Made by a program: the position numbers and the translations under genes
Assembly: GCF_002019735.1 (NCBI RefSeq)
Contig: NZ_KV917378.1
Coordinates: forward strand, 2,382,869 to 2,446,868
Origin: Salipaludibacillus agaradhaerens
GTDB lineage: Bacteria; Bacillota; Bacilli; Bacillales; Salisediminibacteriaceae
Direction: 5' to 3'
Length of the DNA: 64,000 nt
Shown here: positions 1 to 64,000 of the stretch, piece after piece
How positions within the stretch are numbered: the first letter of the stretch is position 1
How the letters are laid out: each line of letters begins with the position of its first letter
Notes under the pieces: generated by a model
What the model was told of the DNA's origin: nothing
Databases searched by the model: none
What the model saw: the letters and a program-made list of their open reading frames with translations, nothing else

Positions 1-1
1 C

Positions 2-1150
2 GCAAAAAAAATGGGCGAAAAGAAGTTTCAGGAAGCAAGGAGTAACTTCACGCTTATCGTCTTATTCGGTACTGTCATTGGCCTCTTGATCATGAGTTTA
101 GGGTTATTATTTATTCAGCCATTGTTAGCGCTGATCGGAGCGACAGCTGATGAACAGCTTTTTAATTACACGTTTACTTACGCAAAAATATTATTAATGG
201 TCAGTCCATTAATCACCATTCAAATGATGTTTGAAAACTTTTTTGTAACAGCAGGAAAACCCAATTTAAGTTTGGTTATCACACTTATCGGCGGAAGTTT
301 GAACATTGCTTTAGATTATGTATTTATCGTTGTCATGAATATGGGAATTGAAGGGGCCGCCCTTGCAACTGCTATAGGCATTACCATCCCTGCATTTATC
401 GGGATTGGCTACTTTTTATTCGCTAGACATAATATGCTTTATTTTTCCAAGCCAAAAGTTGATTGGAAAGTCATTCTAAACAGCTGTATTAACGGTTCTT
501 CCGAAATGATAACTAACCTCTCCCTTTCATTTATAACTTTTGCTTTTAACCTGTTAATGCTTGATTATATTGGGGTAGAAGGTGTGGCAGCTGTTACAAT
601 CATGCTTTATTTAATGATGTTTTTAACCCCTGTTTTCATGGGATACTCTGTTGGTATTGCACCCATTATTAGCTATAATTACGGAAGCCAAAATAAGACA
701 CAGCTTAAACATATTTTTAAGATTAGCACGCTCGTAATTGGTATCAGCTCCATAGCCGTGTTTGCCCTATCCCTTTTGTTTGGGCCTTATCTTATCCAAT
801 TTATGGTTGAAAAAGGGAGTGACGTTTATCATATCGCCATTGACGGTTTTCGGATATTCTCTATCGGTTTCTTATTTATGGGAATCAATATCTTTACTTC
901 CATGTTGTTCACTGCTCTTTCAAACGGGAAAGTGTCTGCTTTCATCTCACTGCTAAGAACATTCGTTTTCGTATTAACTGGGCTGTGGGTGTTACCATTA
1001 TTATTAGGCGTTAACGGGATATGGCTGGCGATCCCATTAGCAGAATTTCTGTCGCTTATCGTCTGTACCATTTTTCTATTGAAACATAGAAACGTGTATA
1101 ATGGCTCTAACAATGACTCATTACTTAAGGGGGAAATGAAGGTTTTATGA
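2..1150 (+). CDS. MATE-family multidrug efflux protein (5'-truncated by window edge)
   Basis: Membrane exporter of the MATE family, which typically uses a Na+ or H+ gradient to expel cationic drugs. The reading frame is open to the first base of the window, so the Met codon at 11 is probably internal: about 380 residues are visible where the family usually has about 450. What remains shows repeated hydrophobic segments separated by short basic loops and a stretch near residues 75-90 ([15 protein letters not shown]) typical of the MATE fold, ending in a hydrophilic tail. The stop codon overlaps the next gene by four bases (ATGA), so the MerR-type regulator downstream is cotranscribed and probably controls this pump. 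Family call is confident; substrate unknown. Confidence 0.85.
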
Positions 1151-1965
1151 CCATAAACCCACACGCTCATTTAACGACTGGCCAATTTGCAAAGCTAATG
1201 GATGTCAGCAAAGATACTTTGTTTTATTATGATAGAATTGGTGTGTTTTCACCGGAGATTATTGCTTCTAATGGTTATCGCTACTATTCTATCTACCAAG
1301 CAGATGTTTTCAACGTCATTTGGACACTAAAAGAATTAGATATGCCCTTAAAAGAAATTAAAGCATACCTTGATGACAGATCACCCAAAAAGTTGATTCA
1401 TTTACTTGAGAAAGAAGCAAACGTTATTACTGCGAAAATCGCTCATCTGGAGAAAATGCGAAAGTTGATCGTAGACAAGATGACTGTCACAAAAGGAGCA
1501 TTAGAAGTAGATACTTCAAAAATTATTATTGAATATAAAGAAGAGGAAGAATTCATTGTCATTACTGACTCAAAACCTTTAACAAACGCTAAAAACATCT
1601 ATGATTCATTACAGACTCACTACAAATATTTAAATGAACATCATATTGAGACGTCCGCCTCTGAAGGATGGATGATCAGTGTTAAAAATGTTCTAAATGG
1701 AGAATCAGTTAACTATAACTATCTCTATTCAAAAGTAACTGAACCGACATATGCCCATCTCAAAATTAAAAAAGGGTCTTATTTAGTCGGTTATCATGAT
1801 GGTTATCTTAGTATTGATCAGGCCTATGCCAAATTAGTAAAGTATGCAAAAGATAATGATCTCGTATTGCAAGATTATTTCTACGAAGAACTTCTGTTAG
1901 ACGAGTTATCTGTTAAAGGCTTTGATAAGTACTTAATAAAGCTATATGTGCACGTTCTTGATTAA
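1147..1965 (+). CDS. MerR-family regulator with GyrI-like effector domain
   Basis: DNA-binding regulator of the BmrR/MerR type. Residues about 9-75 form the winged-helix domain ([20 protein letters not shown] then RYYS), followed by a coiled-coil linker (about 80-115) and a C-terminal half that looks like the GyrI/BmrR drug-binding fold, with an acidic strand ([11 protein letters not shown]) and a [12 protein letters not shown]-like strand. Translationally coupled to the MATE pump gene through an ATGA overlap. In known systems such regulators bind a hydrophobic drug and activate the efflux gene; that role is inferred from position. I did not find a clear 19-20 bp-spaced promoter, because the pump's 5' end lies outside the window. 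Confidence 0.85.
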
Positions 1966-2134
1966 AATAGACTTTAAAAATAACTCACAATAGACGTGGC
2001 TGTACCAAAAGCATTGACTTTTTTGGGCAGTCTCTCTATTTTACCGCGATCACTATTATGAAAAGATTGGAACCCTGCTTTTACCCAAGGATACCACTGT
2101 AAGATCGGCGCCACATTACCTTGCCGTGTCTTAG

Positions 2135-2222
2135 TAGTCCGCCGAGTCATATTCCGCCTCCTCAAGAAAACCACCTTGCGGGATCTTCAGCTATTGCTTT
2201 TGCCGCTGGCGTTGCCCCCTGC
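2135..2222 (+). repeat. Degenerate copy of Bacillus-type GC-rich intergenic repeat (copy A)
   Basis: This stretch, in the 320-base gap between the MerR and azlD genes, aligns with the better preserved copy at 21165-21280 in the same orientation (shared blocks CGCCTCCTC, GCGGGATCTTC/GCGGGGTCTTC, TTGCTTTT-CCGCTGG). It is degraded. A short reading frame on the minus strand with a good ribosome-site look-alike starts inside it; that site is simply the GAGGAGG of the repeat, so I do not call a gene. Confidence 0.5.
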
Positions 2223-2285
2223 CTTTGCGAGTATGTATCTTCCACAATTGATGTCGTGACACTTCCCGATCTTTAACGACACCAG

Positions 2286-2603
2286 CTAGCCCGCAAGTAT
2301 GACATCCATAATAAAAACACCGGTAATCCCACCAATGACAACCAAAATTAAATTAACCTTTAACGCTGCAAGAATGAGCGCAGCAAGAGATCCCATAATA
2401 GCTGACTCAATATTTTCCACAGAGAAGAGAATATCAGGGAAAATAAGACTGGCCAATACAGCATATGGCACAAATTCAAGAAAACGTCTCATCCTCACTG
2501 GCAATTGGACCTTTTGTAAAAACACCATTGGGAGCATGCGTGGAATGTAGGTCACTAATCCCATTCCGATGACTAAAAAGATTAAGCTAGTCATGAGACT
2601 CAC
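2286..2603 (-). CDS. azlD: AzlD-family branched-chain amino acid transport protein
   Basis: Small (105 residues) integral membrane partner of AzlC. In B. subtilis AzlCD exports branched-chain amino acids and gives 4-azaleucine resistance. The protein has about four hydrophobic segments and the family's GMGLVTYIPRMLPM-like N-terminal block followed by LEFVPYAVLASLIFPDIL. Its start overlaps the end of azlC by 17 bases, the usual arrangement for this pair, so the two are translationally coupled. Amino-acid specificity cannot be read from sequence. Confidence 0.9.
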   Translation of the reverse strand: MSLMTSLIFLVIGMGLVTYIPRMLPMVFLQKVQLPVRMRRFLEFVPYAVLASLIFPDILFSVENIESAIMGSLAALILAALKVNLILVVIGGITGVFIMDVILAG

Positions 2604-3354
2604 CTTCTTTCTCAGGGAAAATGGCTACGCCGATACTTGCTGCGATGACAGTAGACAGGATCACTCGCCAACCGTCTGACAATTGGATCATATCCGTCCA
2701 ATAAATCAGGGAACTGATCGTGATCGCGATGAAGACAACAATAACTACCGAGCTAGATTTTTTTAGCGCTGGCACTAATAGGCCAATAAACATAGCAAAG
2801 AGAGCGATCCCCATACTGTTTTGTACGGATTGTGGTAGTCCCGACGCAAAAAATACCCCAATCCATGTCCCTATATTCCAAGCGGAAAAGGCAATGGTGT
2901 TTAGGCCGATGAGGTACATGGCTGGTAGATCTTTTTCTTCTTGGATTGATGCAACACTAAATGTTTCGTCTGTCACGCCGAATGATAGGAGAGACAATTG
3001 TTTCTTCGATGTGGTATCAGACACGCGTTGTGATAGCGAAGCAGTCATGAGGAAATGACGTAAATTCAGGATGAATGTCGTCAAAATAATTTCCCAATAC
3101 ATCACCCCAGCCATGATGAGATTCACACCGATGAATTGACTGGCACCGGCAAAAATAATGAGCGACATGAGAATTGTAACGAGATCTGGAATACCAGAAG
3201 CTTTAGCTAGGAGGCCAAAAGCAATGGCAATAGGAATATAACCTATGGCAACTGGAACACCTGCCTGCATCCCCCGCTTAAAATAATGACGGTGTGAAGG
3301 TTGTTTATAATCTATCGCGTCAAAAGAGTCTTTTTTCATAGTTTGATTAGACAT
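2587..3354 (-). CDS. azlC: AzlC-family branched-chain amino acid exporter subunit
   Basis: Large subunit of the AzlCD amino-acid exporter. It has a hydrophilic N-terminus of about 30 residues and then multiple membrane segments with family-typical blocks (GYIPIAIAFGLLAKASG, NLRHFLMTASLS, FGVTDETFSV). The Met codon at 3354 is chosen because AGAGGTG lies six bases upstream; the frame also opens with an in-frame TTG seven codons earlier, but that would place the ribosome site inside the gene. It is divergent from the XRE-cupin regulator, with a 109-base AT-rich intergenic region between the starts. Confidence 0.9.
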   Translation of the reverse strand: MSNQTMKKDSFDAIDYKQPSHRHYFKRGMQAGVPVAIGYIPIAIAFGLLAKASGIPDLVTILMSLIIFAGASQFIGVNLIMAGVMYWEIILTTFILNLRHFLMTASLSQRVSDTTSKKQLSLLSFGVTDETFSVASIQEEKDLPAMYLIGLNTIAFSAWNIGTWIGVFFASGLPQSVQNSMGIALFAMFIGLLVPALKKSSSVVIVVFIAITISSLIYWTDMIQLSDGWRVILSTVIAASIGVAIFPEKEGESHD

Positions 3355-3463
3355 CGTATCACCTCTTCGATACAATATAATATAGCATATTTTTTAATTA
3401 ATATAAAATATATTATCACTTTTGTATGTTATAACATCCCTTTGTTATGGAAGGTGAACGTGA

Positions 3464-4018
3464 ATGGATCCCATTAATATTACGATCGCTGAAAAATTAA
3501 GAAAAATTCGTAAGGAAAAAGGCCTGAGCTTGGATAAAGCAGCAGACCTAACCGGTGTGAGCAAAGCGATGCTCGGCCAAATTGAGCGAGGGGTATCAAA
3601 TCCAACCGTCTCTATTTTATGGAAAATCGCTAACGGTTTAAAGGTCTCCTTTTCTTCTTTTGTGGAAGAAGATGAGCCTGCCGTATCCCTTGTAAAAATG
3701 GCGAATGTCAAACCTGTCGTTGATGAAGGCGGCAAATACCGTGTCTTCCCACTCTTTCCTTATCAGCAAGACAAATCGTTTGAGTTTTATACGATTTTCC
3801 TTGAGGAAGGGCACAGTCACAAGGCAGAGGCACACCATGCCGGCGTGGAAGAATATATAACTGTTTCAGAAGGGGAGCTGATCATTGACGTTGACGGGCA
3901 ACGCTATACAATTTATGAAGGGGACGCCCTCCGATTTAAAGCAGACAGAGCCCATGTTTATATCAATGAAAGCACTGGTACGACACGCTTTCATCTCGTG
4001 ATTTATTATCCACATTAA
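3464..4018 (+). CDS. XRE-family transcriptional regulator with C-terminal cupin
   Basis: 184 residues: a helix-turn-helix of the Cro/C1 type at about residues 8-62 (KLRKIRKEKGLSLDKAADL, then SKAMLGQIERG and PTVSILWKIA) and a single-cupin fold at about 105-180 (EEYITVSEGEL, GDALRF, HVY). Regulators of this build (for example SutR/PuuR-like) sense small metabolites in the cupin. It is preceded by GGAAGGTGA and diverges from azlCD, so it most likely controls that exporter in response to an amino acid; this is inferred from position only. Confidence 0.85.
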   Translation: MDPINITIAEKLRKIRKEKGLSLDKAADLTGVSKAMLGQIERGVSNPTVSILWKIANGLKVSFSSFVEEDEPAVSLVKMANVKPVVDEGGKYRVFPLFPYQQDKSFEFYTIFLEEGHSHKAEAHHAGVEEYITVSEGELIIDVDGQRYTIYEGDALRFKADRAHVYINESTGTTRFHLVIYYPH

Positions 4019-4020
4019 AC

Positions 4021-5055
4021 TTAACGGAATTTCCACACGAGTTCTCTACGACTTGTCACGTGCGTCTTTTCAAAAATCGCTTTCAAGTGATCTTGGACCG
4101 TGTATGGAGAGATATAACAAGCTGCGGCAATTTCTTTAGTTGATAAGCCTTTCATCACTTTTTCTAAAACCTCTCGCTCTCTATTTGTCAGACGGTAAAG
4201 GTTTGTTAAATAAGGGAAAATAGCGTCCCGCTCAGCTCGTTGGATCAGCACGGCCAATGATATGATTTTTTTGTCCACGATTAAGGGCGTTGCTTCTAGC
4301 GTTAAAAAGGCCTCTCCTCTTAATCTCATCATAACTTTTTTATTCTTCAGGCTGGCTGTCGCAGCTGAACATATAGCTCTTATTGGCCTCGGTACGAGCC
4401 TGCTCCCCTGGATATTTTCCCGTTCCCTTAGCTTATCCAACCACATTGTTCCTCGCTCATTTCCAGCCATGAGTTCTATCTTTTCTGAAAAAGTTAAGAC
4501 ACCAGTATCTTCAGTAGATTTCTCCTGAAAGCTTAGAGACAATTGGTTTTCTATGCTCTCAAGTCCCTCAGCTATCGTCTGGGAAAGTTGAGATAGTATC
4601 TCCTCATCTTCGTCATTAAAAAGAGGGTGTTGATGCCCTCTAAATAACGTCATAAATCCTTTACACTCATGTTCTTTCATTACAACAACGCGTAGCTCAT
4701 CAGTGAAACCTGCTGGACGTAAAACTTGCTGCCAACGGACACACGTCTTATTGTTTAACTGCATCGCTTGTCTTAAAGCTGCTGCACGACTATTGGAGGC
4801 AACTAATGCCTTATATGAATGAAGATCTTCCTGACGATATTCATTTTCAAACAAACGAGCATGAAGTTCCTCAATACACTCATCCGTCACCGCCCCTGTG
4901 GACAGTAACGTGTCTTTATCAACTGTTGTAAAACAACCTGCTTGATAGGGAACGATTCGCTTTAGACCATGAAGGATCCGTCTCTGATAATCACTTAACG
5001 ATGTGGCTTTACTCTCGATCATCGTCAATGCGTTCTTTGCCTTTTCTATCTCCAC
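4021..5055 (-). CDS. LuxR-family transcriptional regulator (orphan)
   Basis: About 344 residues from a GTG start at 5055, which has AGGGAGG six bases upstream; an ATG at 5082 in the same frame is possible but lacks a ribosome site. The C-terminal 60 residues are a GerE/LuxR helix-turn-helix (LTNREREVLEKVMKGLSTKE, SPYTVQDHLKAIFEKT). The N-terminal 280 residues have no receiver aspartate and look like a GAF/PAS-type sensory module with a repeated ERNEIQG-like region before the HTH. It diverges from the methyltransferase/saccharopine-dehydrogenase pair with a Fur-like box in between. Its signal is unknown; control of the divergent pair is inferred. Confidence 0.75.
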   Translation of the reverse strand: MEIEKAKNALTMIESKATSLSDYQRRILHGLKRIVPYQAGCFTTVDKDTLLSTGAVTDECIEELHARLFENEYRQEDLHSYKALVASNSRAAALRQAMQLNNKTCVRWQQVLRPAGFTDELRVVVMKEHECKGFMTLFRGHQHPLFNDEDEEILSQLSQTIAEGLESIENQLSLSFQEKSTEDTGVLTFSEKIELMAGNERGTMWLDKLRERENIQGSRLVPRPIRAICSAATASLKNKKVMMRLRGEAFLTLEATPLIVDKKIISLAVLIQRAERDAIFPYLTNLYRLTNREREVLEKVMKGLSTKEIAAACYISPYTVQDHLKAIFEKTHVTSRRELVWKFR

Positions 5056-5119
5056 CTTGTGCCTCCCTCTTAAACCCCACATTTCTGGGATCGATAAACG
5101 CTCATCATCTACTTATAAT

Positions 5120-5134
5120 TGAGAATGATTCTTA
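5120..5134. promoter_or_regulatory. Fur-like box between LuxR-type regulator and methyltransferase
   Basis: TGAGAATGATTCTTA matches the 7-1-7 Fur consensus (TGATAAT-N-ATTATCA) at 11 of 14 positions by my count, and has good dyad symmetry. It lies 45 bases before the methyltransferase start and 65 bases before the divergent LuxR-type gene, so it could repress either or both under iron sufficiency. The same spelling (GATTCT arm) recurs in the box before feuA at 39348. Confidence 0.55.
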
Positions 5135-5178
5135 CTTAAGTTTAACCAATTACAGACTAAATAAAAAGAGGTGTTATT

Positions 5179-5880
5179 ATGAAACATGCAAACATGAATT
5201 GGAACAATGATCATAAAGTGGCAACTTATCGAGAATCCATTCCATTAAAAATCCCCGCCTATCATACATTGCATACGATGATGTCTTCCTTTCTTACAGC
5301 AGGCATTAATGAGAAAGAACCCGGCATTTTAATCGTGGGCGGTGGCGGTGGAAAAGAACTAGATGTTCTGGCAAAACGCCATTCTCATTGGCACTATACG
5401 ATCGTCGATCCTTCAAATCGTATGCTTGAACTGGCTGCCCGTGTTAAAGAACAACTACCTTTCCCGCATTCAGTCACCTTATGTCATGGTGACTTATCAA
5501 CTGTCCCCTATGAGCGGCTTTATTCTGCCATTACTTGCTTACTTGTGGCCCATTTTATTGAAAATGAAAAGAAACCCGCTTTTTTGCAAGACATGTATCG
5601 GCGTTTAAAACCTGGTGGTATGTTAGTCATAACAACGATGAATGACTTGGAGAATCACCCTTCTAGATTAGTGTATGAGAACGCTTGGCTAGATTTTATG
5701 GAGCTGAAGGGTTGCTGCTCGGGACAGTGGAACACGTTCAAATCATCATTTGGCAAAACCACTCATTTAATGGCAAGTGACACATTTGAGCAGTTACTTA
5801 CTACCACAGGTTTTCAACCACCTACACGGTTTTTCAGTTCATTTTTAATTGATGGATGGATAGCATTTAAGGAGGCGTAA
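5179..5880 (+). CDS. Class I SAM-dependent methyltransferase
   Basis: 233 residues with a Rossmann-type SAM site: motif I at about residues 50-62 (ILIVGGGGGKELD), an acidic end of strand 2 (IVDPSNRMLE) and post-I DLSTVPYERLYSAIT. The later LKPGGMLVIT block is typical of small-molecule methyltransferases. AAAGAGGTG precedes the ATG. Three bases separate it from the saccharopine-dehydrogenase-like gene, whose ribosome site AGGAGG sits in this gene's last codons, so they form a two-gene operon. The substrate is unknown; the Fur-like box upstream suggests a role connected with iron or metal limitation, which is inference. Confidence 0.8.
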   Translation: MKHANMNWNNDHKVATYRESIPLKIPAYHTLHTMMSSFLTAGINEKEPGILIVGGGGGKELDVLAKRHSHWHYTIVDPSNRMLELAARVKEQLPFPHSVTLCHGDLSTVPYERLYSAITCLLVAHFIENEKKPAFLQDMYRRLKPGGMLVITTMNDLENHPSRLVYENAWLDFMELKGCCSGQWNTFKSSFGKTTHLMASDTFEQLLTTTGFQPPTRFFSSFLIDGWIAFKEA

Positions 5881-5883
5881 AAT

Positions 5884-7011
5884 ATGAAGTCATCTATTGT
5901 CGTCATCGGTGGGTATGGGCAAACAGGAAGGACTATTTGTCAGGCTTTAAGCGACTACTATCCCGGTAACGTCTATGCAGCTGGCAGAAATAAAAAGAAA
6001 GCAGAGGCTTTTTCATACGAAACGGATAACAAAGTACGGCCATTTTGCTTGGATGTCAATGACATGACGGATTGGGATTGGCTTGATTCAACGAAACTTG
6101 TCATTGTCTGTTTGGACTTACACTCAACTTTATTGGCCGATAAGTGTGCCTCATCTGGCACTCATTACATGGATATCTCTTCGAACGGGATATTATTTAG
6201 CAAACTGAAGGAAAAAGCCCTTCCTCCAACACAATCTACGACGCTGTTAAGTGTTGGCCTAGCCCCAGGACTCACTAATTTACTGGCTCAGCACACCACA
6301 AATCTATTAGCTGACACAGAGCATATAGATATTAGTATTATATTAGGAATGGGAGATACTCATGGTGAGGCAGCCCTTTTATGGACAATGAAGCATTTAG
6401 CTTCCTCTTATCCAACGTTCACCACCTCTGGTCATAAAAAAGTAAGAAGCTTTTCAGGGAGGAAAAAAGTTGATTTTGGCAACACATTAGGTGTCCGCTC
6501 AGTGTATCGTTTCCCCTTTTCTGATCAACAGACATTACCTTGCACCTTAAATGTACCATCTGTCACTACCCGTCTAGGATTTGACTCATCCGTTTTAACG
6601 AACGGATTAGCTGTCATGCGTAACACAGGATTGTTGGGCCTATTAGCACATGAGCGGTTCACCACATATCTTTCTCAGTTCTTAACACGATATAAGAAGG
6701 GATCTGCTCTATTTGCTGTTAAAGTTGAAGCATCTGGGACACTGAATGGTCATCATACGAAACGAAGTGCTCTTGTAATAGGTGAAAATGAATCGCTTAT
6801 AACAGCAAAAGTTGCCGCAGCAGCGGGAAGATTCCTATATGAAGACCTCCTTCCCCCAGGGACGTATCATAGTGACGAACTTTTCTCACTTACTGATACA
6901 GATGATGCATTATTCTTAAAATTGAAAACTGACTCTAGAGAAGAACCTGTCTCATCGATCGTTAAACATGAAAAAAACAGAGACAACTTCTTTTACACGC
7001 TCCTAACTTGA
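5884..7011 (+). CDS. Saccharopine dehydrogenase-like NAD(P)-binding protein
   Basis: 375 residues with an N-terminal NAD(P)-binding Rossmann fold (GGYGQTG at residues 9-15) and a second conserved block SVGLAPGLTNLLA typical of the saccharopine dehydrogenase-like superfamily. Members include lysine-pathway enzymes, carboxynorspermidine dehydrogenase and many uncharacterised oxidoreductases; this length fits the last group. It follows the methyltransferase by three bases with AGGAGG overlapping the previous stop. A methyltransferase plus an opine-like dehydrogenase behind a Fur-like box is reminiscent of small metallophore tailoring, but no nicotianamine-synthase-like gene is present, so I do not assign a product. 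Confidence 0.7.
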   Translation: MKSSIVVIGGYGQTGRTICQALSDYYPGNVYAAGRNKKKAEAFSYETDNKVRPFCLDVNDMTDWDWLDSTKLVIVCLDLHSTLLADKCASSGTHYMDISSNGILFSKLKEKALPPTQSTTLLSVGLAPGLTNLLAQHTTNLLADTEHIDISIILGMGDTHGEAALLWTMKHLASSYPTFTTSGHKKVRSFSGRKKVDFGNTLGVRSVYRFPFSDQQTLPCTLNVPSVTTRLGFDSSVLTNGLAVMRNTGLLGLLAHERFTTYLSQFLTRYKKGSALFAVKVEASGTLNGHHTKRSALVIGENESLITAKVAAAAGRFLYEDLLPPGTYHSDELFSLTDTDDALFLKLKTDSREEPVSSIVKHEKNRDNFFYTLLT

Positions 7012-7099
7012 CAAGTAGAAAGTGGTGCAATCAATTGACGTATTCCCCTTGCCCTTTCATGAAAAAAATGATACATTACATCATTAAGAGGTGATCACC

Positions 7100-7147
7100 A
7101 TGGTTTTTGTGAATCCGTTGGTACAACTTCATCATCATAACTATTAG
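7100..7147 (+). CDS. Candidate histidine leader peptide (15 residues) for hisS attenuation
   Basis: ATG at 7100 preceded by AAGAGGTGATC gives the peptide MVFVNPLVQLHHHNY then TAG. Three consecutive His codons (CAT CAT CAT at 7130-7138) lie just before the stop, followed by a hairpin and a strong intrinsic terminator and then a histidyl-tRNA synthetase gene. This is the layout of classical ribosome-mediated attenuation: scarce charged tRNA-His would stall a ribosome on the His codons and favour readthrough. I saw no T-box consensus (AGGGTGG-ACCGCG) in the region. Confidence 0.7.
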   Translation: MVFVNPLVQLHHHNY

Positions 7148-7182
7148 TCTTGCTAGCGATTTTTAAATCGTTTATAGGAAGA
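7146..7182 (+). promoter_or_regulatory. Hairpin between His leader peptide and terminator
   Basis: Two nested inverted repeats directly after the leader stop: outer AGTCTT/AAGACT and inner GCGATTT/AAATCGT with a three-base loop. It sits where a pause or competing hairpin is expected in an attenuator. Confidence 0.5.
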
Positions 7183-7195
7183 CTATTTATACTGC

Positions 7196-7243
7196 AACCG
7201 CATGTGATAAGTTTAAACAACTTTTATCACGTGCGGTTTTTTT
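7196..7243 (+). terminator. Strong intrinsic terminator (attenuator) upstream of hisS
   Basis: Arms AACCGCATGTGATAA (7196-7210) and TTATCACGTGCGGTT (7224-7238) pair over 15 bases with one G-U pair, followed by a run of seven T. It lies inside the hisS leader, 84 bases before the start codon, so it must be overridden for the synthetase to be expressed. The 5' arm is also partly complementary to the leader peptide's start region (ATCACCATGGTT), which could form an alternative structure. Confidence 0.8.
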
Positions 7244-7293
7244 GTCATAGATAACCGTCCGTAAAACGCCACTGATTGAAGGTTCGTTTTATG
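7243..7293 (-). repeat. Dispersed CGAACCTTC repeat, short form (inverted)
   Basis: Read on the minus strand it begins ATAAAACGAACCTTCAATC, continues AGTGGCGTTTTACGGACGG and ends TTATCTATGACAAA, matching both ends of the family found at ten other sites. It lies between the attenuator and hisS. Confidence 0.6.
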
Positions 7294-7326
7294 TTGATGG
7301 AAAAAATAAAATAGAGGAGAATCAAG

Positions 7327-8619
7327 ATGAAGAAAATGGCTTATCAAAATGTGAAAGGGACACAAGATTATTTACCACAAGCTGAAACAATCAGGCGGAC
7401 AATTCGCCAAACGTTAGAACAGACGTTTATCACGTACGGCTATCAACCGTTAGAAACGCCGATTTTAAATTATACTGATTTACTTGCATCTAAATATGGC
7501 GGAGGAGCTGAAATTTTAAAGGAAATGTATCAATTAAGCGATCAAGGTCAACGGGATTTAGCCTTGCGTTATGATTTAACAATCCCCTTTGCTAAAGTAA
7601 TTGGGTTAAACCCTTCTTTAAAAATGCCATTTAAACGTTATGAAATCGGCAAGGTTTTTCGAGACGGACCAATAAAAACAGGCAGGTTAAGAGAGTTTAC
7701 ACAATGCGATGTGGATATTACGGGCACCTCTTCTATTTTGGCTGAAGCCGAATTAATGCTAATGGCGTTAGATGCTTTTAAAAAGTTAGATTTGAAAGTG
7801 ACGATTCAATATAATAACCGAAAATTATTAACAGGTCTACTCGCTTTTTTGGATACACCATCCGATCTGATAAATGAGACGATTTTGATACTTGATAAAT
7901 TAGAGAAGATAGGTACTGAAGGCGTTATAAGCGAGTTAATGAAAAAGAACTTGCCATTAAATACTGTTCAAAAAATTAAGCGGTTTGTAGATGATTCTCA
8001 CAACACTGACCTGACTTATTTAAAGAATGTCGCAGGGACAAATGAGACTTTCACACAAGGGCTAGAAGAATTAGAGGCCTTATCAACGTATTTAACGTAC
8101 CTTAACGTGAATGACAAGTGTTCATTTAACCCTTTTTTAGCAAGAGGACTAGATATTTATACAGGCACTGTGTATGAAGTCTTTTTAACTGACAGTTCGA
8201 TCACGTCAAGCATTGGGAGCGGTGGGAGATATGATCGTACGATCGGTGGACTTATTGGGGGAGACGACGTTTTTCCTACTGTGGGACTTTCCTTCGGTCT
8301 TGATGTTATTTACACCGCTTTAAAAGGTAGAGGCTCTGATGAGCGCGGCGAATCAGAGTACCTCGTCCTGCCTGTTACAACTTCCACAACTAAAGAAGCT
8401 CTTGCAGTGGCACAATTTTTACGAACGAGAGGTTACCAAGCGAATATTGAGATGAGTGGGCGAAAACTGAATAAAGTGATGGAAAAGGCTAATAAAGACA
8501 ACATCCGTTATGTGGTAGTCATCGGCGAGGATGAGGTGCGACGCGGGGTGATGAACGTGAAAGATATGAGCACCGGAAAAACAGAGTTAAAAGCATTTAA
8601 CTACGCTGCTCCCCTTTAA
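7327..8619 (+). CDS. hisS: Histidyl-tRNA synthetase, archaeal/eukaryal-like paralogue
   Basis: 430-residue class II synthetase that charges tRNA-His. It has GTQDYLP at the start (motif 1 region), motif 2 at residues 111-130 (FRDGPIKTGRLREFTQCDVD), the histidine-site block ARGLDIYTGTVYE and motif 3 (SGGRYDR then SFGLDVIY), plus a full C-terminal anticodon-binding domain, so it is HisS and not the short HisZ paralogue. Motif 2 with GP and QCD resembles archaeal/eukaryal-like enzymes and differs from the usual bacterial QAGR-QFHQFG form. It stands alone, away from the aspS neighbourhood normal for Bacillus hisS. GAGGAGA lies six bases before the ATG. Likely a regulated second copy. Confidence 0.9.
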   Translation: MKKMAYQNVKGTQDYLPQAETIRRTIRQTLEQTFITYGYQPLETPILNYTDLLASKYGGGAEILKEMYQLSDQGQRDLALRYDLTIPFAKVIGLNPSLKMPFKRYEIGKVFRDGPIKTGRLREFTQCDVDITGTSSILAEAELMLMALDAFKKLDLKVTIQYNNRKLLTGLLAFLDTPSDLINETILILDKLEKIGTEGVISELMKKNLPLNTVQKIKRFVDDSHNTDLTYLKNVAGTNETFTQGLEELEALSTYLTYLNVNDKCSFNPFLARGLDIYTGTVYEVFLTDSSITSSIGSGGRYDRTIGGLIGGDDVFPTVGLSFGLDVIYTALKGRGSDERGESEYLVLPVTTSTTKEALAVAQFLRTRGYQANIEMSGRKLNKVMEKANKDNIRYVVVIGEDEVRRGVMNVKDMSTGKTELKAFNYAAPL

Positions 8620-8682
8620 GGCATAAGTAGCTAGACCTTTATACAATGCTTATATTGTCCTTAGTGTCCTTAGAATAATTTT

Positions 8683-8723
8683 AAAAGCAGCTCAAGAGAT
8701 CAGTCCTCCATGAGCTGCTTTTT
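8683..8723 (+). terminator. Intrinsic terminator after hisS
   Basis: AAAAGCAGCTC and GAGCTGCTTTTT pair around an 18-base loop and end in five T. It is close to symmetrical and can also end the convergent acetyltransferase transcript. Confidence 0.85.
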
Positions 8724-8743
8724 CTGTATGTTAATCGGTATTA

Positions 8744-9181
8744 TTATTTCAGATCCTTTTTAAACACATAGCTGGCTTTATCGTAAGCCATTTTTTTCTC
8801 ATAAAACCGATGAGCATTTGTTCGTTTCAAGCCTGAAGAGAGTGCCACTTTTTTGTAGCTATGGGCCCTTGCCCACTCCTCTACATACGTCAACAGTTTT
8901 TCTCCGCAGCCATTAGATCGGCTCGCATTATCTGTAACAAGATCACAAACCCAAACAAATCGCGCATAGTATAACGTTATCATCGGTTTAAATCCTGCAA
9001 CAGCAACCATTTTATCATTGTCAAATAAAGCGACTAGCCGGTACTGGTCATCTGCCATCGCTTCCTCTACGAGCGCTACATAGGTGTCCCTATCAAGGTG
9101 CGTGCGTAACTGCTTCATAATCGGGAACGTTTTTATAATATCATCACGCGTTGTCATCTCAATCACGTTTTCGGTAAGCAT
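8744..9181 (-). CDS. GNAT-family N-acetyltransferase
   Basis: 145 residues with the acetyl-CoA-binding core of the GNAT fold: VWVCDLVTDNASRSNGCGEK gives the beta4/pyrophosphate-loop region (R-x-x-G-x-G variant SNGCGEKLL), then a helix and the final HRFYEKKMAY block. AGGAGGGA precedes the ATG by about nine bases. Substrate unknown. It is convergent with hisS and is followed by the shared terminator. Confidence 0.8.
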   Translation of the reverse strand: MLTENVIEMTTRDDIIKTFPIMKQLRTHLDRDTYVALVEEAMADDQYRLVALFDNDKMVAVAGFKPMITLYYARFVWVCDLVTDNASRSNGCGEKLLTYVEEWARAHSYKKVALSSGLKRTNAHRFYEKKMAYDKASYVFKKDLK

Positions 9182-9428
9182 CGTATCCCTTCCCTCCTAA
9201 GGTTTTATGATATGACTCTTTAACCGTATATAAATGATAGCATACTCTTCTTTCCAAGCAATTCCTCTAACTAGAATATTTTAGCTTTCTCCCCCAGTAA
9301 CATAACCACGAACAAATGCCCAACAGACTGGAAATCTCTTTTTCACCAGAAGGCACATACAAGTGAATGGGATGGCGCCACCTGAATAGCTTGGAAAATT
9401 GCTTAAAGACCTTTAATTCAGCACATAT

Positions 9429-9466
9429 TAAAACAAGACAGCTCGTTTTAACGAATTGTCTTGTTT
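9429..9466. terminator. Bidirectional hairpin terminator
   Basis: AAAACAAGACA and TGTCTTGTTTT arms flank a 16-base loop with an inner TCGTT/AACGA pairing. It lies just beyond the stop of the minus-strand lipoprotein gene, whose transcript would end in the T run. The remaining bases up to the acetyltransferase start (9182-9428) hold no convincing gene. Confidence 0.75.
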
Positions 9467-9486
9467 TCTTATCGTGCGTGCACCAT

Positions 9487-10797
9487 CTATTGAACGAAGC
9501 CACCGATTAAATAATCATCTTGAATAAAGACCATATACGTGCCATCTTCTAAGCGACTTACTGTCACATCTACTTCAACAGGGTCTGCGCCATATATATG
9601 CATGTCCCCATATAAATCAATTAAAATTTCAACGTTTCTTTCAAAAATGTCCTCTTGATCCACGTCACCTGCTTCGACTTCCTCAATCAATTGTTGTTCA
9701 GCAACCGATTGGACAGCCCAATCTTGGAGCCCCTCGATTGATAATGTCACAACAATTTGCTGATTTGACGTCAATTGGGAGTCGACGACCTCGTAGGATG
9801 TTTGTGAAAGTGCCTCCATAAACGCATCTGTTAAAGCATCGATAGCGTCACTGGAAACCACTTCCCCCATATTTGCTTCTGTGTTTAACCGATAAAATTC
9901 TTTGAAGCTTTCTTTTTGTCGGTCTCCTTCCGATTGTTTCTCTTCAGGAGAACCAGAACCTGCTGCGTTCTCTCCAAAAACTTCGGCATTTTGATAAACG
10001 GTTGCTTCAATAAGTGCTTCTAAATAGTTAGCGGCTTCTTCTTCATATAGGGCTTGTTCTTCTTCACCGACTAACGTGTCTAACATGGCAGGTTTTTTTA
10101 TCTCAGTAGTATTATGATTAGAATACGTATACGTATTTTCACCTATCACATCCGTCGTTATATCTTGTGATGTAACAGTATAATCTAGCACCTCATGAAT
10201 TTCTTGAATTCTATCAGTCTCTTGATCTATCGTAATGGTAAGCTCTATCTTATTTGCAGAAACATCTGTGAATTCTGGTGCACTTAGGTCTTGTTTCCTG
10301 ATTTCTTCGGCTAAACCTTCTGCATATAGTTGCTGCGCCTTATCATCCCCGATATACGTAAGAAGGTAGGCATCGTCTGTCACTTCCAGTTCAAATTTTT
10401 TTTCTATTTCCGCATCAAACTCTTTTAATCGTCTCATAGGATTTTCATGATGTTCTATAAAGTTCGTCATCACTGCTTTGTAACTATCGGCACTTGTTGC
10501 TTCAGGATGCATCACTGAGCCATTTATAATAATGCCTATATTATCACCCTCTTGATATAACTCTGCATACTCATCATCAGTCACTAAATAATACGTCTCA
10601 TTTTTGTAATCTAGACTCATCATCCAGCTACTTTTTATGTCATCGACTTCTATATCAAATGACACATCCATAGAGTCCGTTACTGTGTGGACATCACTTG
10701 CAGTTTTAAACACCTCATCGGCAGCAGGCTCAGACTGACAAGCCACAACAGTAAAAAGACTAATAAATAAACAACCACCTAAGAATAATTTTTTCAT
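9487..10797 (-). CDS. Lipoprotein of unknown function (DUF6612-like)
   Basis: 436 residues beginning with a type II signal peptide: KK, a hydrophobic run and the lipobox TVVACQS, giving a predicted lipidated Cys at about residue 20. The mature part is strongly acidic with alternating beta-strand patterns (SFDIEVDD, YYLVTDDEYAELY, KIELTITIDQETDRIQEI) that recall the LolA/DUF6612-type lipoproteins of Bacillus. A second half with GSGSPEEKQSEGD linker and VVTLSIEGL, VEVDVTVSRL strands may be a second domain. AGGGGG precedes the ATG. No function can be assigned; the heavy acidity fits an extracellular protein in a salt- or alkali-adapted host. Confidence 0.7.
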   Translation of the reverse strand: MKKLFLGGCLFISLFTVVACQSEPAADEVFKTASDVHTVTDSMDVSFDIEVDDIKSSWMMSLDYKNETYYLVTDDEYAELYQEGDNIGIIINGSVMHPEATSADSYKAVMTNFIEHHENPMRRLKEFDAEIEKKFELEVTDDAYLLTYIGDDKAQQLYAEGLAEEIRKQDLSAPEFTDVSANKIELTITIDQETDRIQEIHEVLDYTVTSQDITTDVIGENTYTYSNHNTTEIKKPAMLDTLVGEEEQALYEEEAANYLEALIEATVYQNAEVFGENAAGSGSPEEKQSEGDRQKESFKEFYRLNTEANMGEVVSSDAIDALTDAFMEALSQTSYEVVDSQLTSNQQIVVTLSIEGLQDWAVQSVAEQQLIEEVEAGDVDQEDIFERNVEILIDLYGDMHIYGADPVEVDVTVSRLEDGTYMVFIQDDYLIGGFVQ

Positions 10798-11306
10798 ATT
10801 TCCCCCTAAATCGTCTCTATTATTCGTTTGACCTTATATAACCCTGTCAATAACTTACTCAGTTTACCATTTTTTTGAGTGTTTGGATGTTCTCTATGCC
10901 ATGCCAATCTAAAATAGTCCTTTAGACCTTCCCAACATGCTACAAGTATCAAGGGTTCACTTTTTCTAGAAGATTGTTCTATTAAAATAAACAATTCCTA
11001 AGACCTATAATCACGCACTAGATTAAGTCGTTAGAATCATTTTTACAACTAAATTAAAATTGTGACAAAAAACGACAACTTCTTAGTAAAAAATTTGTTA
11101 GGATATTGTTTGTTTGGTTTAATTGTCGAATAGCGGTTATTCGTTACAACCTCCTCACGTGACAAATAAGGGGCATTTTCATACTTCTGAAGTACGCACG
11201 CCTTTATTTATGAGCAGTATAGGGGTATTTTTATTTAACACTCTTCTACTTTATTAAAGAGAAAATGTGTTTATATATTATATTTTTTTAAAAAGGGGTT
11301 ATAGAA
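10798..11306. other. 509-base gene-free gap between two divergent lipoprotein genes
   Basis: AT-rich divergent promoter region. I see a small palindrome CGAATA-N5-TATTCG near 11127-11143 and an imperfect inverted repeat AAATAAGG/CCTTTATTT at about 11165-11210, but no ORF, RNA gene or clear promoter that I would defend. A 62-codon minus-strand frame starting near 10994 has no ribosome site and atypical composition. Confidence 0.4.
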
Positions 11307-11816
11307 ATGAAAAAAACAAAAAAAATAATTTTAATGATGACATTAGGTTGTCTAGCTATTCTCGCAACAGCATGTAGTCCTACCAATGAACTTGTCGATT
11401 ACTGGAACGACCACTACCTCGTTAATTATGCAGAACCTATAGATGAGTTTTTTGATAATTTAGCTGAGTATGAGAACTCAGAAATTATAAGTCAAGAAGA
11501 TGAGATTGCAGCTATTCATGCTCTTCAAGAACAGCATGCTAATATTATTGCTACACTTGAAGACTTTGACATTTCTCATGATGAAACACAAGAGGTCCAC
11601 GATATGCTATTAAGTGCTAATAAACATCGAACAGAAGGTTTAGCATCACTTGAAGAATCTATCTCCGCTTTTTTTGTAGATGACTGGGAAACAAATGAAC
11701 AAGAGTGGGCCAACTACTATGAAAGCTTCACTAAAGCTAACGTTGAAGAAGAAAAATACCATGAAAAATGGGAAGAACTAATCGAAGAGTTTAATATAGA
11801 GGTTGAAGAAGAATAA
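11307..11816 (+). CDS. Small acidic lipoprotein, helical
   Basis: 169 residues with a signal peptide and lipobox (LATACSP, predicted lipidated Cys at about residue 23). The mature protein is rich in Glu and helix-forming residues (EEKYHEKWEELIEEF at the end) and predicted mostly coiled or helical, resembling YkyA-like or DUF-type cell-envelope lipoproteins. AAAAGGGG precedes the ATG and a perfect terminator follows the stop, so it is a single-gene unit. I do not recognise the family. Confidence 0.7.
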   Translation: MKKTKKIILMMTLGCLAILATACSPTNELVDYWNDHYLVNYAEPIDEFFDNLAEYENSEIISQEDEIAAIHALQEQHANIIATLEDFDISHDETQEVHDMLLSANKHRTEGLASLEESISAFFVDDWETNEQEWANYYESFTKANVEEEKYHEKWEELIEEFNIEVEEE

Positions 11817-11819
11817 CTT

Positions 11820-11844
11820 AAAGCTGCCAAATTGGCAGCTTTTT
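11820..11844 (+). terminator. Intrinsic terminator after small lipoprotein
   Basis: AAAGCTGCC and GGCAGCTTT arms with a five-base loop, then a T run. Confidence 0.9.
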
Positions 11845-11988
11845 ATGGTCTTACAGTACCCTCTATACAGGACTATACACTATTTGGCAGTGTAAAGATT
11901 TTATTAAAAAATTCCCCCGTGCATTGAGTAATAGAGGTTACTTTGCTATTATCACCAAAGATATAATACTTGAACAGAAGGTGAAAAA

Positions 11989-13182
11989 ATGGCTAACCAC
12001 TCTCAATATACGTTTAAAACCTTATGGGAAATCTTTTTAGTATCATCACGCCTTGGTTTCACGTCATTTGGCGGACCAATCGCTCATTTAGGCTATTTTC
12101 ACGATGAATACGTCCGTCGACGAAAATGGCTCAATGAACAGAATTATGCTGACCTCGTCGCATTGTGCCAATTCCTCCCTGGCCCAGCTAGCAGCCAAGT
12201 AGGCATCGGAATTGGTCTATTTCGTGGTAGCATTCTCGGGGCCATCATCTCATTCATCGGGTTTACATTGCCATCCGTTTTAGCTCTAATGGTATTCGCC
12301 CTTTTTTTACAAACATATGGCTTGAATGATACAGGCTGGATTAATGGGCTTAAACTAGTCGCTGTAGCTGTTGTTGCTCATGCCATTATAGGTATGGCAA
12401 AAAACTTAACTCCTGATACTACAAGAAAAACCATTGCCTTACTTGCGGTTATACTAACCGTGTTGTGGCAAACTGCTTATACACAAGTCGCAGTAATCTT
12501 AATTGCAGGGATGCTCGGCTATATCCTTTATCGTCAGAGTGTTACTGACTCGACCAGAGATGAAAGTGTTTTTCCATTATCGAAACGACTAGGTATTATC
12601 TGTTTAACGTTATTTTTTGGGCTCTTATTTGTTCTTCCAATACTGAGAGAGGTTACCTCTTATAACTGGATAGCAATCGTAGATAGTTTTTATCGCTCCG
12701 GTTCGCTTGTCTTTGGCGGAGGCCATGTTGTGTTGCCCTTACTCGAAAGAGAATTTGTTCCGACAGGCTGGCTTAGCGAAGAGCAATTTTTAACTGGGTA
12801 TGGCGCTGCTCAAGCTGTTCCAGGGCCTCTTTTCACTTTCGCCACTTATCTCGGGACGGTTATTGCCGGGTGGCAAGGAGGGTTATTGGCAACTGCTGCT
12901 ATTTTCTTGCCTGCTTTTTTACTTATTATCGGGGCACTCCCTTTCTGGAATGAGTTGAGGAAAAACCCCCATATGAAGGCTGCCTTAATGGGGGTAAATG
13001 CCGCTGTTGTTGGCATTTTAATTTCTGCTTTCTATGTCCCTATTTGGACGAGTACGATTGTGACTGCTTATGATTTCGCTTTTGCAGCGTTACTTTTCTC
13101 TATGCTCGCCTACTGGAAATTACCAGCGTGGATCGTCGTCCTAGCTGGAGCTTTCGGTGGTTTACTTATAGCTCTCATTTAA
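11989..13182 (+). CDS. chrA: Chromate transporter, long (two-domain) ChrA family
   Basis: 397-residue inner-membrane protein of the CHR superfamily, whose characterised members export chromate. Both halves are present: the N-terminal domain has GFTSFGGPIAHLGYF and LPGPASSQVGIGIG, and the C-terminal domain has SLVFGGGHVVLPLL and AVPGPLFTFATYLG. About ten to twelve hydrophobic segments are visible. AGAAGGTG lies six bases before the ATG. It has no adjacent chrB-like regulator. Whether the natural substrate is chromate or another oxyanion cannot be told from sequence. Confidence 0.9.
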   Translation: MANHSQYTFKTLWEIFLVSSRLGFTSFGGPIAHLGYFHDEYVRRRKWLNEQNYADLVALCQFLPGPASSQVGIGIGLFRGSILGAIISFIGFTLPSVLALMVFALFLQTYGLNDTGWINGLKLVAVAVVAHAIIGMAKNLTPDTTRKTIALLAVILTVLWQTAYTQVAVILIAGMLGYILYRQSVTDSTRDESVFPLSKRLGIICLTLFFGLLFVLPILREVTSYNWIAIVDSFYRSGSLVFGGGHVVLPLLEREFVPTGWLSEEQFLTGYGAAQAVPGPLFTFATYLGTVIAGWQGGLLATAAIFLPAFLLIIGALPFWNELRKNPHMKAALMGVNAAVVGILISAFYVPIWTSTIVTAYDFAFAALLFSMLAYWKLPAWIVVLAGAFGGLLIALI

Positions 13183-13349
13183 CCCTTTCATAAGTAAGTG
13201 CTGGCGCTATCTATCTCGCTACCTTTGTCTAAACTTAGTCTGGCCAGTTGCCACAACTCACATTCTCATATCAACACACATAATTCTTCACGTCAAAAGC
13301 CTCTATGTGTGTATTCCTCCCTCTTTTAACTGAAAAATGACCTTTAAAA

Positions 13350-13391
13350 AAGGCTATGCTCGAATTGCTAATAGCAACCCGGCATAGCCTT
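13350..13391 (-). terminator. Inverted repeat, terminator-like on the minus strand
   Basis: AAGGCTATGC and GCATAGCCTT arms enclose 22 bases; the T run (TTTTTT) follows only when read on the minus strand, although the nearest genes on both sides are on the plus strand. It may still end chrA transcripts weakly. Confidence 0.5.
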
Positions 13392-13495
13392 CTGAAAATA
13401 TTGCCATCTCTTTTTGCTCATAAAATCCATCTATAAACGTGATAATAACTTTTGTGGCAGCGTTTAATACGTTTGCTGAGAAATGGGGGATCAGC

Positions 13496-14110
13496 ATGGT
13501 TGTCACGCAACTCTTTATTACTCTGGTGTTGATTGGAGCCATTACGTGGGTGATTGTAAAATTGACACAGGTTAAGCCATCTCCCGTTCTTGCAAGATCT
13601 TCACAGCGTTCAAAGGAAAGCCCATCTTATGAGGAGGAATTTGCTATGGAATATGAAGAAAGAAGAAAGATCGAAAAGGCTGTCGATAAAGAAGTTGCTG
13701 AAGAGCTAACACCACTTAAAGATCAATTAAAAAGTATCCAAACTAAAATGAGTGAACTGCAATCTTCACAGCAACAAGGCGGGAGTACGAGCCAAACGCA
13801 ACAACAGGCTAATGACCTCGCCCAACAGTTACAACAGTTTAGTTCTCAAGCTCAACAGCAACAGCAGCAGACGATTCAACAACTTCAGAAGTCCATTCAA
13901 CAGGCCTCTCAAACGTTGCAGGGAGTGGATCAATCTTTACAATCTTTCGGCGTATTAAGTCAAATAACTGACCAGATGAATCAGTCCCAAGATCAGCTGA
14001 CTCAACAAATGAATCAGCAAAACCAACAAAATCAACAGAGTCAGCAATCACAATCCCAAACTAATGGTCAGTCTACCTCACAAACCTCGAGTCAATCTAC
14101 GCTTCAATAA
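13496..14110 (+). CDS. Membrane-anchored Gln-rich coiled-coil protein
   Basis: 204 residues from the Met at 13496, which has GGGGGA five bases upstream; a GTG at 13439 in frame would add 19 residues but starts next to the upstream hairpin. An N-terminal membrane segment (LFITLVLIGAITWVIVKL) is followed by a charged coiled coil (EEFAMEYEERRKIEKAVDKE) and then about 125 residues dominated by Gln and Ser, including runs of Q up to five and NQQ/SQ repeats at the end. CAA and CAG codons are mixed, so it is not a simple trinucleotide expansion. No family recognised; low-complexity Q/S proteins can be stalk or scaffold proteins. A perfect terminator follows. Confidence 0.65.
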   Translation: MVVTQLFITLVLIGAITWVIVKLTQVKPSPVLARSSQRSKESPSYEEEFAMEYEERRKIEKAVDKEVAEELTPLKDQLKSIQTKMSELQSSQQQGGSTSQTQQQANDLAQQLQQFSSQAQQQQQQTIQQLQKSIQQASQTLQGVDQSLQSFGVLSQITDQMNQSQDQLTQQMNQQNQQNQQSQQSQSQTNGQSTSQTSSQSTLQ

Positions 14111-14125
14111 ATCACATCAGAGGTA

Positions 14126-14155
14126 CGAAGGCAGGTTTAAACTGCCTTCGTTTTT
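14126..14155 (+). terminator. Intrinsic terminator after Gln-rich gene
   Basis: CGAAGGCAG and CTGCCTTCG arms, seven-base loop, five T. Confidence 0.9.
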
Positions 14156-14195
14156 GATACGTTACCTTAAAAGCAGATAGCTATTGTCGCTCAAT

Positions 14196-16247
14196 TTATA
14201 ATTTAAATTTAGAAATGCTTTCCTGCATTTTTTCTGCAAGCTTTGCCAGTTCTTCACTTGAATGGGCAATCTCTGCCATAGACGCTGTCTGCTCTTGCAC
14301 AGATGCTGTCGCTTCCTGAGTGCTGGCTGCATTTTGTTCTGAAATGGCAGATAAATTATTAATTAAATGAATGATCTCTTCTTTTTTATCTTGCATTAAA
14401 TGATCCGATTCCAACATATTGGTCATCGCTTGCTTCATTTTTTCAACTGCTCCGTCAATGCCTGTAAATTGAGCATTCGTTGTTTCTAAACTCGTTAATT
14501 GTGAACTTGTATTTTCATCCACTAAGTTCATCGTTTTCACCGAGTTTTTCGTTTTCTCAGTTAATTCTTGTATGATCGTGACAATTTCTTCAGTGAAATC
14601 GTTCGACTGTTCAGCGAGCTTACGTACTTCATCAGCGACAACGGCAAAGCCTTGTCCTGCTTCTCCTGCTCTCGCTGCTTCAATAGCAGCATTTAAGGCA
14701 AGTAAATTGGTTTGTTCCGAAATACCTTTAATCATTTGACTAGCTGACGCGATTTTTTCTGCACTGGCATCTGTCGTTACAATCATTTCTTTTATTTCCT
14801 TTATGGATTTCGTATTCACTTCTGTTTTTTCCACAAGGTCTCTCAAACTTTCTAACCCATCATTTTTCAATTCACTGACATGGCCAGTGGCATCCATTAC
14901 AGTCGTCACAAGATTCTTGTTATTATCCATTAAAACGCCCAATTCTTGCACTTGCTCTGAGCCTTTCTCTGTATCAGAGGCCTGCGCTGAAGCACCTGAC
15001 GCAATGTCTTCAATCGCTGAAGACACTTCACCCGACGCATTCGAAGAATGTTGGCTTGTCGCTGTCAATTGTTGCGAAGCAGCCGACACTTGCTCTGAAA
15101 GCTGGCCTGTCATTTGAATTAACCCAACAAGATTACGTCTCATATTAGTTAATGATTGAATAATTGTCCCTATTTCATCTTGGCGTCCCGCGTATTTTTC
15201 CAGAGCACTATTTGATGCTTCTGATAAATCGTAATTTGCTAATCGTTCAATTTCTCCTGTAGCTGTCATCAATGGTTTGCTAATCGTGTTACTAACGAAA
15301 TAAGTAGCGACGATCGCAATGATCAATAAGAACACCGAGACCAATAATAAAACCGTCCTTAATTGCACAAGTTCTGCTAAAAGATCTGCCTCATCCACTT
15401 CGATAGCAAGCACCCAGTTCGTTCCTTCAATTGGCGCATAACCTACTAGAATTTTCTCCCCTGCAAAGGTATGATCTCCATACCCTGTTTCTCCGTGCTG
15501 AATATGGTTTTCAAATAGAAGTGAAAGCCCTTCTATAGATTCACCTTCTTCCTCTTCTTCTGAAACGTCTTCATCGGCTTCAATATCCGCCATCCCCAAC
15601 AGATTTAATTGCATTTCTACAATACCAGGTTCATGGTGCGCCTGAAACGTCCCCTCACGATTCGCAATGAAGGTCCGAGTAGATTCGTGTCCTTCAAAAT
15701 CAAATTCATTAATTAAGTTTGTCAGAAAAACAGCATCTTGTTCGCCATATAGCACCCCGGCAATTGATCCATTTTCTAATACAGGCACCGCGTAAGTGAT
15801 GATGGCATTTCCTGAATTCTCATTGACTATAACATCTGAGACAATCTGCTCACCATTTAATGCTGTGGATAAGTAATCATGCTCTGCTAAATTGATTTCT
15901 GCACCTGAAGTAGCAAAATTGGGAGCGCTCTCACCAGCTTCAATATATGAAATGCTGTTAAAGTTCGTCGCCTCCAATTGCTCAGTAAAGAACGATATTT
16001 TCTCACTTTCTGGCACGTCTTCAGTAATAATTGGATTGTGAGAAGCCCCCTCTAGATAAGCTAATTCTGCTTGTAAGTTTGCATTGAGAAATCGTGTCAT
16101 TTCTTCTGCAGCACTTGATAAGCCTATTTCCGCCTCACTTCGTAAACTGGATGCACTACTATAAATAGATATTCCTGCTAGTCCAATAACTGTTAACGTA
16201 ATTAACCCTGTAAAAAAAATAATGAGTCTTGCTCTAATTGATTTCAC
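14196..16247 (-). CDS. Methyl-accepting chemotaxis protein with dCache-type sensor
   Basis: 683-residue transmembrane chemoreceptor. One membrane segment at about residues 8-28, a long extracellular sensor (about 30-285, dCache-like with [18 protein letters not shown]), a second membrane segment (about 295-320), a HAMP linker ([19 protein letters not shown]) and the signalling domain with the highly conserved tip [18 protein letters not shown]. An unusual acidic insertion ([15 protein letters not shown]) lies near residues 220-235 of the sensor. Start is GTG at 16247 behind AGGAGGAG. A sigma-D-like promoter lies 66-93 bases upstream. Ligand unknown. Confidence 0.9.
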
Positions 16248-16312
16248 GTCTTCTCCTCCTAGTTGATATCCCTTATGGTTTAATATAGTCCTAAAGACTT
16301 ACTCTTCTTATT

Positions 16313-16340
16313 ATGTCGGTACACAAGTTAAGGGTCTTTA
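16313..16340 (-). promoter_or_regulatory. Candidate sigma-D (motility) promoter of the chemoreceptor
   Basis: On the minus strand TAAA is followed after 16 bases by ACCGACAT, matching the sigma-D consensus TAAA-N15-GCCGATAT at 10 of 12 positions with one extra spacer base. It is placed 66 bases before the chemoreceptor start, as expected for a flagellar-regulon gene. Confidence 0.5.
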
Positions 16341-16390
16341 TGTCTAATACACTGTTAAGTGATTATTTGAAAAAGGAAAGATAAAAGTCC

Positions 16391-16405
16391 TAATAATGAT
16401 TATCG
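16391..16405. promoter_or_regulatory. Fur-like sequence upstream of chemoreceptor promoter
   Basis: TAATAATGATTATCG matches the Fur 7-1-7 consensus at 12 of 14 positions, but lies in AT-rich DNA about 50 bases upstream of the candidate sigma-D -35, so chance is a real possibility. Confidence 0.25.
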
Positions 16406-16459
16406 AATTATAACCATTATTTTCATAAGACATGATTATAAGGAAGGTAAAGACAGCAA

Positions 16460-16488
16460 AAAACCGGGAGAGAATCTCCACCGGTTTT
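16460..16488 (-). terminator. Intrinsic terminator of the PTS operon
   Basis: AAAACCGG and CCGGTTTT arms; read on the minus strand the hairpin is followed by a T run, 30 bases after the IIC stop. Confidence 0.85.
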
Positions 16489-16517
16489 GCCCTTATATGG
16501 ATTTGAATACTGATTGA

Positions 16518-17810
16518 TTAAGCTTGTACTTCTTCCTTTGTGTTTCCTTGTGACTGCTGTTCTTCTTGATAGGCTTTTTTATCCACTGCACGGAAGAATG
16601 GAAAGTAAATTAATCCCGCGATGATAAAATTAATCATCTGCATGACAATGAGGATAAACCCACCTTGCAAAAAGGCACTGACGATAACAGGTGTTCCTAA
16701 AGGCAGATGAGCACCTGCCACGTATGGGACGAGTCCAGCTGACATAGCAGCATACGGGATAATGGCACCTAGTAATGGCCCAACAATAAATGGAATAGCG
16801 AAATAAGGATTCAGCACGATTGGCAGACCGAAAATTAACGGTTCATTAATGCCAAAGAAAGACCCTGGAAGCGCTAAGCGTCCTAATGTTTTGTACCGCT
16901 TACTTTTAGCCCAAAAAGCCATTAATAGACATAAAGATAAGGTTAAGCCTGATCCACCTGCAATAACAAACGTCATGAAAAATCCTGTGTTGACGATGTT
17001 AGGCAGTGCTTCACCTGCTGCTAGTGCATCTAAATTTTCTACTCCTAACGGCATCCAAATACTATAATAAATCGGTAAAATAACTAACATCCCATGAATT
17101 CCGAGCAACCATAACACTTGAACAACTAAGGTTAGAATAATAAGTGACCAGAAACCACCACCTAAATTTTGTAATGGCGCTTGAACAAAGGAATAAATAA
17201 AGTCATGGGCACTCCCGAAGTTGGTATTTGCGAAAATGACATTGACAATAGTAAATAAGATAACAATTAAAATCGCTGGAATTAACCCTGCAAATGTTTT
17301 AGATACCGTTGGCGGAACCCCATCTGGCATTTTGATTGTAATGCCTCTATCCACAATAAAGACATACAATCTGGCGGAAATGAGACCGACAATAATGGCA
17401 ACGAATAAGCCTTGCGCTCCTAGAAATTGAAAGGGTAAAACCCGTGACTCATCTTCCATAAACGTAAATGGTGTCAATAACAAGAAGGAGATGAGTGAAA
17501 TAAGTCCTGCTGGTGCACCATCTTTATTAAATGAGACAGATAGTCGATAAGCAATAAAAAACGCTGCGTAAATCGATATAATATTGATTGTATAAATGGA
17601 CGGAAGTTGTAAAATATCTTTTAAGCCTGTGTTTGTGATGAATTCCTGATAACTTTCAATAGCCATACTTGCAAGTAATGTAGAGAAAGCCCCGATAATT
17701 AATGCCGGCAATGTGGATAACAGCCCATCAGAAATCGCTTTCAAATATTTGTTGCCGCTAATTTTCCCTGCTGTTTCCTGAAGTTTCATCTGTAATTCTT
17801 GTGTTTTCAT
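16518..17810 (-). CDS. PTS cellobiose/chitobiose-type EIIC permease
   Basis: 430-residue integral membrane component of a lactose/cellobiose-family phosphotransferase system (CelB/LicC type) that carries a beta-glucoside disaccharide into the cell while it is phosphorylated. It has about ten hydrophobic segments and family blocks (ADGLLSTLPALIIGAFSTLL-like N-terminus, GINEPLIFGLPIVLNP, GAHLPLGTPVIVSAFLQGG). The ATG at 17810 is chosen since GAGGTG is six bases upstream; an in-frame GTG at 17819 lies within that site. Last gene of the minus-strand IIA-IIB-IIC set. No phospho-beta-glucosidase gene follows, so the hydrolase must be elsewhere. Confidence 0.9.
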   Translation of the reverse strand: MKTQELQMKLQETAGKISGNKYLKAISDGLLSTLPALIIGAFSTLLASMAIESYQEFITNTGLKDILQLPSIYTINIISIYAAFFIAYRLSVSFNKDGAPAGLISLISFLLLTPFTFMEDESRVLPFQFLGAQGLFVAIIVGLISARLYVFIVDRGITIKMPDGVPPTVSKTFAGLIPAILIVILFTIVNVIFANTNFGSAHDFIYSFVQAPLQNLGGGFWSLIILTLVVQVLWLLGIHGMLVILPIYYSIWMPLGVENLDALAAGEALPNIVNTGFFMTFVIAGGSGLTLSLCLLMAFWAKSKRYKTLGRLALPGSFFGINEPLIFGLPIVLNPYFAIPFIVGPLLGAIIPYAAMSAGLVPYVAGAHLPLGTPVIVSAFLQGGFILIVMQMINFIIAGLIYFPFFRAVDKKAYQEEQQSQGNTKEEVQA

Positions 17811-17860
17811 TATTATCACCTCGAAGGAGATTGTTCGACTGATTCCTCAGCCGAATCGAC

Positions 17861-18175
17861 TCAATTATTATTTTCAATCGTATTTAGCGCCCAATCCAAC
17901 ACTTTTTTTCCATTCATTGTCCCGTAATCTAGACTATCAATCACCTCAACAGGAATACCTTTTGAACTATAGTCACTTTCATATTGCTTCTTTAAATAAG
18001 ACACTTGTGGGCCCAACAAAAGTATGTGAGCATCCTCGATATACTTACTCACATCTCCTCCTGATGAGGCATTGATGTTAATCTCTTCCTCCTTTTCTTT
18101 TGCTGCTTCCTCCATTTTGTTCACAAGCATGCTCGTAGACATTCCTGCTGCACAAACTAACAAAATATTTTTCAT
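17861..18175 (-). CDS. PTS cellobiose-type EIIB
   Basis: 104-residue cytoplasmic phosphocarrier. The phosphorylated Cys is residue 8 in the opening block NILLVCAAGMSTSMLV, followed by the usual lactose/cellobiose IIB pattern LLGPQVSYLKKQYE. AAGGAGGAAGG precedes the ATG. It sits between the IIA and IIC genes in the expected order and receives phosphate from IIA. Confidence 0.95.
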   Translation of the reverse strand: MKNILLVCAAGMSTSMLVNKMEEAAKEKEEEININASSGGDVSKYIEDAHILLLGPQVSYLKKQYESDYSSKGIPVEVIDSLDYGTMNGKKVLDWALNTIENNN

Positions 18176-18340
18176 CGTGACCTTCCTCCTTAAAATAATT
18201 TTTGCTCTATGCCATATTTGGATTCATGAAGTCCTCAAGTTTGATTTCTTCTGTCTAGCGAATTTTCTTCTCCCAGATGGATAGGCTTGTCCATTTCGCC
18301 TCCATCCATCTGCTAGTTTATTAATGTACTACGTTTATCC

Positions 18341-18655
18341 TTATCGACTCTCATCATTTTTTTCATACAGCGCAATAAATTCATTGGCCATATCTTTTAC
18401 AGTCATTGCGTTCATTAAATGATCCTGAGCGTGAACCATAAGAAGAGTCACATCTGTATTTTCTCCTCTCGCCTCTCCTTGAATTAGATCCGTCTGCACC
18501 CGATGAGCCTTGGCTAAATCCTGCGCTGCCTCGTCTATTTTTTTTCTTGCTTGATCATAGTTACCTTCTTTGGCCTCTGATATTGCTTCCATTGATTTAC
18601 TGCGGGCATTACCGCCATTCACGATAATCCCCATAATTGTCTCTTGATAGTCCAT
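18341..18655 (-). CDS. PTS lactose/cellobiose-type EIIA
   Basis: 104-residue helical IIA protein. The phosphorylated His is most likely residue 75 in VHAQDHLMNA, the family's signature. GAGGTGAGGG precedes the ATG. First gene of the transport set; the 185 bases between it and the PRD-regulator-facing repeat region hold a cre-like site and a palindrome shared with the regulator promoter. Confidence 0.95.
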   Translation of the reverse strand: MDYQETIMGIIVNGGNARSKSMEAISEAKEGNYDQARKKIDEAAQDLAKAHRVQTDLIQGEARGENTDVTLLMVHAQDHLMNAMTVKDMANEFIALYEKNDESR

Positions 18656-18782
18656 GTGCCCTCACCTCATACGTCAATTGTTTTTAGAAAACAGGATTCT
18701 TCACCGCTCTATAGAGAAAGGCTATCCCCGTTGTTATGACAATCTTTCTATTAATACTCAACTCTTATTTATCATGATAAAG

Positions 18783-18797
18783 GGGAATCGCTTACAT
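18783..18797 (-). promoter_or_regulatory. Candidate cre (CcpA) site before PTS operon
   Basis: Minus strand ATGTAAGCGATTCCC fits WTGNAANCGNWNNCW at all but the last position. Located about 128 bases before the IIA start, beside the shared operator. Confidence 0.55.
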
Positions 18798-18810
18798 TTA
18801 CACATAACTC

Positions 18811-18832
18811 TTTTCCTTTAGAAAGAGGAAAT
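18811..18832. promoter_or_regulatory. Candidate PRD-regulator operator before PTS operon
   Basis: TTTTCCTTTA-GAA-AGAGGAAA, an imperfect palindrome embedded in a 35-base block (starting CATAAC) that is nearly the same as the block at 21103-21137 before the regulator gene, in the same orientation. These are the only two copies I noticed in the window. Confidence 0.6.
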
Positions 18833-18870
18833 CGTTTAAGATACCCTACAACGGAGCTCCCACTATTTAA

Positions 18871-18930
18871 TATAAAACAAACCTTCAATCAGGACATGAG
18901 CGTCTGTTATCTGTGATAAAAGTGACGGGC
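18871..18930 (+). repeat. Dispersed CGAACCTTC repeat, short form
   Basis: AAACCTTCAATCAGGACAT followed by GAGCGTCTGTTATCTGTGAT; lacks the internal hairpin of long copies. The rest of the gap to the PRD regulator stop (18931-19098) holds no feature I can support. Confidence 0.6.
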
Positions 18931-19098
18931 GTCTGTCCAAACATCATTTCCTCAGCTCATGCCTTCACGTCAGCCATTCACATCACGGGTTTGTAGGAGA
19001 CATTATTAGCTTGTCCCTTGAGTCAATTAATAAAGAGCTAGGAGGTCTCAATTTTCACGTCCCAACTCTTGTTCGCTTCGTACTGACTATTTTGTTAT

Positions 19099-21024
19099 TT
19101 AGTTCACCGATTCAAAAATAGCGATCAGTTCATCTACCGTTTCACTGTTAATGAGCTGTTGTACGGTCTCTTTTCGATCAACAATGCGCACGAGTTTGTC
19201 ATACATCGGTTTAAGTTCATCTTTATTTTGATAACTGACATTTAATAAACAGACAAATTGGACTTGCTTTCCTCCCCAATCCACTGGTTTTTTAAGTGTA
19301 CAAATCATCCAAAACGTGTCATTTATCTTTGGGTCAAGGGGATGGGGGATCGCTACATAATTACCAAAACTAGTTGGTGATGCTTCCTCTCTTGCTAGCA
19401 CTGAAGTGATATAGCTTTCATCCACTAATCGATCCTCCACTAATTTTCTACCAAGAAATTCAATGACCGCTTCCCTCGTTTGAAATGATTGCTGCAAAAA
19501 AACATAGTCTTTCTTTAAATAGTTATGGATGACGCTCTGTCTTTTCGTCATGATATCCTGTATTTTATCTAAGTCGTCATTGCCTAATATCGTGCTTACT
19601 ACAAGACTCGGCACGCCTACGTTATCTTGAATGGGAATGGTACTAATGATGAAGTCTATATTTTCCAACGAGTAATGCTTCAAATTATAATATTCCGTTG
19701 TGCCTACGATCCTTAACTCGTCTCCAAACTGAGAACGTAATTTATAGTAGAGAAGTTGGGCACTCCCTGCGCCTGTAGCACAGACTAATAAGCACCTTTT
19801 TGTTTTTTTACCGGCATGACTTCTTTCAATGGCTGCCCCAAAATGGAGGGCTAGATAGCCAATTTCGTTCTCATCTATCGTAACGCGTGACTGTTTCTCA
19901 ACCGTTTTAGATGCAATCACTGCTGCTTCAAAAGCAAATGGATAATTGGTTTTAATCGCTTCAAGCATTGGGTTTCTTAAATTCATGCCATAGTGAAACC
20001 TGTTCATCGCCGGCTTTAAGTGCAGTGCCAACGCCCCAACAAGCTCTTTATCTCCTGTTAAACTTAAACCGAGCTCATGATCGACCTCTTTAATCATCTG
20101 ATGAACGATTGTGTAAATAGTCGAATCAATATAATGTGTGACCTCTTCCTCTTTTATGGACGGATGGAGTAGCATCTTAGTCCCTAGCAAATGCATAGCG
20201 ACATAAGCAATTTCGCTGTCTGGGAAATTGACGCTTAAGCCTTTTTCAATGTTTCTTATAAGCTTTCCAGCAATTTTATACTCCTTTTGATGTTTAATTG
20301 TATCGAAGTCTTTTTTTATCATACTCACATAGTTTTCATCTCTTATACGTTTACATGCTATGGCGATATGAATAACGAGGTTTTGTAGCCCAACATCTGA
20401 GAGAACGAGCTTGTACTCTTTAGCATATTCCATAATTTTTTCGCGAATCATTTCGATCTCTTTCGGCGGCAGGATAATTAAATGCTTACCCGATATACCG
20501 AATTCTAGCTTATTTCTGTCAAATAAATATTCAGCCATGCAAAAGCGGATGTTTTTTTCTTTTCCAATAAGTTTTAAGCCAAAATTAGGTTTCTTTTCTA
20601 GCTTTAAGTCATATTTATCAAGAATAATTTTCACATCACGAATATCATTTTGAATGGTTGATCGGCTAATAAACAAATTATCAGCTAGTTCATCCAATTT
20701 TACATAATCATCCTGTAAGAGAAGTGTTTTAACAAGATAGGTCATACGATCTTCAGGCTCAACAGGTACTTCTTGTCTGTCGCTGTCAATATCTCTTTTA
20801 AGAAAGTTTTTGAATTTAACGTCATTCGTAATGTCAAGACGATAGCCTCTACCTTTTAATGCTGTAATGATAGCACCATTACGTGTCAAATAATGATCTA
20901 GTTGTTTAATATCATTTCTTATTGTTCTGGAGGTCACTTGAATGTGGGAGGCTAATTGTTCGCTTGTTACAGGTTCTCGTGCTCCCATAAGCTGTTTTAA
21001 AATGATCTGCATGCGATTATTCAT
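19099..21024 (-). CDS. BglG/MtlR-type PRD transcriptional activator with EIIB- and EIIA-like domains
   Basis: 641 residues from the Met at 21024 (AAGGAGGGG upstream; the frame stays open 27 codons further but without a ribosome site). Order: two helix-turn-helix modules (TSEQLASHIQVTSRTIRNDI; KLDELADNLFISRSTIQNDI), two PTS-regulation domains with conserved His (VIHIAIACKRIRDE, AYVAMHLLGTK, LALHLKPAMNR, YLALHFGAAIER), an EIIB-like domain (CLLVCATGAGSAQLLYY) and a C-terminal EIIA-like domain with NYVAIPHPLDP. This is the LicR/MtlR activator architecture: phosphorylation by HPr and the cognate EIIB sets activity. Upstream of the PTS genes on the same strand; almost certainly their regulator. Confidence 0.9.
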   Translation of the reverse strand: MNNRMQIILKQLMGAREPVTSEQLASHIQVTSRTIRNDIKQLDHYLTRNGAIITALKGRGYRLDITNDVKFKNFLKRDIDSDRQEVPVEPEDRMTYLVKTLLLQDDYVKLDELADNLFISRSTIQNDIRDVKIILDKYDLKLEKKPNFGLKLIGKEKNIRFCMAEYLFDRNKLEFGISGKHLIILPPKEIEMIREKIMEYAKEYKLVLSDVGLQNLVIHIAIACKRIRDENYVSMIKKDFDTIKHQKEYKIAGKLIRNIEKGLSVNFPDSEIAYVAMHLLGTKMLLHPSIKEEEVTHYIDSTIYTIVHQMIKEVDHELGLSLTGDKELVGALALHLKPAMNRFHYGMNLRNPMLEAIKTNYPFAFEAAVIASKTVEKQSRVTIDENEIGYLALHFGAAIERSHAGKKTKRCLLVCATGAGSAQLLYYKLRSQFGDELRIVGTTEYYNLKHYSLENIDFIISTIPIQDNVGVPSLVVSTILGNDDLDKIQDIMTKRQSVIHNYLKKDYVFLQQSFQTREAVIEFLGRKLVEDRLVDESYITSVLAREEASPTSFGNYVAIPHPLDPKINDTFWMICTLKKPVDWGGKQVQFVCLLNVSYQNKDELKPMYDKLVRIVDRKETVQQLINSETVDELIAIFESVN

Positions 21025-21077
21025 GTTCGCCCCTCCTTGTTCTATATGATCCCCACTTCTCCTATCTAACACTATTA

Positions 21078-21092
21078 TAAAAGCGCTTTCTA
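21078..21092. promoter_or_regulatory. Candidate cre (CcpA) site before PRD regulator
   Basis: AAAAGCGCTTTCT core (read either way close to TGAAAGCGCTTTCA), 54 bases before the regulator start. Suggests catabolite repression of the regulator as well as of the PTS genes. Confidence 0.5.
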
Positions 21093-21110
21093 GTTCATTT
21101 AACATAACAT

Positions 21111-21134
21111 TTTTCCTTTACGTATAGGAAAATC
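21111..21134. promoter_or_regulatory. Candidate PRD-regulator operator before its own gene
   Basis: TTTTCCTTTA-CGTA-TAGGAAAA, a near-perfect palindrome sharing about 27 of 35 surrounding bases with the site at 18811 before the PTS operon. Confidence 0.6.
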
Positions 21135-21164
21135 ATTGTTACTACGTCATAAACTGAATCCGTT

Positions 21165-21280
21165 ACTGGCGGACGCTTTCCGCGGGCAACGCTTCAGCCT
21201 CCTCATTCGCCAAAACACGCTCACTGCGGGGTCTTCCGCTGTTGCTTTTCCCGCTGGAGTCGCCGCCCTCCACTTCTTCG
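21165..21280 (+). repeat. Bacillus-type GC-rich intergenic repeat (copy B)
   Basis: Contains GGACGCTTTCCGCGGGC, AGCCTCCTCATTCGCC and GCGGGGTCTTCCGCTGTTG. The same element appears inverted at 21675-21775 and degraded at 2135-2222. Elements of this kind are common in Bacillaceae genomes; function unknown. GC content is well above the surrounding DNA. Confidence 0.75.
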
Positions 21281-21353
21281 AGTGAATTAAAAAAAGAGTT
21301 TTCAAACCTTGCTGTAATTAGAAAATCAGTTCAAAATCTTATTCACCAGGAAG

Positions 21354-21575
21354 GTGGTTATGATGAATTTCATTTTAGAAGAATCCGCACAGCTTATCGG
21401 GCAATTTGATTCACCGGTCACACCAACAATATTTCAGGATGGAGAAACAATGTTCGTCCCCCTGGATATAGACGTGTCTCCGTTTGACAACTCAAACACC
21501 AAGAAGGAAGGGGTGAGTCGCAAGTATAAAGGGTGTGATGGTTATGCACCGAACTTCAGCTACCTTTTGGAATGA
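21354..21575 (+). pseudogene. IS1380-family transposase fragment
   Basis: A 73-codon frame with VPLDIDVSPFDNSNTKKEGV and YKGCDGYAPNFSYL, the block around the catalytic Asp of IS1380-type transposases (usual length over 400 residues). Everything before ADIDVSP-like region and after YLLE is missing, so it is an internal remnant despite an apparent AGGAAGGTGG ribosome site. It lies between two inverted copies of the GC-rich repeat. Confidence 0.65.
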
Positions 21576-21674
21576 AATAGTTTGTTCAGCTTACAAAAAG
21601 TGCTTTTTGTGAGGCCTATTTAGTAAGTTTATAAAACAATCCTACATAAGAGTACCGTTGATATGACAGGAATT

Positions 21675-21775
21675 TACGAGACTCCTGCGGGAAAAGCGAG
21701 CCAGGCGAGACCCCGCAGAACGAAACGGAGTGGCGTTTGAGGAGGCTCGCGGTTCGCCCGCGGAAAGCGAGTAAA
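21675..21775 (-). repeat. Bacillus-type GC-rich intergenic repeat (copy C, inverted)
   Basis: Contains TCCTGCGGGAAAAGCGAG, GCGAGACCCCGCAG, GTTTGAGGAGGCTCGCGG and CCCGCGGAAAGCGAG; reverse complement of copy B. The two copies bracket the transposase remnant. Between here and the sfp-type gene (21776-22041) a 59-codon frame from a GTG at 21857 has a plausible ribosome site but overlaps the terminator and is not recognised. Confidence 0.75.
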
Positions 21776-21953
21776 TGGATGGCATATCAATACCTGACTT
21801 CACGGATTCAGGCATAAACTAATATACCAAATAATTAACCCTACGGGAGTGAAAACGTGACTAAGCTTTCCCTAGATCGAAGTAGTGTGACTCCTAAATG
21901 GCTTGAATTCGAACATATGGCATCTAAAAGAAGCTTTGTAGAAAACATTAGAA

Positions 21954-21995
21954 AAGCTACAGCCGTCCCTCTAAACATGAGGATAACTGTAGCTT
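21954..21995 (-). terminator. Intrinsic terminator of the dhb-mbtH-sfp operon
   Basis: AAGCTACAG and CTGTAGCTT arms around a 24-base loop; on the minus strand followed by TTTTC, 46 bases after the phosphopantetheinyl transferase stop. Confidence 0.7.
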
Positions 21996-22041
21996 ATTGT
22001 ACCTTTTCAATCATGGTTACGTTTCTATGTTATTGATAACT

Positions 22042-22812
22042 TTAAATCATCTCTTTACGGCTTATTTGTGCTAATAGATACGTTCCGTCTAATATGGGAA
22101 TATCTTGGGCATCACCATTTAGTAGGGCTAGTGCGCCTTTGTAATGTTCGTCTACAGGTAAATCGATAATCTGTCCACCCGCTTTTTTCGAATCACCTTT
22201 TGGCTCACTCATCATCCAGTTGATACGATCATCGTCTGTTGAGGTAAAATGAACGGATTTAGGTGATTGACTCAATCCTGTTCCTAATGCTTTTAAAACG
22301 GCCTCTTTTCGAGTCCAATACGTATAAAAAACGTTTGGTTTATCTGCAGGCACTATATGATTAAAGTGGTCTAGTTCTTCATGACTAAGTATCTCGGAAA
22401 CGGGTAAGTTCTCGATGTCTGTTTGAATTTTTTCAATATCAATGCCAACACGAAGGCATCGAGAAAAAGCAACAACGACTTCTTCTCCTGAATGAGACAC
22501 AGACCAATAAATGTTTTCAGCTGGCAAGCGAGGCTGGCCGTGCGGTTTACCACACGTAGGGCACGTACGGATGATCGTTATATCAAGGGGATTTATAGCT
22601 AATTCCTTACCTAAAATAAATCTTGTCAAGACAGCACCAAGGACAAACCGTTTCCTGTCTATCACTTGGCGATACCGCTTTGCTCGTTGTACTTCCTCAT
22701 GAGTAAGCATGTCTTCATAGTCCGGATGGTAGGCATGTGTCTTAATACTCCAAACATAACAGCCCTTTTCTTTTAATGGTGGAACAGTCGTTAATTGCGC
22801 CCATTCAGACAT
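22042..22812 (-). CDS. sfp: Sfp-type 4'-phosphopantetheinyl transferase
   Basis: 256-residue enzyme that transfers phosphopantetheine from CoA onto carrier domains. Signature motifs are present: GIDIEK at residues 123-128 and WTRKEAVLKALGTGLS at about 166-181, plus a Cys-rich TCPTCGKPHGQP block in which PxCGKPH is the family's substrate-loop motif. It is downstream of dhbF and the MbtH-like gene on the same strand, so it probably activates the carrier domains of DhbB and DhbF. A hairpin and a dispersed repeat separate it from mbtH, so it may also have its own weak promoter. Its placement inside the siderophore cluster differs from B. subtilis, where sfp is elsewhere. Confidence 0.92.
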   Translation of the reverse strand: MSEWAQLTTVPPLKEKGCYVWSIKTHAYHPDYEDMLTHEEVQRAKRYRQVIDRKRFVLGAVLTRFILGKELAINPLDITIIRTCPTCGKPHGQPRLPAENIYWSVSHSGEEVVVAFSRCLRVGIDIEKIQTDIENLPVSEILSHEELDHFNHIVPADKPNVFYTYWTRKEAVLKALGTGLSQSPKSVHFTSTDDDRINWMMSEPKGDSKKAGGQIIDLPVDEHYKGALALLNGDAQDIPILDGTYLLAQISRKEMI

Positions 22813-22834
22813 GGTTAGCGCCTACCTTTCTTAA

Positions 22835-22890
22835 CATATAACGAACCTTCAATCAGGACATTACTGGCGGTTAGCTCACGCCTATATAAA
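22835..22890 (+). repeat. Dispersed CGAACCTTC repeat, short form
   Basis: ACGAACCTTCAATCAGGACA then TTACTGGCGGTTAGCTCACG. Lies between the Sfp-type and MbtH-like genes. Confidence 0.6.
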
Positions 22891-22891
22891 G

Positions 22892-22930
22892 AAGGCTATC
22901 TCCAAAGCGCTGTATTTGGAGATAGCTTTT
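22892..22930 (-). terminator. Hairpin between mbtH-like and sfp genes
   Basis: AAGGCTATCTCCAAA and TTTGGAGATAGCTTTT arms, eight-base loop. Only a weak T tract on the minus strand, so it may attenuate rather than stop transcription into sfp. Confidence 0.6.
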
Positions 22931-22940
22931 GAACTGAACT

Positions 22941-23141
22941 CTATTTTTCTTTCAAACTCGCTGGAGTTATATCTGACCAGTGATGTGTAACATAATCTAC
23001 GCACGCTTCTCGGGTATTTTCAGAAAACACAACGTGCCAGCCTTCAGGAATTGCCATCACTGCTGGCCACAATGAATGTTGTCCTTCTTCATTTATTAAA
23101 ACCATGTAATGATGTTCTGTACTTTCAAACGGATGTGCCAA
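22941..23141 (-). CDS. MbtH-like NRPS accessory protein
   Basis: 66 residues from a TTG start at 23141 with AAAGGGGAGAG eight bases upstream. It shows the MbtH signature NEEGQHSLWP, then IPEGWHVVF and ACVDYVTHHW. MbtH-like proteins bind adenylation domains and improve their folding or activity. It begins 25 bases after dhbF and is surely its partner, as in other dhb clusters. Confidence 0.95.
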   Translation of the reverse strand: MAHPFESTEHHYMVLINEEGQHSLWPAVMAIPEGWHVVFSENTREACVDYVTHHWSDITPASLKEK

Positions 23142-23165
23142 AATGTCTCTCCCCTTTCACTAATT

Positions 23166-26100
23166 TTATGTGAAATGAACAGTATGCTTAGATTGATGAA
23201 GCTTCTTAGAAATAACACGGCCAATTTTTGCAAGCGGCTCTGGCTGACACATATCTTTATGTCGGCATGCCATATCATATTTCATCAATTTCCCGCTCAC
23301 ATATGGTTTCCATGTGTTAGGGTCAATTGGATCAAACCACTCTGGAATAATCGTTGATTTAAAAAATAACACATCCCCATTGAAAGGTTTTGGTTTGTAT
23401 TCACCAAGCAGCTTAACTGAATTGGCGTACGTGAGCTTTAAATTTCTTATCGTCTCGTCGTCGAGACTAGCGAGTGCACTTCCATCACTACGGAGAATCT
23501 CAATCGTCCTTTCCATCGTCAACTTTCCTTCACCGACATTATCAGGATCATAACCTCCTAAAGCTAACAGGGCGACGAGTGCCTCCTCCTCACTCGGTTT
23601 TTGCATCATCGGAAGAAAATGACTCGGATAAGCATCTAACATCGCTACTAAGTCAACCTCCTCACCTCGCCGTTGTAACTCAACTGCCATGGCGTGTATG
23701 ACATTTCCACCGAGCGACCAACCGACCAAATAATATGGTCCTTCAGGCTGAATTTTTTTCATATGATGAATATAGTCCAGAGCCATTTCTTCTAATGTGT
23801 TCGGTAATTGACCACCATGACTAATTCCTTTCGCTTGTATGCCATAAAGCGGCGTCTCTGCGTCTAAGGATTTCATCAGTCCTGCATAGCACCAGCTAAG
23901 TCCACCAGCAGGATGGACACAAAATAGCGGTGGTTTGGTGCCTGTGGCCCTTAAAGGTACTAAAACATCCAAGGCATTCGTGCTTTCACCCATTTCAAGC
24001 TTACTTGCTAGTCCTGCTACAGAAGGGGCATCAAATAAATCCCCAATGGTCAATTCAATGCCGAGAGTATCTCGAATACGACTCATCAGTTTTACCGCTA
24101 GCAATGAATGACCACCGAGCTCAAAGAAATGATCGTCAATACCAATCTCAGGGATTCCTAAACAATCAGCAAACAATTCACACAACAATTCCTCTTGTGG
24201 CGTTCTCGGCCCAGTCCCTATGACTTGTTCAGAAAAATCAGGAGCCGGTAGCTCTTTTCGATCAAGCTTACCGTTTGCCGTTAACGGCAGTTTGTCCATT
24301 ATCATCATGACTGAAGGGACCATATAGTCTGGCAAAAATTCGCTAGCATATTGTTTAATGCTCGCTGGTTCGAGCTTCTCTTGTGGCACGATATAAGCCA
24401 CGAGCCGCTTATCACCTGCATGTCTTTCCTTGACATCCACGGCTGCTTGAGCAATGCTATGGTGAGCTTCAAGTACCGATTCAATTTCCCCTAATTCAAT
24501 TCTAAAACCACGTAATTTTACTTGATGATCGGATCGTCCGATGTACAAGAGTGTGCCATCCGTGTCGCGTTTGGCCACGTCACCTGTTCGATACATTCTT
24601 TCTCCATGCTTGCCAAATGGATCTGCTACAAAACGGTCAGACGTAAGATCTGGACGACCTAAGTAGCCCCTTGCCAATCCCTCACCAGTAATATACATTT
24701 CTCCAGCAACACCGTCTGGCACTGGCTGTAGACATTCATCTAGCACATAAACATGTAAATCAGGGATCGGTTCTCCTATGACACTCTCACTCCCATCAAG
24801 AGCCATTTGTTCTGTTAATGCTACATAACTAACATGCACGGTTGTCTCCGTAATCCCATACATATTGATCAGTTTCGGCTCATCCTCGGCATGTCGTTCA
24901 TACCAGGTTTTCAATCGGCGCAATTCCAATGCTTCCCCGCCAAAAATCACGTATCGTAAATGTAGACGCTCAGAGCTTGTTTTATCTTGTGTGTCAGCGT
25001 GAATGAGTTGATAGAAAGCAGAAGGTGTTTGATTTAGAACAGTCACCTTTTCTGCCACAAGAAGTCGTAAAAATTGGTCTGGCGCTCGGCTCACTCCATA
25101 AGGAACAATAACGAGTTTTCCTCCATGAAGCAAAGCCCCCCATATTTCCCATACTGAAAAATCAAAGGCATAAGAGTGGAACATCGTCCAAACGTCATGC
25201 TCTGAAAACTGGAACCAATGGAAGGTCGCTTCAAACAGCCTCACCACGTTTTTATGTGGAATGACGACTCCCTTTGGCTTTCCTGTTGAACCAGAGGTGT
25301 AAATGATATAGGCTGCATGGTCAGATGAAAGTGGTGCAAGTCGCTCATCATTCGTGAGATTTTCATAACTTTCCATAACCAATGATTCCTGTATCCTTTT
25401 GTCATCAAGTTTAAGTTCGTCATGCGCTAAACGAGACATCAGCCCCTCGTTGGTCACTACCATCATCGGTTTGGCGTCTTCCACCATATAAGTAAGCCGC
25501 TCTTTCGGATAATCGGGATCTAACGGTAAATACGTTGCGCCAGCTTTTAACACAGCCAGAATAGCCACAATTAAGTCATGGGAGCGAGGCAACGCCAATG
25601 CCACAATACGATCTGGCCCCACCCCTTTTTTTAGAAAATGGCGTGCTAATTGATTGGCTTTTCGATTTAACGTATCATATGTCAACACTGTGCCATCTAC
25701 TGTGACAGCTATATTATCAGGCGTTAAATTTGCCTGTTTTTCAAAGAGCTGCGGAATGGTCAATGACTGTGTCACAAGTTCGAAAGCATGGGTGCCTTTT
25801 AAAGTCGCCTCTTCTTCTGGTAACAAGATAGGATAACCACTAATTGGCTGAGTAGGGTCCTTCACTAACTCTACTAGTAATTGAGTAAACCGCTTGGCAA
25901 TAGCCTCAACTCTTTCTCGTTTAAATAAATCTGCACTATATTCAAAAAGCCCTGTTAGACCAGCCGGTGACCCGTCTACCGTTTTCGTTTCTCTCAACTC
26001 TAATGTGAGATCAAATTTAGCGGATCCGACACTTTTAATATCAAAGTCACTGGACACTCCCGGCAAATCAAGTGATGGGTCTGGCGTATTTTGAAAGACA

Positions 26101-29100
26101 AACATCACCTGAAATAACGGATGTCTCGCGCGAGATCTAGATGGGTTCAACGCTTCTACAAGGTGTTCGAATGGAAGTTCCTGATGCTCATAAGCACCTA
26201 AATTAGTTTTTCTCACGCGTTGTAAAAGCTCGGTAAACGTAGGGTTGCCAGACAAATCTGTCCGTAAAACAATGGTGTTCACAAATAAACCTACAAGCTC
26301 TTCAAGTACATCATCTTGCCTTCCTGCCACAGGTGTACCAATCGGAATATCATAACCCGCCCCTAAACGACTGAGAAGGGTAGCAAAGGCTGCCTGTAAT
26401 AGCATAAAGAGACTGACGTGATGCATTTTTGCTAAAGTAATTAGCTGCTCGTGCTGTTCCGCACTGAGGTTCAACGGGACTACTCCTCCCAAAAAACTGG
26501 ACTCTGCCGGGCGAGAAAAATTAACTGGCAGCCTCAGCTCATCAGGAAGGTCAGTCAATTGTTCTTTCCAATAGGCCATATGTCGTGCAACAAAGGGAGA
26601 ATTCGAGTGGTGAGTGCCTAAAACGTCGTGCTGCCAATACACATAGTCACCGTATTGGACAGGCAGCTCATCCCAAGTTACTGCCCCTTTAGACAAGCGT
26701 TCCCTATAGGCATGTGAGATATCTTGTAATAACGGTGTAAATGACCATCCGTCCACAATGATGTGATGCATTAACAGTAATAAGACGGCGTCTTTTTCAG
26801 TTGTTTTAAACAAATGTATACGAATAGGCGGTTCCTCATATAATTCAAAGCCATATGTGATAGCACTTTCTATATACCTCGCTAACTCCGTTTCCGTCAC
26901 ATTGGCACATCTCACTTTTGGCCGAACATGTCCTTTAGGCAAGATCTGTTGCCTAGCTGTTCCATCATCATTGGGAAAAATCGTTCTAAGCGTTTCATGC
27001 CGATCAATCACCTCATGAATAGCATCTTGCAAGCACTCTTTATCTAGCTCCCCTGTTAAACGTATGACCGCTGGAATATTATAAGTGGGACGAGGTCCTT
27101 CCATGTAATGTAGGAACCAAAGCCTCTGCTGAGCAAATGATAACGGCAAGTGATGAGAGCGTTCAACTCGTTTAACAGCTGGTATTGTGTCTTCTGTCCC
27201 TTGATTGATGACTTCCGTTAGTTCTGCCACTGTCGGTGCACCAAATAGAGCCCCGATTGGAAGATCAACTTTAAACATGTCACGAATACGGCTCATCACA
27301 CTGACAGCATGCAATGAGTGCCCCCCTAAATCAAAGAAATGATCATCAATGGTTATATGAGAGATCGACAAGACCTCTGCAAATAACTTGCACAATAACT
27401 CTTCTTGAGATGTTCTCGGTTGGCGTCCACCCTTATGACTCTCCATCTCTGGAAGAGGCAGCGCTTTACGATCAATCTTTCCATTTGGTGTCAAAGGGAA
27501 AGATTCAAGTGGCACAACCGCAGAAGGCACCATATAGTTTGGTAAAGACGCACTAATATCATGCTTTAACCTCACGTCATCAAAAGTATCTCCAACCAAC
27601 GGGACCACATAGGCCACCAGTCGTTTATCTCCTTGGGAATCTTCTAGGCTAACAACTGCTGCCCGTTCAATATAGGATTGGCGTTGAATGGCAGATTCAA
27701 TTTCGCCCAGTTCAATACGAAAACCACGTATTTTTAATTGAAAGTCAGCTCGTCCAATGTAATGTAGTGACCCATCATCTTGCCAACTCACTAAATCACC
27801 TGTTCGATACATGCGACTACCCGCACGACCGTAAGGATTAGCTACAAACCGATCGAACGTCAAATCAGGTCGATTTAAGTAGCCTAAAGCAAGACCATCA
27901 CCGGCAATATATAATTCCCCTGGTATGCCTGGAGGGACAGGCTGTAAATGATCATTCAGCACAAATACGTCCGTATTCCAGATCGGCCTTCCAATAGAAG
28001 GTGTTCCAGTCACATGAAATGAAATAGGCTGCAACGTGGACCAAATCGTCGTTTCTGTCGGACCATATAAATTTATGATGGCACACTGTTCATTTACCAG
28101 TTGATGACACAGCTTTTCCGATAAGGCTTCACCTCCAACTAACACTTTGAGACCACGTATACTCTGAGGTGTATATGTGACGAGCAGATGCCACAATGTT
28201 GGTGTAGCTTGCATGACTGAAATCTGTTCCTCTTCTAATAGTTGTGATAACTGAGACGGGTCTTTCACTGCATGTTTATTCGCAATGACAAGTCTAGCGC
28301 CACTAATTAATGGCAAATACATCTCTAAAGCAGATATATCAAACGCGATCGTTGTCACCGCCAGAAAGTTATCCGTTGTGTGCAGTCCTATCTTGTCATC
28401 CATCGCCATTAAAAAATTAGTAAGACTATGACGTGAAATCACGACTCCCTTCGGCTTGCCTGTAGAGCCAGATGTATAAATCACATAAGCCGGTTGTGCC
28501 GCTGTCACAGCTTTTGCCGTGTAAGGACCGTTTTCTTGATTCAGTTGCTCGATTGTTTTTGACTCATCAAGTTTGATGACGTCCATATAACTTGTAAGTG
28601 GCAGCTTCCTTTCCTCTTCAACTGTTGTGACGGCACATATAGGACGTGTATTCTCCACCATGTAATGGAGCCTTTCCACAGGATAATCCATATCCAAAGG
28701 TAAATACGCTGCCCCAGTTTTAAGAATAGCTAACATCGTGATCACAGTATCTTCCGTCCGAGGCAAGGCAACAGCTACGTAATCACCTGTACGAACTCCT
28801 TTATTTTCAAGCAGTTTGGCCAATCGGTTGATACGGATAGTCATTTCTTGATATGTTAAGTACCTATTTTCACATTTTAAGGCTAGTTGATGAGGCAACT
28901 TCGCCATTTGTTGTTCTAACCGCTGTATAAAATCACCATTCACTGTTTGGGCTGTGTTATTTCTTCCATTTGTCAGTACGAGTTGTTTTTCTTCACGTAA
29001 TAGCACGTCGATTGAGGCAATAAGTGTAGTAGGTACCTGCTGACTAAGTGTCTGGAGCAAAGAAAGAAATCGCTGATGATGTGTTTGTAACTGTTCTACC

Positions 29101-30299
29101 GTGTAACTTGCCGCATTAGCTTCAAAATCAACCGACATACCATCGCCGCCAAGTCTGACGTTAATAGCCAGATCATCTACTGGACCTGTTGCTAACGGAT
29201 GAATGTATCCTTTATGTCCTGCAAAATTTAACGTGTCATGAAAGGGCATGATGTTTACCTGTGGTCCAAATAACTGCTGACGGTCAGTCACTCGTTTTAA
29301 ATCACGGCGTAATTGTTCATGGCGATATTTATGATGTGGTTTAATTCGAATAAACTCTTCTTTGATGGCTGTAATCAGTTGTGTTAATGTCATCGTATGT
29401 GTCACAAAAACGCGAAATGGTACGATATTCATGGCCATACAAGGGGTATTAATCGCTGCAGGCTCTAAGCGATTCATCACTGGTAACCCAATAATAATCT
29501 CTTCATTTCCTATCATTTTATAAAGATAGAGGGCAGTCGCTGCCATAACTAATTCATAACTATTAGCTTGAAGGTTCTTTTCGGTTTTCTTTAGATCCTC
29601 CACGTCTGTTTTCGTCAAGCATGCATTTGCTCGCACTAGCTTTGTTGCCCTCTTCCCATGACTTGAAGCAAGCGTGGCAACTTCCGAAAAAACTTTAAAA
29701 TGGTTATTCCAAAAATCACGATCGTGTTCCTTTTTCTCAGACTCCTTATAGTGAAGATCCGCCTCTATCATTTTCATAAAGGAAGTAAATGTATTGTCAA
29801 CCTTATTTCCTTGTATGAGCTGTGTATAGACAAAGGCCACTTTCTGAGACAGGAGCGAAAAACCATAACCATCAATGGCAATATGGTGAATCTTTTGGTA
29901 CCACCAATAGCAATTATCTGCTATTTTAAATAAGACTTGCGTAAAAAGGGCGTCAGACATTAAATTTATTGGTTCCGCTATATCCACTTCCATCCACTGC
30001 AAAGCCATTGATTGAGGGTCCTTCTTTTGGCTGAAGTCTTTAAAGTGAAAGGTGATAGGATCAGATAAGGCAATAACTTGATAACTCTCTTCTCCCGTTT
30101 GATTAAACGTGGCATGAAGAGCTTCTGCTTCTTTTAATACAAGACGAACAGCTTGTTCGAAATAACGCGGATCAATGGCTCCCTCAATCGCCACATACTC
30201 CGCTGTATTATATAAAGGGTTCCCCTGGTCCAACTGTTGAGCGAACCAAATACCTGCCTGTGCTTCTGTTAGAGGCAGACGTTTTTGCTGTTGATCCAT
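23166..30299 (-). CDS. dhbF: Bacillibactin synthetase DhbF (dimodular NRPS with thioesterase)
   Basis: 2377 residues, the same size as B. subtilis DhbF. Domain order by motif: C1 (HHIAIDG at 138-144), A1 (about 460-960), carrier 1 ([12 protein letters not shown]), C2 (MHHIIVDGW), A2 (about 1530-2020), carrier 2 ([12 protein letters not shown]) and a C-terminal thioesterase (GWSLGGN). Reading specificity residues by eye gives DILQLGLIWK for A1 (glycine in DhbF) and DFWNIGMVHK for A2 (threonine), so it joins 2,3-dihydroxybenzoyl-Gly-Thr and cyclises three units to the trilactone bacillibactin. Starts 86 bases after dhbB. All active-site residues I looked for are present. Confidence 0.97.
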
Positions 30300-30324
30300 T
30301 TATTTTTTACCTCCCTCTTAACAT

Positions 30325-30345
30325 TAATCGAACCTTCAATCTCTT
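30325..30345 (+). repeat. Dispersed CGAACCTTC repeat, 5' fragment
   Basis: TTAATCGAACCTTCAATCTC only; lies in the dhbB-dhbF gap. Confidence 0.4.
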
Positions 30346-30385
30346 AGTTTAGAAAAAATACGTTCATCTAAATTACTTAGTAAGA

Positions 30386-31291
30386 TTAATAGATTGTTTC
30401 TGATGTTGCTGTAAGTAGAGCCCACCACTGCTCTAGCGTTGGTTGTTCAGCTAAATCAGTAAATGTCACCTCTGCCCCTCCCTGTCGCCATTTTTCAACA
30501 AGACTCATTATCCTAATAGAGTCCAAGCCTTTTTCGATCAAATTGTCACGTAACGTCATACTCTCTACTGATTCATCCATGATTTCAGCTACTTGCAGAC
30601 GTAAATCATCCTTCGTCTCTGGTAAGGCGGAAGGGATTGCTTGTACAGGAGTATTCTCCTGCCAGTCCTCGATGAGTTGGTCTGTGGAACACACAACCCC
30701 GCAACGTTCTGCTACATAAGTGATGGCCATCCGATGATACTCAGCTGAAAAGTCTGCTATCGCATCTGTGATCATAAAAGGCTGGATATCCTCCATAAAT
30801 GCCTCACCTGCTGTCATTAAGCAGCCTATATGCGCGTATACACCACATATCATCAGTTGATCTCGGCCCTTTTCTCGTAATATTTCAAGCAAATTCGTCT
30901 GCTTAAAGGCACTATAACGCCATTTCGTTAGTAATATATCGTTACCTGTCAGTGCCACCGAGTTATGAATCGCTGTTTTCTCCTCGTTATCCGGCACACC
31001 TTTTCCCCAAAAGTCATATAAGAGTCCCCGTTTTTCCAATGTTTGACCACCTGGCTGCGCGGAATAAATAACTGGAATATCTAGACGCTCACATTCTATT
31101 TTCAGTTGTTGAATATGTTGAATAAGTTCAGTAAATGGGGACGTTTCTTGATCATATTTGTCTAAAAAGTAATTCTCCATATCATGGATAAGAAGAGCAG
31201 AACGCTTTGGATCAGCATTCCACGGTACTTTATTTTCAGGGAGATTTGTCTTCGTTGGCATCTGATAAGGTTTAATCGTCGGTATTGCCAT
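30386..31291 (-). CDS. dhbB: Isochorismatase/aryl carrier protein DhbB
   Basis: 301-residue bifunctional protein. Residues 1-210 are an isochorismatase that converts isochorismate to 2,3-dihydro-2,3-dihydroxybenzoate, with Asp37 in IHDMENYF and the family Cys-region replaced in place by HIGCLMTAG (Cys157). The C-terminal 80 residues are an aryl carrier domain with Ser258 in GLDSIRIM as the phosphopantetheine site. It hands dihydroxybenzoate, loaded by DhbE, to DhbF. It is in the usual position between dhbE and dhbF. Confidence 0.96.
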   Translation of the reverse strand: MAIPTIKPYQMPTKTNLPENKVPWNADPKRSALLIHDMENYFLDKYDQETSPFTELIQHIQQLKIECERLDIPVIYSAQPGGQTLEKRGLLYDFWGKGVPDNEEKTAIHNSVALTGNDILLTKWRYSAFKQTNLLEILREKGRDQLMICGVYAHIGCLMTAGEAFMEDIQPFMITDAIADFSAEYHRMAITYVAERCGVVCSTDQLIEDWQENTPVQAIPSALPETKDDLRLQVAEIMDESVESMTLRDNLIEKGLDSIRIMSLVEKWRQGGAEVTFTDLAEQPTLEQWWALLTATSETIY

Positions 31292-31365
31292 TAAGTCACT
31301 TCCTCTCTAAAATGGGTCATCACTAGCATGATAACGACAATTTTTTAGCTTCATTTTTTATTACG

Positions 31366-32994
31366 TTACTTTTTCGCCATATTATGTTCATTCAATTTAA
31401 CTTTAATGAGACGTCGTAGCTCCTTTTTATTTACTTTACCTATCGCTGTTTTCGGAAAATTTGCCATCCATTCAATACGATCAGGCATCTTATAATCAGC
31501 CAGTCCTTCCGTTCGTAAAAAGGCTATCAGATCAGTTTCTTTCAAGTCTTGATCTCTAGAGATAACAAAGGCGCATGATTTTTCACCAAGCCATTTATCA
31601 GGCATGGCGACGATAGCCACATCTCTCACTGCTGGATGGGCCAGCAAATAATTTTCAACTTCCTCAGCAGCAATTTTTTCACCTGCACGATTAATTTGAT
31701 CCTTCACGCGATCTATTACTGTTATATAGCCGTCCTCCGAGACACGAACTAAGTCCCCAGTTCGATAATAGCCATCTGCCGTAAAAGCCTTCTCATTATG
31801 CTCCTCGGCTTTATAATAGCCTCTAATGGTATAGGGGCCCCTTGTCAACAACTCGCCGATCTCTCCTTGTGCCACTTCATTATCTTCTTCATCGACGACA
31901 CGAATGTCGTCATAAACTGACATTGGTTTTCCTTGTGTCTGTATAATCACGTCATCGGAATCATTAAGACGTGTGTAATTAACGAGCCCTTCTGCCATGC
32001 CATATACTTGTTGTAATGTACAACCAAAGACAGGCGTTACTTTTTTCGCAGCTTCCGCACTGAGTTTAGAACCTCCTACTTGTAGGACACGAAGGGATGA
32101 TAAATCATAATGCCGTGTCGGAACTGCTTCAAGCCAAATTAACGCAAGAGGGGGTACAATCGCTGTTATGGTGACCCTTTCTTGTTCAATAAGTGGAAAT
32201 GCTTCATCTGGGCTTGCTCCTTTAGAAAGGACAACTTTTCCTCCCGCATACATCGTTCCGAGCACGCCAGGTGAGCTTAACGGATAGTTATGAGCCGCTG
32301 GTAATACGGCTAAGTAAACGCTTGTCTCATCCAGTTGGCAGACGTCTGCACTCATTCGAAGACTATACATATATTCGTTATGTGTCCGGGCAATCATTTT
32401 CGGCAAGCCTGTGCTTCCACCTGACAATTGGAAGAATGCCACATCGTCTGCCTTTATGTCTGGTAATGCAGTCTCATTTTCATACAAGTTGTTTAATGAA
32501 TAAAAATCGCCGCCATCCTCATCTGCCACGATAATGGTATCCACGCTTGTGACGTCTGTTTGTATTTTCTTAGCTAACTGTTTGAAGCCATAACCGTATC
32601 CATCTCCTGGAATGATATATGCTTTCGCTTCACTAAATTCACAAAAATAACGAATCTCACTGTCACGATGGGAAAGGAGTGAAAAAACAGGGATAGCGCC
32701 AAGTCGGAAAAGGGCGAAAATCACCTCTATAAAATCCAATGTATTCGGCAATTGAACGACGACCCGGTCCTCACGAGATAGTCCGATACGTTGAAGCCCT
32801 GCCGCCAACTGATTCACTCGGTTGTCTAATTCTTTATAGGTAACTCTTGACTGATGATCGACGATGGCCGTGCGGTCGCCGTATATGCTAGCACGATCGC
32901 TTAACATTTGACCGAACGTTTTGTCTTCCCAGCAGCCCAATTCTTTATAACGCGTTTTTAACTTTTCAGGCCAAGGCTTATAATGTTTCAGCAT
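31366..32994 (-). CDS. dhbE: 2,3-dihydroxybenzoate-AMP ligase DhbE
   Basis: 542-residue stand-alone adenylation enzyme that activates 2,3-dihydroxybenzoate and loads the DhbB carrier domain. It shows the ANL-family signature LSGGSTGLPKMIARTH, AAHNYPLSSPGV of aryl-acid ligases, the YGMAEG block, GYYRTGD and the C-terminal lysine region FPKTAIGKVNKKELR. The start overlaps dhbC by 17 bases. Confidence 0.97.
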   Translation of the reverse strand: MLKHYKPWPEKLKTRYKELGCWEDKTFGQMLSDRASIYGDRTAIVDHQSRVTYKELDNRVNQLAAGLQRIGLSREDRVVVQLPNTLDFIEVIFALFRLGAIPVFSLLSHRDSEIRYFCEFSEAKAYIIPGDGYGYGFKQLAKKIQTDVTSVDTIIVADEDGGDFYSLNNLYENETALPDIKADDVAFFQLSGGSTGLPKMIARTHNEYMYSLRMSADVCQLDETSVYLAVLPAAHNYPLSSPGVLGTMYAGGKVVLSKGASPDEAFPLIEQERVTITAIVPPLALIWLEAVPTRHYDLSSLRVLQVGGSKLSAEAAKKVTPVFGCTLQQVYGMAEGLVNYTRLNDSDDVIIQTQGKPMSVYDDIRVVDEEDNEVAQGEIGELLTRGPYTIRGYYKAEEHNEKAFTADGYYRTGDLVRVSEDGYITVIDRVKDQINRAGEKIAAEEVENYLLAHPAVRDVAIVAMPDKWLGEKSCAFVISRDQDLKETDLIAFLRTEGLADYKMPDRIEWMANFPKTAIGKVNKKELRRLIKVKLNEHNMAKK

Positions 32995-34225
32995 CCTTTC
33001 TCCCCCTTATCAAAACTGCCTCATCTCGAGACATCCCAATCGCTTGCAGCATCGTTTGGAATTTAGCGGAGGTCTCTGCTAGTTCGCCTTCTGGAGTAGA
33101 GCCGTTAACAATGCCAGCCCCTGCGAAAAGCTTCAGCGAATAATCTGCCACCTCCGCACATCGAATCGTCACTACCCATTCACCGTCTCCACGACTGTCA
33201 TTCCAACCAACCATGCCTGTAAACAACCCACGATCAAAAGGCTCAATCGATTGAATCGCCTTTTTAGCAGTGATAGTCGGTGTCCCGCATACTGCTGGTG
33301 TCGGATGAAGTGCTTGAGCTAATTGAAGCGACGTCACTTCTTCAGATGCCAGCGTGCCTTCAATAACAGAAGATAAATGCCACATTGTTTTTGTATGAAG
33401 GAGCGACGGCTCTTCTGGCACATGGAGTGACTTACAAAAAGGTTTTAACGCTTCCACTACCGAGTCCACAACGACTGCATGCTCATGACGATCCTTTACA
33501 GATTTAAGTAAAGCGGATGAACGCTGAGCATCCTCATCCGGATTATGACTTCTTGGAGCAGAGCCAGCTAACGGATTGGCAGTTACTTTTAATCCGTTTT
33601 TTGAGATTAATAGCTCTGGACTTGCCCCAATTAACGCTCTCTGACCACTATCTAACGTTGTATCGTCATTTAGGTTCACAGCGAATGTATAGCCGTCAGG
33701 GTTCGCCATAGCAAGTCGATATAATAAGTCTCGGATGTTTACTTTTTCTTCCGTTTTGACTTCAAGTGATCGCGATAGGACAATTTTTTTCAGTTCTCCC
33801 GTGCTAATTCTCTTTAAGCCTTGATTGACTGCCTGTTCGTATTCCTCAGGCAATGGCACAGGTTTAATCGTGTATGACGACACCGGAGCTTCTCCTGATA
33901 TATTCGTCATCTGTTTGAAAGGCAGAGCATCAGACCAACTTGTAAAAAGTGGGACCTTTAAATACGCTTGTTGCTCAGAATTGAAAGGTATAGCCCCTAC
34001 TACTAGCGGATTCTCACTCAATCCATAGCGCTTAGCTTTATCTAATGCGGCATGCACCTGCTCTTGTAAGGAGTGATACTTAGACATAGCATCGTCTCTT
34101 AGACATGTGAAGACACCATTAGCCAATAATGTATGATTTGAAGAGGCTAAAAAGAAAGAAGATTCAGGCGTATAATCGTAAAGCAATTGTTCAGCTTTCT
34201 CTATATGTGGCATGCTTGTTTTCAT
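32978..34225 (-). CDS. dhbC: Isochorismate synthase DhbC
   Basis: About 415 residues; converts chorismate to isochorismate, the first step of dihydroxybenzoate synthesis. The chorismate-binding fold is clear from [21 protein letters not shown] and [13 protein letters not shown]. The Met at 34225 is used because GGAGG is eight bases upstream; the in-frame ATG at 34240 contains that site. It lies 21 bases after dhbA and overlaps dhbE. Confidence 0.96.
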
Positions 34226-34246
34226 CACATGTACCTCCATCCTGAT

Positions 34247-35032
34247 TTAAACTCCAAGTGTTGCCCCACCATCAATACGAATGTCATGCATTGTAATATG
34301 ACGCGATTTTTCAGATACGAGAAATAAAACAGCATCAGCAATATCTGTAGGTTCAGCTATTCTTTTCAACGGAATTCCCGTGCGATACTCTTGCTTATTC
34401 CCATTAATCACACGCTGTCCTCCATTGTCGTCTTTCCACATGTTTCGTTGCATAGGAGTATCTGTAGAGCCAGGAGATACACTATTACACCGGATATTAT
34501 GCTGCGCCAATTCTAAACCAAGACACTTTGAGAACATCGTCGCTGCCGCTTTAGATGCAGCATAAGCTGACATATCCATCCGTGGTATATAAGCCGCATT
34601 AGAACCTACTGTCACGATCACGCCATCCTGGCGAGTGATCATAAACCGGCTGATAGCTTGCGATATATAAAACAAAGCGGTTGTGTTAACGGCAAATGTT
34701 GCATGCCAATCCTCCGTAGATAACTCATGTATAGCGCCTGTTTTTAAAATACCAGCAACATTCACTAAAATATCGATGGGACCAACTGTTGTCTCAATCG
34801 TTTGTATCAGATGATCAACACTTTCTTTCTCTGTCACATCGCACTTAAAACGGTGAACAGTTTCTTCATTTTCTGCTAACGATTGAGGCGGTTTCTCAAC
34901 AAATGTCTCGCTACAATCGACCGCTGCTACTGTCGCTCCTTGATTTACCAAAGCTCGAACGATGGCTGCGCCAATCCCTTGTGCCCCGCCGGTGACAACA
35001 GCCACCTTTCCAGCTAACCCTTCATAAGTCAT
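34247..35032 (-). CDS. dhbA: 2,3-dihydro-2,3-dihydroxybenzoate dehydrogenase DhbA
   Basis: 261-residue short-chain dehydrogenase that oxidises the DhbB product to 2,3-dihydroxybenzoate. It has the NAD site TGGAQGIGAA, NVAG, catalytic Ser region and YAASK (Tyr/Lys pair). The ATG at 35032 has GAGG eight bases upstream; the in-frame GTG at 35041 is too close to it. First gene of the dhbACEBF operon, 29 bases after a perfect Fur palindrome. Confidence 0.96.
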   Translation of the reverse strand: MTYEGLAGKVAVVTGGAQGIGAAIVRALVNQGATVAAVDCSETFVEKPPQSLAENEETVHRFKCDVTEKESVDHLIQTIETTVGPIDILVNVAGILKTGAIHELSTEDWHATFAVNTTALFYISQAISRFMITRQDGVIVTVGSNAAYIPRMDMSAYAASKAAATMFSKCLGLELAQHNIRCNSVSPGSTDTPMQRNMWKDDNGGQRVINGNKQEYRTGIPLKRIAEPTDIADAVLFLVSEKSRHITMHDIRIDGGATLGV

Positions 35033-35060
35033 CGACTCCACCTCTTTTCATTTAAATTAA

Positions 35061-35081
35061 TGATAATGATAATCATTATCA
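35061..35081. promoter_or_regulatory. Fur box of the dhb operon
   Basis: Perfect palindrome: TGATAATGAT, a central A, then ATCATTATCA. It contains the full Fur 7-1-7 core and lies 29 bases before dhbA, so iron-loaded Fur would block the operon. Confidence 0.92.
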
Positions 35082-35248
35082 TTTATGTGTATTTTTATAA
35101 TACTGGTTATGCTCATTAAAATAAATGGTTCTTTTTTACTCTTTTTACAAAAAATAAATTGTTAACGGGTGGGTTCAAAACTTGAAGTATGTTGTTTGAT
35201 TGCGATGATGAGGTAACAGAAATAAGAGGATAACATTGTGCCGTGAGA

Positions 35249-35300
35249 TAAAAGCGAACCTTCAATCAGGACATTACCGGCGGTTAGCTGTGATAAAAAT
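35249..35300 (+). repeat. Dispersed CGAACCTTC repeat, short form
   Basis: GCGAACCTTCAATCAGGACA, TTACCGGCGGTTAGCTGTG, ATAAAAATG. Lies in the gap between besA and the dhb Fur box. Confidence 0.65.
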
Positions 35301-35315
35301 GATTAAAGACGGTAT

Positions 35316-35345
35316 CCTCCCTGTTTTTAAAGCATAACAGGGAGG
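35316..35345 (-). terminator. Hairpin after besA
   Basis: CCTCCCTGTT and AACAGGGAGG arms with a ten-base loop, about 60 bases beyond the besA stop. No good T tract, so termination strength is uncertain. Confidence 0.55.
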
Positions 35346-35404
35346 CGATCACGACTAGTTAATAGTTAGGAAGACAAGTTTTTCGCATCTGACATAGATG
35401 TTTT

Positions 35405-36220
35405 CTAAGGATCGTATGAATAGCGTATCGTTCGATTAATAAGGGGAAGCATGACAGAACCATGCCCTTCACCGGCAAATTCCACGTATTCAGACGTTAA
35501 CCCTAGCCTTTCATACGGTTTAAGGATGCCATACATGTTCACAGCACACTGACCGATATTGCTTTTATGATAGCGCTCTTGTTCGCCTAAACCTATTACA
35601 ACATGAGCCGATATATGTTGATTCACTAGACGATTCGGAAATTCACGGGCTAACCGTATCATTTTATCTGGATGCCAATGGATAGAAGGGCTTCCAGCAA
35701 CATAATAGTGAAAGGAATATGGGGAGGATAACAAGGCATAAAGAACAAACAACCCACCTAGGGAGTGACCGAATAGGGTCTGTTTTTTTTTATTAATAGA
35801 ATAGTTCCCTTCTATCAGCGGCTTTAATTCGGTATCTATAAATGACAAGAATTGCTCGGCTCCTCCATGTGGTGGCCACTTTCCCCCATCAGGCTTTAAC
35901 ATAACCGGGGAACCAGTTGTGTAATCAAAAAATCGTTCAGACGAAAATAAATGGTCGGTTTGGTAGCCGATAGCAACAATGATGGCGGGAGACACTCCTG
36001 TTTTCTCCTCCCTTTTCGACTGCATCGTAACAGCTTCAAAAAAAGTGCCAAAGACAGCATTCCCATCTAATGCATAAATCACTGGATAGCCATCAGGAGG
36101 TGGTTCTGTTTGTGGCACGGACACTAACAGGCGGTAATGACGGTTTCCATGTGAGACGATCTCGTACTGTCTCGTACCGGACAACATGACCTGGCTATTA
36201 GGAAAGTCACTCAAATTCAT
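35405..36220 (-). CDS. besA: Ferri-bacillibactin esterase, BesA type
   Basis: 271-residue alpha/beta hydrolase of the IroE/BesA/Fes group with the nucleophile elbow GHSLGG, VIYALDGNAVFG near the N-terminus and EFAGEGHGSV containing the catalytic His at the end. In Bacillus such enzymes open the bacillibactin trilactone in the cytoplasm to free iron. No signal peptide is visible, which fits a cytoplasmic role. It starts 41 bases after feuC on the same strand, so uptake and release are encoded in one operon, whereas in B. subtilis besA sits beside dhbA. Confidence 0.9.
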   Translation of the reverse strand: MNLSDFPNSQVMLSGTRQYEIVSHGNRHYRLLVSVPQTEPPPDGYPVIYALDGNAVFGTFFEAVTMQSKREEKTGVSPAIIVAIGYQTDHLFSSERFFDYTTGSPVMLKPDGGKWPPHGGAEQFLSFIDTELKPLIEGNYSINKKKQTLFGHSLGGLFVLYALLSSPYSFHYYVAGSPSIHWHPDKMIRLAREFPNRLVNQHISAHVVIGLGEQERYHKSNIGQCAVNMYGILKPYERLGLTSEYVEFAGEGHGSVMLPLINRTIRYSYDP

Positions 36221-36261
36221 AACTATGACACCCTTTACACACTTGAAGTAGATTCTATTTT

Positions 36262-37248
36262 TTACATACGTACTTTAAATAATAAATAAACAAAATAAGG
36301 GACACCGATAATTGCAATAACAATTCCTACGGGTATTTCAGCTGGAGCCACTACCGTCCTTGCGATAAAATCTGACCCTATGACCAGCAACATTCCGATG
36401 AGTCCACAAACAGGCATGATATTTTTATGTTCATTGCCGACGATAAGTCTTGCCATATGTGGCGCCATTAAACCAACGAACGAAATACTGCCTGCGACTG
36501 ACACACACGCACTAATAAGTCCGATACTACTTAATAACAGGATCGACTTCTCTTTTTCGACAGAGACACCAATGCTTATTAATGACTCTTCACTCATTCT
36601 AAAAAGATCTAGCATATACGTACGTCGCATAATCACAGGGACACAAATGAGAAACCACGGAATCACAGCCAACACAAACATCCAATTTGCACTGTAAATA
36701 CTCCCTGATAGCCAGACTGTGGCCATTTCAAAATCTTGTGCCTTCATTTTTAATGATAGAAATATCGTAAACGCCCCAAAACCTGCCCCTGCAGCAATAC
36801 CAGTTAATAGTAAACGTTGTGGATCCAATCTGCCTTGTTCCCATGAAATGAGATAAATAATCAAGGCTGCTGCAAGCCCCCCGACTAAGCCATAAATTGG
36901 CATTGTTAAAGTAAAGAGCCATGACGTACTAGAGACATAACCTTGGAAAAAGAACATGAAGACTACTATCGCTGCACCAGCGCCACTATTAATGCCTAAA
37001 ATACCTGGATCAGCAAGACCGTTCTTTGTAATGCCTTGAAGTACACCTCCAGCTATGCCTAATCCTAAACCGATAAGACCTGCTAAAATGACGCGAGGTA
37101 ACCGGAAGTGAAAAATGACGAGATCAATATTTTCAGACACATTTCGCCTTAAAAAAGCATCGATTAACTGTTGCAATGACACATCATAAATACCTACGGA
37201 TAAGCTTATGTAAAAAAACACGATTAAGCCTATGCCACCTACTAACAT
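36262..37248 (-). CDS. feuC: Iron-siderophore ABC permease FeuC
   Basis: 328-residue FecCD-family membrane subunit with about nine to ten hydrophobic segments and the family blocks RLPRVILAGLIGLGLGIAGG, NGLADPGILGINSGAG and VSFVGLMAPH-like AGSISFVGLMAPHMARLI. AAGGA lies six bases before the ATG; the gene begins 25 bases after feuB stops. With FeuB it forms the channel for ferri-bacillibactin. Confidence 0.93.
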   Translation of the reverse strand: MLVGGIGLIVFFYISLSVGIYDVSLQQLIDAFLRRNVSENIDLVIFHFRLPRVILAGLIGLGLGIAGGVLQGITKNGLADPGILGINSGAGAAIVVFMFFFQGYVSSTSWLFTLTMPIYGLVGGLAAALIIYLISWEQGRLDPQRLLLTGIAAGAGFGAFTIFLSLKMKAQDFEMATVWLSGSIYSANWMFVLAVIPWFLICVPVIMRRTYMLDLFRMSEESLISIGVSVEKEKSILLLSSIGLISACVSVAGSISFVGLMAPHMARLIVGNEHKNIMPVCGLIGMLLVIGSDFIARTVVAPAEIPVGIVIAIIGVPYFVYLLFKVRM

Positions 37249-37273
37249 AGCTGTCCTTAACTTAATAAACTTA

Positions 37274-38281
37274 TTAGCGATGACTCCCCACTCCCCTCGT
37301 TTTAATTAAATAGAGAAAGAATGGGACCCCTATCATAGCTGTCACTACCCCAATAGGCGTTTCAAACGGATAATTGATATACAAGCTTAAGGAATCACTT
37401 AATGTTAGAAAAATACCGCCAATGACGGCTGAACAAGGAATCACCCACCTATAATCTGTCCCAGTAAAAAAACGGGTAATGTGTGGAATAATTAAACCTA
37501 CAAAGCCTACTTTCCCTATTAAAGCGACGGAGATACCGGTCATAATGACGACAGAAAGCATGGTCAATGCTTTAATAAGACCTTTTCGTTGCCCAAGACC
37601 TACTGCTGTTTCATCACCTAATGACAGGATCGTCACAGAATTTGCCAAAGCAAGTGCTAATAAAATACCTGCTACAGCAAATGGGATCGTAAACCAAAGC
37701 AAGTCTGGACTCATTTGATGGATTCTCGCATTGTACCAAAAGCTCATCGTTTGCGAGACTTGAAAATACGTAGCTAATGCGGCTGAAATACTGCTAAAAA
37801 ACGTCCCAATAATAGTTCCGATAATGGCCATTTTCACTGGCGAAAGTCCATTTCTGACGAGAGAAGCAATACCAAACACAACGCCGGTTCCTAAGGCGGA
37901 CCCGACTAATGAAAGCATGACCATTTGAAGCGACGTTAACGCGGGTAAGAAAATAACCGACAATGTTATGGCAAAGGCAGCCCCATCTGATACCCCCATA
38001 ATGGAAGGGGAGGCCAGATAATTCCTGGTCATCCCCTGCATTAAGGCACCGGACATAGCTAACAATGCCCCAATTAACATGGCCCCAACTGCTCTCGGCA
38101 TACGAGAAGTCATAATAATAGTGTGAGTCACATTGTCGCTATCGAATGATAGAAAGGCCTCTATCACATCAGCAGGGTGAATCACCGTTGAGCCACTGAG
38201 AATAGATAAGAATATGACTAAGGTGATTGTGATAGGCGAAGACAAAAGAATGATATAACGTAAGTGACGTTTAACTCCCAT
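37274..38281 (-). CDS. feuB: Iron-siderophore ABC permease FeuB
   Basis: 335-residue FecCD-family permease: SRMPRAVGAMLIGALLAMSG, NYLASPSIMGVSDGAA and GKVGFVGLIIPHITR are the expected family blocks. It follows feuA by 18 bases with GAGG before the ATG. Pairs with FeuC. There is no ATPase gene next to these permeases, as in B. subtilis, where YusV supplies the nucleotide-binding subunit from another locus. Confidence 0.93.
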   Translation of the reverse strand: MGVKRHLRYIILLSSPITITLVIFLSILSGSTVIHPADVIEAFLSFDSDNVTHTIIMTSRMPRAVGAMLIGALLAMSGALMQGMTRNYLASPSIMGVSDGAAFAITLSVIFLPALTSLQMVMLSLVGSALGTGVVFGIASLVRNGLSPVKMAIIGTIIGTFFSSISAALATYFQVSQTMSFWYNARIHQMSPDLLWFTIPFAVAGILLALALANSVTILSLGDETAVGLGQRKGLIKALTMLSVVIMTGISVALIGKVGFVGLIIPHITRFFTGTDYRWVIPCSAVIGGIFLTLSDSLSLYINYPFETPIGVVTAMIGVPFFLYLIKTRGVGSHR

Positions 38282-38299
38282 AATAACCTCGTTCAGCTC

Positions 38300-39313
38300 T
38301 TATTCAGCCAGCGTCTCTTTCACCACATTTAGAAATTCCGTTTTACTCCAAGCTGTTCCTCCCGCTGCCAATGGATCAATGGCATTGACGTAGACGTTAT
38401 CGGTTTTAACAGCTTCAATGCTATTCCAAATATCATTGTTTTCCAGCTCGTTCAAAGCTTCTGGTGCATCAGCATTTTCAGTTTCCTCAAATTGCACATA
38501 AATATGGTTTGGATTCATTTCAGCTAATTTTTCTAATGTGATCATTTCTTGGCTTTCTGCTGCCGCTACTTCACCTGGCACAGTTAAACCTAAATCACTA
38601 TATAATACTGGGTTAAAGTACACATCTTCCCCGTACACAAAAATGTTGCCACTTCTAATTCTAACCATGATCACCTGCTGATCTTCTAGCGACTTAGCTA
38701 AACTTTCAGAAAGCTCAGCCGCATCAGCTTCATACTCCTCAATAATGCTTTCTGCCTCTTCTGTCTTTCCAGTTATTTCTGCTGTCACAAGTAAATTTTC
38801 TTTCCAATGTGTTGCAATATGAGAAATAGGAATCATCGGTGCAACTGAAGTCAAATTATCAACCACTTCAGGTTGGAACTTCGATGTCCCTAAAATCACA
38901 TCAGGTTCTAACTGAAGCAATGTTTCATTACTCGGCTGCATTTTATCACCAATTTCAGTCGCTTCTGACATGGCGTCCCCTAGATACTCAGGGAATTCAC
39001 CCGCATGAGCCACAGCACCAATCGGGGTAATGCCTAAAACAGCGGCATCTTCCATGGCCTCCTGACTAGCAGCAACTATTTTGTCTGTAGGTACCACCAC
39101 ACGATAATCTTCACCGAGATACGTCACGGTCGTCTCTTCTCCCTCAACCGCTTCGTCTGTGCCACTATGATTCTCATTATTTTGTTCAGCAGCATTTCCT
39201 TCTGTATTATTCGGACTTGCCGCTTCCCCTTCTTCATTCATTGTTTCTTCATTGCCACAAGCTGCTAACACAACGCTCATCATTAGCACAAGCGGTAGTA
39301 ACTTCTTAAACAT
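38300..39313 (-). CDS. feuA: Ferri-bacillibactin-binding lipoprotein FeuA
   Basis: 337-residue substrate-binding protein of the FepB/FhuD class, anchored by a lipobox (VVLAACGNE, Cys at about residue 19). A Glu/Asn-rich linker (about 25-60) separates the anchor from the two-lobed binding domain, where GITPIGAVAHAGEFPEYLG and LLQLEPDVILGTSKF mark the first lobe. First gene of feuABC-besA. Upstream are a TATAAT promoter with poor -35, a Fur box and a direct repeat that suits activation by the adjacent Btr-type regulator. Confidence 0.93.
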   Translation of the reverse strand: MFKKLLPLVLMMSVVLAACGNEETMNEEGEAASPNNTEGNAAEQNNENHSGTDEAVEGEETTVTYLGEDYRVVVPTDKIVAASQEAMEDAAVLGITPIGAVAHAGEFPEYLGDAMSEATEIGDKMQPSNETLLQLEPDVILGTSKFQPEVVDNLTSVAPMIPISHIATHWKENLLVTAEITGKTEEAESIIEEYEADAAELSESLAKSLEDQQVIMVRIRSGNIFVYGEDVYFNPVLYSDLGLTVPGEVAAAESQEMITLEKLAEMNPNHIYVQFEETENADAPEALNELENNDIWNSIEAVKTDNVYVNAIDPLAAGGTAWSKTEFLNVVKETLAE

Positions 39314-39347
39314 TCTTTCATCTCTCCCTTTTAGAGTTAACTATATG

Positions 39348-39362
39348 TGATAATGATTCTCA
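39348..39362. promoter_or_regulatory. Fur box of feuABC-besA
   Basis: TGATAATGATTCTCA: 12 of 14 consensus bases, overlapping the start region just downstream of the -10. Confidence 0.85.
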
Positions 39363-39368
39363 ATTAGA

Positions 39369-39397
39369 ATTATAAATGAGCCTTTGTAGATTTAACA
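39369..39397 (-). promoter_or_regulatory. feuA promoter, activator-type
   Basis: Minus strand: -35 TGTTAA (poor), 17-base spacer, -10 TATAAT (perfect). The weak -35 is typical of promoters needing an activator. Confidence 0.65.
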
Positions 39398-39404
39398 TGG
39401 ACAA

Positions 39405-39442
39405 ATTCCTATTTTATAGATGGATATTTTCCATATTCCTAT
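39405..39442 (-). promoter_or_regulatory. Direct repeat next to feuA -35, candidate Btr operator
   Basis: ATTCCTAT occurs at 39405-39412 and again at 39435-39442, exactly 30 bases apart (about three helical turns), and begins eight bases upstream of the -35. AraC-type activators usually bind direct repeats in this place. Confidence 0.5.
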
Positions 39443-39468
39443 CCTGTTATTAGCTAAAATCGGTGGGT

Positions 39469-39589
39469 GTTGCTGAAAATTTAAGGTTGATTGCTGAAAA
39501 ATTAGAGGGAGTTGCTGATTTTTCAAGGCGCGATGCTGATTATCAAGGGATGATCGCTGAATTTTCTAGGGCCCATGTTGATACCAAGT
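39469..39589. repeat. Six-unit tandem array with exact 21-bp period
   Basis: TTGCTGA or a one- to two-base variant begins at 39470, 39491, 39512, 39533, 39554 and 39575. Units read like TTGCTGAAAATTTAAGG, TTGCTGAAAAATTAGAGG, TTGCTGATTTTTCAAGG. The array fills the space between the feuA upstream region and the btr stop codon. Confidence 0.85.
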
Positions 39590-41209
39590 TTAACCGAGTA
39601 CAGCTAATACTTCATTCAATACCCGATCGTGGGCACTAGCTGAATATTCCCTCCAAGGGTCAGAGGAAATGAAGTGAATAGAATGATTTCTTACGGCCCT
39701 AATATCGTGCCATAACGATGATTGTTTCAGACTTTCCCAACTTTCAAGCGTCTTCGTTTCTTGGCAAACATTCAAAAGGATACTATCTGGATTTAGATGG
39801 ATAATATCCTCTATGTTGATAGGATCATTCCGCTTGAACGACTTCTCACACGGGCATAAAGAGAGATGTAAATCACCGTAAAGGACATCTTCAATCGTCC
39901 GACTATTGTCATAATAGAGAGCACCCCTATGAAATCGTAAGGGCATAATCGTTCCGCCACCTTGGGTATTTTTCAGCTGCTGTCTCGTATAAGCCACTTT
40001 TTCATCGTAATGTTTTAACCATGTTTGCGCTTCTTCCTCTTCACCCAAAACGACTGCAATTAATTGAAACTGTTTGCGCCAATTAACTGACTGAGGATAA
40101 TAAATAACTGGCGCAATTGTATCTAAATAGGCTTTTTCTCCTTGAGTAACGTTATCTTTAGCTAGGATGACATCCGGCGAATGCTTTTCTAAAAGAGCAA
40201 TATTCGCTTGCCAATCTTTATTAACTTGGAAAGCACTTAAATGAATGGGGATGTCCTTGCGATAGTGATGAAAATAGTACGACGTCCACTTAGGGTGAAT
40301 TGGGGCAGCAAACGGATAGATATTTAATGCTAACAGGTGACCAACTGAGAAAAAATCATAGGCGGCTATTTTTTTTGTCCGTCTCTCTCGATAGGCAGAA
40401 GGTGACACCCCGACTAATTGTTTAAATTTGCGGCTCAAATAGTATTCATCATTATAGCCGACTTCATTGGCAACATCCCGTATTTTAATATCCTTAACTA
40501 ACAATGATTTTGCCTTATTTATTCTCAGTCTTGTGATATATTCCGTGACACTAATACCAAACTCTTTTTTAAATAAAGACGAAAAATATTTTGGACTAAC
40601 GTCAATTCTAGAAGCAAGATGTTCAATAGACATATTTTCATGAAAATGATCTTCCATATACAAACGGCTTTTTTCAATCGCTTTGAGTGTATCCTTTGGA
40701 GCTGATTCTTTTATATGGTGAATGATCACGTGCAACAATCTTTCGAATAATATTCTTTGCTGAAATAAATCTATCTTACTATTATCTTCTTTCTGGTGTA
40801 TCAGCTGCTTTCCTATCTCCATCATATAAGAGGTATCACTTACGGCACACCTTCCTCTTAGAGGGAATCTATCGCTTTCTTTATCTTGTAATCTCACAAA
40901 TGGACGAGGACCATCATTCATATCTATAAAACACTCAAATGTCATTAAAAGATACTCAAATGGTTTATGTTTTGCTTTCAGGCTGTAAACTTGAGATGGA
41001 TGAATGATACACACCTCTTCTTTAAATAGCAAAAAGCTTTCTTGATCTATAGTAAGGCGTGCCTTTCCACTCTTAACAATAAGAAGTTCAAATGTGTTGG
41101 TCAGTTTCGATGATTCCTTAGTCGTTTGAATGACCTCCACATCTAACAATTTATAAATAAAGTACTCCCAGTTAGTAGAAGATTCATGGTGGGTATGTTC
41201 GCTCGTCAT
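39590..41209 (-). CDS. btr: Btr-type AraC regulator with siderophore-binding domain
   Basis: 539 residues in three parts: an N-terminal AraC-type cupin region (1-165), a central AraC helix-turn-helix pair (about 175-275: HLASRIDVSPKYFSSLFKKE, IRDVANEVGYNDEYYLSRKF) and a C-terminal periplasmic-binding-protein-like domain (about 285-539) of FhuD type. This is the architecture of B. subtilis Btr, which binds bacillibactin in the cytoplasm and activates feuABC. It lies directly upstream of feuA on the same strand and has its own perfect Fur palindrome. Confidence 0.92.
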   Translation of the reverse strand: MTSEHTHHESSTNWEYFIYKLLDVEVIQTTKESSKLTNTFELLIVKSGKARLTIDQESFLLFKEEVCIIHPSQVYSLKAKHKPFEYLLMTFECFIDMNDGPRPFVRLQDKESDRFPLRGRCAVSDTSYMMEIGKQLIHQKEDNSKIDLFQQRILFERLLHVIIHHIKESAPKDTLKAIEKSRLYMEDHFHENMSIEHLASRIDVSPKYFSSLFKKEFGISVTEYITRLRINKAKSLLVKDIKIRDVANEVGYNDEYYLSRKFKQLVGVSPSAYRERRTKKIAAYDFFSVGHLLALNIYPFAAPIHPKWTSYYFHHYRKDIPIHLSAFQVNKDWQANIALLEKHSPDVILAKDNVTQGEKAYLDTIAPVIYYPQSVNWRKQFQLIAVVLGEEEEAQTWLKHYDEKVAYTRQQLKNTQGGGTIMPLRFHRGALYYDNSRTIEDVLYGDLHLSLCPCEKSFKRNDPINIEDIIHLNPDSILLNVCQETKTLESWESLKQSSLWHDIRAVRNHSIHFISSDPWREYSASAHDRVLNEVLAVLG

Positions 41210-41254
41210 TTACTCATCAACTCCTTTTCTCATACGAAGGTCGTCATTACAGAT

Positions 41255-41279
41255 AGTGATAATGATAATCATTATCACT
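41255..41279. promoter_or_regulatory. Fur box of btr
   Basis: Perfect palindrome with 12-base arms, AGTGATAATGAT then a central A then ATCATTATCACT, 46 bases before the btr start. Confidence 0.92.
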
Positions 41280-41355
41280 AATTATATCCGACTTAGATGC
41301 TTTTTGCATTAACGACTTTTCTCACTAGTTCACTAATCATGAGATGTCCTAATGA

Positions 41356-41396
41356 AAAAGAGGCATTCTCACTTACATGAAAATGCCCCCTTTTTT
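41356..41396 (-). terminator. Intrinsic terminator after AraC/GyrI regulator
   Basis: AAAAGAGGCATT and AATGCCCCCTTTT arms (one mismatch); T run on both sides, 19 bases after the regulator stop. Confidence 0.8.
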
Positions 41397-41414
41397 ATTG
41401 ATATGTGATAATAT

Positions 41415-42299
41415 CTACTTTAAATCCTGCCGTTTCTTCACTGGAATCCATATAGCACTTTTGTGCGTTGAAAGATCCTCCTTCTCGTCTTCTGCATGCC
41501 AAAGTATTTCCGGGCCTTCTGCCGCTTCATATAATGAAGTCGGAAACCATTCCGAATATATTTGTCCCCATGTTTCTTGCAATGCTTCCGGATAAGGTCC
41601 TTCCACTTCAAACACTGCCCACGTCAATGACGGAACTTCTAGTACTGATAAGTGATCAGGAGCCGCTTTTGTAGTCGCGGCAGCAATATAATAATCCAAT
41701 GTTCCCCCATCTTCTCTTCCTTCAGAAAAATTGGTACAGACACTTAATAATCCTGAAGGTGTTATATTAGATAGTTGTTTAATTTCTAACGCAGTATCCT
41801 CGGATAACGTCTTCCATAAAGAAGCTATTACTTGATTCTCTCCACGGTAAACAAGTGGAACCCGTTTTTTCACGCCCACAATACTAAAATGCTCTTTCTC
41901 TTCTAAACGATAGTTCATCTCATTCCCTCCTTTTATCGTTAATTGAAAGGTCATTTTAGGAAAAGCTTTCAAAGTAAGATCGCCTAATCTCACCTCTGAT
42001 GGTTTTACATTGTGAACACTTTGGAACGCTCTTGCAAATGCATCAGGTGATTGATAGCCATACATCATTGCCACATCAATAACACGTAACGATGTCTCCC
42101 TCAATGTCAAAGCAGCCATTGTGAGACGTCTGCGGCGAATGTACTCAGATAGCGTTACCCCTGCTAGAAATGAAAACATTCGCTTGAAGTGATACTCAGA
42201 ACAGCAAGCGATTCTCGCCACCTCTTTAAAATTAATCATCTCGGTTAAATGTTCCTCAATATAGGCCATGGCCTCATTCATTTTCTCTAGCGATTCCAT
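41415..42299 (-). CDS. AraC-family regulator with GyrI-like ligand domain
   Basis: 294 residues: AraC helix-turn-helix pair at the N-terminus ([20 protein letters not shown], then [20 protein letters not shown]) and a GyrI/Rob-like effector domain from about residue 125 ([41 protein letters not shown]). This is the Rob/MarA-like drug- or stress-sensing layout. GGGAGG precedes the ATG. Target unknown; the YoaP-like acetyltransferase gene diverges from it 154 bases away. Confidence 0.85.
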
Positions 42300-42453
42300 G
42301 TCAACGACCTCCCTTTCTCTTAGAGAATATCATCCATTCCCACTCATCCACCGACTTCTCGTGCACATAAATGTCGGATCCAGTAGCCGCATGTACTTTT
42401 TTCCAATTAACATTTAAAATAACATTAACATGACATATTTAAAGGAGAGAATA

Positions 42454-43224
42454 ATGACCTATATTCACATAAGTAAATCACATTTAAACGACCTGCATAT
42501 TTGCTGTGCACTCGGTGCTAAGCAGTATTCAGCTGCTATCGACGCAAAAAAAGCATGGCTCAGTGACCGTATGAAGGAAGGACTCGTTTTCTACCGACTA
42601 GATGACAGGGCAAAGGTTTTTATTGAATATTTACCGGCAGAAGCAGCCTGGGCACCTATCCACGCTCCTAATTATATGTTTATTAATTGTCTATGGGTGT
42701 CTGGCCGCCACCAAGGGGGCGGCCACGCTACCCATTTGTTAGACAGATGCAAAGAAGATGCCATCTCACGGGGAATGGATGGTATCGTCCATATAGCTGG
42801 ATCGAAGAAATTTCCCTTCTTAAGTGACCCACGCTTTTTGAAACATATGGGCTTTAATGTCGTTGATAAAGTTGCCCCTTACTTCCAGCTATACGCACAC
42901 AAATTTCATGAACGTGGTGTCCAACCCACATTTAAAACCAACAAACCGCTTCCTGTAAAAGAACATGGTATTGATATTTTTTACACTGTCCAGTGCCCCT
43001 TCGCAAGCGGATTATTATCTGACTTAGAAGCCGTTGCGTTGGCTAAAGGTATCCCCTTTCACACTTATGAGATTACTTCGAGGGAAGAAGCGCAAAAGGC
43101 CCCTTCACCATGGACAACCTTTTCCATATTTTATAATGGCACATTTCAAACGCATCGCATGATGAGCGTTACCAAGTTCGAAGACTTCCTAGAAAACATT
43201 TCTACTCGCGGGACTGAAGTCTAG
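42454..43224 (+). CDS. YoaP-like GNAT acetyltransferase with C-terminal YoaP domain
   Basis: 256 residues from the ATG at 42454, which follows AAAGGAGAG; the ATG at 42430 contains that site. The N-terminal 150 residues are a GNAT acetyltransferase core with WVSGRHQGGGHATHLL (acetyl-CoA loop QGGGHA). The C-terminal 90 residues hold the YoaP-type thioredoxin-like module (IDIFYTVQCPFASGLLSDL) with a single Cys where a redox pair would be. Substrate unknown. Its stop is two bases from the end of the convergent erm gene. Confidence 0.8.
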   Translation: MTYIHISKSHLNDLHICCALGAKQYSAAIDAKKAWLSDRMKEGLVFYRLDDRAKVFIEYLPAEAAWAPIHAPNYMFINCLWVSGRHQGGGHATHLLDRCKEDAISRGMDGIVHIAGSKKFPFLSDPRFLKHMGFNVVDKVAPYFQLYAHKFHERGVQPTFKTNKPLPVKEHGIDIFYTVQCPFASGLLSDLEAVALAKGIPFHTYEITSREEAQKAPSPWTTFSIFYNGTFQTHRMMSVTKFEDFLENISTRGTEV

Positions 43225-43226
43225 CA

Positions 43227-44075
43227 CTATCGTTTCTTTTTCACCGACGGCCAATAACGACGTTCAACATGTTTGCTCATCGTCTCGAACACGGTCTTCC
43301 ACTGTTCTTCACGCAATTGATTAATGCTCGTTTCACGGCTCACGTTCAATGTTTTTACAAGATGTGTTACTTGACGTGGGGTAAAGATGCCGCTAAGTGC
43401 CCGTGACAACGGCTGCTTCGGATAGGCGAGTGCATAGCTGACTAACGCATGAAAATGTTGGCCGTTCTTATAAGAAACGAGTGGTGTCGTTTTTCTTCGT
43501 ATTTTTAACACAGCTGATGACACACTCGGAGGAGGCGAAAAATAACTTGCTGGAAGACGCTTTATAATCTTTAAATCAAACCACATACGCCACAAGATAA
43601 TGTCAGGATTTTTCTGCGGGAAGCTTGTGAACCTTTTAGCTGCACCATATTCCATAACAATAACCCCATTCTGAAGCATTGACGCCGAGTCACTGAGGAG
43701 CTTCTTCATAATCTCCGTTGTAATAGCATAAGGGATATTGGCAACCACCTTAAACGGTCGTTTAGGAAGAGGAAATCCTAAGATATTTTGATGAAAAACG
43801 TGAATATTGTTAAAACACTTAGCTTTTTCCTTTAAATATGTGGCAAGTGCCTTATCATATTCCACCGCTAACACTCCACAACCTCTATCACTCAAAGGAA
43901 ATGTCAAAGCGCCTTTACCTGCACCTATGTCTACGACTGTATCTTCAGAACCAATAGACGCAAGTTGAATTAGTTCACGTATCGTCGGCTTATGGTGCAT
44001 AAAATGTTGGCCAGAAAAATTGGGACCTTCAATACATTTTCGTACCTTTCTGTTTCGTTTATTGTGTTTTCTCAT
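43227..44075 (-). CDS. erm: Erm-type 23S rRNA (adenine-N6) dimethyltransferase
   Basis: 282-residue methyltransferase of the KsgA/Erm superfamily. SAM motif I is VVDIGAGKGALT (47-58) and the N6-adenine catalytic motif is NIPYAI (113-118). The basic N-terminus followed by GPNFSGQHFMHH, the MWFDLKII block and the C-terminal IFTPRQVTHLVKTL match the Bacillus Erm(D)/Erm(34) group rather than KsgA, so it likely dimethylates A2058 and can give macrolide-lincosamide-streptogramin B resistance. Upstream are a hairpin, a short candidate leader peptide and a strong terminator. Exact erm class cannot be assigned by eye and is probably new or divergent. No mobile element flanks it, suggesting a chromosomal gene. 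Confidence 0.88.
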   Translation of the reverse strand: MRKHNKRNRKVRKCIEGPNFSGQHFMHHKPTIRELIQLASIGSEDTVVDIGAGKGALTFPLSDRGCGVLAVEYDKALATYLKEKAKCFNNIHVFHQNILGFPLPKRPFKVVANIPYAITTEIMKKLLSDSASMLQNGVIVMEYGAAKRFTSFPQKNPDIILWRMWFDLKIIKRLPASYFSPPPSVSSAVLKIRRKTTPLVSYKNGQHFHALVSYALAYPKQPLSRALSGIFTPRQVTHLVKTLNVSRETSINQLREEQWKTVFETMSKHVERRYWPSVKKKR

Positions 44076-44098
44076 ACTCTACACGCCTCCAAATAATT

Positions 44099-44127
44099 AA
44101 AATCACAGGCGATCTGCCTGTGATTTT
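44099..44127 (-). promoter_or_regulatory. Hairpin just upstream of erm (candidate attenuator)
   Basis: AAAATCACAGGC and GCCTGTGATTTT, 12 perfect base pairs with a five-base loop, ending in TTTTAATTATTT on the minus strand about ten bases before the erm ribosome site. It could stop transcription early or be part of a translational switch. Confidence 0.6.
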
Positions 44128-44181
44128 AGTAAATGGAAGTAACGAAAAGCTAGAAAGATGTATGAAAAAACCTCGTATACT

Positions 44182-44208
44182 CTACGTGGACGCCCTCTTA
44201 GTCAACAT
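44182..44208 (-). CDS. Candidate 8-residue erm leader peptide
   Basis: ATG to TAG encoding MLTKRAST, with GGGAAAGG nine bases upstream, about 106 bases before erm. Inducible erm genes commonly have short leader peptides at which a drug-bound ribosome stalls; the peptide has no motif I can match, so this is tentative. Confidence 0.3.
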   Translation of the reverse strand: MLTKRAST

Positions 44209-44354
44209 TAAAATGAGCCTTTCCCTAAAACATGGTGTACTGGGCTCTAATTTTTGAATACCACTTACCGCTTTAAAAGCATTTTTCTAAAAAACCCCGT
44301 CAGAAAAACCCTTTTTTGCGCGACTTCTTTGACTCGATTTTCCAGACGAAAAAA

Positions 44355-44390
44355 ATAAACGGAGGATGACAAGACGTCTCCTCCGTTTAT
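44355..44390 (-). terminator. Strong intrinsic terminator between pel and erm
   Basis: ATAAACGGAGGA and TCCTCCGTTTAT arms (12 bp), then seven T on the minus strand. It ends transcripts from the pel side, or lies in a long erm leader. Confidence 0.85.
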
Positions 44391-44463
44391 AGCATATAAC
44401 CTCTAACAAGAACTAAAGGTCGATGATAGTAATGGCACACAAAACATGTTTATACTAATGTAT

Positions 44464-44555
44464 AAAAAGGCAGACTACTTCCTTTTACTCTGCACACAGG
44501 CAGAGCCTTCAAACGCTATTCAATTAGCGGTTTAAAGTTTGGAATCTAAGTCTGC
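44464..44555 (-). ncRNA. Branched RNA structure with terminal T tract downstream of pel
   Basis: On the minus strand GCAGACT/AGTCTGC plus TTCC/GGAA close a three-way junction holding two hairpins, CGCTA/TAGCG and CTCTGC/GCAGAG, and the closing stem is followed by TTTTT. It is about 110 bases after the pectate lyase stop. It may be an elaborate terminator or a structured regulatory RNA. I do not recognise a known class. Confidence 0.4.
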
Positions 44556-44663
44556 TAAATAACATGAATTGGAGCCTCCGTTCTTTTGTAAGATAGCCTT
44601 AGCTTAGCATAATGAGTTACTTTTAAGCAATAGACAATATGTGTATGGTGTCATCAAAGTATA

Positions 44664-45743
44664 TTAGTTGATAACACCTACTCCAGAATGTTGTTCAACA
44701 GACGACTTAGCTTGAGTAGCTGATTGGACTTGGTAACTATATGGTGGTGTAAAGTTTGTTGTAGAGCTTAAATGACTATTCGGTGTATTAACAAATACAT
44801 TTCCACGTAAATTCCAATATCCAGTACTCGGACTTCCATAGAACCAACCAACAGGCCCTTTAATAAAACCAGTCGTTGGGTCAGCTTGTCCTGATCCTAC
44901 GTTGTCAAAATAGTTGTTTTCTACAAAGACACGGGCCCCTACACGACTGTTAATCGCTGTATCGTTAATGTCTTTAAAATAGTTATTGAACATATGGACA
45001 TCAGCGTATCGAATAAGCGGGACACGTGAATTAAGATTATTAAAATAATTGTGATGGTACGTAATTTTATCTGGCGCTAATGAGGCATTATCAGTATGAC
45101 CGACGAGCATCGTTTTCCAATGATTCTCAAACTTATTCCATGAAACCGTAATATATTCAGCGTTTCTTTTTATGTCTACGAGACCATCGTAATAATCTGA
45201 GTCTCCATTACCTGGAAATTCACTATAAAACTCGTTGTGATCGATCCACACGTTTTTACTCTCATCTGTCACTTCAATAGCCGTGCCTTCTCCCTCTCGC
45301 ACATGATGAATTGATACATTTTGGATAATGATATTATGGGCGTTTGATAGTCTTATCCCAATGCCATCAAACTCTCCATTTGTTCCTACACCGATAATAG
45401 AGATGTTTTTAATTTCATGAGCTTTTCCACGGTGATTTTTAACATCTATAAGGGACTGTGGGGAATTTCCTTGTGTAATCGTTCCGTTTACATAAATCGT
45501 TAATGGTTCATCAGGGTTATTACTTCGGCTGCGATTATCTATCAATTGCTGAATTTGCGCTCCGGTGCTTGCATATTCGACACGGCCGCCTGCACCACCG
45601 GTTGTCCCTCCATTCATTGACGCATAGCCTTGTGGTCCGTTAGAAGTTGGCTGATTTGAAGCAGCTTGCGAGGCAGGAGAACTAAATGAGATAACTGGTA
45701 AAACGAGAGCTAATGCCAGTAACAATTTAAAGACTTTAGTCAT
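44664..45743 (-). CDS. pel: Secreted pectate lyase, polysaccharide lyase family 1
   Basis: 359 residues from the ATG at 45743. A Sec signal peptide (about residues 1-29, ending SSPASQAAS) leads to a right-handed beta-helix lyase with the PL1 signatures VWIDHNEFYS, DGLVDIKRNAEYITVSWN and NSRVPLIRY (catalytic Arg region). It cleaves polygalacturonate by beta-elimination and needs Ca2+. AAAGGG lies upstream and a cre-like site sits 21-35 bases before the start, so glucose repression is likely. The length matches compact alkaline Bacillus pectate lyases; no carbohydrate-binding module is present. Confidence 0.93.
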   Translation of the reverse strand: MTKVFKLLLALALVLPVISFSSPASQAASNQPTSNGPQGYASMNGGTTGGAGGRVEYASTGAQIQQLIDNRSRSNNPDEPLTIYVNGTITQGNSPQSLIDVKNHRGKAHEIKNISIIGVGTNGEFDGIGIRLSNAHNIIIQNVSIHHVREGEGTAIEVTDESKNVWIDHNEFYSEFPGNGDSDYYDGLVDIKRNAEYITVSWNKFENHWKTMLVGHTDNASLAPDKITYHHNYFNNLNSRVPLIRYADVHMFNNYFKDINDTAINSRVGARVFVENNYFDNVGSGQADPTTGFIKGPVGWFYGSPSTGYWNLRGNVFVNTPNSHLSSTTNFTPPYSYQVQSATQAKSSVEQHSGVGVIN

Positions 45744-45763
45744 GTTACTCACCCTTTCATTTT

Positions 45764-45778
45764 TGTAAGCGCTTCCTT
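45764..45778 (-). promoter_or_regulatory. Candidate cre (CcpA) site upstream of pel
   Basis: Minus strand AAGGAAGCGCTTACA fits the cre consensus WTGNAANCGNWNNCW at 14 of 15 positions, 21 bases before the start codon, where CcpA would block elongation or initiation. Confidence 0.65.
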
Positions 45779-45854
45779 AAATTCACCTCCTTATTAAAAT
45801 TTAATAATTGACCCCATATTTTCACCAAATCTCTTAATCGCATCAATTTCTCAT

Positions 45855-45968
45855 CTATAAACGAACCTTCACTCAACACAACTGCCTCCGATATCTCCCG
45901 CCTAAATAGAGTTACCTCTCCTCTCTATTTTGCCCCAGGAGGTTGACGGACGCTTATCTATGATAAAT
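45855..45968 (+). repeat. Dispersed CGAACCTTC repeat, medium form
   Basis: ATAAACGAACCTTCACTC at the start, CTCTCCTCTCTATTTTG in the middle, and GACGGACGCTTATCTATGAT at the end. Confidence 0.65.
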
Positions 45969-46708
45969 CTAAACTTCTTAGAAAAACGGCCATGGGATCG
46001 TTTAGTCATCATTGTTTAAACCTTAATGGTGAAAAACTAAGTTTACTCTATCATAAAGATAATCTATTACTGTTACATCATATTGTTATTTTTGTTACAA
46101 TTTAGTAACTATTATTTTTGAGTTTATGAGTATGTATTTGGCAAGTAAGGAAATACGCTGATCCTTATTTTTATCCATATACGCCATGAGCTTGACACGG
46201 AGCCTCTATAAGTCATGGGATTAGGCAACACGGCAAGCTTGGAGCTCGTCTGGTATAATAGCCACCTATCATGACCCCTTCTCCGTATAAAGCCGTGATT
46301 ATTCATGGTTTGCTGCATACGCTTTTGCTAAATAATGAGTATTATATAGGAATATATTATAAATAATTCCAATTATAATTTAGCAAATTTATGAATAACT
46401 AACCATAGAGTTTTATACCTATTTTTGTATTTTAATAGCAATGGTTTTCTATTACTTTTATATATCACCACCGCTTCAGGACTTTAAATGATATTAAAAG
46501 TGATATTATTTTTATCTTCCCTTTACCTTCACGCGCTTAATTATCTGCCATCTTGGGAAAACAAGAGTATTTACTAATCATCTATATTAAGTTCGTTTTC
46601 TAACATAGTACTATGACCGGTTTATTTAGTGGACACTTCTATCGGGAATCCCGACTGAATGTTTATTCACTTTTAAAATTTTGATTGTCAGCTGACCTTT
46701 TAATTATT
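45969..46708. other. Gene-free AT-rich spacer
   Basis: No supportable gene. A moderately GC-rich island at about 46130-46310 has stop codons in every frame that I followed and could be a decayed gene. Near 46615-46660 the phrase TTTAGTGGACACTTC followed by the palindrome ATCGGGAATCCCGA could be an insertion-sequence end, but this is weak. Confidence 0.3.
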
Positions 46709-46868
46709 TATAAAATGAACCTTCAATCAATGGGCGTTTTCGTTCTTCTCCCACTGATTGGTAGTTGAGTAAATCAGGGCTGCATCCGTTATCTCACCCC
46801 TATATAGATTTATCTCTTCTCTCTATTTTGACACGGCGTTTTATGGACGGTTTACTGTGATTAAAAAA
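46709..46868 (+). repeat. Dispersed CGAACCTTC repeat, long form
   Basis: Best complete copy. After the AACCTTCAATCA start comes a hairpin (ATCAATGGG/CCCACTGAT), GTAGTTGAGTAAATCAGGGC, CATCCGTTATCTC, CTCTTCTCTCTATTTTGAC and the end GGACGGTTTACTGTGAT. Confidence 0.7.
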
Positions 46869-47216
46869 TCGCCTGATCCTTAACCATGTAAGTAGTTCTA
46901 ACACACATGAAGGAGGCGAAAGATTTGTGTTCTTTTTTATGGCCCGAATTATATATTTTTTCACCAGCACATCATAAATAATATACCTGGTTTTAAAGGA
47001 GGTTTTGGACGGGCTATCAACTTTTTCTTTGCATAACATAACTTTAAGGAACATTAAAACTAGATACCACCAATTACAATAATTTACAATTAAAATCTTA
47101 ATAGAGCAGAATTGCCATTAATACAACCTCGGTTTAATGTCTTTACCTAGATAAGAAATCTTGTCAATAATCGCGTCGTTAATGAGAGTAAATAAACGGA
47201 TTTTTTTCGGTTAGAT

Positions 47217-47460
47217 AAAGGAGAGGGGCCATTTAGGGGGGATATAGAGGGAAATTTTCCGATTATTCAAAGCAAAACAACCCATTTTTCAGATTTACCG
47301 GGTCATTAGCGGAATATCTCCGTCTATTTAAGCTATTGTCATCGCTAATATCTATTTAAGGGGATTTTTTCCGTCTATTTCTCAGATCGGGTTCTTAACC
47401 TGATCCCCCAACCGATAAGGAATCCCCACGATCCCAGACGGAAATCAACCTCTTTTTTTC
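47217..47460. repeat. Degenerate tandem repeats in gene-free DNA
   Basis: Imperfect units with TCCGTCTATTT (47319-47329, 47370-47380) and a variant TATCTATTT (47349-47357), mixed with AGCGGAATATC/TCGCTAATATC. Spacing is irregular (about 23-28 bases), unlike the exact 21-bp array at 39469. No ORF crosses it. Confidence 0.45.
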
Positions 47461-47690
47461 AACTGAAGGAGAAAGCACTTTTTCACCCTCTTCTCACTTA
47501 GCTTTAAATACTAAGAAGTTTGGTGAAATTACAAACCACATTTATGGACATTTAATGAGATTTGTTATAAAGATAATTTTATTTAACTTGTGAATGCTAG
47601 AAAAAAAGATATAAATATGACAAGTCGCTGTAACTTTATTAATAGACTTCTTTTACTTGATAGAGTCTATCCTTTTACATACAGTCCTTC

Positions 47691-47722
47691 TATAAAACGA
47701 ACCTTCAATCAGTGGGGGTTTT
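47691..47722 (+). repeat. Dispersed CGAACCTTC repeat, 5' part
   Basis: ATAAAACGAACCTTCAATC followed by AGTGGGGGTTTT; the rest is missing. Confidence 0.55.
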
Positions 47723-47745
47723 ACAGACAGATCCTGCGATGGAAT

Positions 47746-47781
47746 AAGGAGAGGACACCTAATCGTTAGGCGCCTCTCCTT
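47746..47781 (-). terminator. Hairpin after KAS III-like gene
   Basis: AAGGAGAGG and CCTCTCCTT arms with an inner CCTAA/TTAGG stem, 30 bases beyond the stop on the minus strand. Confidence 0.65.
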
Positions 47782-47810
47782 TAATTTTTATAATCTCTTA
47801 AAAGTGTCCA

Positions 47811-48797
47811 TTAATATTTAAATAGAGCCGCCACTACTTGGAAACCTGCTCCAACTGACCAAAATAAGACATAATCGCCCCTTTGTATTCGTGCCTCTTC
47901 CAAAGAATCGTGAAAAGCAAAAAATGGACTGCTCGTCCCTGTGTAGCCGTATTTATTACCAACATAAGCAATCCGTTCATCATCGAGTTCAAAATGTTGT
48001 TGGAATTTTTCAATATTACTTAAAGCAAACTGGGATAAACAAAACATCTTAATATCTTTCGCTGTTAAGTTGTTACGAGCAAGTAACGTCTCTATCATAT
48101 CAAATGTTGGGGGCATACATACAGCGCCATCAAAAGGGAGCCATTTTATGTAGTCAGCTTCAGCAGTTCCTCGTAATGCTTGTGACAAACCACTTTCGGG
48201 GTATTTTATTTTATCACGGGTGGCGGAGTTATTAAAACTAATACTATCAATAAAGCCGTTTGATTCAGTCGTTTTTTCGAGAATCACTGCCGCTGCCCCG
48301 TCCCCATAATTAGCATACGTAATTTCTTCTTGTGGATTACTGATGAGACTATTGAAATCGGAGCCAACAATGAGTGCTCTCTGCATATACCGATTTGAGT
48401 TTAAATAGTGCGCCGCTTGCTCCACTGCTACCGTCATTCCCGCACAGTTGGCATTTGAATCATAGACTATCGTCTCATGGCTAGCATCAATAGCGTCGTG
48501 AACATACATCGCATTTGAAGGAAAAGTGGTTTCAGGCACTTGTGTGGAAAAGACAATCATATCCAAGTCCCTGCCTGTGAGCCCAGCTTTTGCTAATGCC
48601 CTCTTACTAGCATTTATCGCCATCGTCAAACCATTTTCATGATCATTATCAATAATGTAACGCTTTTCCCTCCCCATATGAGCGAGAAATTTTCTAATAT
48701 CTTTTCCTTGCCTATTAAAGTGATCAATATAAAAATCATTATCTACAACATTATCAGGGTGATAAATAGCCACGTCTTTAATCTTAATATGATCCAT
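47811..48797 (-). CDS. Ketoacyl-ACP synthase III-like protein with altered active site
   Basis: 328 residues with the thiolase fold of FabH. The nucleophile Cys is kept (SNANCAGMTVA, Cys118) and the C-terminal glycine block is SVGAGF. However the FabH catalytic His (HQAN) is replaced by SQFA and the Asn of GNTSAAS by Tyr (KYGYTGTSS), by hand alignment. Loss of both points away from decarboxylative condensation and toward acyl transfer or hydrolysis, as seen in divergent KAS III-like enzymes. GGGAGAG precedes the ATG. It is a single-gene unit with no fatty-acid genes around it. Substrate unknown. Confidence 0.8.
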   Translation of the reverse strand: MDHIKIKDVAIYHPDNVVDNDFYIDHFNRQGKDIRKFLAHMGREKRYIIDNDHENGLTMAINASKRALAKAGLTGRDLDMIVFSTQVPETTFPSNAMYVHDAIDASHETIVYDSNANCAGMTVAVEQAAHYLNSNRYMQRALIVGSDFNSLISNPQEEITYANYGDGAAAVILEKTTESNGFIDSISFNNSATRDKIKYPESGLSQALRGTAEADYIKWLPFDGAVCMPPTFDMIETLLARNNLTAKDIKMFCLSQFALSNIEKFQQHFELDDERIAYVGNKYGYTGTSSPFFAFHDSLEEARIQRGDYVLFWSVGAGFQVVAALFKY

Positions 48798-49040
48798 GAA
48801 ATCTCTCCCTTTACATATATTTCCGACAAACCAACTTAGACATATGCCTTTTTGTATTTAACGACTGAATCGTACTCACCTATCTCACTCTTCCCCTGAC
48901 AAAGCCCACGATTATTTCTCTATATGAAAACAAGACTTCCTTATTGAAAGTCCTGTCGTCACTCATTCTTCAAACAAAGCGGGCATTATGACAAACTACT
49001 ATCTCTCTGCCTTTTGATAACGTAGTCACTATCTGAAATG

Positions 49041-49391
49041 TTACAGTTCAACTATTTCTGCCGTCGTCAGCTTTGTGTTTCTCGCAAGGCGGCTAAGTTG
49101 CATTTTTAAAACAGATGACTTGACGTTAAGGATAACCTTTTTAAAGCCACTTTCTTTATACAATGTAAAAGCACCTTCCATAGACGGGACCATTTCTTGC
49201 TGTAAAATGTCTAACTTTGAGCAATCAATGTCTAAGGTGTACTCAGTGGCATTGATTTTATCCACTATTTTTTGATATTCATTCACAAAGTTCTCCACAT
49301 CTTTTGGACTGAATGTCCCATTCACTTCCATCTCTACTTTTTTAGCAGGTGTGTTTAAACCTAATTTGTACTTTTCACTCAACGCATTCAT
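49041..49391 (-). CDS. Small STAS-like protein of unknown function
   Basis: Up to 116 residues. The alternating pattern (KKVEMEVNGTFSPKDVENFV, EYTLDIDCSKLDILQQ, GFKKVILNVKS) suggests a STAS or anti-sigma-antagonist-like alpha/beta fold, but I cannot confirm a conserved phospho-Ser. The start is uncertain: AAGGAG touches the ATG at 49391, while an in-frame TTG at 49382 has it nine bases upstream and is the more likely initiator. It lies between the KAS III-like and soluble chemoreceptor genes, each apparently separately transcribed. Confidence 0.6.
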   Translation of the reverse strand: MNALSEKYKLGLNTPAKKVEMEVNGTFSPKDVENFVNEYQKIVDKINATEYTLDIDCSKLDILQQEMVPSMEGAFTLYKESGFKKVILNVKSSVLKMQLSRLARNTKLTTAEIVEL

Positions 49392-49606
49392 CTCCTTTTT
49401 ACTTCATTCTCACTTATGAGTATAATAGCCTATAAATTATAATAAATAAAGATTATCCATCTTTTATAAGAGAATTACCCAGTATAAAAATCTACTAAAA
49501 TTACAATTTTAGCATTTTAAGTAGATCATAAGATACATTCTTTTTATTGGCTAATGTCCAGACTATGTTTGTAAGAATCACCCTCACTCCGCTCACAATT
49601 AAATCT

Positions 49607-49748
49607 TATAAAACCAATCTGCAATCAGTCGGTATTTTCGTCCTTCTCCCACTGACTAGGAGTTGCGTTAACCAGAACATTAGCGGCTATTATCTCTCCC
49701 CTCTATGTTGAGGCGGGAGGTGTGCGGACACTTAACTGTGATAAAAAG
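49607..49748 (+). repeat. Dispersed CGAACCTTC repeat, long form (diverged)
   Basis: TATAAAACCAATCTGCAATC start, hairpin CAGTCGG...CCCACTGACT, AACCAGAACATTAGCGGC, CTCTCCCCTCTATGTTG, end GCGGACACTTAACTGTGAT. The remaining bases of the 49392-49966 gap are AT-rich and show no gene. Confidence 0.6.
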
Positions 49749-49966
49749 GGAATGTCACACTTGCGTTTTAACCTACAAAAGTTGAACAATGATAAATTGC
49801 CTCTACCGCACCACACGGCCTTTTTACAGATGTGCGTTGTATAGTAAATTGGACAATGTTCATTTGAAAAATCCGTTAGACATTTAGTCAGCAATTAATT
49901 GTTCGTAATTGCGGACGGTCCCACTCGGAAAAAAGCTGAATCAGTAGACTCATAAATTCATGCACA

Positions 49967-50794
49967 TCATTCATATGTGACAAGTTGAGCCATAAAAGAT
50001 TTCATTTCTTCGGATGTTTTATTTAACTTTTCAATATCATCCATAAACTCTGTAATTAATTTTACTTCCTGCTGAGAAGAGTCGTTTATATCATTGAAAT
50101 CAAGCTGCATTTTTTCAATAGAGTTTTTAATATTACTTAGTGAACTTTCGATATTTGTCGTAGCTTGCTTTGTGTCTAATGATAATTTACGTACTTCATT
50201 TGCCACTACTCCAAATCCAGCGCCTTCTGCGCCTACCCTTGCGGCTTCAATGGCTGCATTTAAACCAAGAAGATTTGTTTGCTCAGAAATACCCCGGATT
50301 ACACTTGTCACATCTGTCACCTTCGCTGAATTTTCTACAGCATATTTGGCATTTTCTGATATTTGTTCACTCGATGCAGACAACTCTTCTGAGTGAGCAG
50401 CGATATGCTGTATTTTATCTAGCAGCTGACTAGAAATGCCTTGCATTGTATCCATAATATCTTCTAATTTTTCTTGACGCTTCCGGCTTACCGCCACGTT
50501 CATTCCTGCTACTAGACGTCCCTCCTCATTTTTAATAGGGAGTGAAATAGAATCAAACGATACTCCAAACTCCTCAGCTGGAACTGGGACAACAACCGTT
50601 TTATTCGGGTCAACCATTTGAAAATCCACGTACTTAGGGGGTAATGGGTCCCCTTTTTTATGTTTAAAATCAAGCTCATTACTTGGGCTGTAAAACACAT
50701 ACTCTTTATCATCAAAAATAGTAATCATTACCTCTTCACGCATGATTTCCTTAATATAAGGCACCGAAGCGATGAGCGCTTGGACGATATCCAT
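49967..50794 (-). CDS. Soluble chemoreceptor (YfmS-like methyl-accepting protein)
   Basis: 275 residues with no membrane segment. The N-terminal 110 residues look like a small PAS/cache-like sensor ([38 protein letters not shown]), and the C-terminal half is a short MCP signalling hairpin with [18 protein letters not shown] at the tip. B. subtilis YfmS is a cytoplasmic receptor of the same size and build. GAAGGAG precedes the ATG; TTGACA and TATAGA upstream with a short 15-base spacer could be its promoter. Confidence 0.85.
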
Positions 50795-50993
50795 AGTGAA
50801 AACTCCTTCTAAATATTTCTATATTTTTTACGAATTCGTGTCAATTTTAACACGTTAATCGAGACTTTAATAATAGGACTTTTTATCTATTTTTAGGATA
50901 TTCAAGATATATTCAATGAAATAGTGACTAAGTTCTGAGAGTATAGAATCATTACCATGATACACACATTATTAATTGAGAGGGTTGAAGGAA

Positions 50994-51752
50994 ATGACAG
51001 ATTTACAAGGAAAAATTGGAATTGTAACAGGGGGCGGCAGCGGAATTGGGCGTGAAGTCGCTTTAACGCTTGCTAAAAGAGGGGCTCATGTCACAATTGC
51101 AGATATTTCTGAAGAAGGCGGTAACGAAACTGTTCAGCTGATTGAAGCATTAGGTGCTAAAGCGCTCTTTGTAAAAACAGACGTCAGCCGTCTTGATGAT
51201 GTAAAAAATTACGTTCACACAACACTCAACACGTTTAGTCGTATAGATATGTTTTTTAACAACGCAGGGATTGAAGGCCAAGTCATTCCTCTTGCTGATT
51301 ACCCAGAAGAACTTTTCAACAAAGTCGTTGATATCAACCTTAAAGGTGCTTTTTACGGGATGAAATATGTCATCCAAGCGATGTTAAAAAATGGCGGTGG
51401 GGCTATCGTCAATACTGCATCTAATGCAGGGATTGTTGGCTCTCCGGGTGTTAGCCCATATGCTGGCACAAAACATGGCGTCATTGGGCTAACTAAGACA
51501 GCTGCCGGTGAATATGCGGCGCAAAATATACGCGTGAACGCTATCGCCCCTGGTCCTACAGCGACCAATATGATGGAGCGTTTTACTCAAGGGTCAGAAG
51601 AGGCTCATAATCAAGTTAAAGCCGGTATTCCAGCTGGAAGATATGGGACTCCTCAAGAAGTAGCTAATCTCGTTGCTTTCCTTCTTAGCGATGAGGCACC
51701 CATTATTAATGGTGCCGTTTATCCAATTGACGGCGGGCTAACTGCACTGTAA
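50994..51752 (+). CDS. Short-chain dehydrogenase/reductase
   Basis: 252 residues of the classical SDR family: NAD(P) site TGGGSGIGRE, NNAG, catalytic Ser in NTASNAGIVGSPG region and Tyr-Lys in YAGTKHG. Asp at the end of strand 2 (TIADISEEG) suggests NAD(H) preference. The ATG at 50994 is used; GAGAGG lies nine bases upstream, and a TTG at 50976 is an alternative. Substrate unknown; the sequence resembles glucose-dehydrogenase-like and 2,5-dichloro-diol-type SDRs. Single-gene unit. Confidence 0.9.
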   Translation: MTDLQGKIGIVTGGGSGIGREVALTLAKRGAHVTIADISEEGGNETVQLIEALGAKALFVKTDVSRLDDVKNYVHTTLNTFSRIDMFFNNAGIEGQVIPLADYPEELFNKVVDINLKGAFYGMKYVIQAMLKNGGGAIVNTASNAGIVGSPGVSPYAGTKHGVIGLTKTAAGEYAAQNIRVNAIAPGPTATNMMERFTQGSEEAHNQVKAGIPAGRYGTPQEVANLVAFLLSDEAPIINGAVYPIDGGLTAL

Positions 51753-51874
51753 GACAAAGAAAAATAAAGATCATTCAATCGAAACCGTTAATGACCGACA
51801 CTACTAAAAGCACTGAAAAATGCTTTTAGGTTGGCCAGAGATCCTACCATTAAAAAAAGACTATCATTCACTTA

Positions 51875-51913
51875 AAATGGCACCAATCACTTCAAATATG
51901 ATTGGTGCCATTT
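51875..51913. terminator. Bidirectional intrinsic terminator
   Basis: AAATGGCACCAATCA and TGATTGGTGCCATTT, 15 perfect pairs with a nine-base loop, between the convergent SDR and lipoprotein genes. Confidence 0.85.
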
Positions 51914-51938
51914 ATAACTTATATATACGCCGTTACGT

Positions 51939-52973
51939 TCATTGGACATTCAATTTATAGAGAATGTAGTTTTCTTCACCCGAGCTTTCTTCTTCGACAA
52001 GCTCTCCAGTTAGGTTCTCCCCACTCTCACCATAATGAGTCACGATGTAATCTAATTGATTATGTCTGTATGGCTTAAATTCAATGGCAAGGTTCATTTC
52101 CGCTTCGTCATCAATATCATCAGGATAATTAACAGATGCTGCAAAGGTGCCATCAGGGTTAATTGTCACCACATTTGAATAGCCAAAGGAGATATAATCA
52201 GGGAGCTCTACTTCAATATGGATATTCGCGCCCTCCTCCAAGTTTGTCCTTCCAGTCATATAAAAACGTTCGTCATCACGTTCAACTTCAACGTCATCAA
52301 TCCAAACGTCTACATCCCCTTGATCTTCAGGGAAATTCCATTCGGGTGTTTGTGACGTAAGAGTAACGAATTTATCGTCTTCAGGAACATAGGCTAATTC
52401 TGATTTTAATTCATATACTTTTCCTTCCTCATCGCTATCCGCCACATATCGAAATGGCCCTTCTATAAGCTCCAATGATTCCCCATAATGAGCTAAAATC
52501 TCATCTGACTGACGGCCAACTCCAACGCTCACTTCAAGCACAATTTCTGTATCGTAAACTTGTGGATGCTGCAATTTTGTCTCAAAAGAACCATCTTCCT
52601 CAACATCTACGGTCGTATCATAGCCAACAAATGTATAATCATCAGACTTCGCTCGAATTCTAACAGTCGTTTCAGGCAATAAATTCGACTGACCGTTCAC
52701 TACATAATGATCTTCCTGTTCTTCAATCTCAATCTCCCACCAACTATCGAAGTCACCTTGATCCTCAGGAGCCTCTTCTACCTCTTCATTAGCCACTGTT
52801 GTTTCCACTGGCTCTCGATTATCATTATTATTATCTTCAGTCTCATTTAAATTGTCCGCCTCATTATTACTAGCGGTATCCTCTTCACCCCCTGAAGCAT
52901 TATTACACCCGACCATAACGGTCATCAACACACCACATATAAGTAATAATTGGGATGATTTTTGTCTAAACAT
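51939..52973 (-). CDS. Acidic lipoprotein with duplicated beta-sandwich-like domain
   Basis: 344 residues; lipobox MVGCNNAS (Cys about residue 23), then an Asn/Glu/Asp-rich linker to residue 70, then two copies of a domain of about 120 residues. Matching blocks in the copies are YVVNGQSNLLPETTVRI and FYMTGRTNLEEGANIHI, DGSFETKLQHP and DGTFAASVNYP, and AHYGESLELIEG and THYGESGENLTG. Each copy begins with an EDQGD-type motif. Likely an extracellular beta-sandwich (Ig- or Gmad2-like) protein. Strongly acidic. Function unknown. Confidence 0.7.
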   Translation of the reverse strand: MFRQKSSQLLLICGVLMTVMVGCNNASGGEEDTASNNEADNLNETEDNNNDNREPVETTVANEEVEEAPEDQGDFDSWWEIEIEEQEDHYVVNGQSNLLPETTVRIRAKSDDYTFVGYDTTVDVEEDGSFETKLQHPQVYDTEIVLEVSVGVGRQSDEILAHYGESLELIEGPFRYVADSDEEGKVYELKSELAYVPEDDKFVTLTSQTPEWNFPEDQGDVDVWIDDVEVERDDERFYMTGRTNLEEGANIHIEVELPDYISFGYSNVVTINPDGTFAASVNYPDDIDDEAEMNLAIEFKPYRHNQLDYIVTHYGESGENLTGELVEEESSGEENYILYKLNVQ

Positions 52974-53117
52974 ATGCGTCCCCTCTCTAGTTAATAATAT
53001 ATGACTTTATAACGAACAATAGCCATTAAAGGCAATTATACGTAACAGATGCTACACCAATCAACCCCAATCTTGGATCCCCTAGCCATTTCACCATATT
53101 CCAGTTCAGGGCAAGAA

Positions 53118-53155
53118 AGCCTTTAGAGCAGCATAATCACACTTCTCTAAAGGCT
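53118..53155 (-). terminator. Intrinsic terminator of aldo/keto reductase gene
   Basis: AGCCTTTAGAG and CTCTAAAGGCT arms, 16-base loop, 13 bases after the stop on the minus strand. Confidence 0.8.
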
Positions 53156-53167
53156 GAACTAACAAAG

Positions 53168-54085
53168 CTATGGCAACTCATTTCCTGCTGAACGATATAA
53201 TTCATACCACTCTTCACGGGATAATGTGATATTTGACGCTTGGCAAATTTGCTGAATTCTGTCGGGGTTCATCGATCCTATCACAGGTTGCATTCTCCCC
53301 GGATGACGCAAAATCCAGGCAATAGCGACCGCAGATGAGGTAATTCCTTTCTTTTCTGCTACTTCCTCCAGTTTAGCGTTCACTTTTGGATAATCGGTGT
53401 TTCCGATAAAAACACCTTCAATCATCCCATGCTGGAAAGGGGACCATGCTTGTACCGTCATATGATGAAGACGACTATATTCCAACAAATGACTATCCCT
53501 TACTACCGCTGCTTCGTTAAACATGTTTACATTTAATCCGGCATCGATCATAGGTGTATGGACAAGACTGAGTTGGAGCTGATTAATAATCAATTCCTCT
53601 GTCACATACTTTTTAAGTAAATCTACTTGCAGAGGATGGTGATTGCTCACACCGAAGTGGCGCACCTTTCCGCTTGTCTTTAACTCACTAAACGCTTCAG
53701 CTACTTCCTCCGGTTCTACTAAAGCATCAGGGCGATGAAGCAGCAAAATATCGAGGTGATCAGTTTGCAAGCGCTTTAAACTATCCTCGACAGAGGTCAT
53801 AATATGTTTCTTTGAGAAATCAAAAAAGCCATCTCTAATACCACATTTTGATTGAAGAATAATGTCTTCACGCCGTACAGAAGACTGCTTTAAGGCTTGA
53901 GCAAATACGTCTTCAGATTTCCCCCCTCCATAAATATCAGCATGATCAAATAAATCAATGCCTGAGGCGAATGATGTTTCAATGACTTCCGTTGCCTTTT
54001 CTAACGATAACCCGGCCATACGCATACACCCTAGAGAAATATCCCCCGCTTCTAAGTTACTGTTACCTAATGTCAACTTACGCAT
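53168..54085 (-). CDS. Aldo/keto reductase (YdhF-like)
   Basis: 305 residues from the ATG at 54085 (AAGGAG eight bases upstream). NADPH-dependent oxidoreductase of the AKR superfamily: DHADIYGGGKSEDVF holds catalytic Asp and Tyr, LQSKCGI the Lys, and HFGVSNH and GSMNPDRIQQI the cofactor site. Closest in build to B. subtilis/E. coli YdhF, whose substrates are not well defined. Stands alone and diverges from the acetyltransferase gene. Confidence 0.9.
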   Translation of the reverse strand: MRKLTLGNSNLEAGDISLGCMRMAGLSLEKATEVIETSFASGIDLFDHADIYGGGKSEDVFAQALKQSSVRREDIILQSKCGIRDGFFDFSKKHIMTSVEDSLKRLQTDHLDILLLHRPDALVEPEEVAEAFSELKTSGKVRHFGVSNHHPLQVDLLKKYVTEELIINQLQLSLVHTPMIDAGLNVNMFNEAAVVRDSHLLEYSRLHHMTVQAWSPFQHGMIEGVFIGNTDYPKVNAKLEEVAEKKGITSSAVAIAWILRHPGRMQPVIGSMNPDRIQQICQASNITLSREEWYELYRSAGNELP

Positions 54086-54217
54086 GTCTTCACTCCTTAT
54101 AATCAATGATACTAATAGTTTAGCGTATTTATGCCAATCTATCTAATTTGTTAGTTGAAAAAGAGGATGAGCAGTGCCATAATAATATAATCTTAAACGG
54201 ATAATTGAGGTGACATG

Positions 54218-54658
54218 ATGGAGATCACACATATTAACAGTCAACATGAACTAGAAAAAGCATTTGCTATTCGACAAGCGGTCTTTGTGGACGAACAAGG
54301 GGTATCTCTTGAAGAAGAATTCGATGAATACGAAGAATTAGCTGATCACCTTCTTGTTTGTACAGAAGGTCAAGCTGTAGGCACAGGTAGAATACGATTT
54401 GTCGAAAAAAAGGCCAAGCTTGAGCGTATTTGTATTCTTGATACTCATAGAAAAGAGGGAATCGGAGCTCTCATTATTAAGGAATTAGAAACTATCGCAT
54501 TGAAACAAGGCTACAAACACTTTACCCTCCATGCCCAAACACATGCCAAAGGATTTTATGAAAAGCTCGGCTACTCTTCATGCTCTGACACGTTTATGGA
54601 AGAGGGGATTCCCCATATCATCATGGAAAAAAGGATCAGCCGAACTACTAGCAAATAG
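54218..54658 (+). CDS. GNAT-family acetyltransferase (YjcF-like)
   Basis: 146 residues. AIRQAVFVDEQGVSLEEEFDE at the N-terminus, the strand GTGRIRFVEKKAKLERI and the CoA-binding region HRKEGIGALIIKELE mark the YjcF/ElaA-like acetyltransferases; FYEKLGY ends the core. Two adjacent ATG codons (54215 and 54218) are possible; the second is better spaced from GAGGTG. Substrate unknown. Confidence 0.85.
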   Translation: MEITHINSQHELEKAFAIRQAVFVDEQGVSLEEEFDEYEELADHLLVCTEGQAVGTGRIRFVEKKAKLERICILDTHRKEGIGALIIKELETIALKQGYKHFTLHAQTHAKGFYEKLGYSSCSDTFMEEGIPHIIMEKRISRTTSK

Positions 54659-54661
54659 GCC

Positions 54662-54717
54662 GTCTCCACCAAAAGCTGTCAAGAAAACAGCTGAATCGGG
54701 AGACAGCCCACCTTTTT
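54662..54717 (+). terminator. Terminator after acetyltransferase
   Basis: GTCTCC/GGAGAC outer arms and AGCTGT/ACAGCT inner arms, then five T. Confidence 0.7.
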
Positions 54718-54769
54718 ATCAAGAAAGCCTACTAACCACTTAACGATATTCTTTCACATGCGCAAATGA

Positions 54770-55870
54770 TTAACGCCTTTCCATCAAGTTAGCACCAACA
54801 CCCATACACACAACACCGAAGAGTAAGAGCATGGCCAGCGGTTGTGCTAAATCCATGACCCCGTACCTATTAAGAACTGCTTGGTGCAATGCTTCCATGC
54901 CATACGTGATTGGCATGGCTTTTGTTATCATGAGAATGATATCATTCGTAATTACCTCAAGCGGCCAGAATGCACCGCCTAACATAGCCATACTGACAGC
55001 TACGAGAGGAATCGCAACTTGAAGCTGTTGAGGCGACCGCACGATACCTATTAGTAGGACCCCTAAGGCGACAATCGCAAATACAAAGCATGCTGTGACC
55101 ACCGCAATAACACCAAATTGTCCATTAAAACCAAAGTCTAATGTCATCTGGAAAAATAAAAATAAGATGAGTATTTGAGCATATCCGATGACAAAACTAA
55201 ACAACAAATTGCCAAGGTACATCTGCCATTTTTTTAAAGGGGACAGAATCAAACGATCCCATGTGCCTGAGCGTTTTTCTTCCGACACATTCATTAAACT
55301 GAATAAAACCGTATAAATGGAAAAGAACAGCGTCATCCCAAACAGCACTTGCAGCCTATCTGCTTGTGCAAATTGATCGTCTTCTCCTAAGTGGGATGAC
55401 GTTACCAAGTGTAATACTGGTTCCTCAAGATTGTTGGCAACATCTTCACGGAAAGTGTCATCCATTACTTGCCTTTCAGCTTCCTGCAATCTCATTTCTT
55501 CTGCAAAAACCCGATGAACATGCTGTTCCACCATGTGATAACTTACGTTTTCTGCCACTTTCACAATCCGATAATCGTCTTCATCTATTTGTAAAGCGAA
55601 CTCAATATTACCCTTAGCTAGTGACTCTTTCGCCTCTTCTTCTTCAACCCAATCAAACACAAACACATCAGATGCGTTTAGCTTATCGTCCCATTCATCT
55701 CGTGTTTGGTCAGATAGCGATGGGGTTGAAAATGTCGTCACTGTCATCGTAGCATCCCCTACTCTACCCGCTAATAAAAACACAAACAAAACGGTTAAGC
55801 CCACCATTGAAAGGACCCAAACAGGCTCTCGCCACAATCGTTTCCATTGTAATAAAAAAATCGCAATCAT
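54770..55870 (-). CDS. lnrN: ABC-2 type permease, LnrN-like
   Basis: 366 residues from the ATG at 55870, which overlaps the previous stop by four bases (ATGA) and has GGAGGGAGG upstream; the frame stays open further but not meaningfully. One N-terminal membrane segment, a large extracellular loop (about 40-175) and five C-terminal segments with SEEKRSGTWDRLILSPLKKW, the ABC2-membrane cytoplasmic motif, and GGAFWPLEV. Third component of an ABC exporter. Order and sizes match lnrLMN of B. subtilis (linearmycin resistance). Confidence 0.82.
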   Translation of the reverse strand: MIAIFLLQWKRLWREPVWVLSMVGLTVLFVFLLAGRVGDATMTVTTFSTPSLSDQTRDEWDDKLNASDVFVFDWVEEEEAKESLAKGNIEFALQIDEDDYRIVKVAENVSYHMVEQHVHRVFAEEMRLQEAERQVMDDTFREDVANNLEEPVLHLVTSSHLGEDDQFAQADRLQVLFGMTLFFSIYTVLFSLMNVSEEKRSGTWDRLILSPLKKWQMYLGNLLFSFVIGYAQILILFLFFQMTLDFGFNGQFGVIAVVTACFVFAIVALGVLLIGIVRSPQQLQVAIPLVAVSMAMLGGAFWPLEVITNDIILMITKAMPITYGMEALHQAVLNRYGVMDLAQPLAMLLLFGVVCMGVGANLMERR

Positions 55871-57135
55871 GACGCTGCCTCCCTCCTTTTTGGAAATACC
55901 ACGAGGCTTATCACAAATAGCAGAATAGCCATACAAATAACTTTCGCAAGTGGTGATATGATAAGTGATAGATCAACACCTTGCATCCATAGTAAAAAGC
56001 TCGTTAAAGCCGCACCATTTGGTGTCCATTCACCAACTGTTTGTAATACCCCGGAAACCGGAAAGAAGCTTCCACCTGCAAATGCAAGTAAACTAACTAT
56101 GCCTGCTGAAAAGACATTTGATATAGAAGCACTTGTAAATCGAAGTGTCAGTGACGTTAATAATGTTGCCACACTACCGACACATAAAGAAAAAATACCT
56201 ACAATTAACAACATCCCTGCAACAAATTCAACCGAATGAAATGTAAAGGAGTTGAATAAAAGAGCGGATAAACCAAATAAAATAAGTAATTGGAGACAAA
56301 CCACTAAGAATGTGGCAAAAAATTTACCTAACAAATACACAAATGGATGCTTACCAGACAGTAAAATTCGATTAAATGCTTGCTGTTTCTTTTCAAGCAA
56401 AGCTCTTTCAGAAGTAGCAGAGGCCGTATATAAGGCGAACATAACTGCCATGCCAAGCGTATAGTACTCTAAGGATTGTATAGGTTCCCCTGCTGATACT
56501 GTCTCAGTACCTCCTAATTCATCATTATCTTCTGCTCCTGACACATAATTGCCGTTACTGGCATGAGCAATGGCTGTTTCAAAATTTAACGACCGTGTAA
56601 AGTTATCAAGTATATTACTGATGACCTTCGCGCCTAATGACCGATAATCAATGACCGTCAAATCGAACGTTTGACCATCCCCTTGATTTAAAAGCATTTT
56701 TTCTAAAGAGTGATACGTAAACCCTTCAGGAATCGTTAAAATCGCTATAACATCCTCATTATCTAGCGCTTTCTGTGCTTCTTCTGCTGTCATTTCTGTC
56801 TTTTCCACAATGTCACTGATTTGTCCGCTTTCCAACATACTCTCTAAGATCAGGAGGGGATGTGAGGACATTGCCATCGCCTCCAACTCTCCCTTTGTAT
56901 CATCCGCTAAGTTAGAACGATCCAATTCAGCTGTAAATTGTGTAATGCCTTGTTCTACCTCGTCTTCGATGACGATTCCTAGCTCTAATGATAGCGTTTG
57001 ACTGTCACTTCCCATAATCCCTTGCAATGAAAACCCTAAAATTGCCGTCAATACAAAAGGCATTAATAGCAAGGTAAGTAATCCCGTTTTATCTCTTATG
57101 AGAACGAGAATATCCTTTTTTAAAAAAGAAACCAT
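55867..57135 (-). CDS. lnrM: ABC-2 type permease, LnrM-like
   Basis: 422 residues with the same layout as the next gene: an N-terminal segment (TGLLTLLLMPFVLTAILGF), a long extracellular loop to about residue 230 and five to six terminal membrane segments; SERALLEKKQQAFNRILLSG is the cytoplasmic coupling motif and GGSFFPVSG closes the fold. It lies 15 bases after the ATPase gene and overlaps lnrN. The two permeases probably form a heterodimer with LnrL. Confidence 0.82.
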   Translation of the reverse strand: MVSFLKKDILVLIRDKTGLLTLLLMPFVLTAILGFSLQGIMGSDSQTLSLELGIVIEDEVEQGITQFTAELDRSNLADDTKGELEAMAMSSHPLLILESMLESGQISDIVEKTEMTAEEAQKALDNEDVIAILTIPEGFTYHSLEKMLLNQGDGQTFDLTVIDYRSLGAKVISNILDNFTRSLNFETAIAHASNGNYVSGAEDNDELGGTETVSAGEPIQSLEYYTLGMAVMFALYTASATSERALLEKKQQAFNRILLSGKHPFVYLLGKFFATFLVVCLQLLILFGLSALLFNSFTFHSVEFVAGMLLIVGIFSLCVGSVATLLTSLTLRFTSASISNVFSAGIVSLLAFAGGSFFPVSGVLQTVGEWTPNGAALTSFLLWMQGVDLSLIISPLAKVICMAILLFVISLVVFPKRREAAS

Positions 57136-57150
57136 CTTCTATTCACCCCC

Positions 57151-58089
57151 TTAATCTCTCAACGTCCGTCCTGTTAAATGTAGAAAGACGTCTTCAAGTG
57201 TTGGTGTTTGAACAGTCACATTGATTATTTGAGCATTATGAAGCTCAGCCGCCTGAAACACCCTACTTAACAGCCGTTGTCCCCTAGGAACGATTAACTT
57301 TAATCCTGTTTCTGTTTGGGTAGTTTTTAACACCCCTTTTATACTCTGGAGTTCAGATAATAGCTGTTCTGCATCAGTAGGTTGAGCTAAATCAATTAAA
57401 ATAGCTTCTTCTGCAGATAAAATCTGTTTCAATTCATCTTTCGTTCCTGAGGCAATCATTTGACCGTGATCCATAATGTACACTCTGTCACAAAGCCTTT
57501 CGACCTCTTCCATATAATGACTTGTATAAAGAACAGTCATCCCTTTTTCTTCATTCAATTCTCTGACCGTCTCTAAAATATGATGCCTCGATTGCGGATC
57601 AATACCTACAGTCGGTTCATCCATAATAAGAATATCTGGTTCATGTAACATAGCGATCGCCATGTTGATACGTCTCTGCATTCCTCCTGAGTAAGTTTTA
57701 ACTTGATCTTTTTGACGTTCTTCTAATCCAACCTGGCGAAGAACGTGTTGGATACTATCCTTTAATTTATTTCCTTTTAAACCATAAATCTGCCCGAAAA
57801 AAGCTAAATTTTCTGTGGCTGTCAATTCTGGATAGAGGGCAATATCTTGAGGGACAACACCAAGTACTTTTCTAATATGGTCCGGGTGCTTAATAATACT
57901 TTGGCCATGTATTCTTATATCTCCTGAAGAAGGCTTAACGAGCGAAGAAATCATGGATATAGTTGTAGATTTTCCAGCGCCATTAGGGCCTAACAATCCG
58001 ATTGACTCACCTCTATCTAAATAGAGGTTAACCTTATCAACAGCAACATGTTTTTTAAAAACTTTTGTCAGGTCTTCTGTTTCCAACAT
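57151..58089 (-). CDS. lnrL: ABC transporter ATPase, LnrL-like
   Basis: 312-residue nucleotide-binding subunit of a DrrA-type exporter: Walker A GPNGAGKST (34-42), Q-loop VVPQDIALYPELT, signature YSGGMQRR, Walker B ILIMDEPTVGID and the switch His in LYTSHYMEE, followed by a C-terminal DrrA-like extension. AAAGGAGATG precedes the ATG. It has its own promoter after the two-component genes. B. subtilis LnrLMN exports membrane-active linear polyenes such as linearmycin; the same role is inferred. Confidence 0.88.
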   Translation of the reverse strand: MLETEDLTKVFKKHVAVDKVNLYLDRGESIGLLGPNGAGKSTTISMISSLVKPSSGDIRIHGQSIIKHPDHIRKVLGVVPQDIALYPELTATENLAFFGQIYGLKGNKLKDSIQHVLRQVGLEERQKDQVKTYSGGMQRRINMAIAMLHEPDILIMDEPTVGIDPQSRHHILETVRELNEEKGMTVLYTSHYMEEVERLCDRVYIMDHGQMIASGTKDELKQILSAEEAILIDLAQPTDAEQLLSELQSIKGVLKTTQTETGLKLIVPRGQRLLSRVFQAAELHNAQIINVTVQTPTLEDVFLHLTGRTLRD

Positions 58090-58118
58090 AGCAGTTCATC
58101 TCCTTTACTCACTAGACG

Positions 58119-58150
58119 TTATTATGCCCTTAGTTACTCACGTCAAGTGA
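58119..58150 (-). promoter_or_regulatory. lnrLMN-type promoter with inverted repeat
   Basis: Minus strand -35 TTGACG, 16-base spacer, -10 TAATAA. The dyad TCAC-N5-GTGA (58138-58150) overlaps the -35 and is a candidate site for the LnrK-like response regulator. Confidence 0.45.
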
Positions 58151-58189
58151 TCAGTATCGTCTTATTTACACACAAAGTATACAAAGAAA

Positions 58190-58211
58190 AAGGCAGTGTT
58201 CCTACTGCCTT
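58190..58211 (-). terminator. Intrinsic terminator between lnrJK-like and lnrLMN-like genes
   Basis: AAGGCAGT and ACTGCCTT arms, six-base loop, T run on the minus strand. It separates the two-component genes from the transporter operon. Confidence 0.8.
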
Positions 58212-58305
58212 CCGTCATGACTTTTTCTCTTATACATGACCTGAGTCATTTTTATTGTGACATGTGGAGATAAGATTTATGATAACTCGTTTACTTATCT
58301 TTAAC

Positions 58306-58938
58306 CTAAACGACGTTGTGCCTAATAGCATAAATAGCTAGCTGAGTTCGGTCACGCAGCTCTAGTTTATCAAGGATTTGACTAATATGATTTTTTACAG
58401 TCCCAACGGATAACCCTAATTCTTCTGAGATTTCCTTATTGCTTCTGCCTTCTCCAACTCGTTTTACAATATCTAACTCCCTCGGCGTGATTGTAGGATC
58501 AATCTCATGAGATATTGTCTGGTTAATTAACTTTGGCATCATTTTTGCTGCCACGAGACCTTCTAATTGAAGACCACCTGCTAAGCAATTTCGAATTGCA
58601 CGAATGAGTTCTGTCGGCTCAGCATCTTTTAGCATATACCCTACTGCACCACTTTTCAGCGCTTCTAAAGCATATTCATCATCGTTAAAGGTGGTAAGCA
58701 TCATCACTTTAGTATCTGGCCATCGGCTATTAATCGTTCTTGCCGCTGTTAACCCATCCATTACCGGCATGCGAATATCTAATAGCGCAAGATCAAATAT
58801 AGCTGTTTCACATAACGAAATGGCCTCTTCCCCATTCGCCGCTTCTCCTGTTACACGCAACGTATCATCTGTCTCTATCATCATTTTTAATCCTTGGCGA
58901 ACCAAACTTTGATCTTCTGCGAGCAAAATACGTATCAC
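58306..58938 (-). CDS. lnrK: NarL-family response regulator, LnrK-like
   Basis: 210 residues: receiver domain with phospho-acceptor Asp54 (LLDIRMPVMDG), acidic pair Glu8-Asp9, Thr and Lys (MLTTFND, GYMLKDA), and a LuxR/NarL helix-turn-helix (ITPRELDIVKRVGEGRSNKE, GLSVGTVKNHIS). The start overlaps the kinase stop by four bases. It should activate the ABC operon in response to membrane-active compounds, by analogy with LnrK. Confidence 0.88.
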   Translation of the reverse strand: MIRILLAEDQSLVRQGLKMMIETDDTLRVTGEAANGEEAISLCETAIFDLALLDIRMPVMDGLTAARTINSRWPDTKVMMLTTFNDDEYALEALKSGAVGYMLKDAEPTELIRAIRNCLAGGLQLEGLVAAKMMPKLINQTISHEIDPTITPRELDIVKRVGEGRSNKEISEELGLSVGTVKNHISQILDKLELRDRTQLAIYAIRHNVV

Positions 58939-60074
58939 ACATTTTCCTCCTTATTTAAAGGTAATACGCCACTCACCATAAAACAGCTGTCACTATGGCT
59001 TATATGACATTCGCCGCCTACCTCTTTAATTCTTTCTTTCATGGACGTGATGCCAAAGCCTTCACGCCATGGCTCTACATATGTTACAGGGTTGGAAACT
59101 TCAAAGCGAAAAACTCTTCCCCCTGGCACCTCAAATAGGATCTTGGCTTCGCGAACGTGACTGTGCCTCATGACATTTGTTAGTGCTTCCTGAACAGCAC
59201 GATATATAGCAATCGTTTGATTATTTGTTAACGGTGCTGTAAAAGCTCCGTGTTTCACAGAGAAGTGAATTCTTAAATAACTTTCCGCTTCCAGCTGGCG
59301 TATCAATCGGATAATTGCCGAAACGCCCCCAATTTCTTTATCCTTCATCGTTTTAACTGCCCGTCTCGTTTCCTCTAGGCTCTCTTTCGCTAATGTTTTT
59401 AAGTTAGCAATCCGAGATCCCGTCTCGTGATCAGACTGCATTCTCTCCACTTCTAGTTGCATCACTAAAGCTGTGAGCTTGTGACCTACCGAGTCATGAA
59501 TTTCACGACCAACTTCTATTCGTTCCTCTTCACGTGCCTGACTTTCATCAGTGGCTACTCGTCTTTTCAACTTACGATATTCACTAAGCAATGCATCATA
59601 CCGAGCCTCCTGGTCTATTTCCAAAATACGCATGTTTTTAAGTATTATTAAAGCTACTGTTAGTAACACGCTGTAAAAACTAATAAAAAGGAGCGAGAAG
59701 CCACTTATTCCGATCAAAGCGGGAATCGCCACCCCAGCAAATAACAGGGTACCTACAATGCTTGCATAGAGGAGAGGTAATAGATAAAAAGCGTGTCCAG
59801 CCAAAAGTGACATCAACAGTAAGGCGTATAAGTTCATTTCTCCCTCTCCGTTAGGCCAAAATACTATCACCATCACACATGCAGCCCCACATTGAACAAG
59901 TGTTAATAGCCGAGCGTGCTTTTGTACTAAAGGAAATAAAAAATATAATGCAAAGAAACAAGCACTACTTAGTAAGCTCCACGTCACACTTACCGATGAA
60001 ATAAATTGTTGCTGTCTTACCGCTAAAAACCAAGCGATTCCGATAAATAAAAGCCATAACCAAAATGAACGCAT
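58935..60074 (-). CDS. lnrJ: Membrane sensor histidine kinase, LnrJ-like
   Basis: 379 residues: five to six membrane segments in the first 145, with short extracellular loops (so an intramembrane sensor), then HisKA_3 dimerisation with His193 in EIHDSVGHKL and a HATPase domain (QEALTNVMRHSHV, GFGITSMKERIKEVGG). Such NarX-like intramembrane-sensing kinases respond to membrane disturbance; LnrJ detects linear polyenes. Translationally coupled to the response regulator. Confidence 0.86.
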   Translation of the reverse strand: MRSFWLWLLFIGIAWFLAVRQQQFISSVSVTWSLLSSACFFALYFLFPLVQKHARLLTLVQCGAACVMVIVFWPNGEGEMNLYALLLMSLLAGHAFYLLPLLYASIVGTLLFAGVAIPALIGISGFSLLFISFYSVLLTVALIILKNMRILEIDQEARYDALLSEYRKLKRRVATDESQAREEERIEVGREIHDSVGHKLTALVMQLEVERMQSDHETGSRIANLKTLAKESLEETRRAVKTMKDKEIGGVSAIIRLIRQLEAESYLRIHFSVKHGAFTAPLTNNQTIAIYRAVQEALTNVMRHSHVREAKILFEVPGGRVFRFEVSNPVTYVEPWREGFGITSMKERIKEVGGECHISHSDSCFMVSGVLPLNKEENV

Positions 60075-60366
60075 GACGTCACATCCCCACTAACTATTAA
60101 CACCCTCGTGTTAAATGATAAGATTTGCTGCGCAATCGGTTTTTACGATTGTAGCCATGCCGCTGTCTGACACAATCGTCCAGATTGTACATCCATCCGC
60201 CTAGAATTATCACCATTTTATACGAAATAAGCAAGATAAAAAAGTCTATCCATCATCTGCTGTTTCTTGGTACACCTATGGACCTTAAACATTATTTACT
60301 AGTGAGCCATGAGCATGATTTACTTACTCATCCCCCATACTATAAACAAATAGGAGGTGATTGATA

Positions 60367-60555
60367 ATGGTGGACAACAACAGAAACAACAGAAACAACA
60401 GAAACAACAGAAACAACAACAATAACAATAACAACAATAATAATGAATTAAATGTGGATAATGTGAATGAGGAATTTGCTTGTGAGAATGATGCTCAAGA
60501 CCTAGACAACAACCGCAACAATAGAAATAACCGAAACAACAATAACAACAATTAA
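60367..60555 (+). CDS. Asn/Arg-repeat small protein
   Basis: 62 residues from the ATG at 60367, preceded by an ideal ribosome site AGGAGGTGA six bases away, and followed by a perfect terminator, so it is very likely translated. Two Asn-rich arms, four NNR units then 11 Asn and a shorter NNR-NN tail, flank an acidic centre (ELNVDNVNEEFACENDAQD) with one Cys (residue 39). Codons AAC/AAT are mixed. No family recognised. The amphoteric low-complexity build recalls spore-coat or surface-matrix proteins, but that is a guess. No signal peptide. Confidence 0.65.
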   Translation: MVDNNRNNRNNRNNRNNNNNNNNNNNELNVDNVNEEFACENDAQDLDNNRNNRNNRNNNNNN

Positions 60556-60579
60556 CATGGTAGGCGCTTAACGCATTAG

Positions 60580-60610
60580 AACGCACAACAGTCCCTTGTG
60601 CGTTCTTTTT
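60580..60610 (+). terminator. Intrinsic terminator after Asn-rich gene
   Basis: AACGCACAA and TTGTGCGTT arms, seven-base loop, T tract. Confidence 0.9.
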
Positions 60611-60640
60611 CATAACGCTTATCGGCTTGGAGGTATATGA

Positions 60641-61777
60641 ATGAAAGCCGTCACTTATCAAGGTATTAAAGATGTGGTCGTTAAAGATGTGGCAGATCCA
60701 ACTTTGCAAAAGAAAGATGATATCCTTGTAAAAATTACGAGCACAGCTATTTGTGGCTCTGATTTACACCTCGTTCATGGCATGGTACCAAACTTTCCTA
60801 AAGATTATATTATTGGTCACGAACCGATGGGAATAGTAGAAGAAACAGGGACGGAAGTAACGAAAGTAAAAAAAGGTGATCGTGTTATCATCCCATTTAA
60901 TATTTCATGCGGACAGTGCTTTTATTGTCAAAATAAATTAGAAAGCCAATGTGACCATGCCAATCCCCACGGTCAATCTGGTGCCTATTTCGGTTTTTCT
61001 GACACATTCGGCGGCTATCCAGGGGGACAAGCTGAATTGCTAAGAGTCCCATATGGAAACTTCGTGCCATTCGTTGTACCAGAAAATAGCGAACTGGAAG
61101 ATGACAAACTTCTTTTCTTATCAGATATTGTCCCAACTGCCTGGTGGGGGGTAGAACAAGCAGAGGTATCTTCTGGAAATACCGTTATCATACTTGGTTG
61201 TGGGCCTGTCGGATTACTGGCTCAAAAATTCGCATGGATGAAGGGCGCCTCTCGTGTTATCGCCGTTGATTATATTCAGTACCGGCTTAACCATGCCAAA
61301 AAGACAAATCATGTAGAAATATTTGATTTCACTAAACACGATGAACTTGGCACTCACCTAAAAGAGATGACGAAGGGAGGAGCAGATGCTGTCATCGACT
61401 GCGTGGGAATGGATGGAAAAAAGACGGCTGTTGAAATGGTCGAAACTGCTTTGAAACTTCAGGGTGGCTCAATGGGACCCATTCAATTGGCTAGCCAATG
61501 TGTTAGAAAAGGTGGCATTGTAAGTATTGTGGGGGTTTACGGCACGCGTTACAACATGTTTCCCCTCGGTGATTTTTTTGCAAGGAATATCACATTAAAA
61601 ATGGGGCAAGCTCCAGTCATCCACTTCATTCCTGAGCTCTATCATAAAATCAAACAAGGGGACTTTGATCCAACTGATATCATTACGCACACTCTTCCCT
61701 TAACAGAAGCTGCCCATGGATATGATGTCTTTGACGAGAAGCATGACAACTGTATTAAAGTCGTGCTAAAACCATAA
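60641..61777 (+). CDS. Zinc-dependent alcohol/formaldehyde dehydrogenase-like enzyme
   Basis: 378-residue MDR enzyme. Catalytic zinc ligands are in AICGSDLH and GHEPMG; the structural zinc cluster is CGQCFYCQNKLESQC (three Cys in 1-4-spaced order plus the last). The NAD site is ILGCGPVGLLA. Insertions near residues 110-130 (ANPHGQSGAYFGF) resemble the glutathione-independent formaldehyde dehydrogenase/AdhB-like group in Bacillus. GGAGG lies before the ATG. Substrate not certain. Confidence 0.9.
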   Translation: MKAVTYQGIKDVVVKDVADPTLQKKDDILVKITSTAICGSDLHLVHGMVPNFPKDYIIGHEPMGIVEETGTEVTKVKKGDRVIIPFNISCGQCFYCQNKLESQCDHANPHGQSGAYFGFSDTFGGYPGGQAELLRVPYGNFVPFVVPENSELEDDKLLFLSDIVPTAWWGVEQAEVSSGNTVIILGCGPVGLLAQKFAWMKGASRVIAVDYIQYRLNHAKKTNHVEIFDFTKHDELGTHLKEMTKGGADAVIDCVGMDGKKTAVEMVETALKLQGGSMGPIQLASQCVRKGGIVSIVGVYGTRYNMFPLGDFFARNITLKMGQAPVIHFIPELYHKIKQGDFDPTDIITHTLPLTEAAHGYDVFDEKHDNCIKVVLKP

Positions 61778-61848
61778 CAATTAAAAAAATTGTTTAAGGC
61801 ATCTAACAGGTCGTTCCTATGTCTTTTCGTATATATGTCCTGTTACGT

Positions 61849-62124
61849 TTAAAATACAAAATAAGCTAACACAACTAAAACGATCGGTATCATAAAGGAA
61901 ACTGCATTTATAATGACCCCTGCAATAGCCAGCCCCTTCCCTCGATGAAGGGAGCTTCTCATTTCCCATAATGCAAAAAGGCCGATTACAAACCCTACGA
62001 TACTCAGCGCCATAGCTACTAATGACACATAGACAAACATTAACGAAAGGACAGCCAATACAAACGAAAGGACGGCCTTTATATTTACTTTCACAGCTCG
62101 GATGCCAACATGTCGTCCAGTCAT
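61849..62124 (-). CDS. Small DUF4190-type membrane protein
   Basis: 91 residues from the ATG at 62124 (AAGGAGAGG upstream; a TTG at 62139 would include the site). Two membrane segments with the DUF4190 pattern: LSFVLAVLSLMFVYVS, GFVIGLFALWEMRS and GKGLAIAGVIINAVSFM. Function unknown in this widespread family. It is convergent with the dehydrogenase gene. Confidence 0.8.
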   Translation of the reverse strand: MTGRHVGIRAVKVNIKAVLSFVLAVLSLMFVYVSLVAMALSIVGFVIGLFALWEMRSSLHRGKGLAIAGVIINAVSFMIPIVLVVLAYFVF

Positions 62125-62162
62125 AGTCCTCTCCTTCAAACTTTATTTCTCGTATCTTCCCT

Positions 62163-62304
62163 TATATATAAAACCAACCTTCAATTACCCAGCTTTCGTC
62201 CTGATTGTTAGTTGAGTCAATCAGGACATGAGCGTTCGTTATTTCCCGCCTAATAGCATTACCTCTCTTTTTTGCCCCGGGGGTTACGGTTATCTGTACT
62301 AAAT
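62163..62304 (+). repeat. Dispersed CGAACCTTC repeat, long form
   Basis: AAAACCAACCTTCAATTACC start, hairpin CCTGATTG/CAATCAGG, GAGCGTTCGTTATTTCCCG, CTCTCTTTTTTGCCCC and end TACGGTTATCTGTACT. Confidence 0.65.
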
Positions 62305-62359
62305 TTAAACAAACGTTTCATTAAATAGCCTACACATTAGAGCTCTCTAGTGACACACT

Positions 62360-62503
62360 TTACTTTGATATTTTCTTATCGCTTAAAGTCATCAACCAAT
62401 CATCAAGGTTTTTTTTGTGATAGTAAACATTGCCATTTATTTTCATAGGAGGGACATCTGAATACGCATTAATGAGTGATCTAGCATCCTCCTTATATCC
62501 ATT
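62360..62503 (-). pseudogene. Remnant of excisionase-like DNA-binding protein
   Basis: A 47-codon frame without a start, ending in TAA at 62360: LINAYSDVPPMKINGNVYYH then KKNLDDWLMTLSD. The pattern (helix, P-x-x-K-I-N-G-N-V-Y-Y, K-x-x-L-D-x-W-L) is that of MerR/excisionase-type helix-turn-helix domains. It has a stop just upstream and no ribosome site, so it is a 5'-truncated remnant. Confidence 0.4.
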
Positions 62504-62690
62504 TTAAAGGACATATACATTTTTTCGTTAAACATTTATGAATAAAGTTATCACTATTATAATAGATACAGGCTTTCCAATGTTAGGACTAAATAATACA
62601 TCTGAACTTATGATGAAAGCATTCTGAATTGGTATAAATGAGTCATGTCATAATGATGTTTTTAATGTCATAACACGAATTATATGCGGA

Positions 62691-62735
62691 TGATAAAACG
62701 AACTTTCAACGGACGGTTGATTATCTGTGATAAAT
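62691..62735 (+). repeat. Dispersed CGAACCTTC repeat, shortest form
   Basis: ATAAAACGAACTTTCAACGG joined directly to the 3' end GGTTGATTATCTGTGATAAA, so the middle is deleted. Confidence 0.6.
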
Positions 62736-62910
62736 AGTGGCCGAAACGTAAGACAGTGGCCCCTTGAGGATTAAGCACAGACTTTTATTCTCATTTGAAA
62801 AGTTACCTTATTTATAAAAGAGAAGCCCCTGGTTATGGTAAACTATTTTCAAGGTAGCAGATCTAATTTACGTACGTATACGTGATACATAAAAAATAAG
62901 GGGTGAGGAG

Positions 62911-63201
62911 TTGACATACATAATCATCGTGTTTTCCTTATCCATATCTACGGCTGTCTCTGTTTTAACTTTAAAAAGGAAAAATAATAAATGGTTAGCG
63001 TTATTCATGGCGTTGTGTTCAAACACTTTATTATTAGTTGTAGCTACGTTGCTTGTCCCCCTTTTAAATGATGAGGTGAGACTGTTTGGCATCGGTCAAA
63101 CTAACCTTTATCTCCTTATACTTTTTATCCCAATAATTACTTGGGTAAACTTTTTAATCCTTGAACTTCTAAGAAACAGAGGGATTAGAGCCGAACAGTG
63201 A
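62911..63201 (+). CDS. Small three-helix membrane protein, unknown
   Basis: 96 residues starting with TTG at 62911; AAGGGG is seven bases upstream. Three hydrophobic segments (about 2-18, 28-50 and 62-85) with a basic loop KRKNNK and a basic C-terminus (RNRGIRAEQ). No family recognised. It ends at a shared terminator with the convergent 44-residue gene. Confidence 0.6.
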   Translation: MTYIIIVFSLSISTAVSVLTLKRKNNKWLALFMALCSNTLLLVVATLLVPLLNDEVRLFGIGQTNLYLLILFIPIITWVNFLILELLRNRGIRAEQ

Positions 63202-63219
63202 AAACAGGAAATTGTCGAA

Positions 63220-63254
63220 AAACCCTCCGCTTTCCCTAAGCAGAGGGTTTCTTG
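63220..63254. terminator. Bidirectional intrinsic terminator
   Basis: AAACCCTC and GAGGGTTT arms with a 15-base loop containing a further CGC/GCA pairing, A and T runs on either side, between convergent genes. Confidence 0.85.
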
Positions 63255-63264
63255 ACACATTGGG

Positions 63265-63399
63265 TTAGTTTTCTTTTACCACCGTTTGGGCAGCTCTATC
63301 AGCTCGTTTGAAATCACCACTATAGTAGACTTCTTGAGCAGAACTAAGCCCATTATGACGTTCATTTATTTTCTTGTGCGGCCACGGTTTGTTTTCCAT
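63265..63399 (-). CDS. YfhE-like 44-residue protein
   Basis: ATG at 63399 with AAAGGAGC upstream, ending TAA at 63265. The peptide is MENKPWPHKKINERHNG followed by LSSAQEVYYSGDFKRADRA and AQTVVKEN. The block LSSAQEV-Y-F-AD matches my memory of the YfhE family of Bacillus, very short proteins of unknown function. It is real on ribosome site, family resemblance and shared terminator; too short for usual ORF cut-offs. Confidence 0.75.
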   Translation of the reverse strand: MENKPWPHKKINERHNGLSSAQEVYYSGDFKRADRAAQTVVKEN

Positions 63400-63501
63400 A
63401 TTATCTGCTCCTTTCTATCGTGAGAATTAGTTACACTCTTCCCCTAGACCAGATCATCTAAACCTTTTTGGATACCGTTTGACTCCTGAAGCACTTTTAT
63501 G

Positions 63502-63536
63502 TATTATTTATATCGTATAAAGCGATATAAATAATA
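63502..63536. promoter_or_regulatory. Perfect palindrome, candidate MarR operator
   Basis: Arms TATTATTTATATCG and CGATATAAATAATA (14 bp) separated by seven bases, 24 bases before the MarR-family start. Position and symmetry fit autoregulation by the MarR dimer. Confidence 0.7.
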
Positions 63537-63559
63537 ACATGGTGAAGGAGAAAAAATAG

Positions 63560-63973
63560 ATGAAAGAAGCCACGCAATTAAACGAGAAATGGACAGATAT
63601 TTATTATGCATTACACTATCCACACAATGACAAAATAACCCACCAAGCTGTACGTATCTTACAGCACATCCAAAAAAGTAGTCACTCAGGAATAAAAGAT
63701 ATTGCCTGTTATTTAGCTCTTTCTCATAATACTGCTTCAGAACATGTTAAACGCCTCATTGATAAAGGGTATATTATAAAGACAAAAGCAACAGAGGACG
63801 AGCGGAAGGTAATATTACAACTCACAACACGAGGAGAAAATATTTTACATACTAACTCATGCCTAGATGAAGAAAAACTAGCCGAGATTTTCCAATCATT
63901 AACGCCTGATGAAAAACATATGATCTTAAAGGCTTTTAGCTTATTAAGTGAGCGTGCAAAACAATGTATGTGA
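63560..63973 (+). CDS. MarR-family transcriptional regulator
   Basis: 137-residue winged-helix regulator. The DNA-binding region is GIKDIACYLALSHNTASEHV (helix 3/4) and the wing contains KGYIIKTKATEDERKVILQLT, with the family's conserved D-R pair (EDERK). AAGGAG precedes the ATG. Its own promoter region holds a perfect 14-bp palindrome. The target gene, usually an efflux pump or oxidoreductase, probably lies beyond the right window edge. Confidence 0.88.
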   Translation: MKEATQLNEKWTDIYYALHYPHNDKITHQAVRILQHIQKSSHSGIKDIACYLALSHNTASEHVKRLIDKGYIIKTKATEDERKVILQLTTRGENILHTNSCLDEEKLAEIFQSLTPDEKHMILKAFSLLSERAKQCM

Positions 63974-64000
63974 CGATAAAGATTTTAACATCAGCAATTA

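Follow-up and report, generated by a model that had tools for sequence, protein, structure and literature searches.

The question raised by this locus is how a bacillus controls a second histidyl-tRNA synthetase (HisRS) gene. Synthetase genes of this bacterial group are commonly under T-box riboswitches, and the gene considered here, hisS2 of Salipaludibacillus agaradhaerens, lies behind a short leader with a run of His codons in the 64,000-nucleotide stretch of DNA analysed in full (the window). The reading that we favour, with a probability of about 0.85, is that the leader is a ribosome-mediated, leader-peptide attenuator of transcription, through which hisS2 would serve as an inducible, spare source of HisRS.

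The hisS2 leader and its genome

Between positions 7087 and 7243 of the window a ribosome site is followed by a 15-codon ORF, then by a hairpin (H1) and, ahead of hisS2, by an intrinsic terminator (T). The features of the region are as follows.

7049..7077, + strand: possible promoter, weak and read by eye (TTGCCC 7049-7054, 17 nt, TACATT 7072-7077; TG 7069-7070)
7087..7094, + strand: leader ribosome site (SD) AGAGGTGA, read from the sequence
7100..7147, + strand: leader ORF MVFVNPLVQLHHHNY, 15 codons, from ATG at 7100 to the stop codon TAG at 7145-7147
7130..7138, + strand: His codons CAT CAT CAT (CATCATCAT), proposed sensor; 15 nt from the first His codon to the base of H1
7145..7185, + strand: hairpin H1, beginning on the stop codon (folding; covariation)
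7186..7195, + strand: linker TTTATACTGC, 10 nt, unpaired in H1 and T (folding, alignment)
7196..7243, + strand: intrinsic terminator T, a 16-bp stem (7196-7238) with a loop of 11 and seven T at 7237-7243
7313..7319, + strand: hisS2 ribosome site AGAGGAG, by eye
7327..8619, + strand: hisS2, second histidyl-tRNA synthetase of the NF009085/PRK12420 type, 430 aa

The initial annotation had recognized the ribosome site, the ORF with CAT CAT CAT, the hairpin and the terminator ahead of hisS, all of which we recover. The leader peptide ends in LHHHNY. The locus combines a leader ORF in which the cognate amino acid of the downstream synthetase is encoded in a run with a predicted intrinsic terminator between that ORF and the gene, two of the marks of a ribosome-mediated attenuator. 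A simple terminator scan did not list T, the loop of which (11) exceeds the limit of that scan (8). When the leader region was folded, as the annotation had proposed, both H1 and T were formed and the minimum free energy was -49.5, compared with -29 +/- 3.7 for 200 shuffles (z -5.6). In the ribosome-site region G11, G14, T15 and G16 are invariant among 38 aligned sequences. A promoter layout resembling that of the window is present at L014 and L015; in a scripted search, scores of at least 10 of 12 were reached by 14 of 101 sequences, and the best pair of the window was no better than those of shuffles. Behind AGGAAGG a further candidate mini-ORF begins at AT(G/T); by eye, neither its start codon nor its frame is kept, and it was discarded.

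That hisS2 encodes a second HisRS, as had been claimed, is confirmed by the match of its product to NF009085 (597.9 bits; cut-off 540), and residues 273 and 297 fall at RGLDIYTGTVYE and GSGGRYD, which we take to be the HisRS signature motifs. The primary hisS of the same genome (L001) scores 511.5 bits with TIGR00442, over the cut-off, and a third hisS-like gene (L003) 213.8 bits, below it; weaker TIGR00442 matches in this genome are other synthetases. We read L003 as hisZ-like, the name hisZ being our own reading. The primary hisS is preceded by a T-box (125 bits with Rfam), which served as the positive control of the T-box search, and upstream of L003 neither a T-box (Rfam) nor, by eye, an HHH leader was found.

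It could be argued that the hisS2 leader is a diverged T-box or some other riboswitch, because T-boxes are frequent at synthetase genes of this group and the primary hisS has one. The annotation had seen no T-box in the leader, and the covariance search bears this out: at gathering level Rfam has no T-box match in the whole 64-kb window, and none is among the nine Rfam matches up to E 10 in 6900-7400. The T-box model RF00230 that recovered the leader of L001 did not match that of hisS2. The leader, moreover, contains a conserved ORF with His or (see below) Gln codons and is apparently too short to hold a T-box stem I, so that we regard a riboswitch as hardly credible. The Rfam family His_leader of gammaproteobacteria (RF00514) shares the His codons, the hairpin and the terminator, precedes another gene, and matches 7123-7244 with 19.9 bits (E 0.64), far short of its gathering score of 49.

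Directly upstream of the leader (5179-7011) lie a methyltransferase gene and a saccharopine-dehydrogenase-like gene, in which we saw no link to hisS2. An interspersed repeat of up to about 180 bp is found at L003:1096-1275, L015:2791-2951 and L044:3752-3963, in the last two between the terminator and hisS2, and recurs in the window at 46709-46766 and 47688-47721, with a remnant, by eye, at 7255-7300.

Spread of the element with hisS2

In the order of the window, of which 397 genomes were sampled, 62 matches to the hisS2 type (NF009085; E <= 1e-100) occur in 61 genomes, 60 of these being over the cut-off, and the leader element is present at 61 of the 62 matches. Among 59 further loci it was found by an ORF script at 55, by a second look at the two Sutcliffiella copies and by the covariance model in one genome (G058, L156), to which the window, L007 and L009 are added; the sole exception is L117 (G234), where hisS2 is without the element. 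The covariance model R1 on its own sees the element at 61 of the 62 matches, a count that is partly by construction, the sequences from which R1 was made belonging to the same order. An ORF with ATG, SD and HHH precedes hisS2 at 53 of the 59 loci and in none of 590 dinucleotide shuffles; for any short ORF with HH the figures are 55 of 59 and 58 of 590. Within the family of the window, 10 of 35 genomes carry an NF009085 match over the cut-off, and all ten, among them the window (L013), have the leader, although in L007 the run is of two His codons only.

A sample overlapping with this one (8 stretches are identical, as are the Sutcliffiella copies) points the same way. Among the best 80 of 89 matches, the loci with Bacillales names (L037-L066, L068 and L069) have the leader in 31 of 32 cases, no leader element being found at L042. 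L044 was counted by means of the covariance model; there, as in L156, the element sits further upstream. Four plasmid copies of hisS2 were found, and the three that were fetched (Lysinibacillus, Planococcus and a record labelled Stenotrophomonas) all have the leader; phage copies were not found at E 1e-40. Since neighbouring genes are hardly held in common (any one at no more than 5 of 33 loci), the leader and hisS2 appear to travel together. The search for HHH leaders near hisS paralogues that the annotation had suggested thus returned relatives that keep both the His codons and the terminator, and its proposal of a His-leader attenuator before a second hisS is supported by comparison, neither a T-box nor a loss of the codons and terminator having come to light.

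In the order of G418 the leader was found at only 5 of 30 loci fetched; the script count there was 11 of 34, of which two (L180 and L181) are spurious TTG ORFs and four are clostridial copies, the rest being the five of 30. Of eight further loci scanned outside the named Bacillales (L073, L074, L076-L078, L081, L097 and L112) four have the leader, and the hisS2 family with its leader extends to Clostridium, Sporomusaceae and small-genome Bacilli.

Several observations were made alongside. The plasmid record labelled Stenotrophomonas rhizophila (L300) carries a bacillar-type hisS2 with an HHH leader and an upstream region much like that of the Lysinibacillus plasmid (L299), and its label may be wrong. 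Five hisS2 copies (L016, L122, L128, L065 and L066) have one internal stop or a match exceeding the gene length, so the gene may not always be intact. Among the best 80 of 89 matches, many of L072-L116 are DPANN archaea with relatives of the NF009085-type HisRS (about 38-46% identity), which suggests an old transfer.

An element before a second bacillar HisRS gene was not without precedent. Naville and Gautheret (2010; PMC2965389) predicted a His leader upstream of bacillar hisS* and hisZ and, in the part of their paper available to us, state that the recent hisS duplication appears specific to bacilli. As in their leader, a short ORF with a His run and a 5' terminator precede, in the window, the paralogue other than the T-box hisS, and so the element would be a new member of the predicted bacillar hisS* leader. 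The annotation had called such control unusual for this group; attenuation by a His leader is indeed supported, but it had already been predicted for a bacillar hisS paralogue in that work (PMC2965389). Neither an alternative structure nor a Gln version is given in section 10 of the same paper (PMC2965389). In the S. agaradhaerens genome the hisZ-like gene differs from the hisZ described there in that we saw, by eye, no HHH leader before it.

A Gln-codon version upstream of glnS

Run over the 397 genomes, R1 gave matches in 78 at E <= 0.05, weak and antisense ones included (for this and the other covariance searches of the large genome set stricter filters were used). Four strong matches are without hisS2. 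Two of these are His leaders, L210:263-378 (116 bits) and L212:274-393 (82 bits), the former followed by a HAD-type hydrolase gene; they are possibly orphans left by gene loss. The other two, L211 and L213, both in the family of the window, contain Gln codons instead and read MMNARLQLQQQN and MKNAHTYMTIQQQQ, respectively, each up to its stop codon. R1, which contained no Gln element, finds four more upstream of glnS in this family, with scores of 30.0-34.3 bits and E values between 6e-6 and 6e-5 in 35 kb. A second model (R2), from which the codons were omitted and into which six of the eight Gln elements had gone, adds those of G006 and G007, its only new finds. The Gln-codon element is therefore present in 8 of the 35 genomes of the family (G002-G008 and G023), at the following loci.

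L211, L213, L249, L251, L253, L255, L297, L298: Gln-codon element before a methyltransferase-glnS operon

In NCBIfam the methyltransferase gene behind all eight matches 23S rRNA cytosine methyltransferases best, though with scores that in every case fall far short of the curated cut-offs. The glnS that follows is over the TIGR00440 cut-off in G002, G023 and G006 (partial proteins); in G007 it reaches 381.6 bits on 267 residues (cut-off 425.8), and in G003, G004, G005 and G008 glnS was assigned by place. The leaders end in QQQN, QQQQ, QQQQI, QQQK or QFQLQR; at L253, L297 and L298 the Gln codons alternate with others (QFQRQ) and the ORF extends into H1. NF009085 has no match over the cut-off in any of these eight genomes, and the glnS of the S. 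agaradhaerens genome (L247) is without a Gln element. On the opposite strand upstream of glnS, c-di-GMP-I riboswitches were noted in two genomes of the genus of the window (L247:1728-1815 and L258:1705-1789). Six weak R2 matches (L291-L296), inspected as candidates for other codon specificities, were judged to be chance.

With Gln codons before the glnS operon and His codons before hisS2, the codons track the synthetase. The swap is short, for His (CAY) and Gln (CAR) codons differ in the third base only, and it provides the best evidence that the run would be read as codons for the cognate tRNA. The Gln form probably derives from the His form and not the reverse, as the His form has spread wider. 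The homologous Gln element before the methyltransferase-glnS operon is new as far as our searches reach: no Gln leader before glnS in bacilli was found in the literature searched, outside which lay most subscription journals and supplements. The available portion of a Shewanella study does assign a 'tRNA synthetase leader' to glnS (PMC2659441).

Structure, ribosome position and termination

In the alignment A2, which comprises 86 distinct sequences, H1 and T covary: 93.1% of cells are paired, 26 of 35 pairs have changed on both sides, and the covariation score is 0.267, compared with 0.126 for shuffled and 0.05-0.10 for slid alignments. A2 was made without eight loci of the alternating type described below, eight duplicates, the window itself (L013) and five loci at which no leader had been found at that stage (L017, L042, L044, L117 and L156); L173 and L174 are represented in it by L065 and L066. 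A further row set, A4, holds 50 of 52 non-redundant rows, L007 and L011 being left out. Inside H1 a G-G mismatch is conserved (G in 95% and 94% of the 86 sequences). In the 5' arm of T, A137 and U138 (A2 columns; 7202-7203 of the window) are invariant in 86 of 86 sequences, and since their 3' partners vary this hints at a second role for the arm.

The His run has three codons in 79 of the 86 sequences, two in six and four in one (a rough count), and the first His codon lies 15 nt from the foot of H1 in 64, 12 in 20 and 13 in two, as measured in alignment columns. This is near the distance from the A site of a ribosome to its front edge, which is about 13 nt, and a ribosome at the first His codon would thus leave H1 mostly free, whereas one at the stop codon would open it. 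When a ribosome was modelled on the leader, formation of the lower H1 stem fell from 0.82 at the first His codon to 0.12 with the ribosome on the third, and to 0.00 once it stood at the stop codon. In the mechanism that we propose, a ribosome supplied with ample His-tRNA would reach the stop codon on the foot of H1, and T would end transcription; when His-tRNA is short the ribosome would pause on the first codon of the His run, with its front edge not quite reaching H1, and the polymerase would pass T.

How the position of the ribosome might be conveyed to T is seen most readily in 15 relatives that have alternating complementary blocks (1 to 5) in place of the common Bacillales layout. These come from Clostridium, Sporomusaceae, other Firmicutes, small-genome Bacilli and one genome of the order of the window (L146), and include two pairs of near-duplicates (L071/L179 and L076/L192). 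Folded without the terminator 3' arm, they tend to adopt 1:2 and 3:4 if the ribosome sits at the first His codon, and 2:3 if it sits at the stop codon. The 5' arm of the terminator then has more upstream pairing at His than at stop in 12 of the 15, the means being 0.71 at His and 0.47 at stop; L067, L081 and L176 do not follow this order, and L070 does so by 0.02 only. Full-length folds contain the terminator in 11 of 15 relatives for a ribosome at His and in 13 of 15 for one at the stop codon. Since the completed leader mostly forms its terminator even at His, the switch would have to depend on the order in which the RNA is made: while the terminator is incomplete, a stalled ribosome would favour 1:2 together with 3:4, the antiterminator, and a ribosome at the stop codon would favour 2:3 and free the terminator. 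It is therefore plausible, from these models, that the alternating type would read through on starvation, the expected sign, and for the Bacillales type we infer the same sign. To the extent of our searches these alternating hairpins, mostly in clostridial or small-genome Bacilli, have not been described before.

The Bacillales type lends itself less easily to such a scheme. The initial annotation had pointed to pairing of the leader start region with the 5' arm of T as a possible antiterminator; in an attenuator of this kind a stalled ribosome would free the leader start for the arm. That pairing does exist in the window (-8.9 kcal/mol, z -1.2), 10 of 38 sequences score below -1 (mean z -0.42), and in a ribosome-blocked partition function of these 38 the start region takes up about 5.5 nt of the 5' arm when the ribosome is at the first His codon, compared with 2.5 when the leader is free and 3.6 at the stop codon. 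It is not, however, conserved. When duplex energies of matched and permuted strand pairs were compared, a test that recovered its positive controls, H1 and T, at z -13, matched leader starts and 5' arms did no better than mismatched ones (z +1.79, p 0.96, n=84), and the registers would differ between species. Over the 86 sequences, moreover, only 18 show more upstream pairing of the 5' arm for a ribosome at His than for one at the stop codon (means 0.20 and 0.32), and in the window the values are 0.50 and 0.64, the wrong sign in both cases. The lack of matched-pair support and the wrong sign of the ribosome model indicate that the leader-start pairing is a property of the window sequence and not of the family, and we consider an attenuator built on it unlikely. 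Other partners of the 5' arm fared similarly in the matched-pair test: no helix is clearly supported with the linker (z +1.5), the H1 3' strand (z +0.3), the leader middle or the His region, nor between the H1 5' strand and the terminator 3' arm, and the nearest to support is the H1 5' strand with the 5' arm (z -1.6, p 0.05). Lower scores were obtained for the H1 5' strand with the linker (z -2.8, p 0.002) and for the leader start with the H1 3' strand (z -2.0, p 0.02), neither of which touches T directly.

The lack of a supported competing helix in the Bacillales type could also be what an ordinary constitutive terminator of a short RNA would leave behind, the His run then having no regulatory role. 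Such a terminator would, however, hardly account for a spacing of 12-15 nt between the first His codon and H1 in 86 of 86 sequences, or for an element that follows one gene family through different neighbourhoods and exchanges His for Gln; we think it improbable. To much the same degree we doubt that the leader encodes a nascent peptide that arrests the ribosome, sensing an inhibitor for example, with the His run as arrest motif and not as a sensor of charging. The residues preceding the run are partly conserved (SQL or QL), and B. subtilis does have ribosome-arrest leaders, such as that of tlrB (PMC6851288). Against an arrest motif, Gln codons take the place of His codons where the gene encodes GlnRS, and L009, albeit a single case, keeps the nucleotides ACAAT before the run in another reading. 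We thus retain the attenuator reading, in which direct action of the arrangement of ribosome, H1 and polymerase is possible in the Bacillales type. More tentatively, the Bacillales element may constitute a separate class of attenuator, with no competing antiterminator helix, a His (CAY) to Gln (CAR) exchange of the sensor at the glnS operon, and a stalled or finished ribosome that would act through H1, the foot of which lies at its front edge, to gate a polymerase paused before the terminator. The absence of a conserved antiterminator helix from the common Bacillales type is likewise new within the reach of our searches.

Leader-peptide attenuation of a synthetase gene is known from the pheM leader of pheST in Escherichia coli, which concerns another amino acid and another phylum. 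Within the phylum of the window, leader-peptide control of transcription reportedly operates at bmrCD of B. subtilis (PMC4191407) and is also said to involve a leucine-rich peptide in Staphylococcus aureus (PMC5794164), with other genes and signals in each case. The tlrB leader of B. subtilis is likewise a leader-peptide attenuator in a Bacillus, and the account of it available to us identifies no overlapping antiterminator either; it differs in that tylosin is sensed through an RYR arrest motif, and a NusG-dependent pause has been shown for it (PMC6851288). The excerpted report on uORFC-8-2 of Rhodobacterales also predicts leader-peptide attenuation by the amino acid of the gene itself, although the gene is cysS, the amino acid Cys and the element an unrelated one of Alphaproteobacteria (PMC8632094). 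Closer at hand, for some Firmicutes Ashniev et al. (2022; PMC9413887) predicted that his operons are under His attenuators. According to the text available, these contain a run of three to five His codons, hairpins for attenuator and terminator, and a predicted alternative antiterminator; they control his biosynthesis operons, however, and 'hisS' occurs 0 times in the main text (PMC9413887). The literature searched, most subscription journals and supplements lying outside it, yielded no experimental study of a hisS leader.

Leader-peptide attenuation is usually taken to require a ribosome closely coupled to the polymerase, and in bacilli this coupling is regarded as loose. Present with a spare synthetase across one order, and in His and Gln versions within one family, the covarying attenuator amounts to a natural codon-swap experiment. 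The His/Gln pair would test directly whether such sensing works in bacilli and offers an exchangeable amino-acid sensor, and the element draws attention to synthetase genes that, in this group, escape T-box control.
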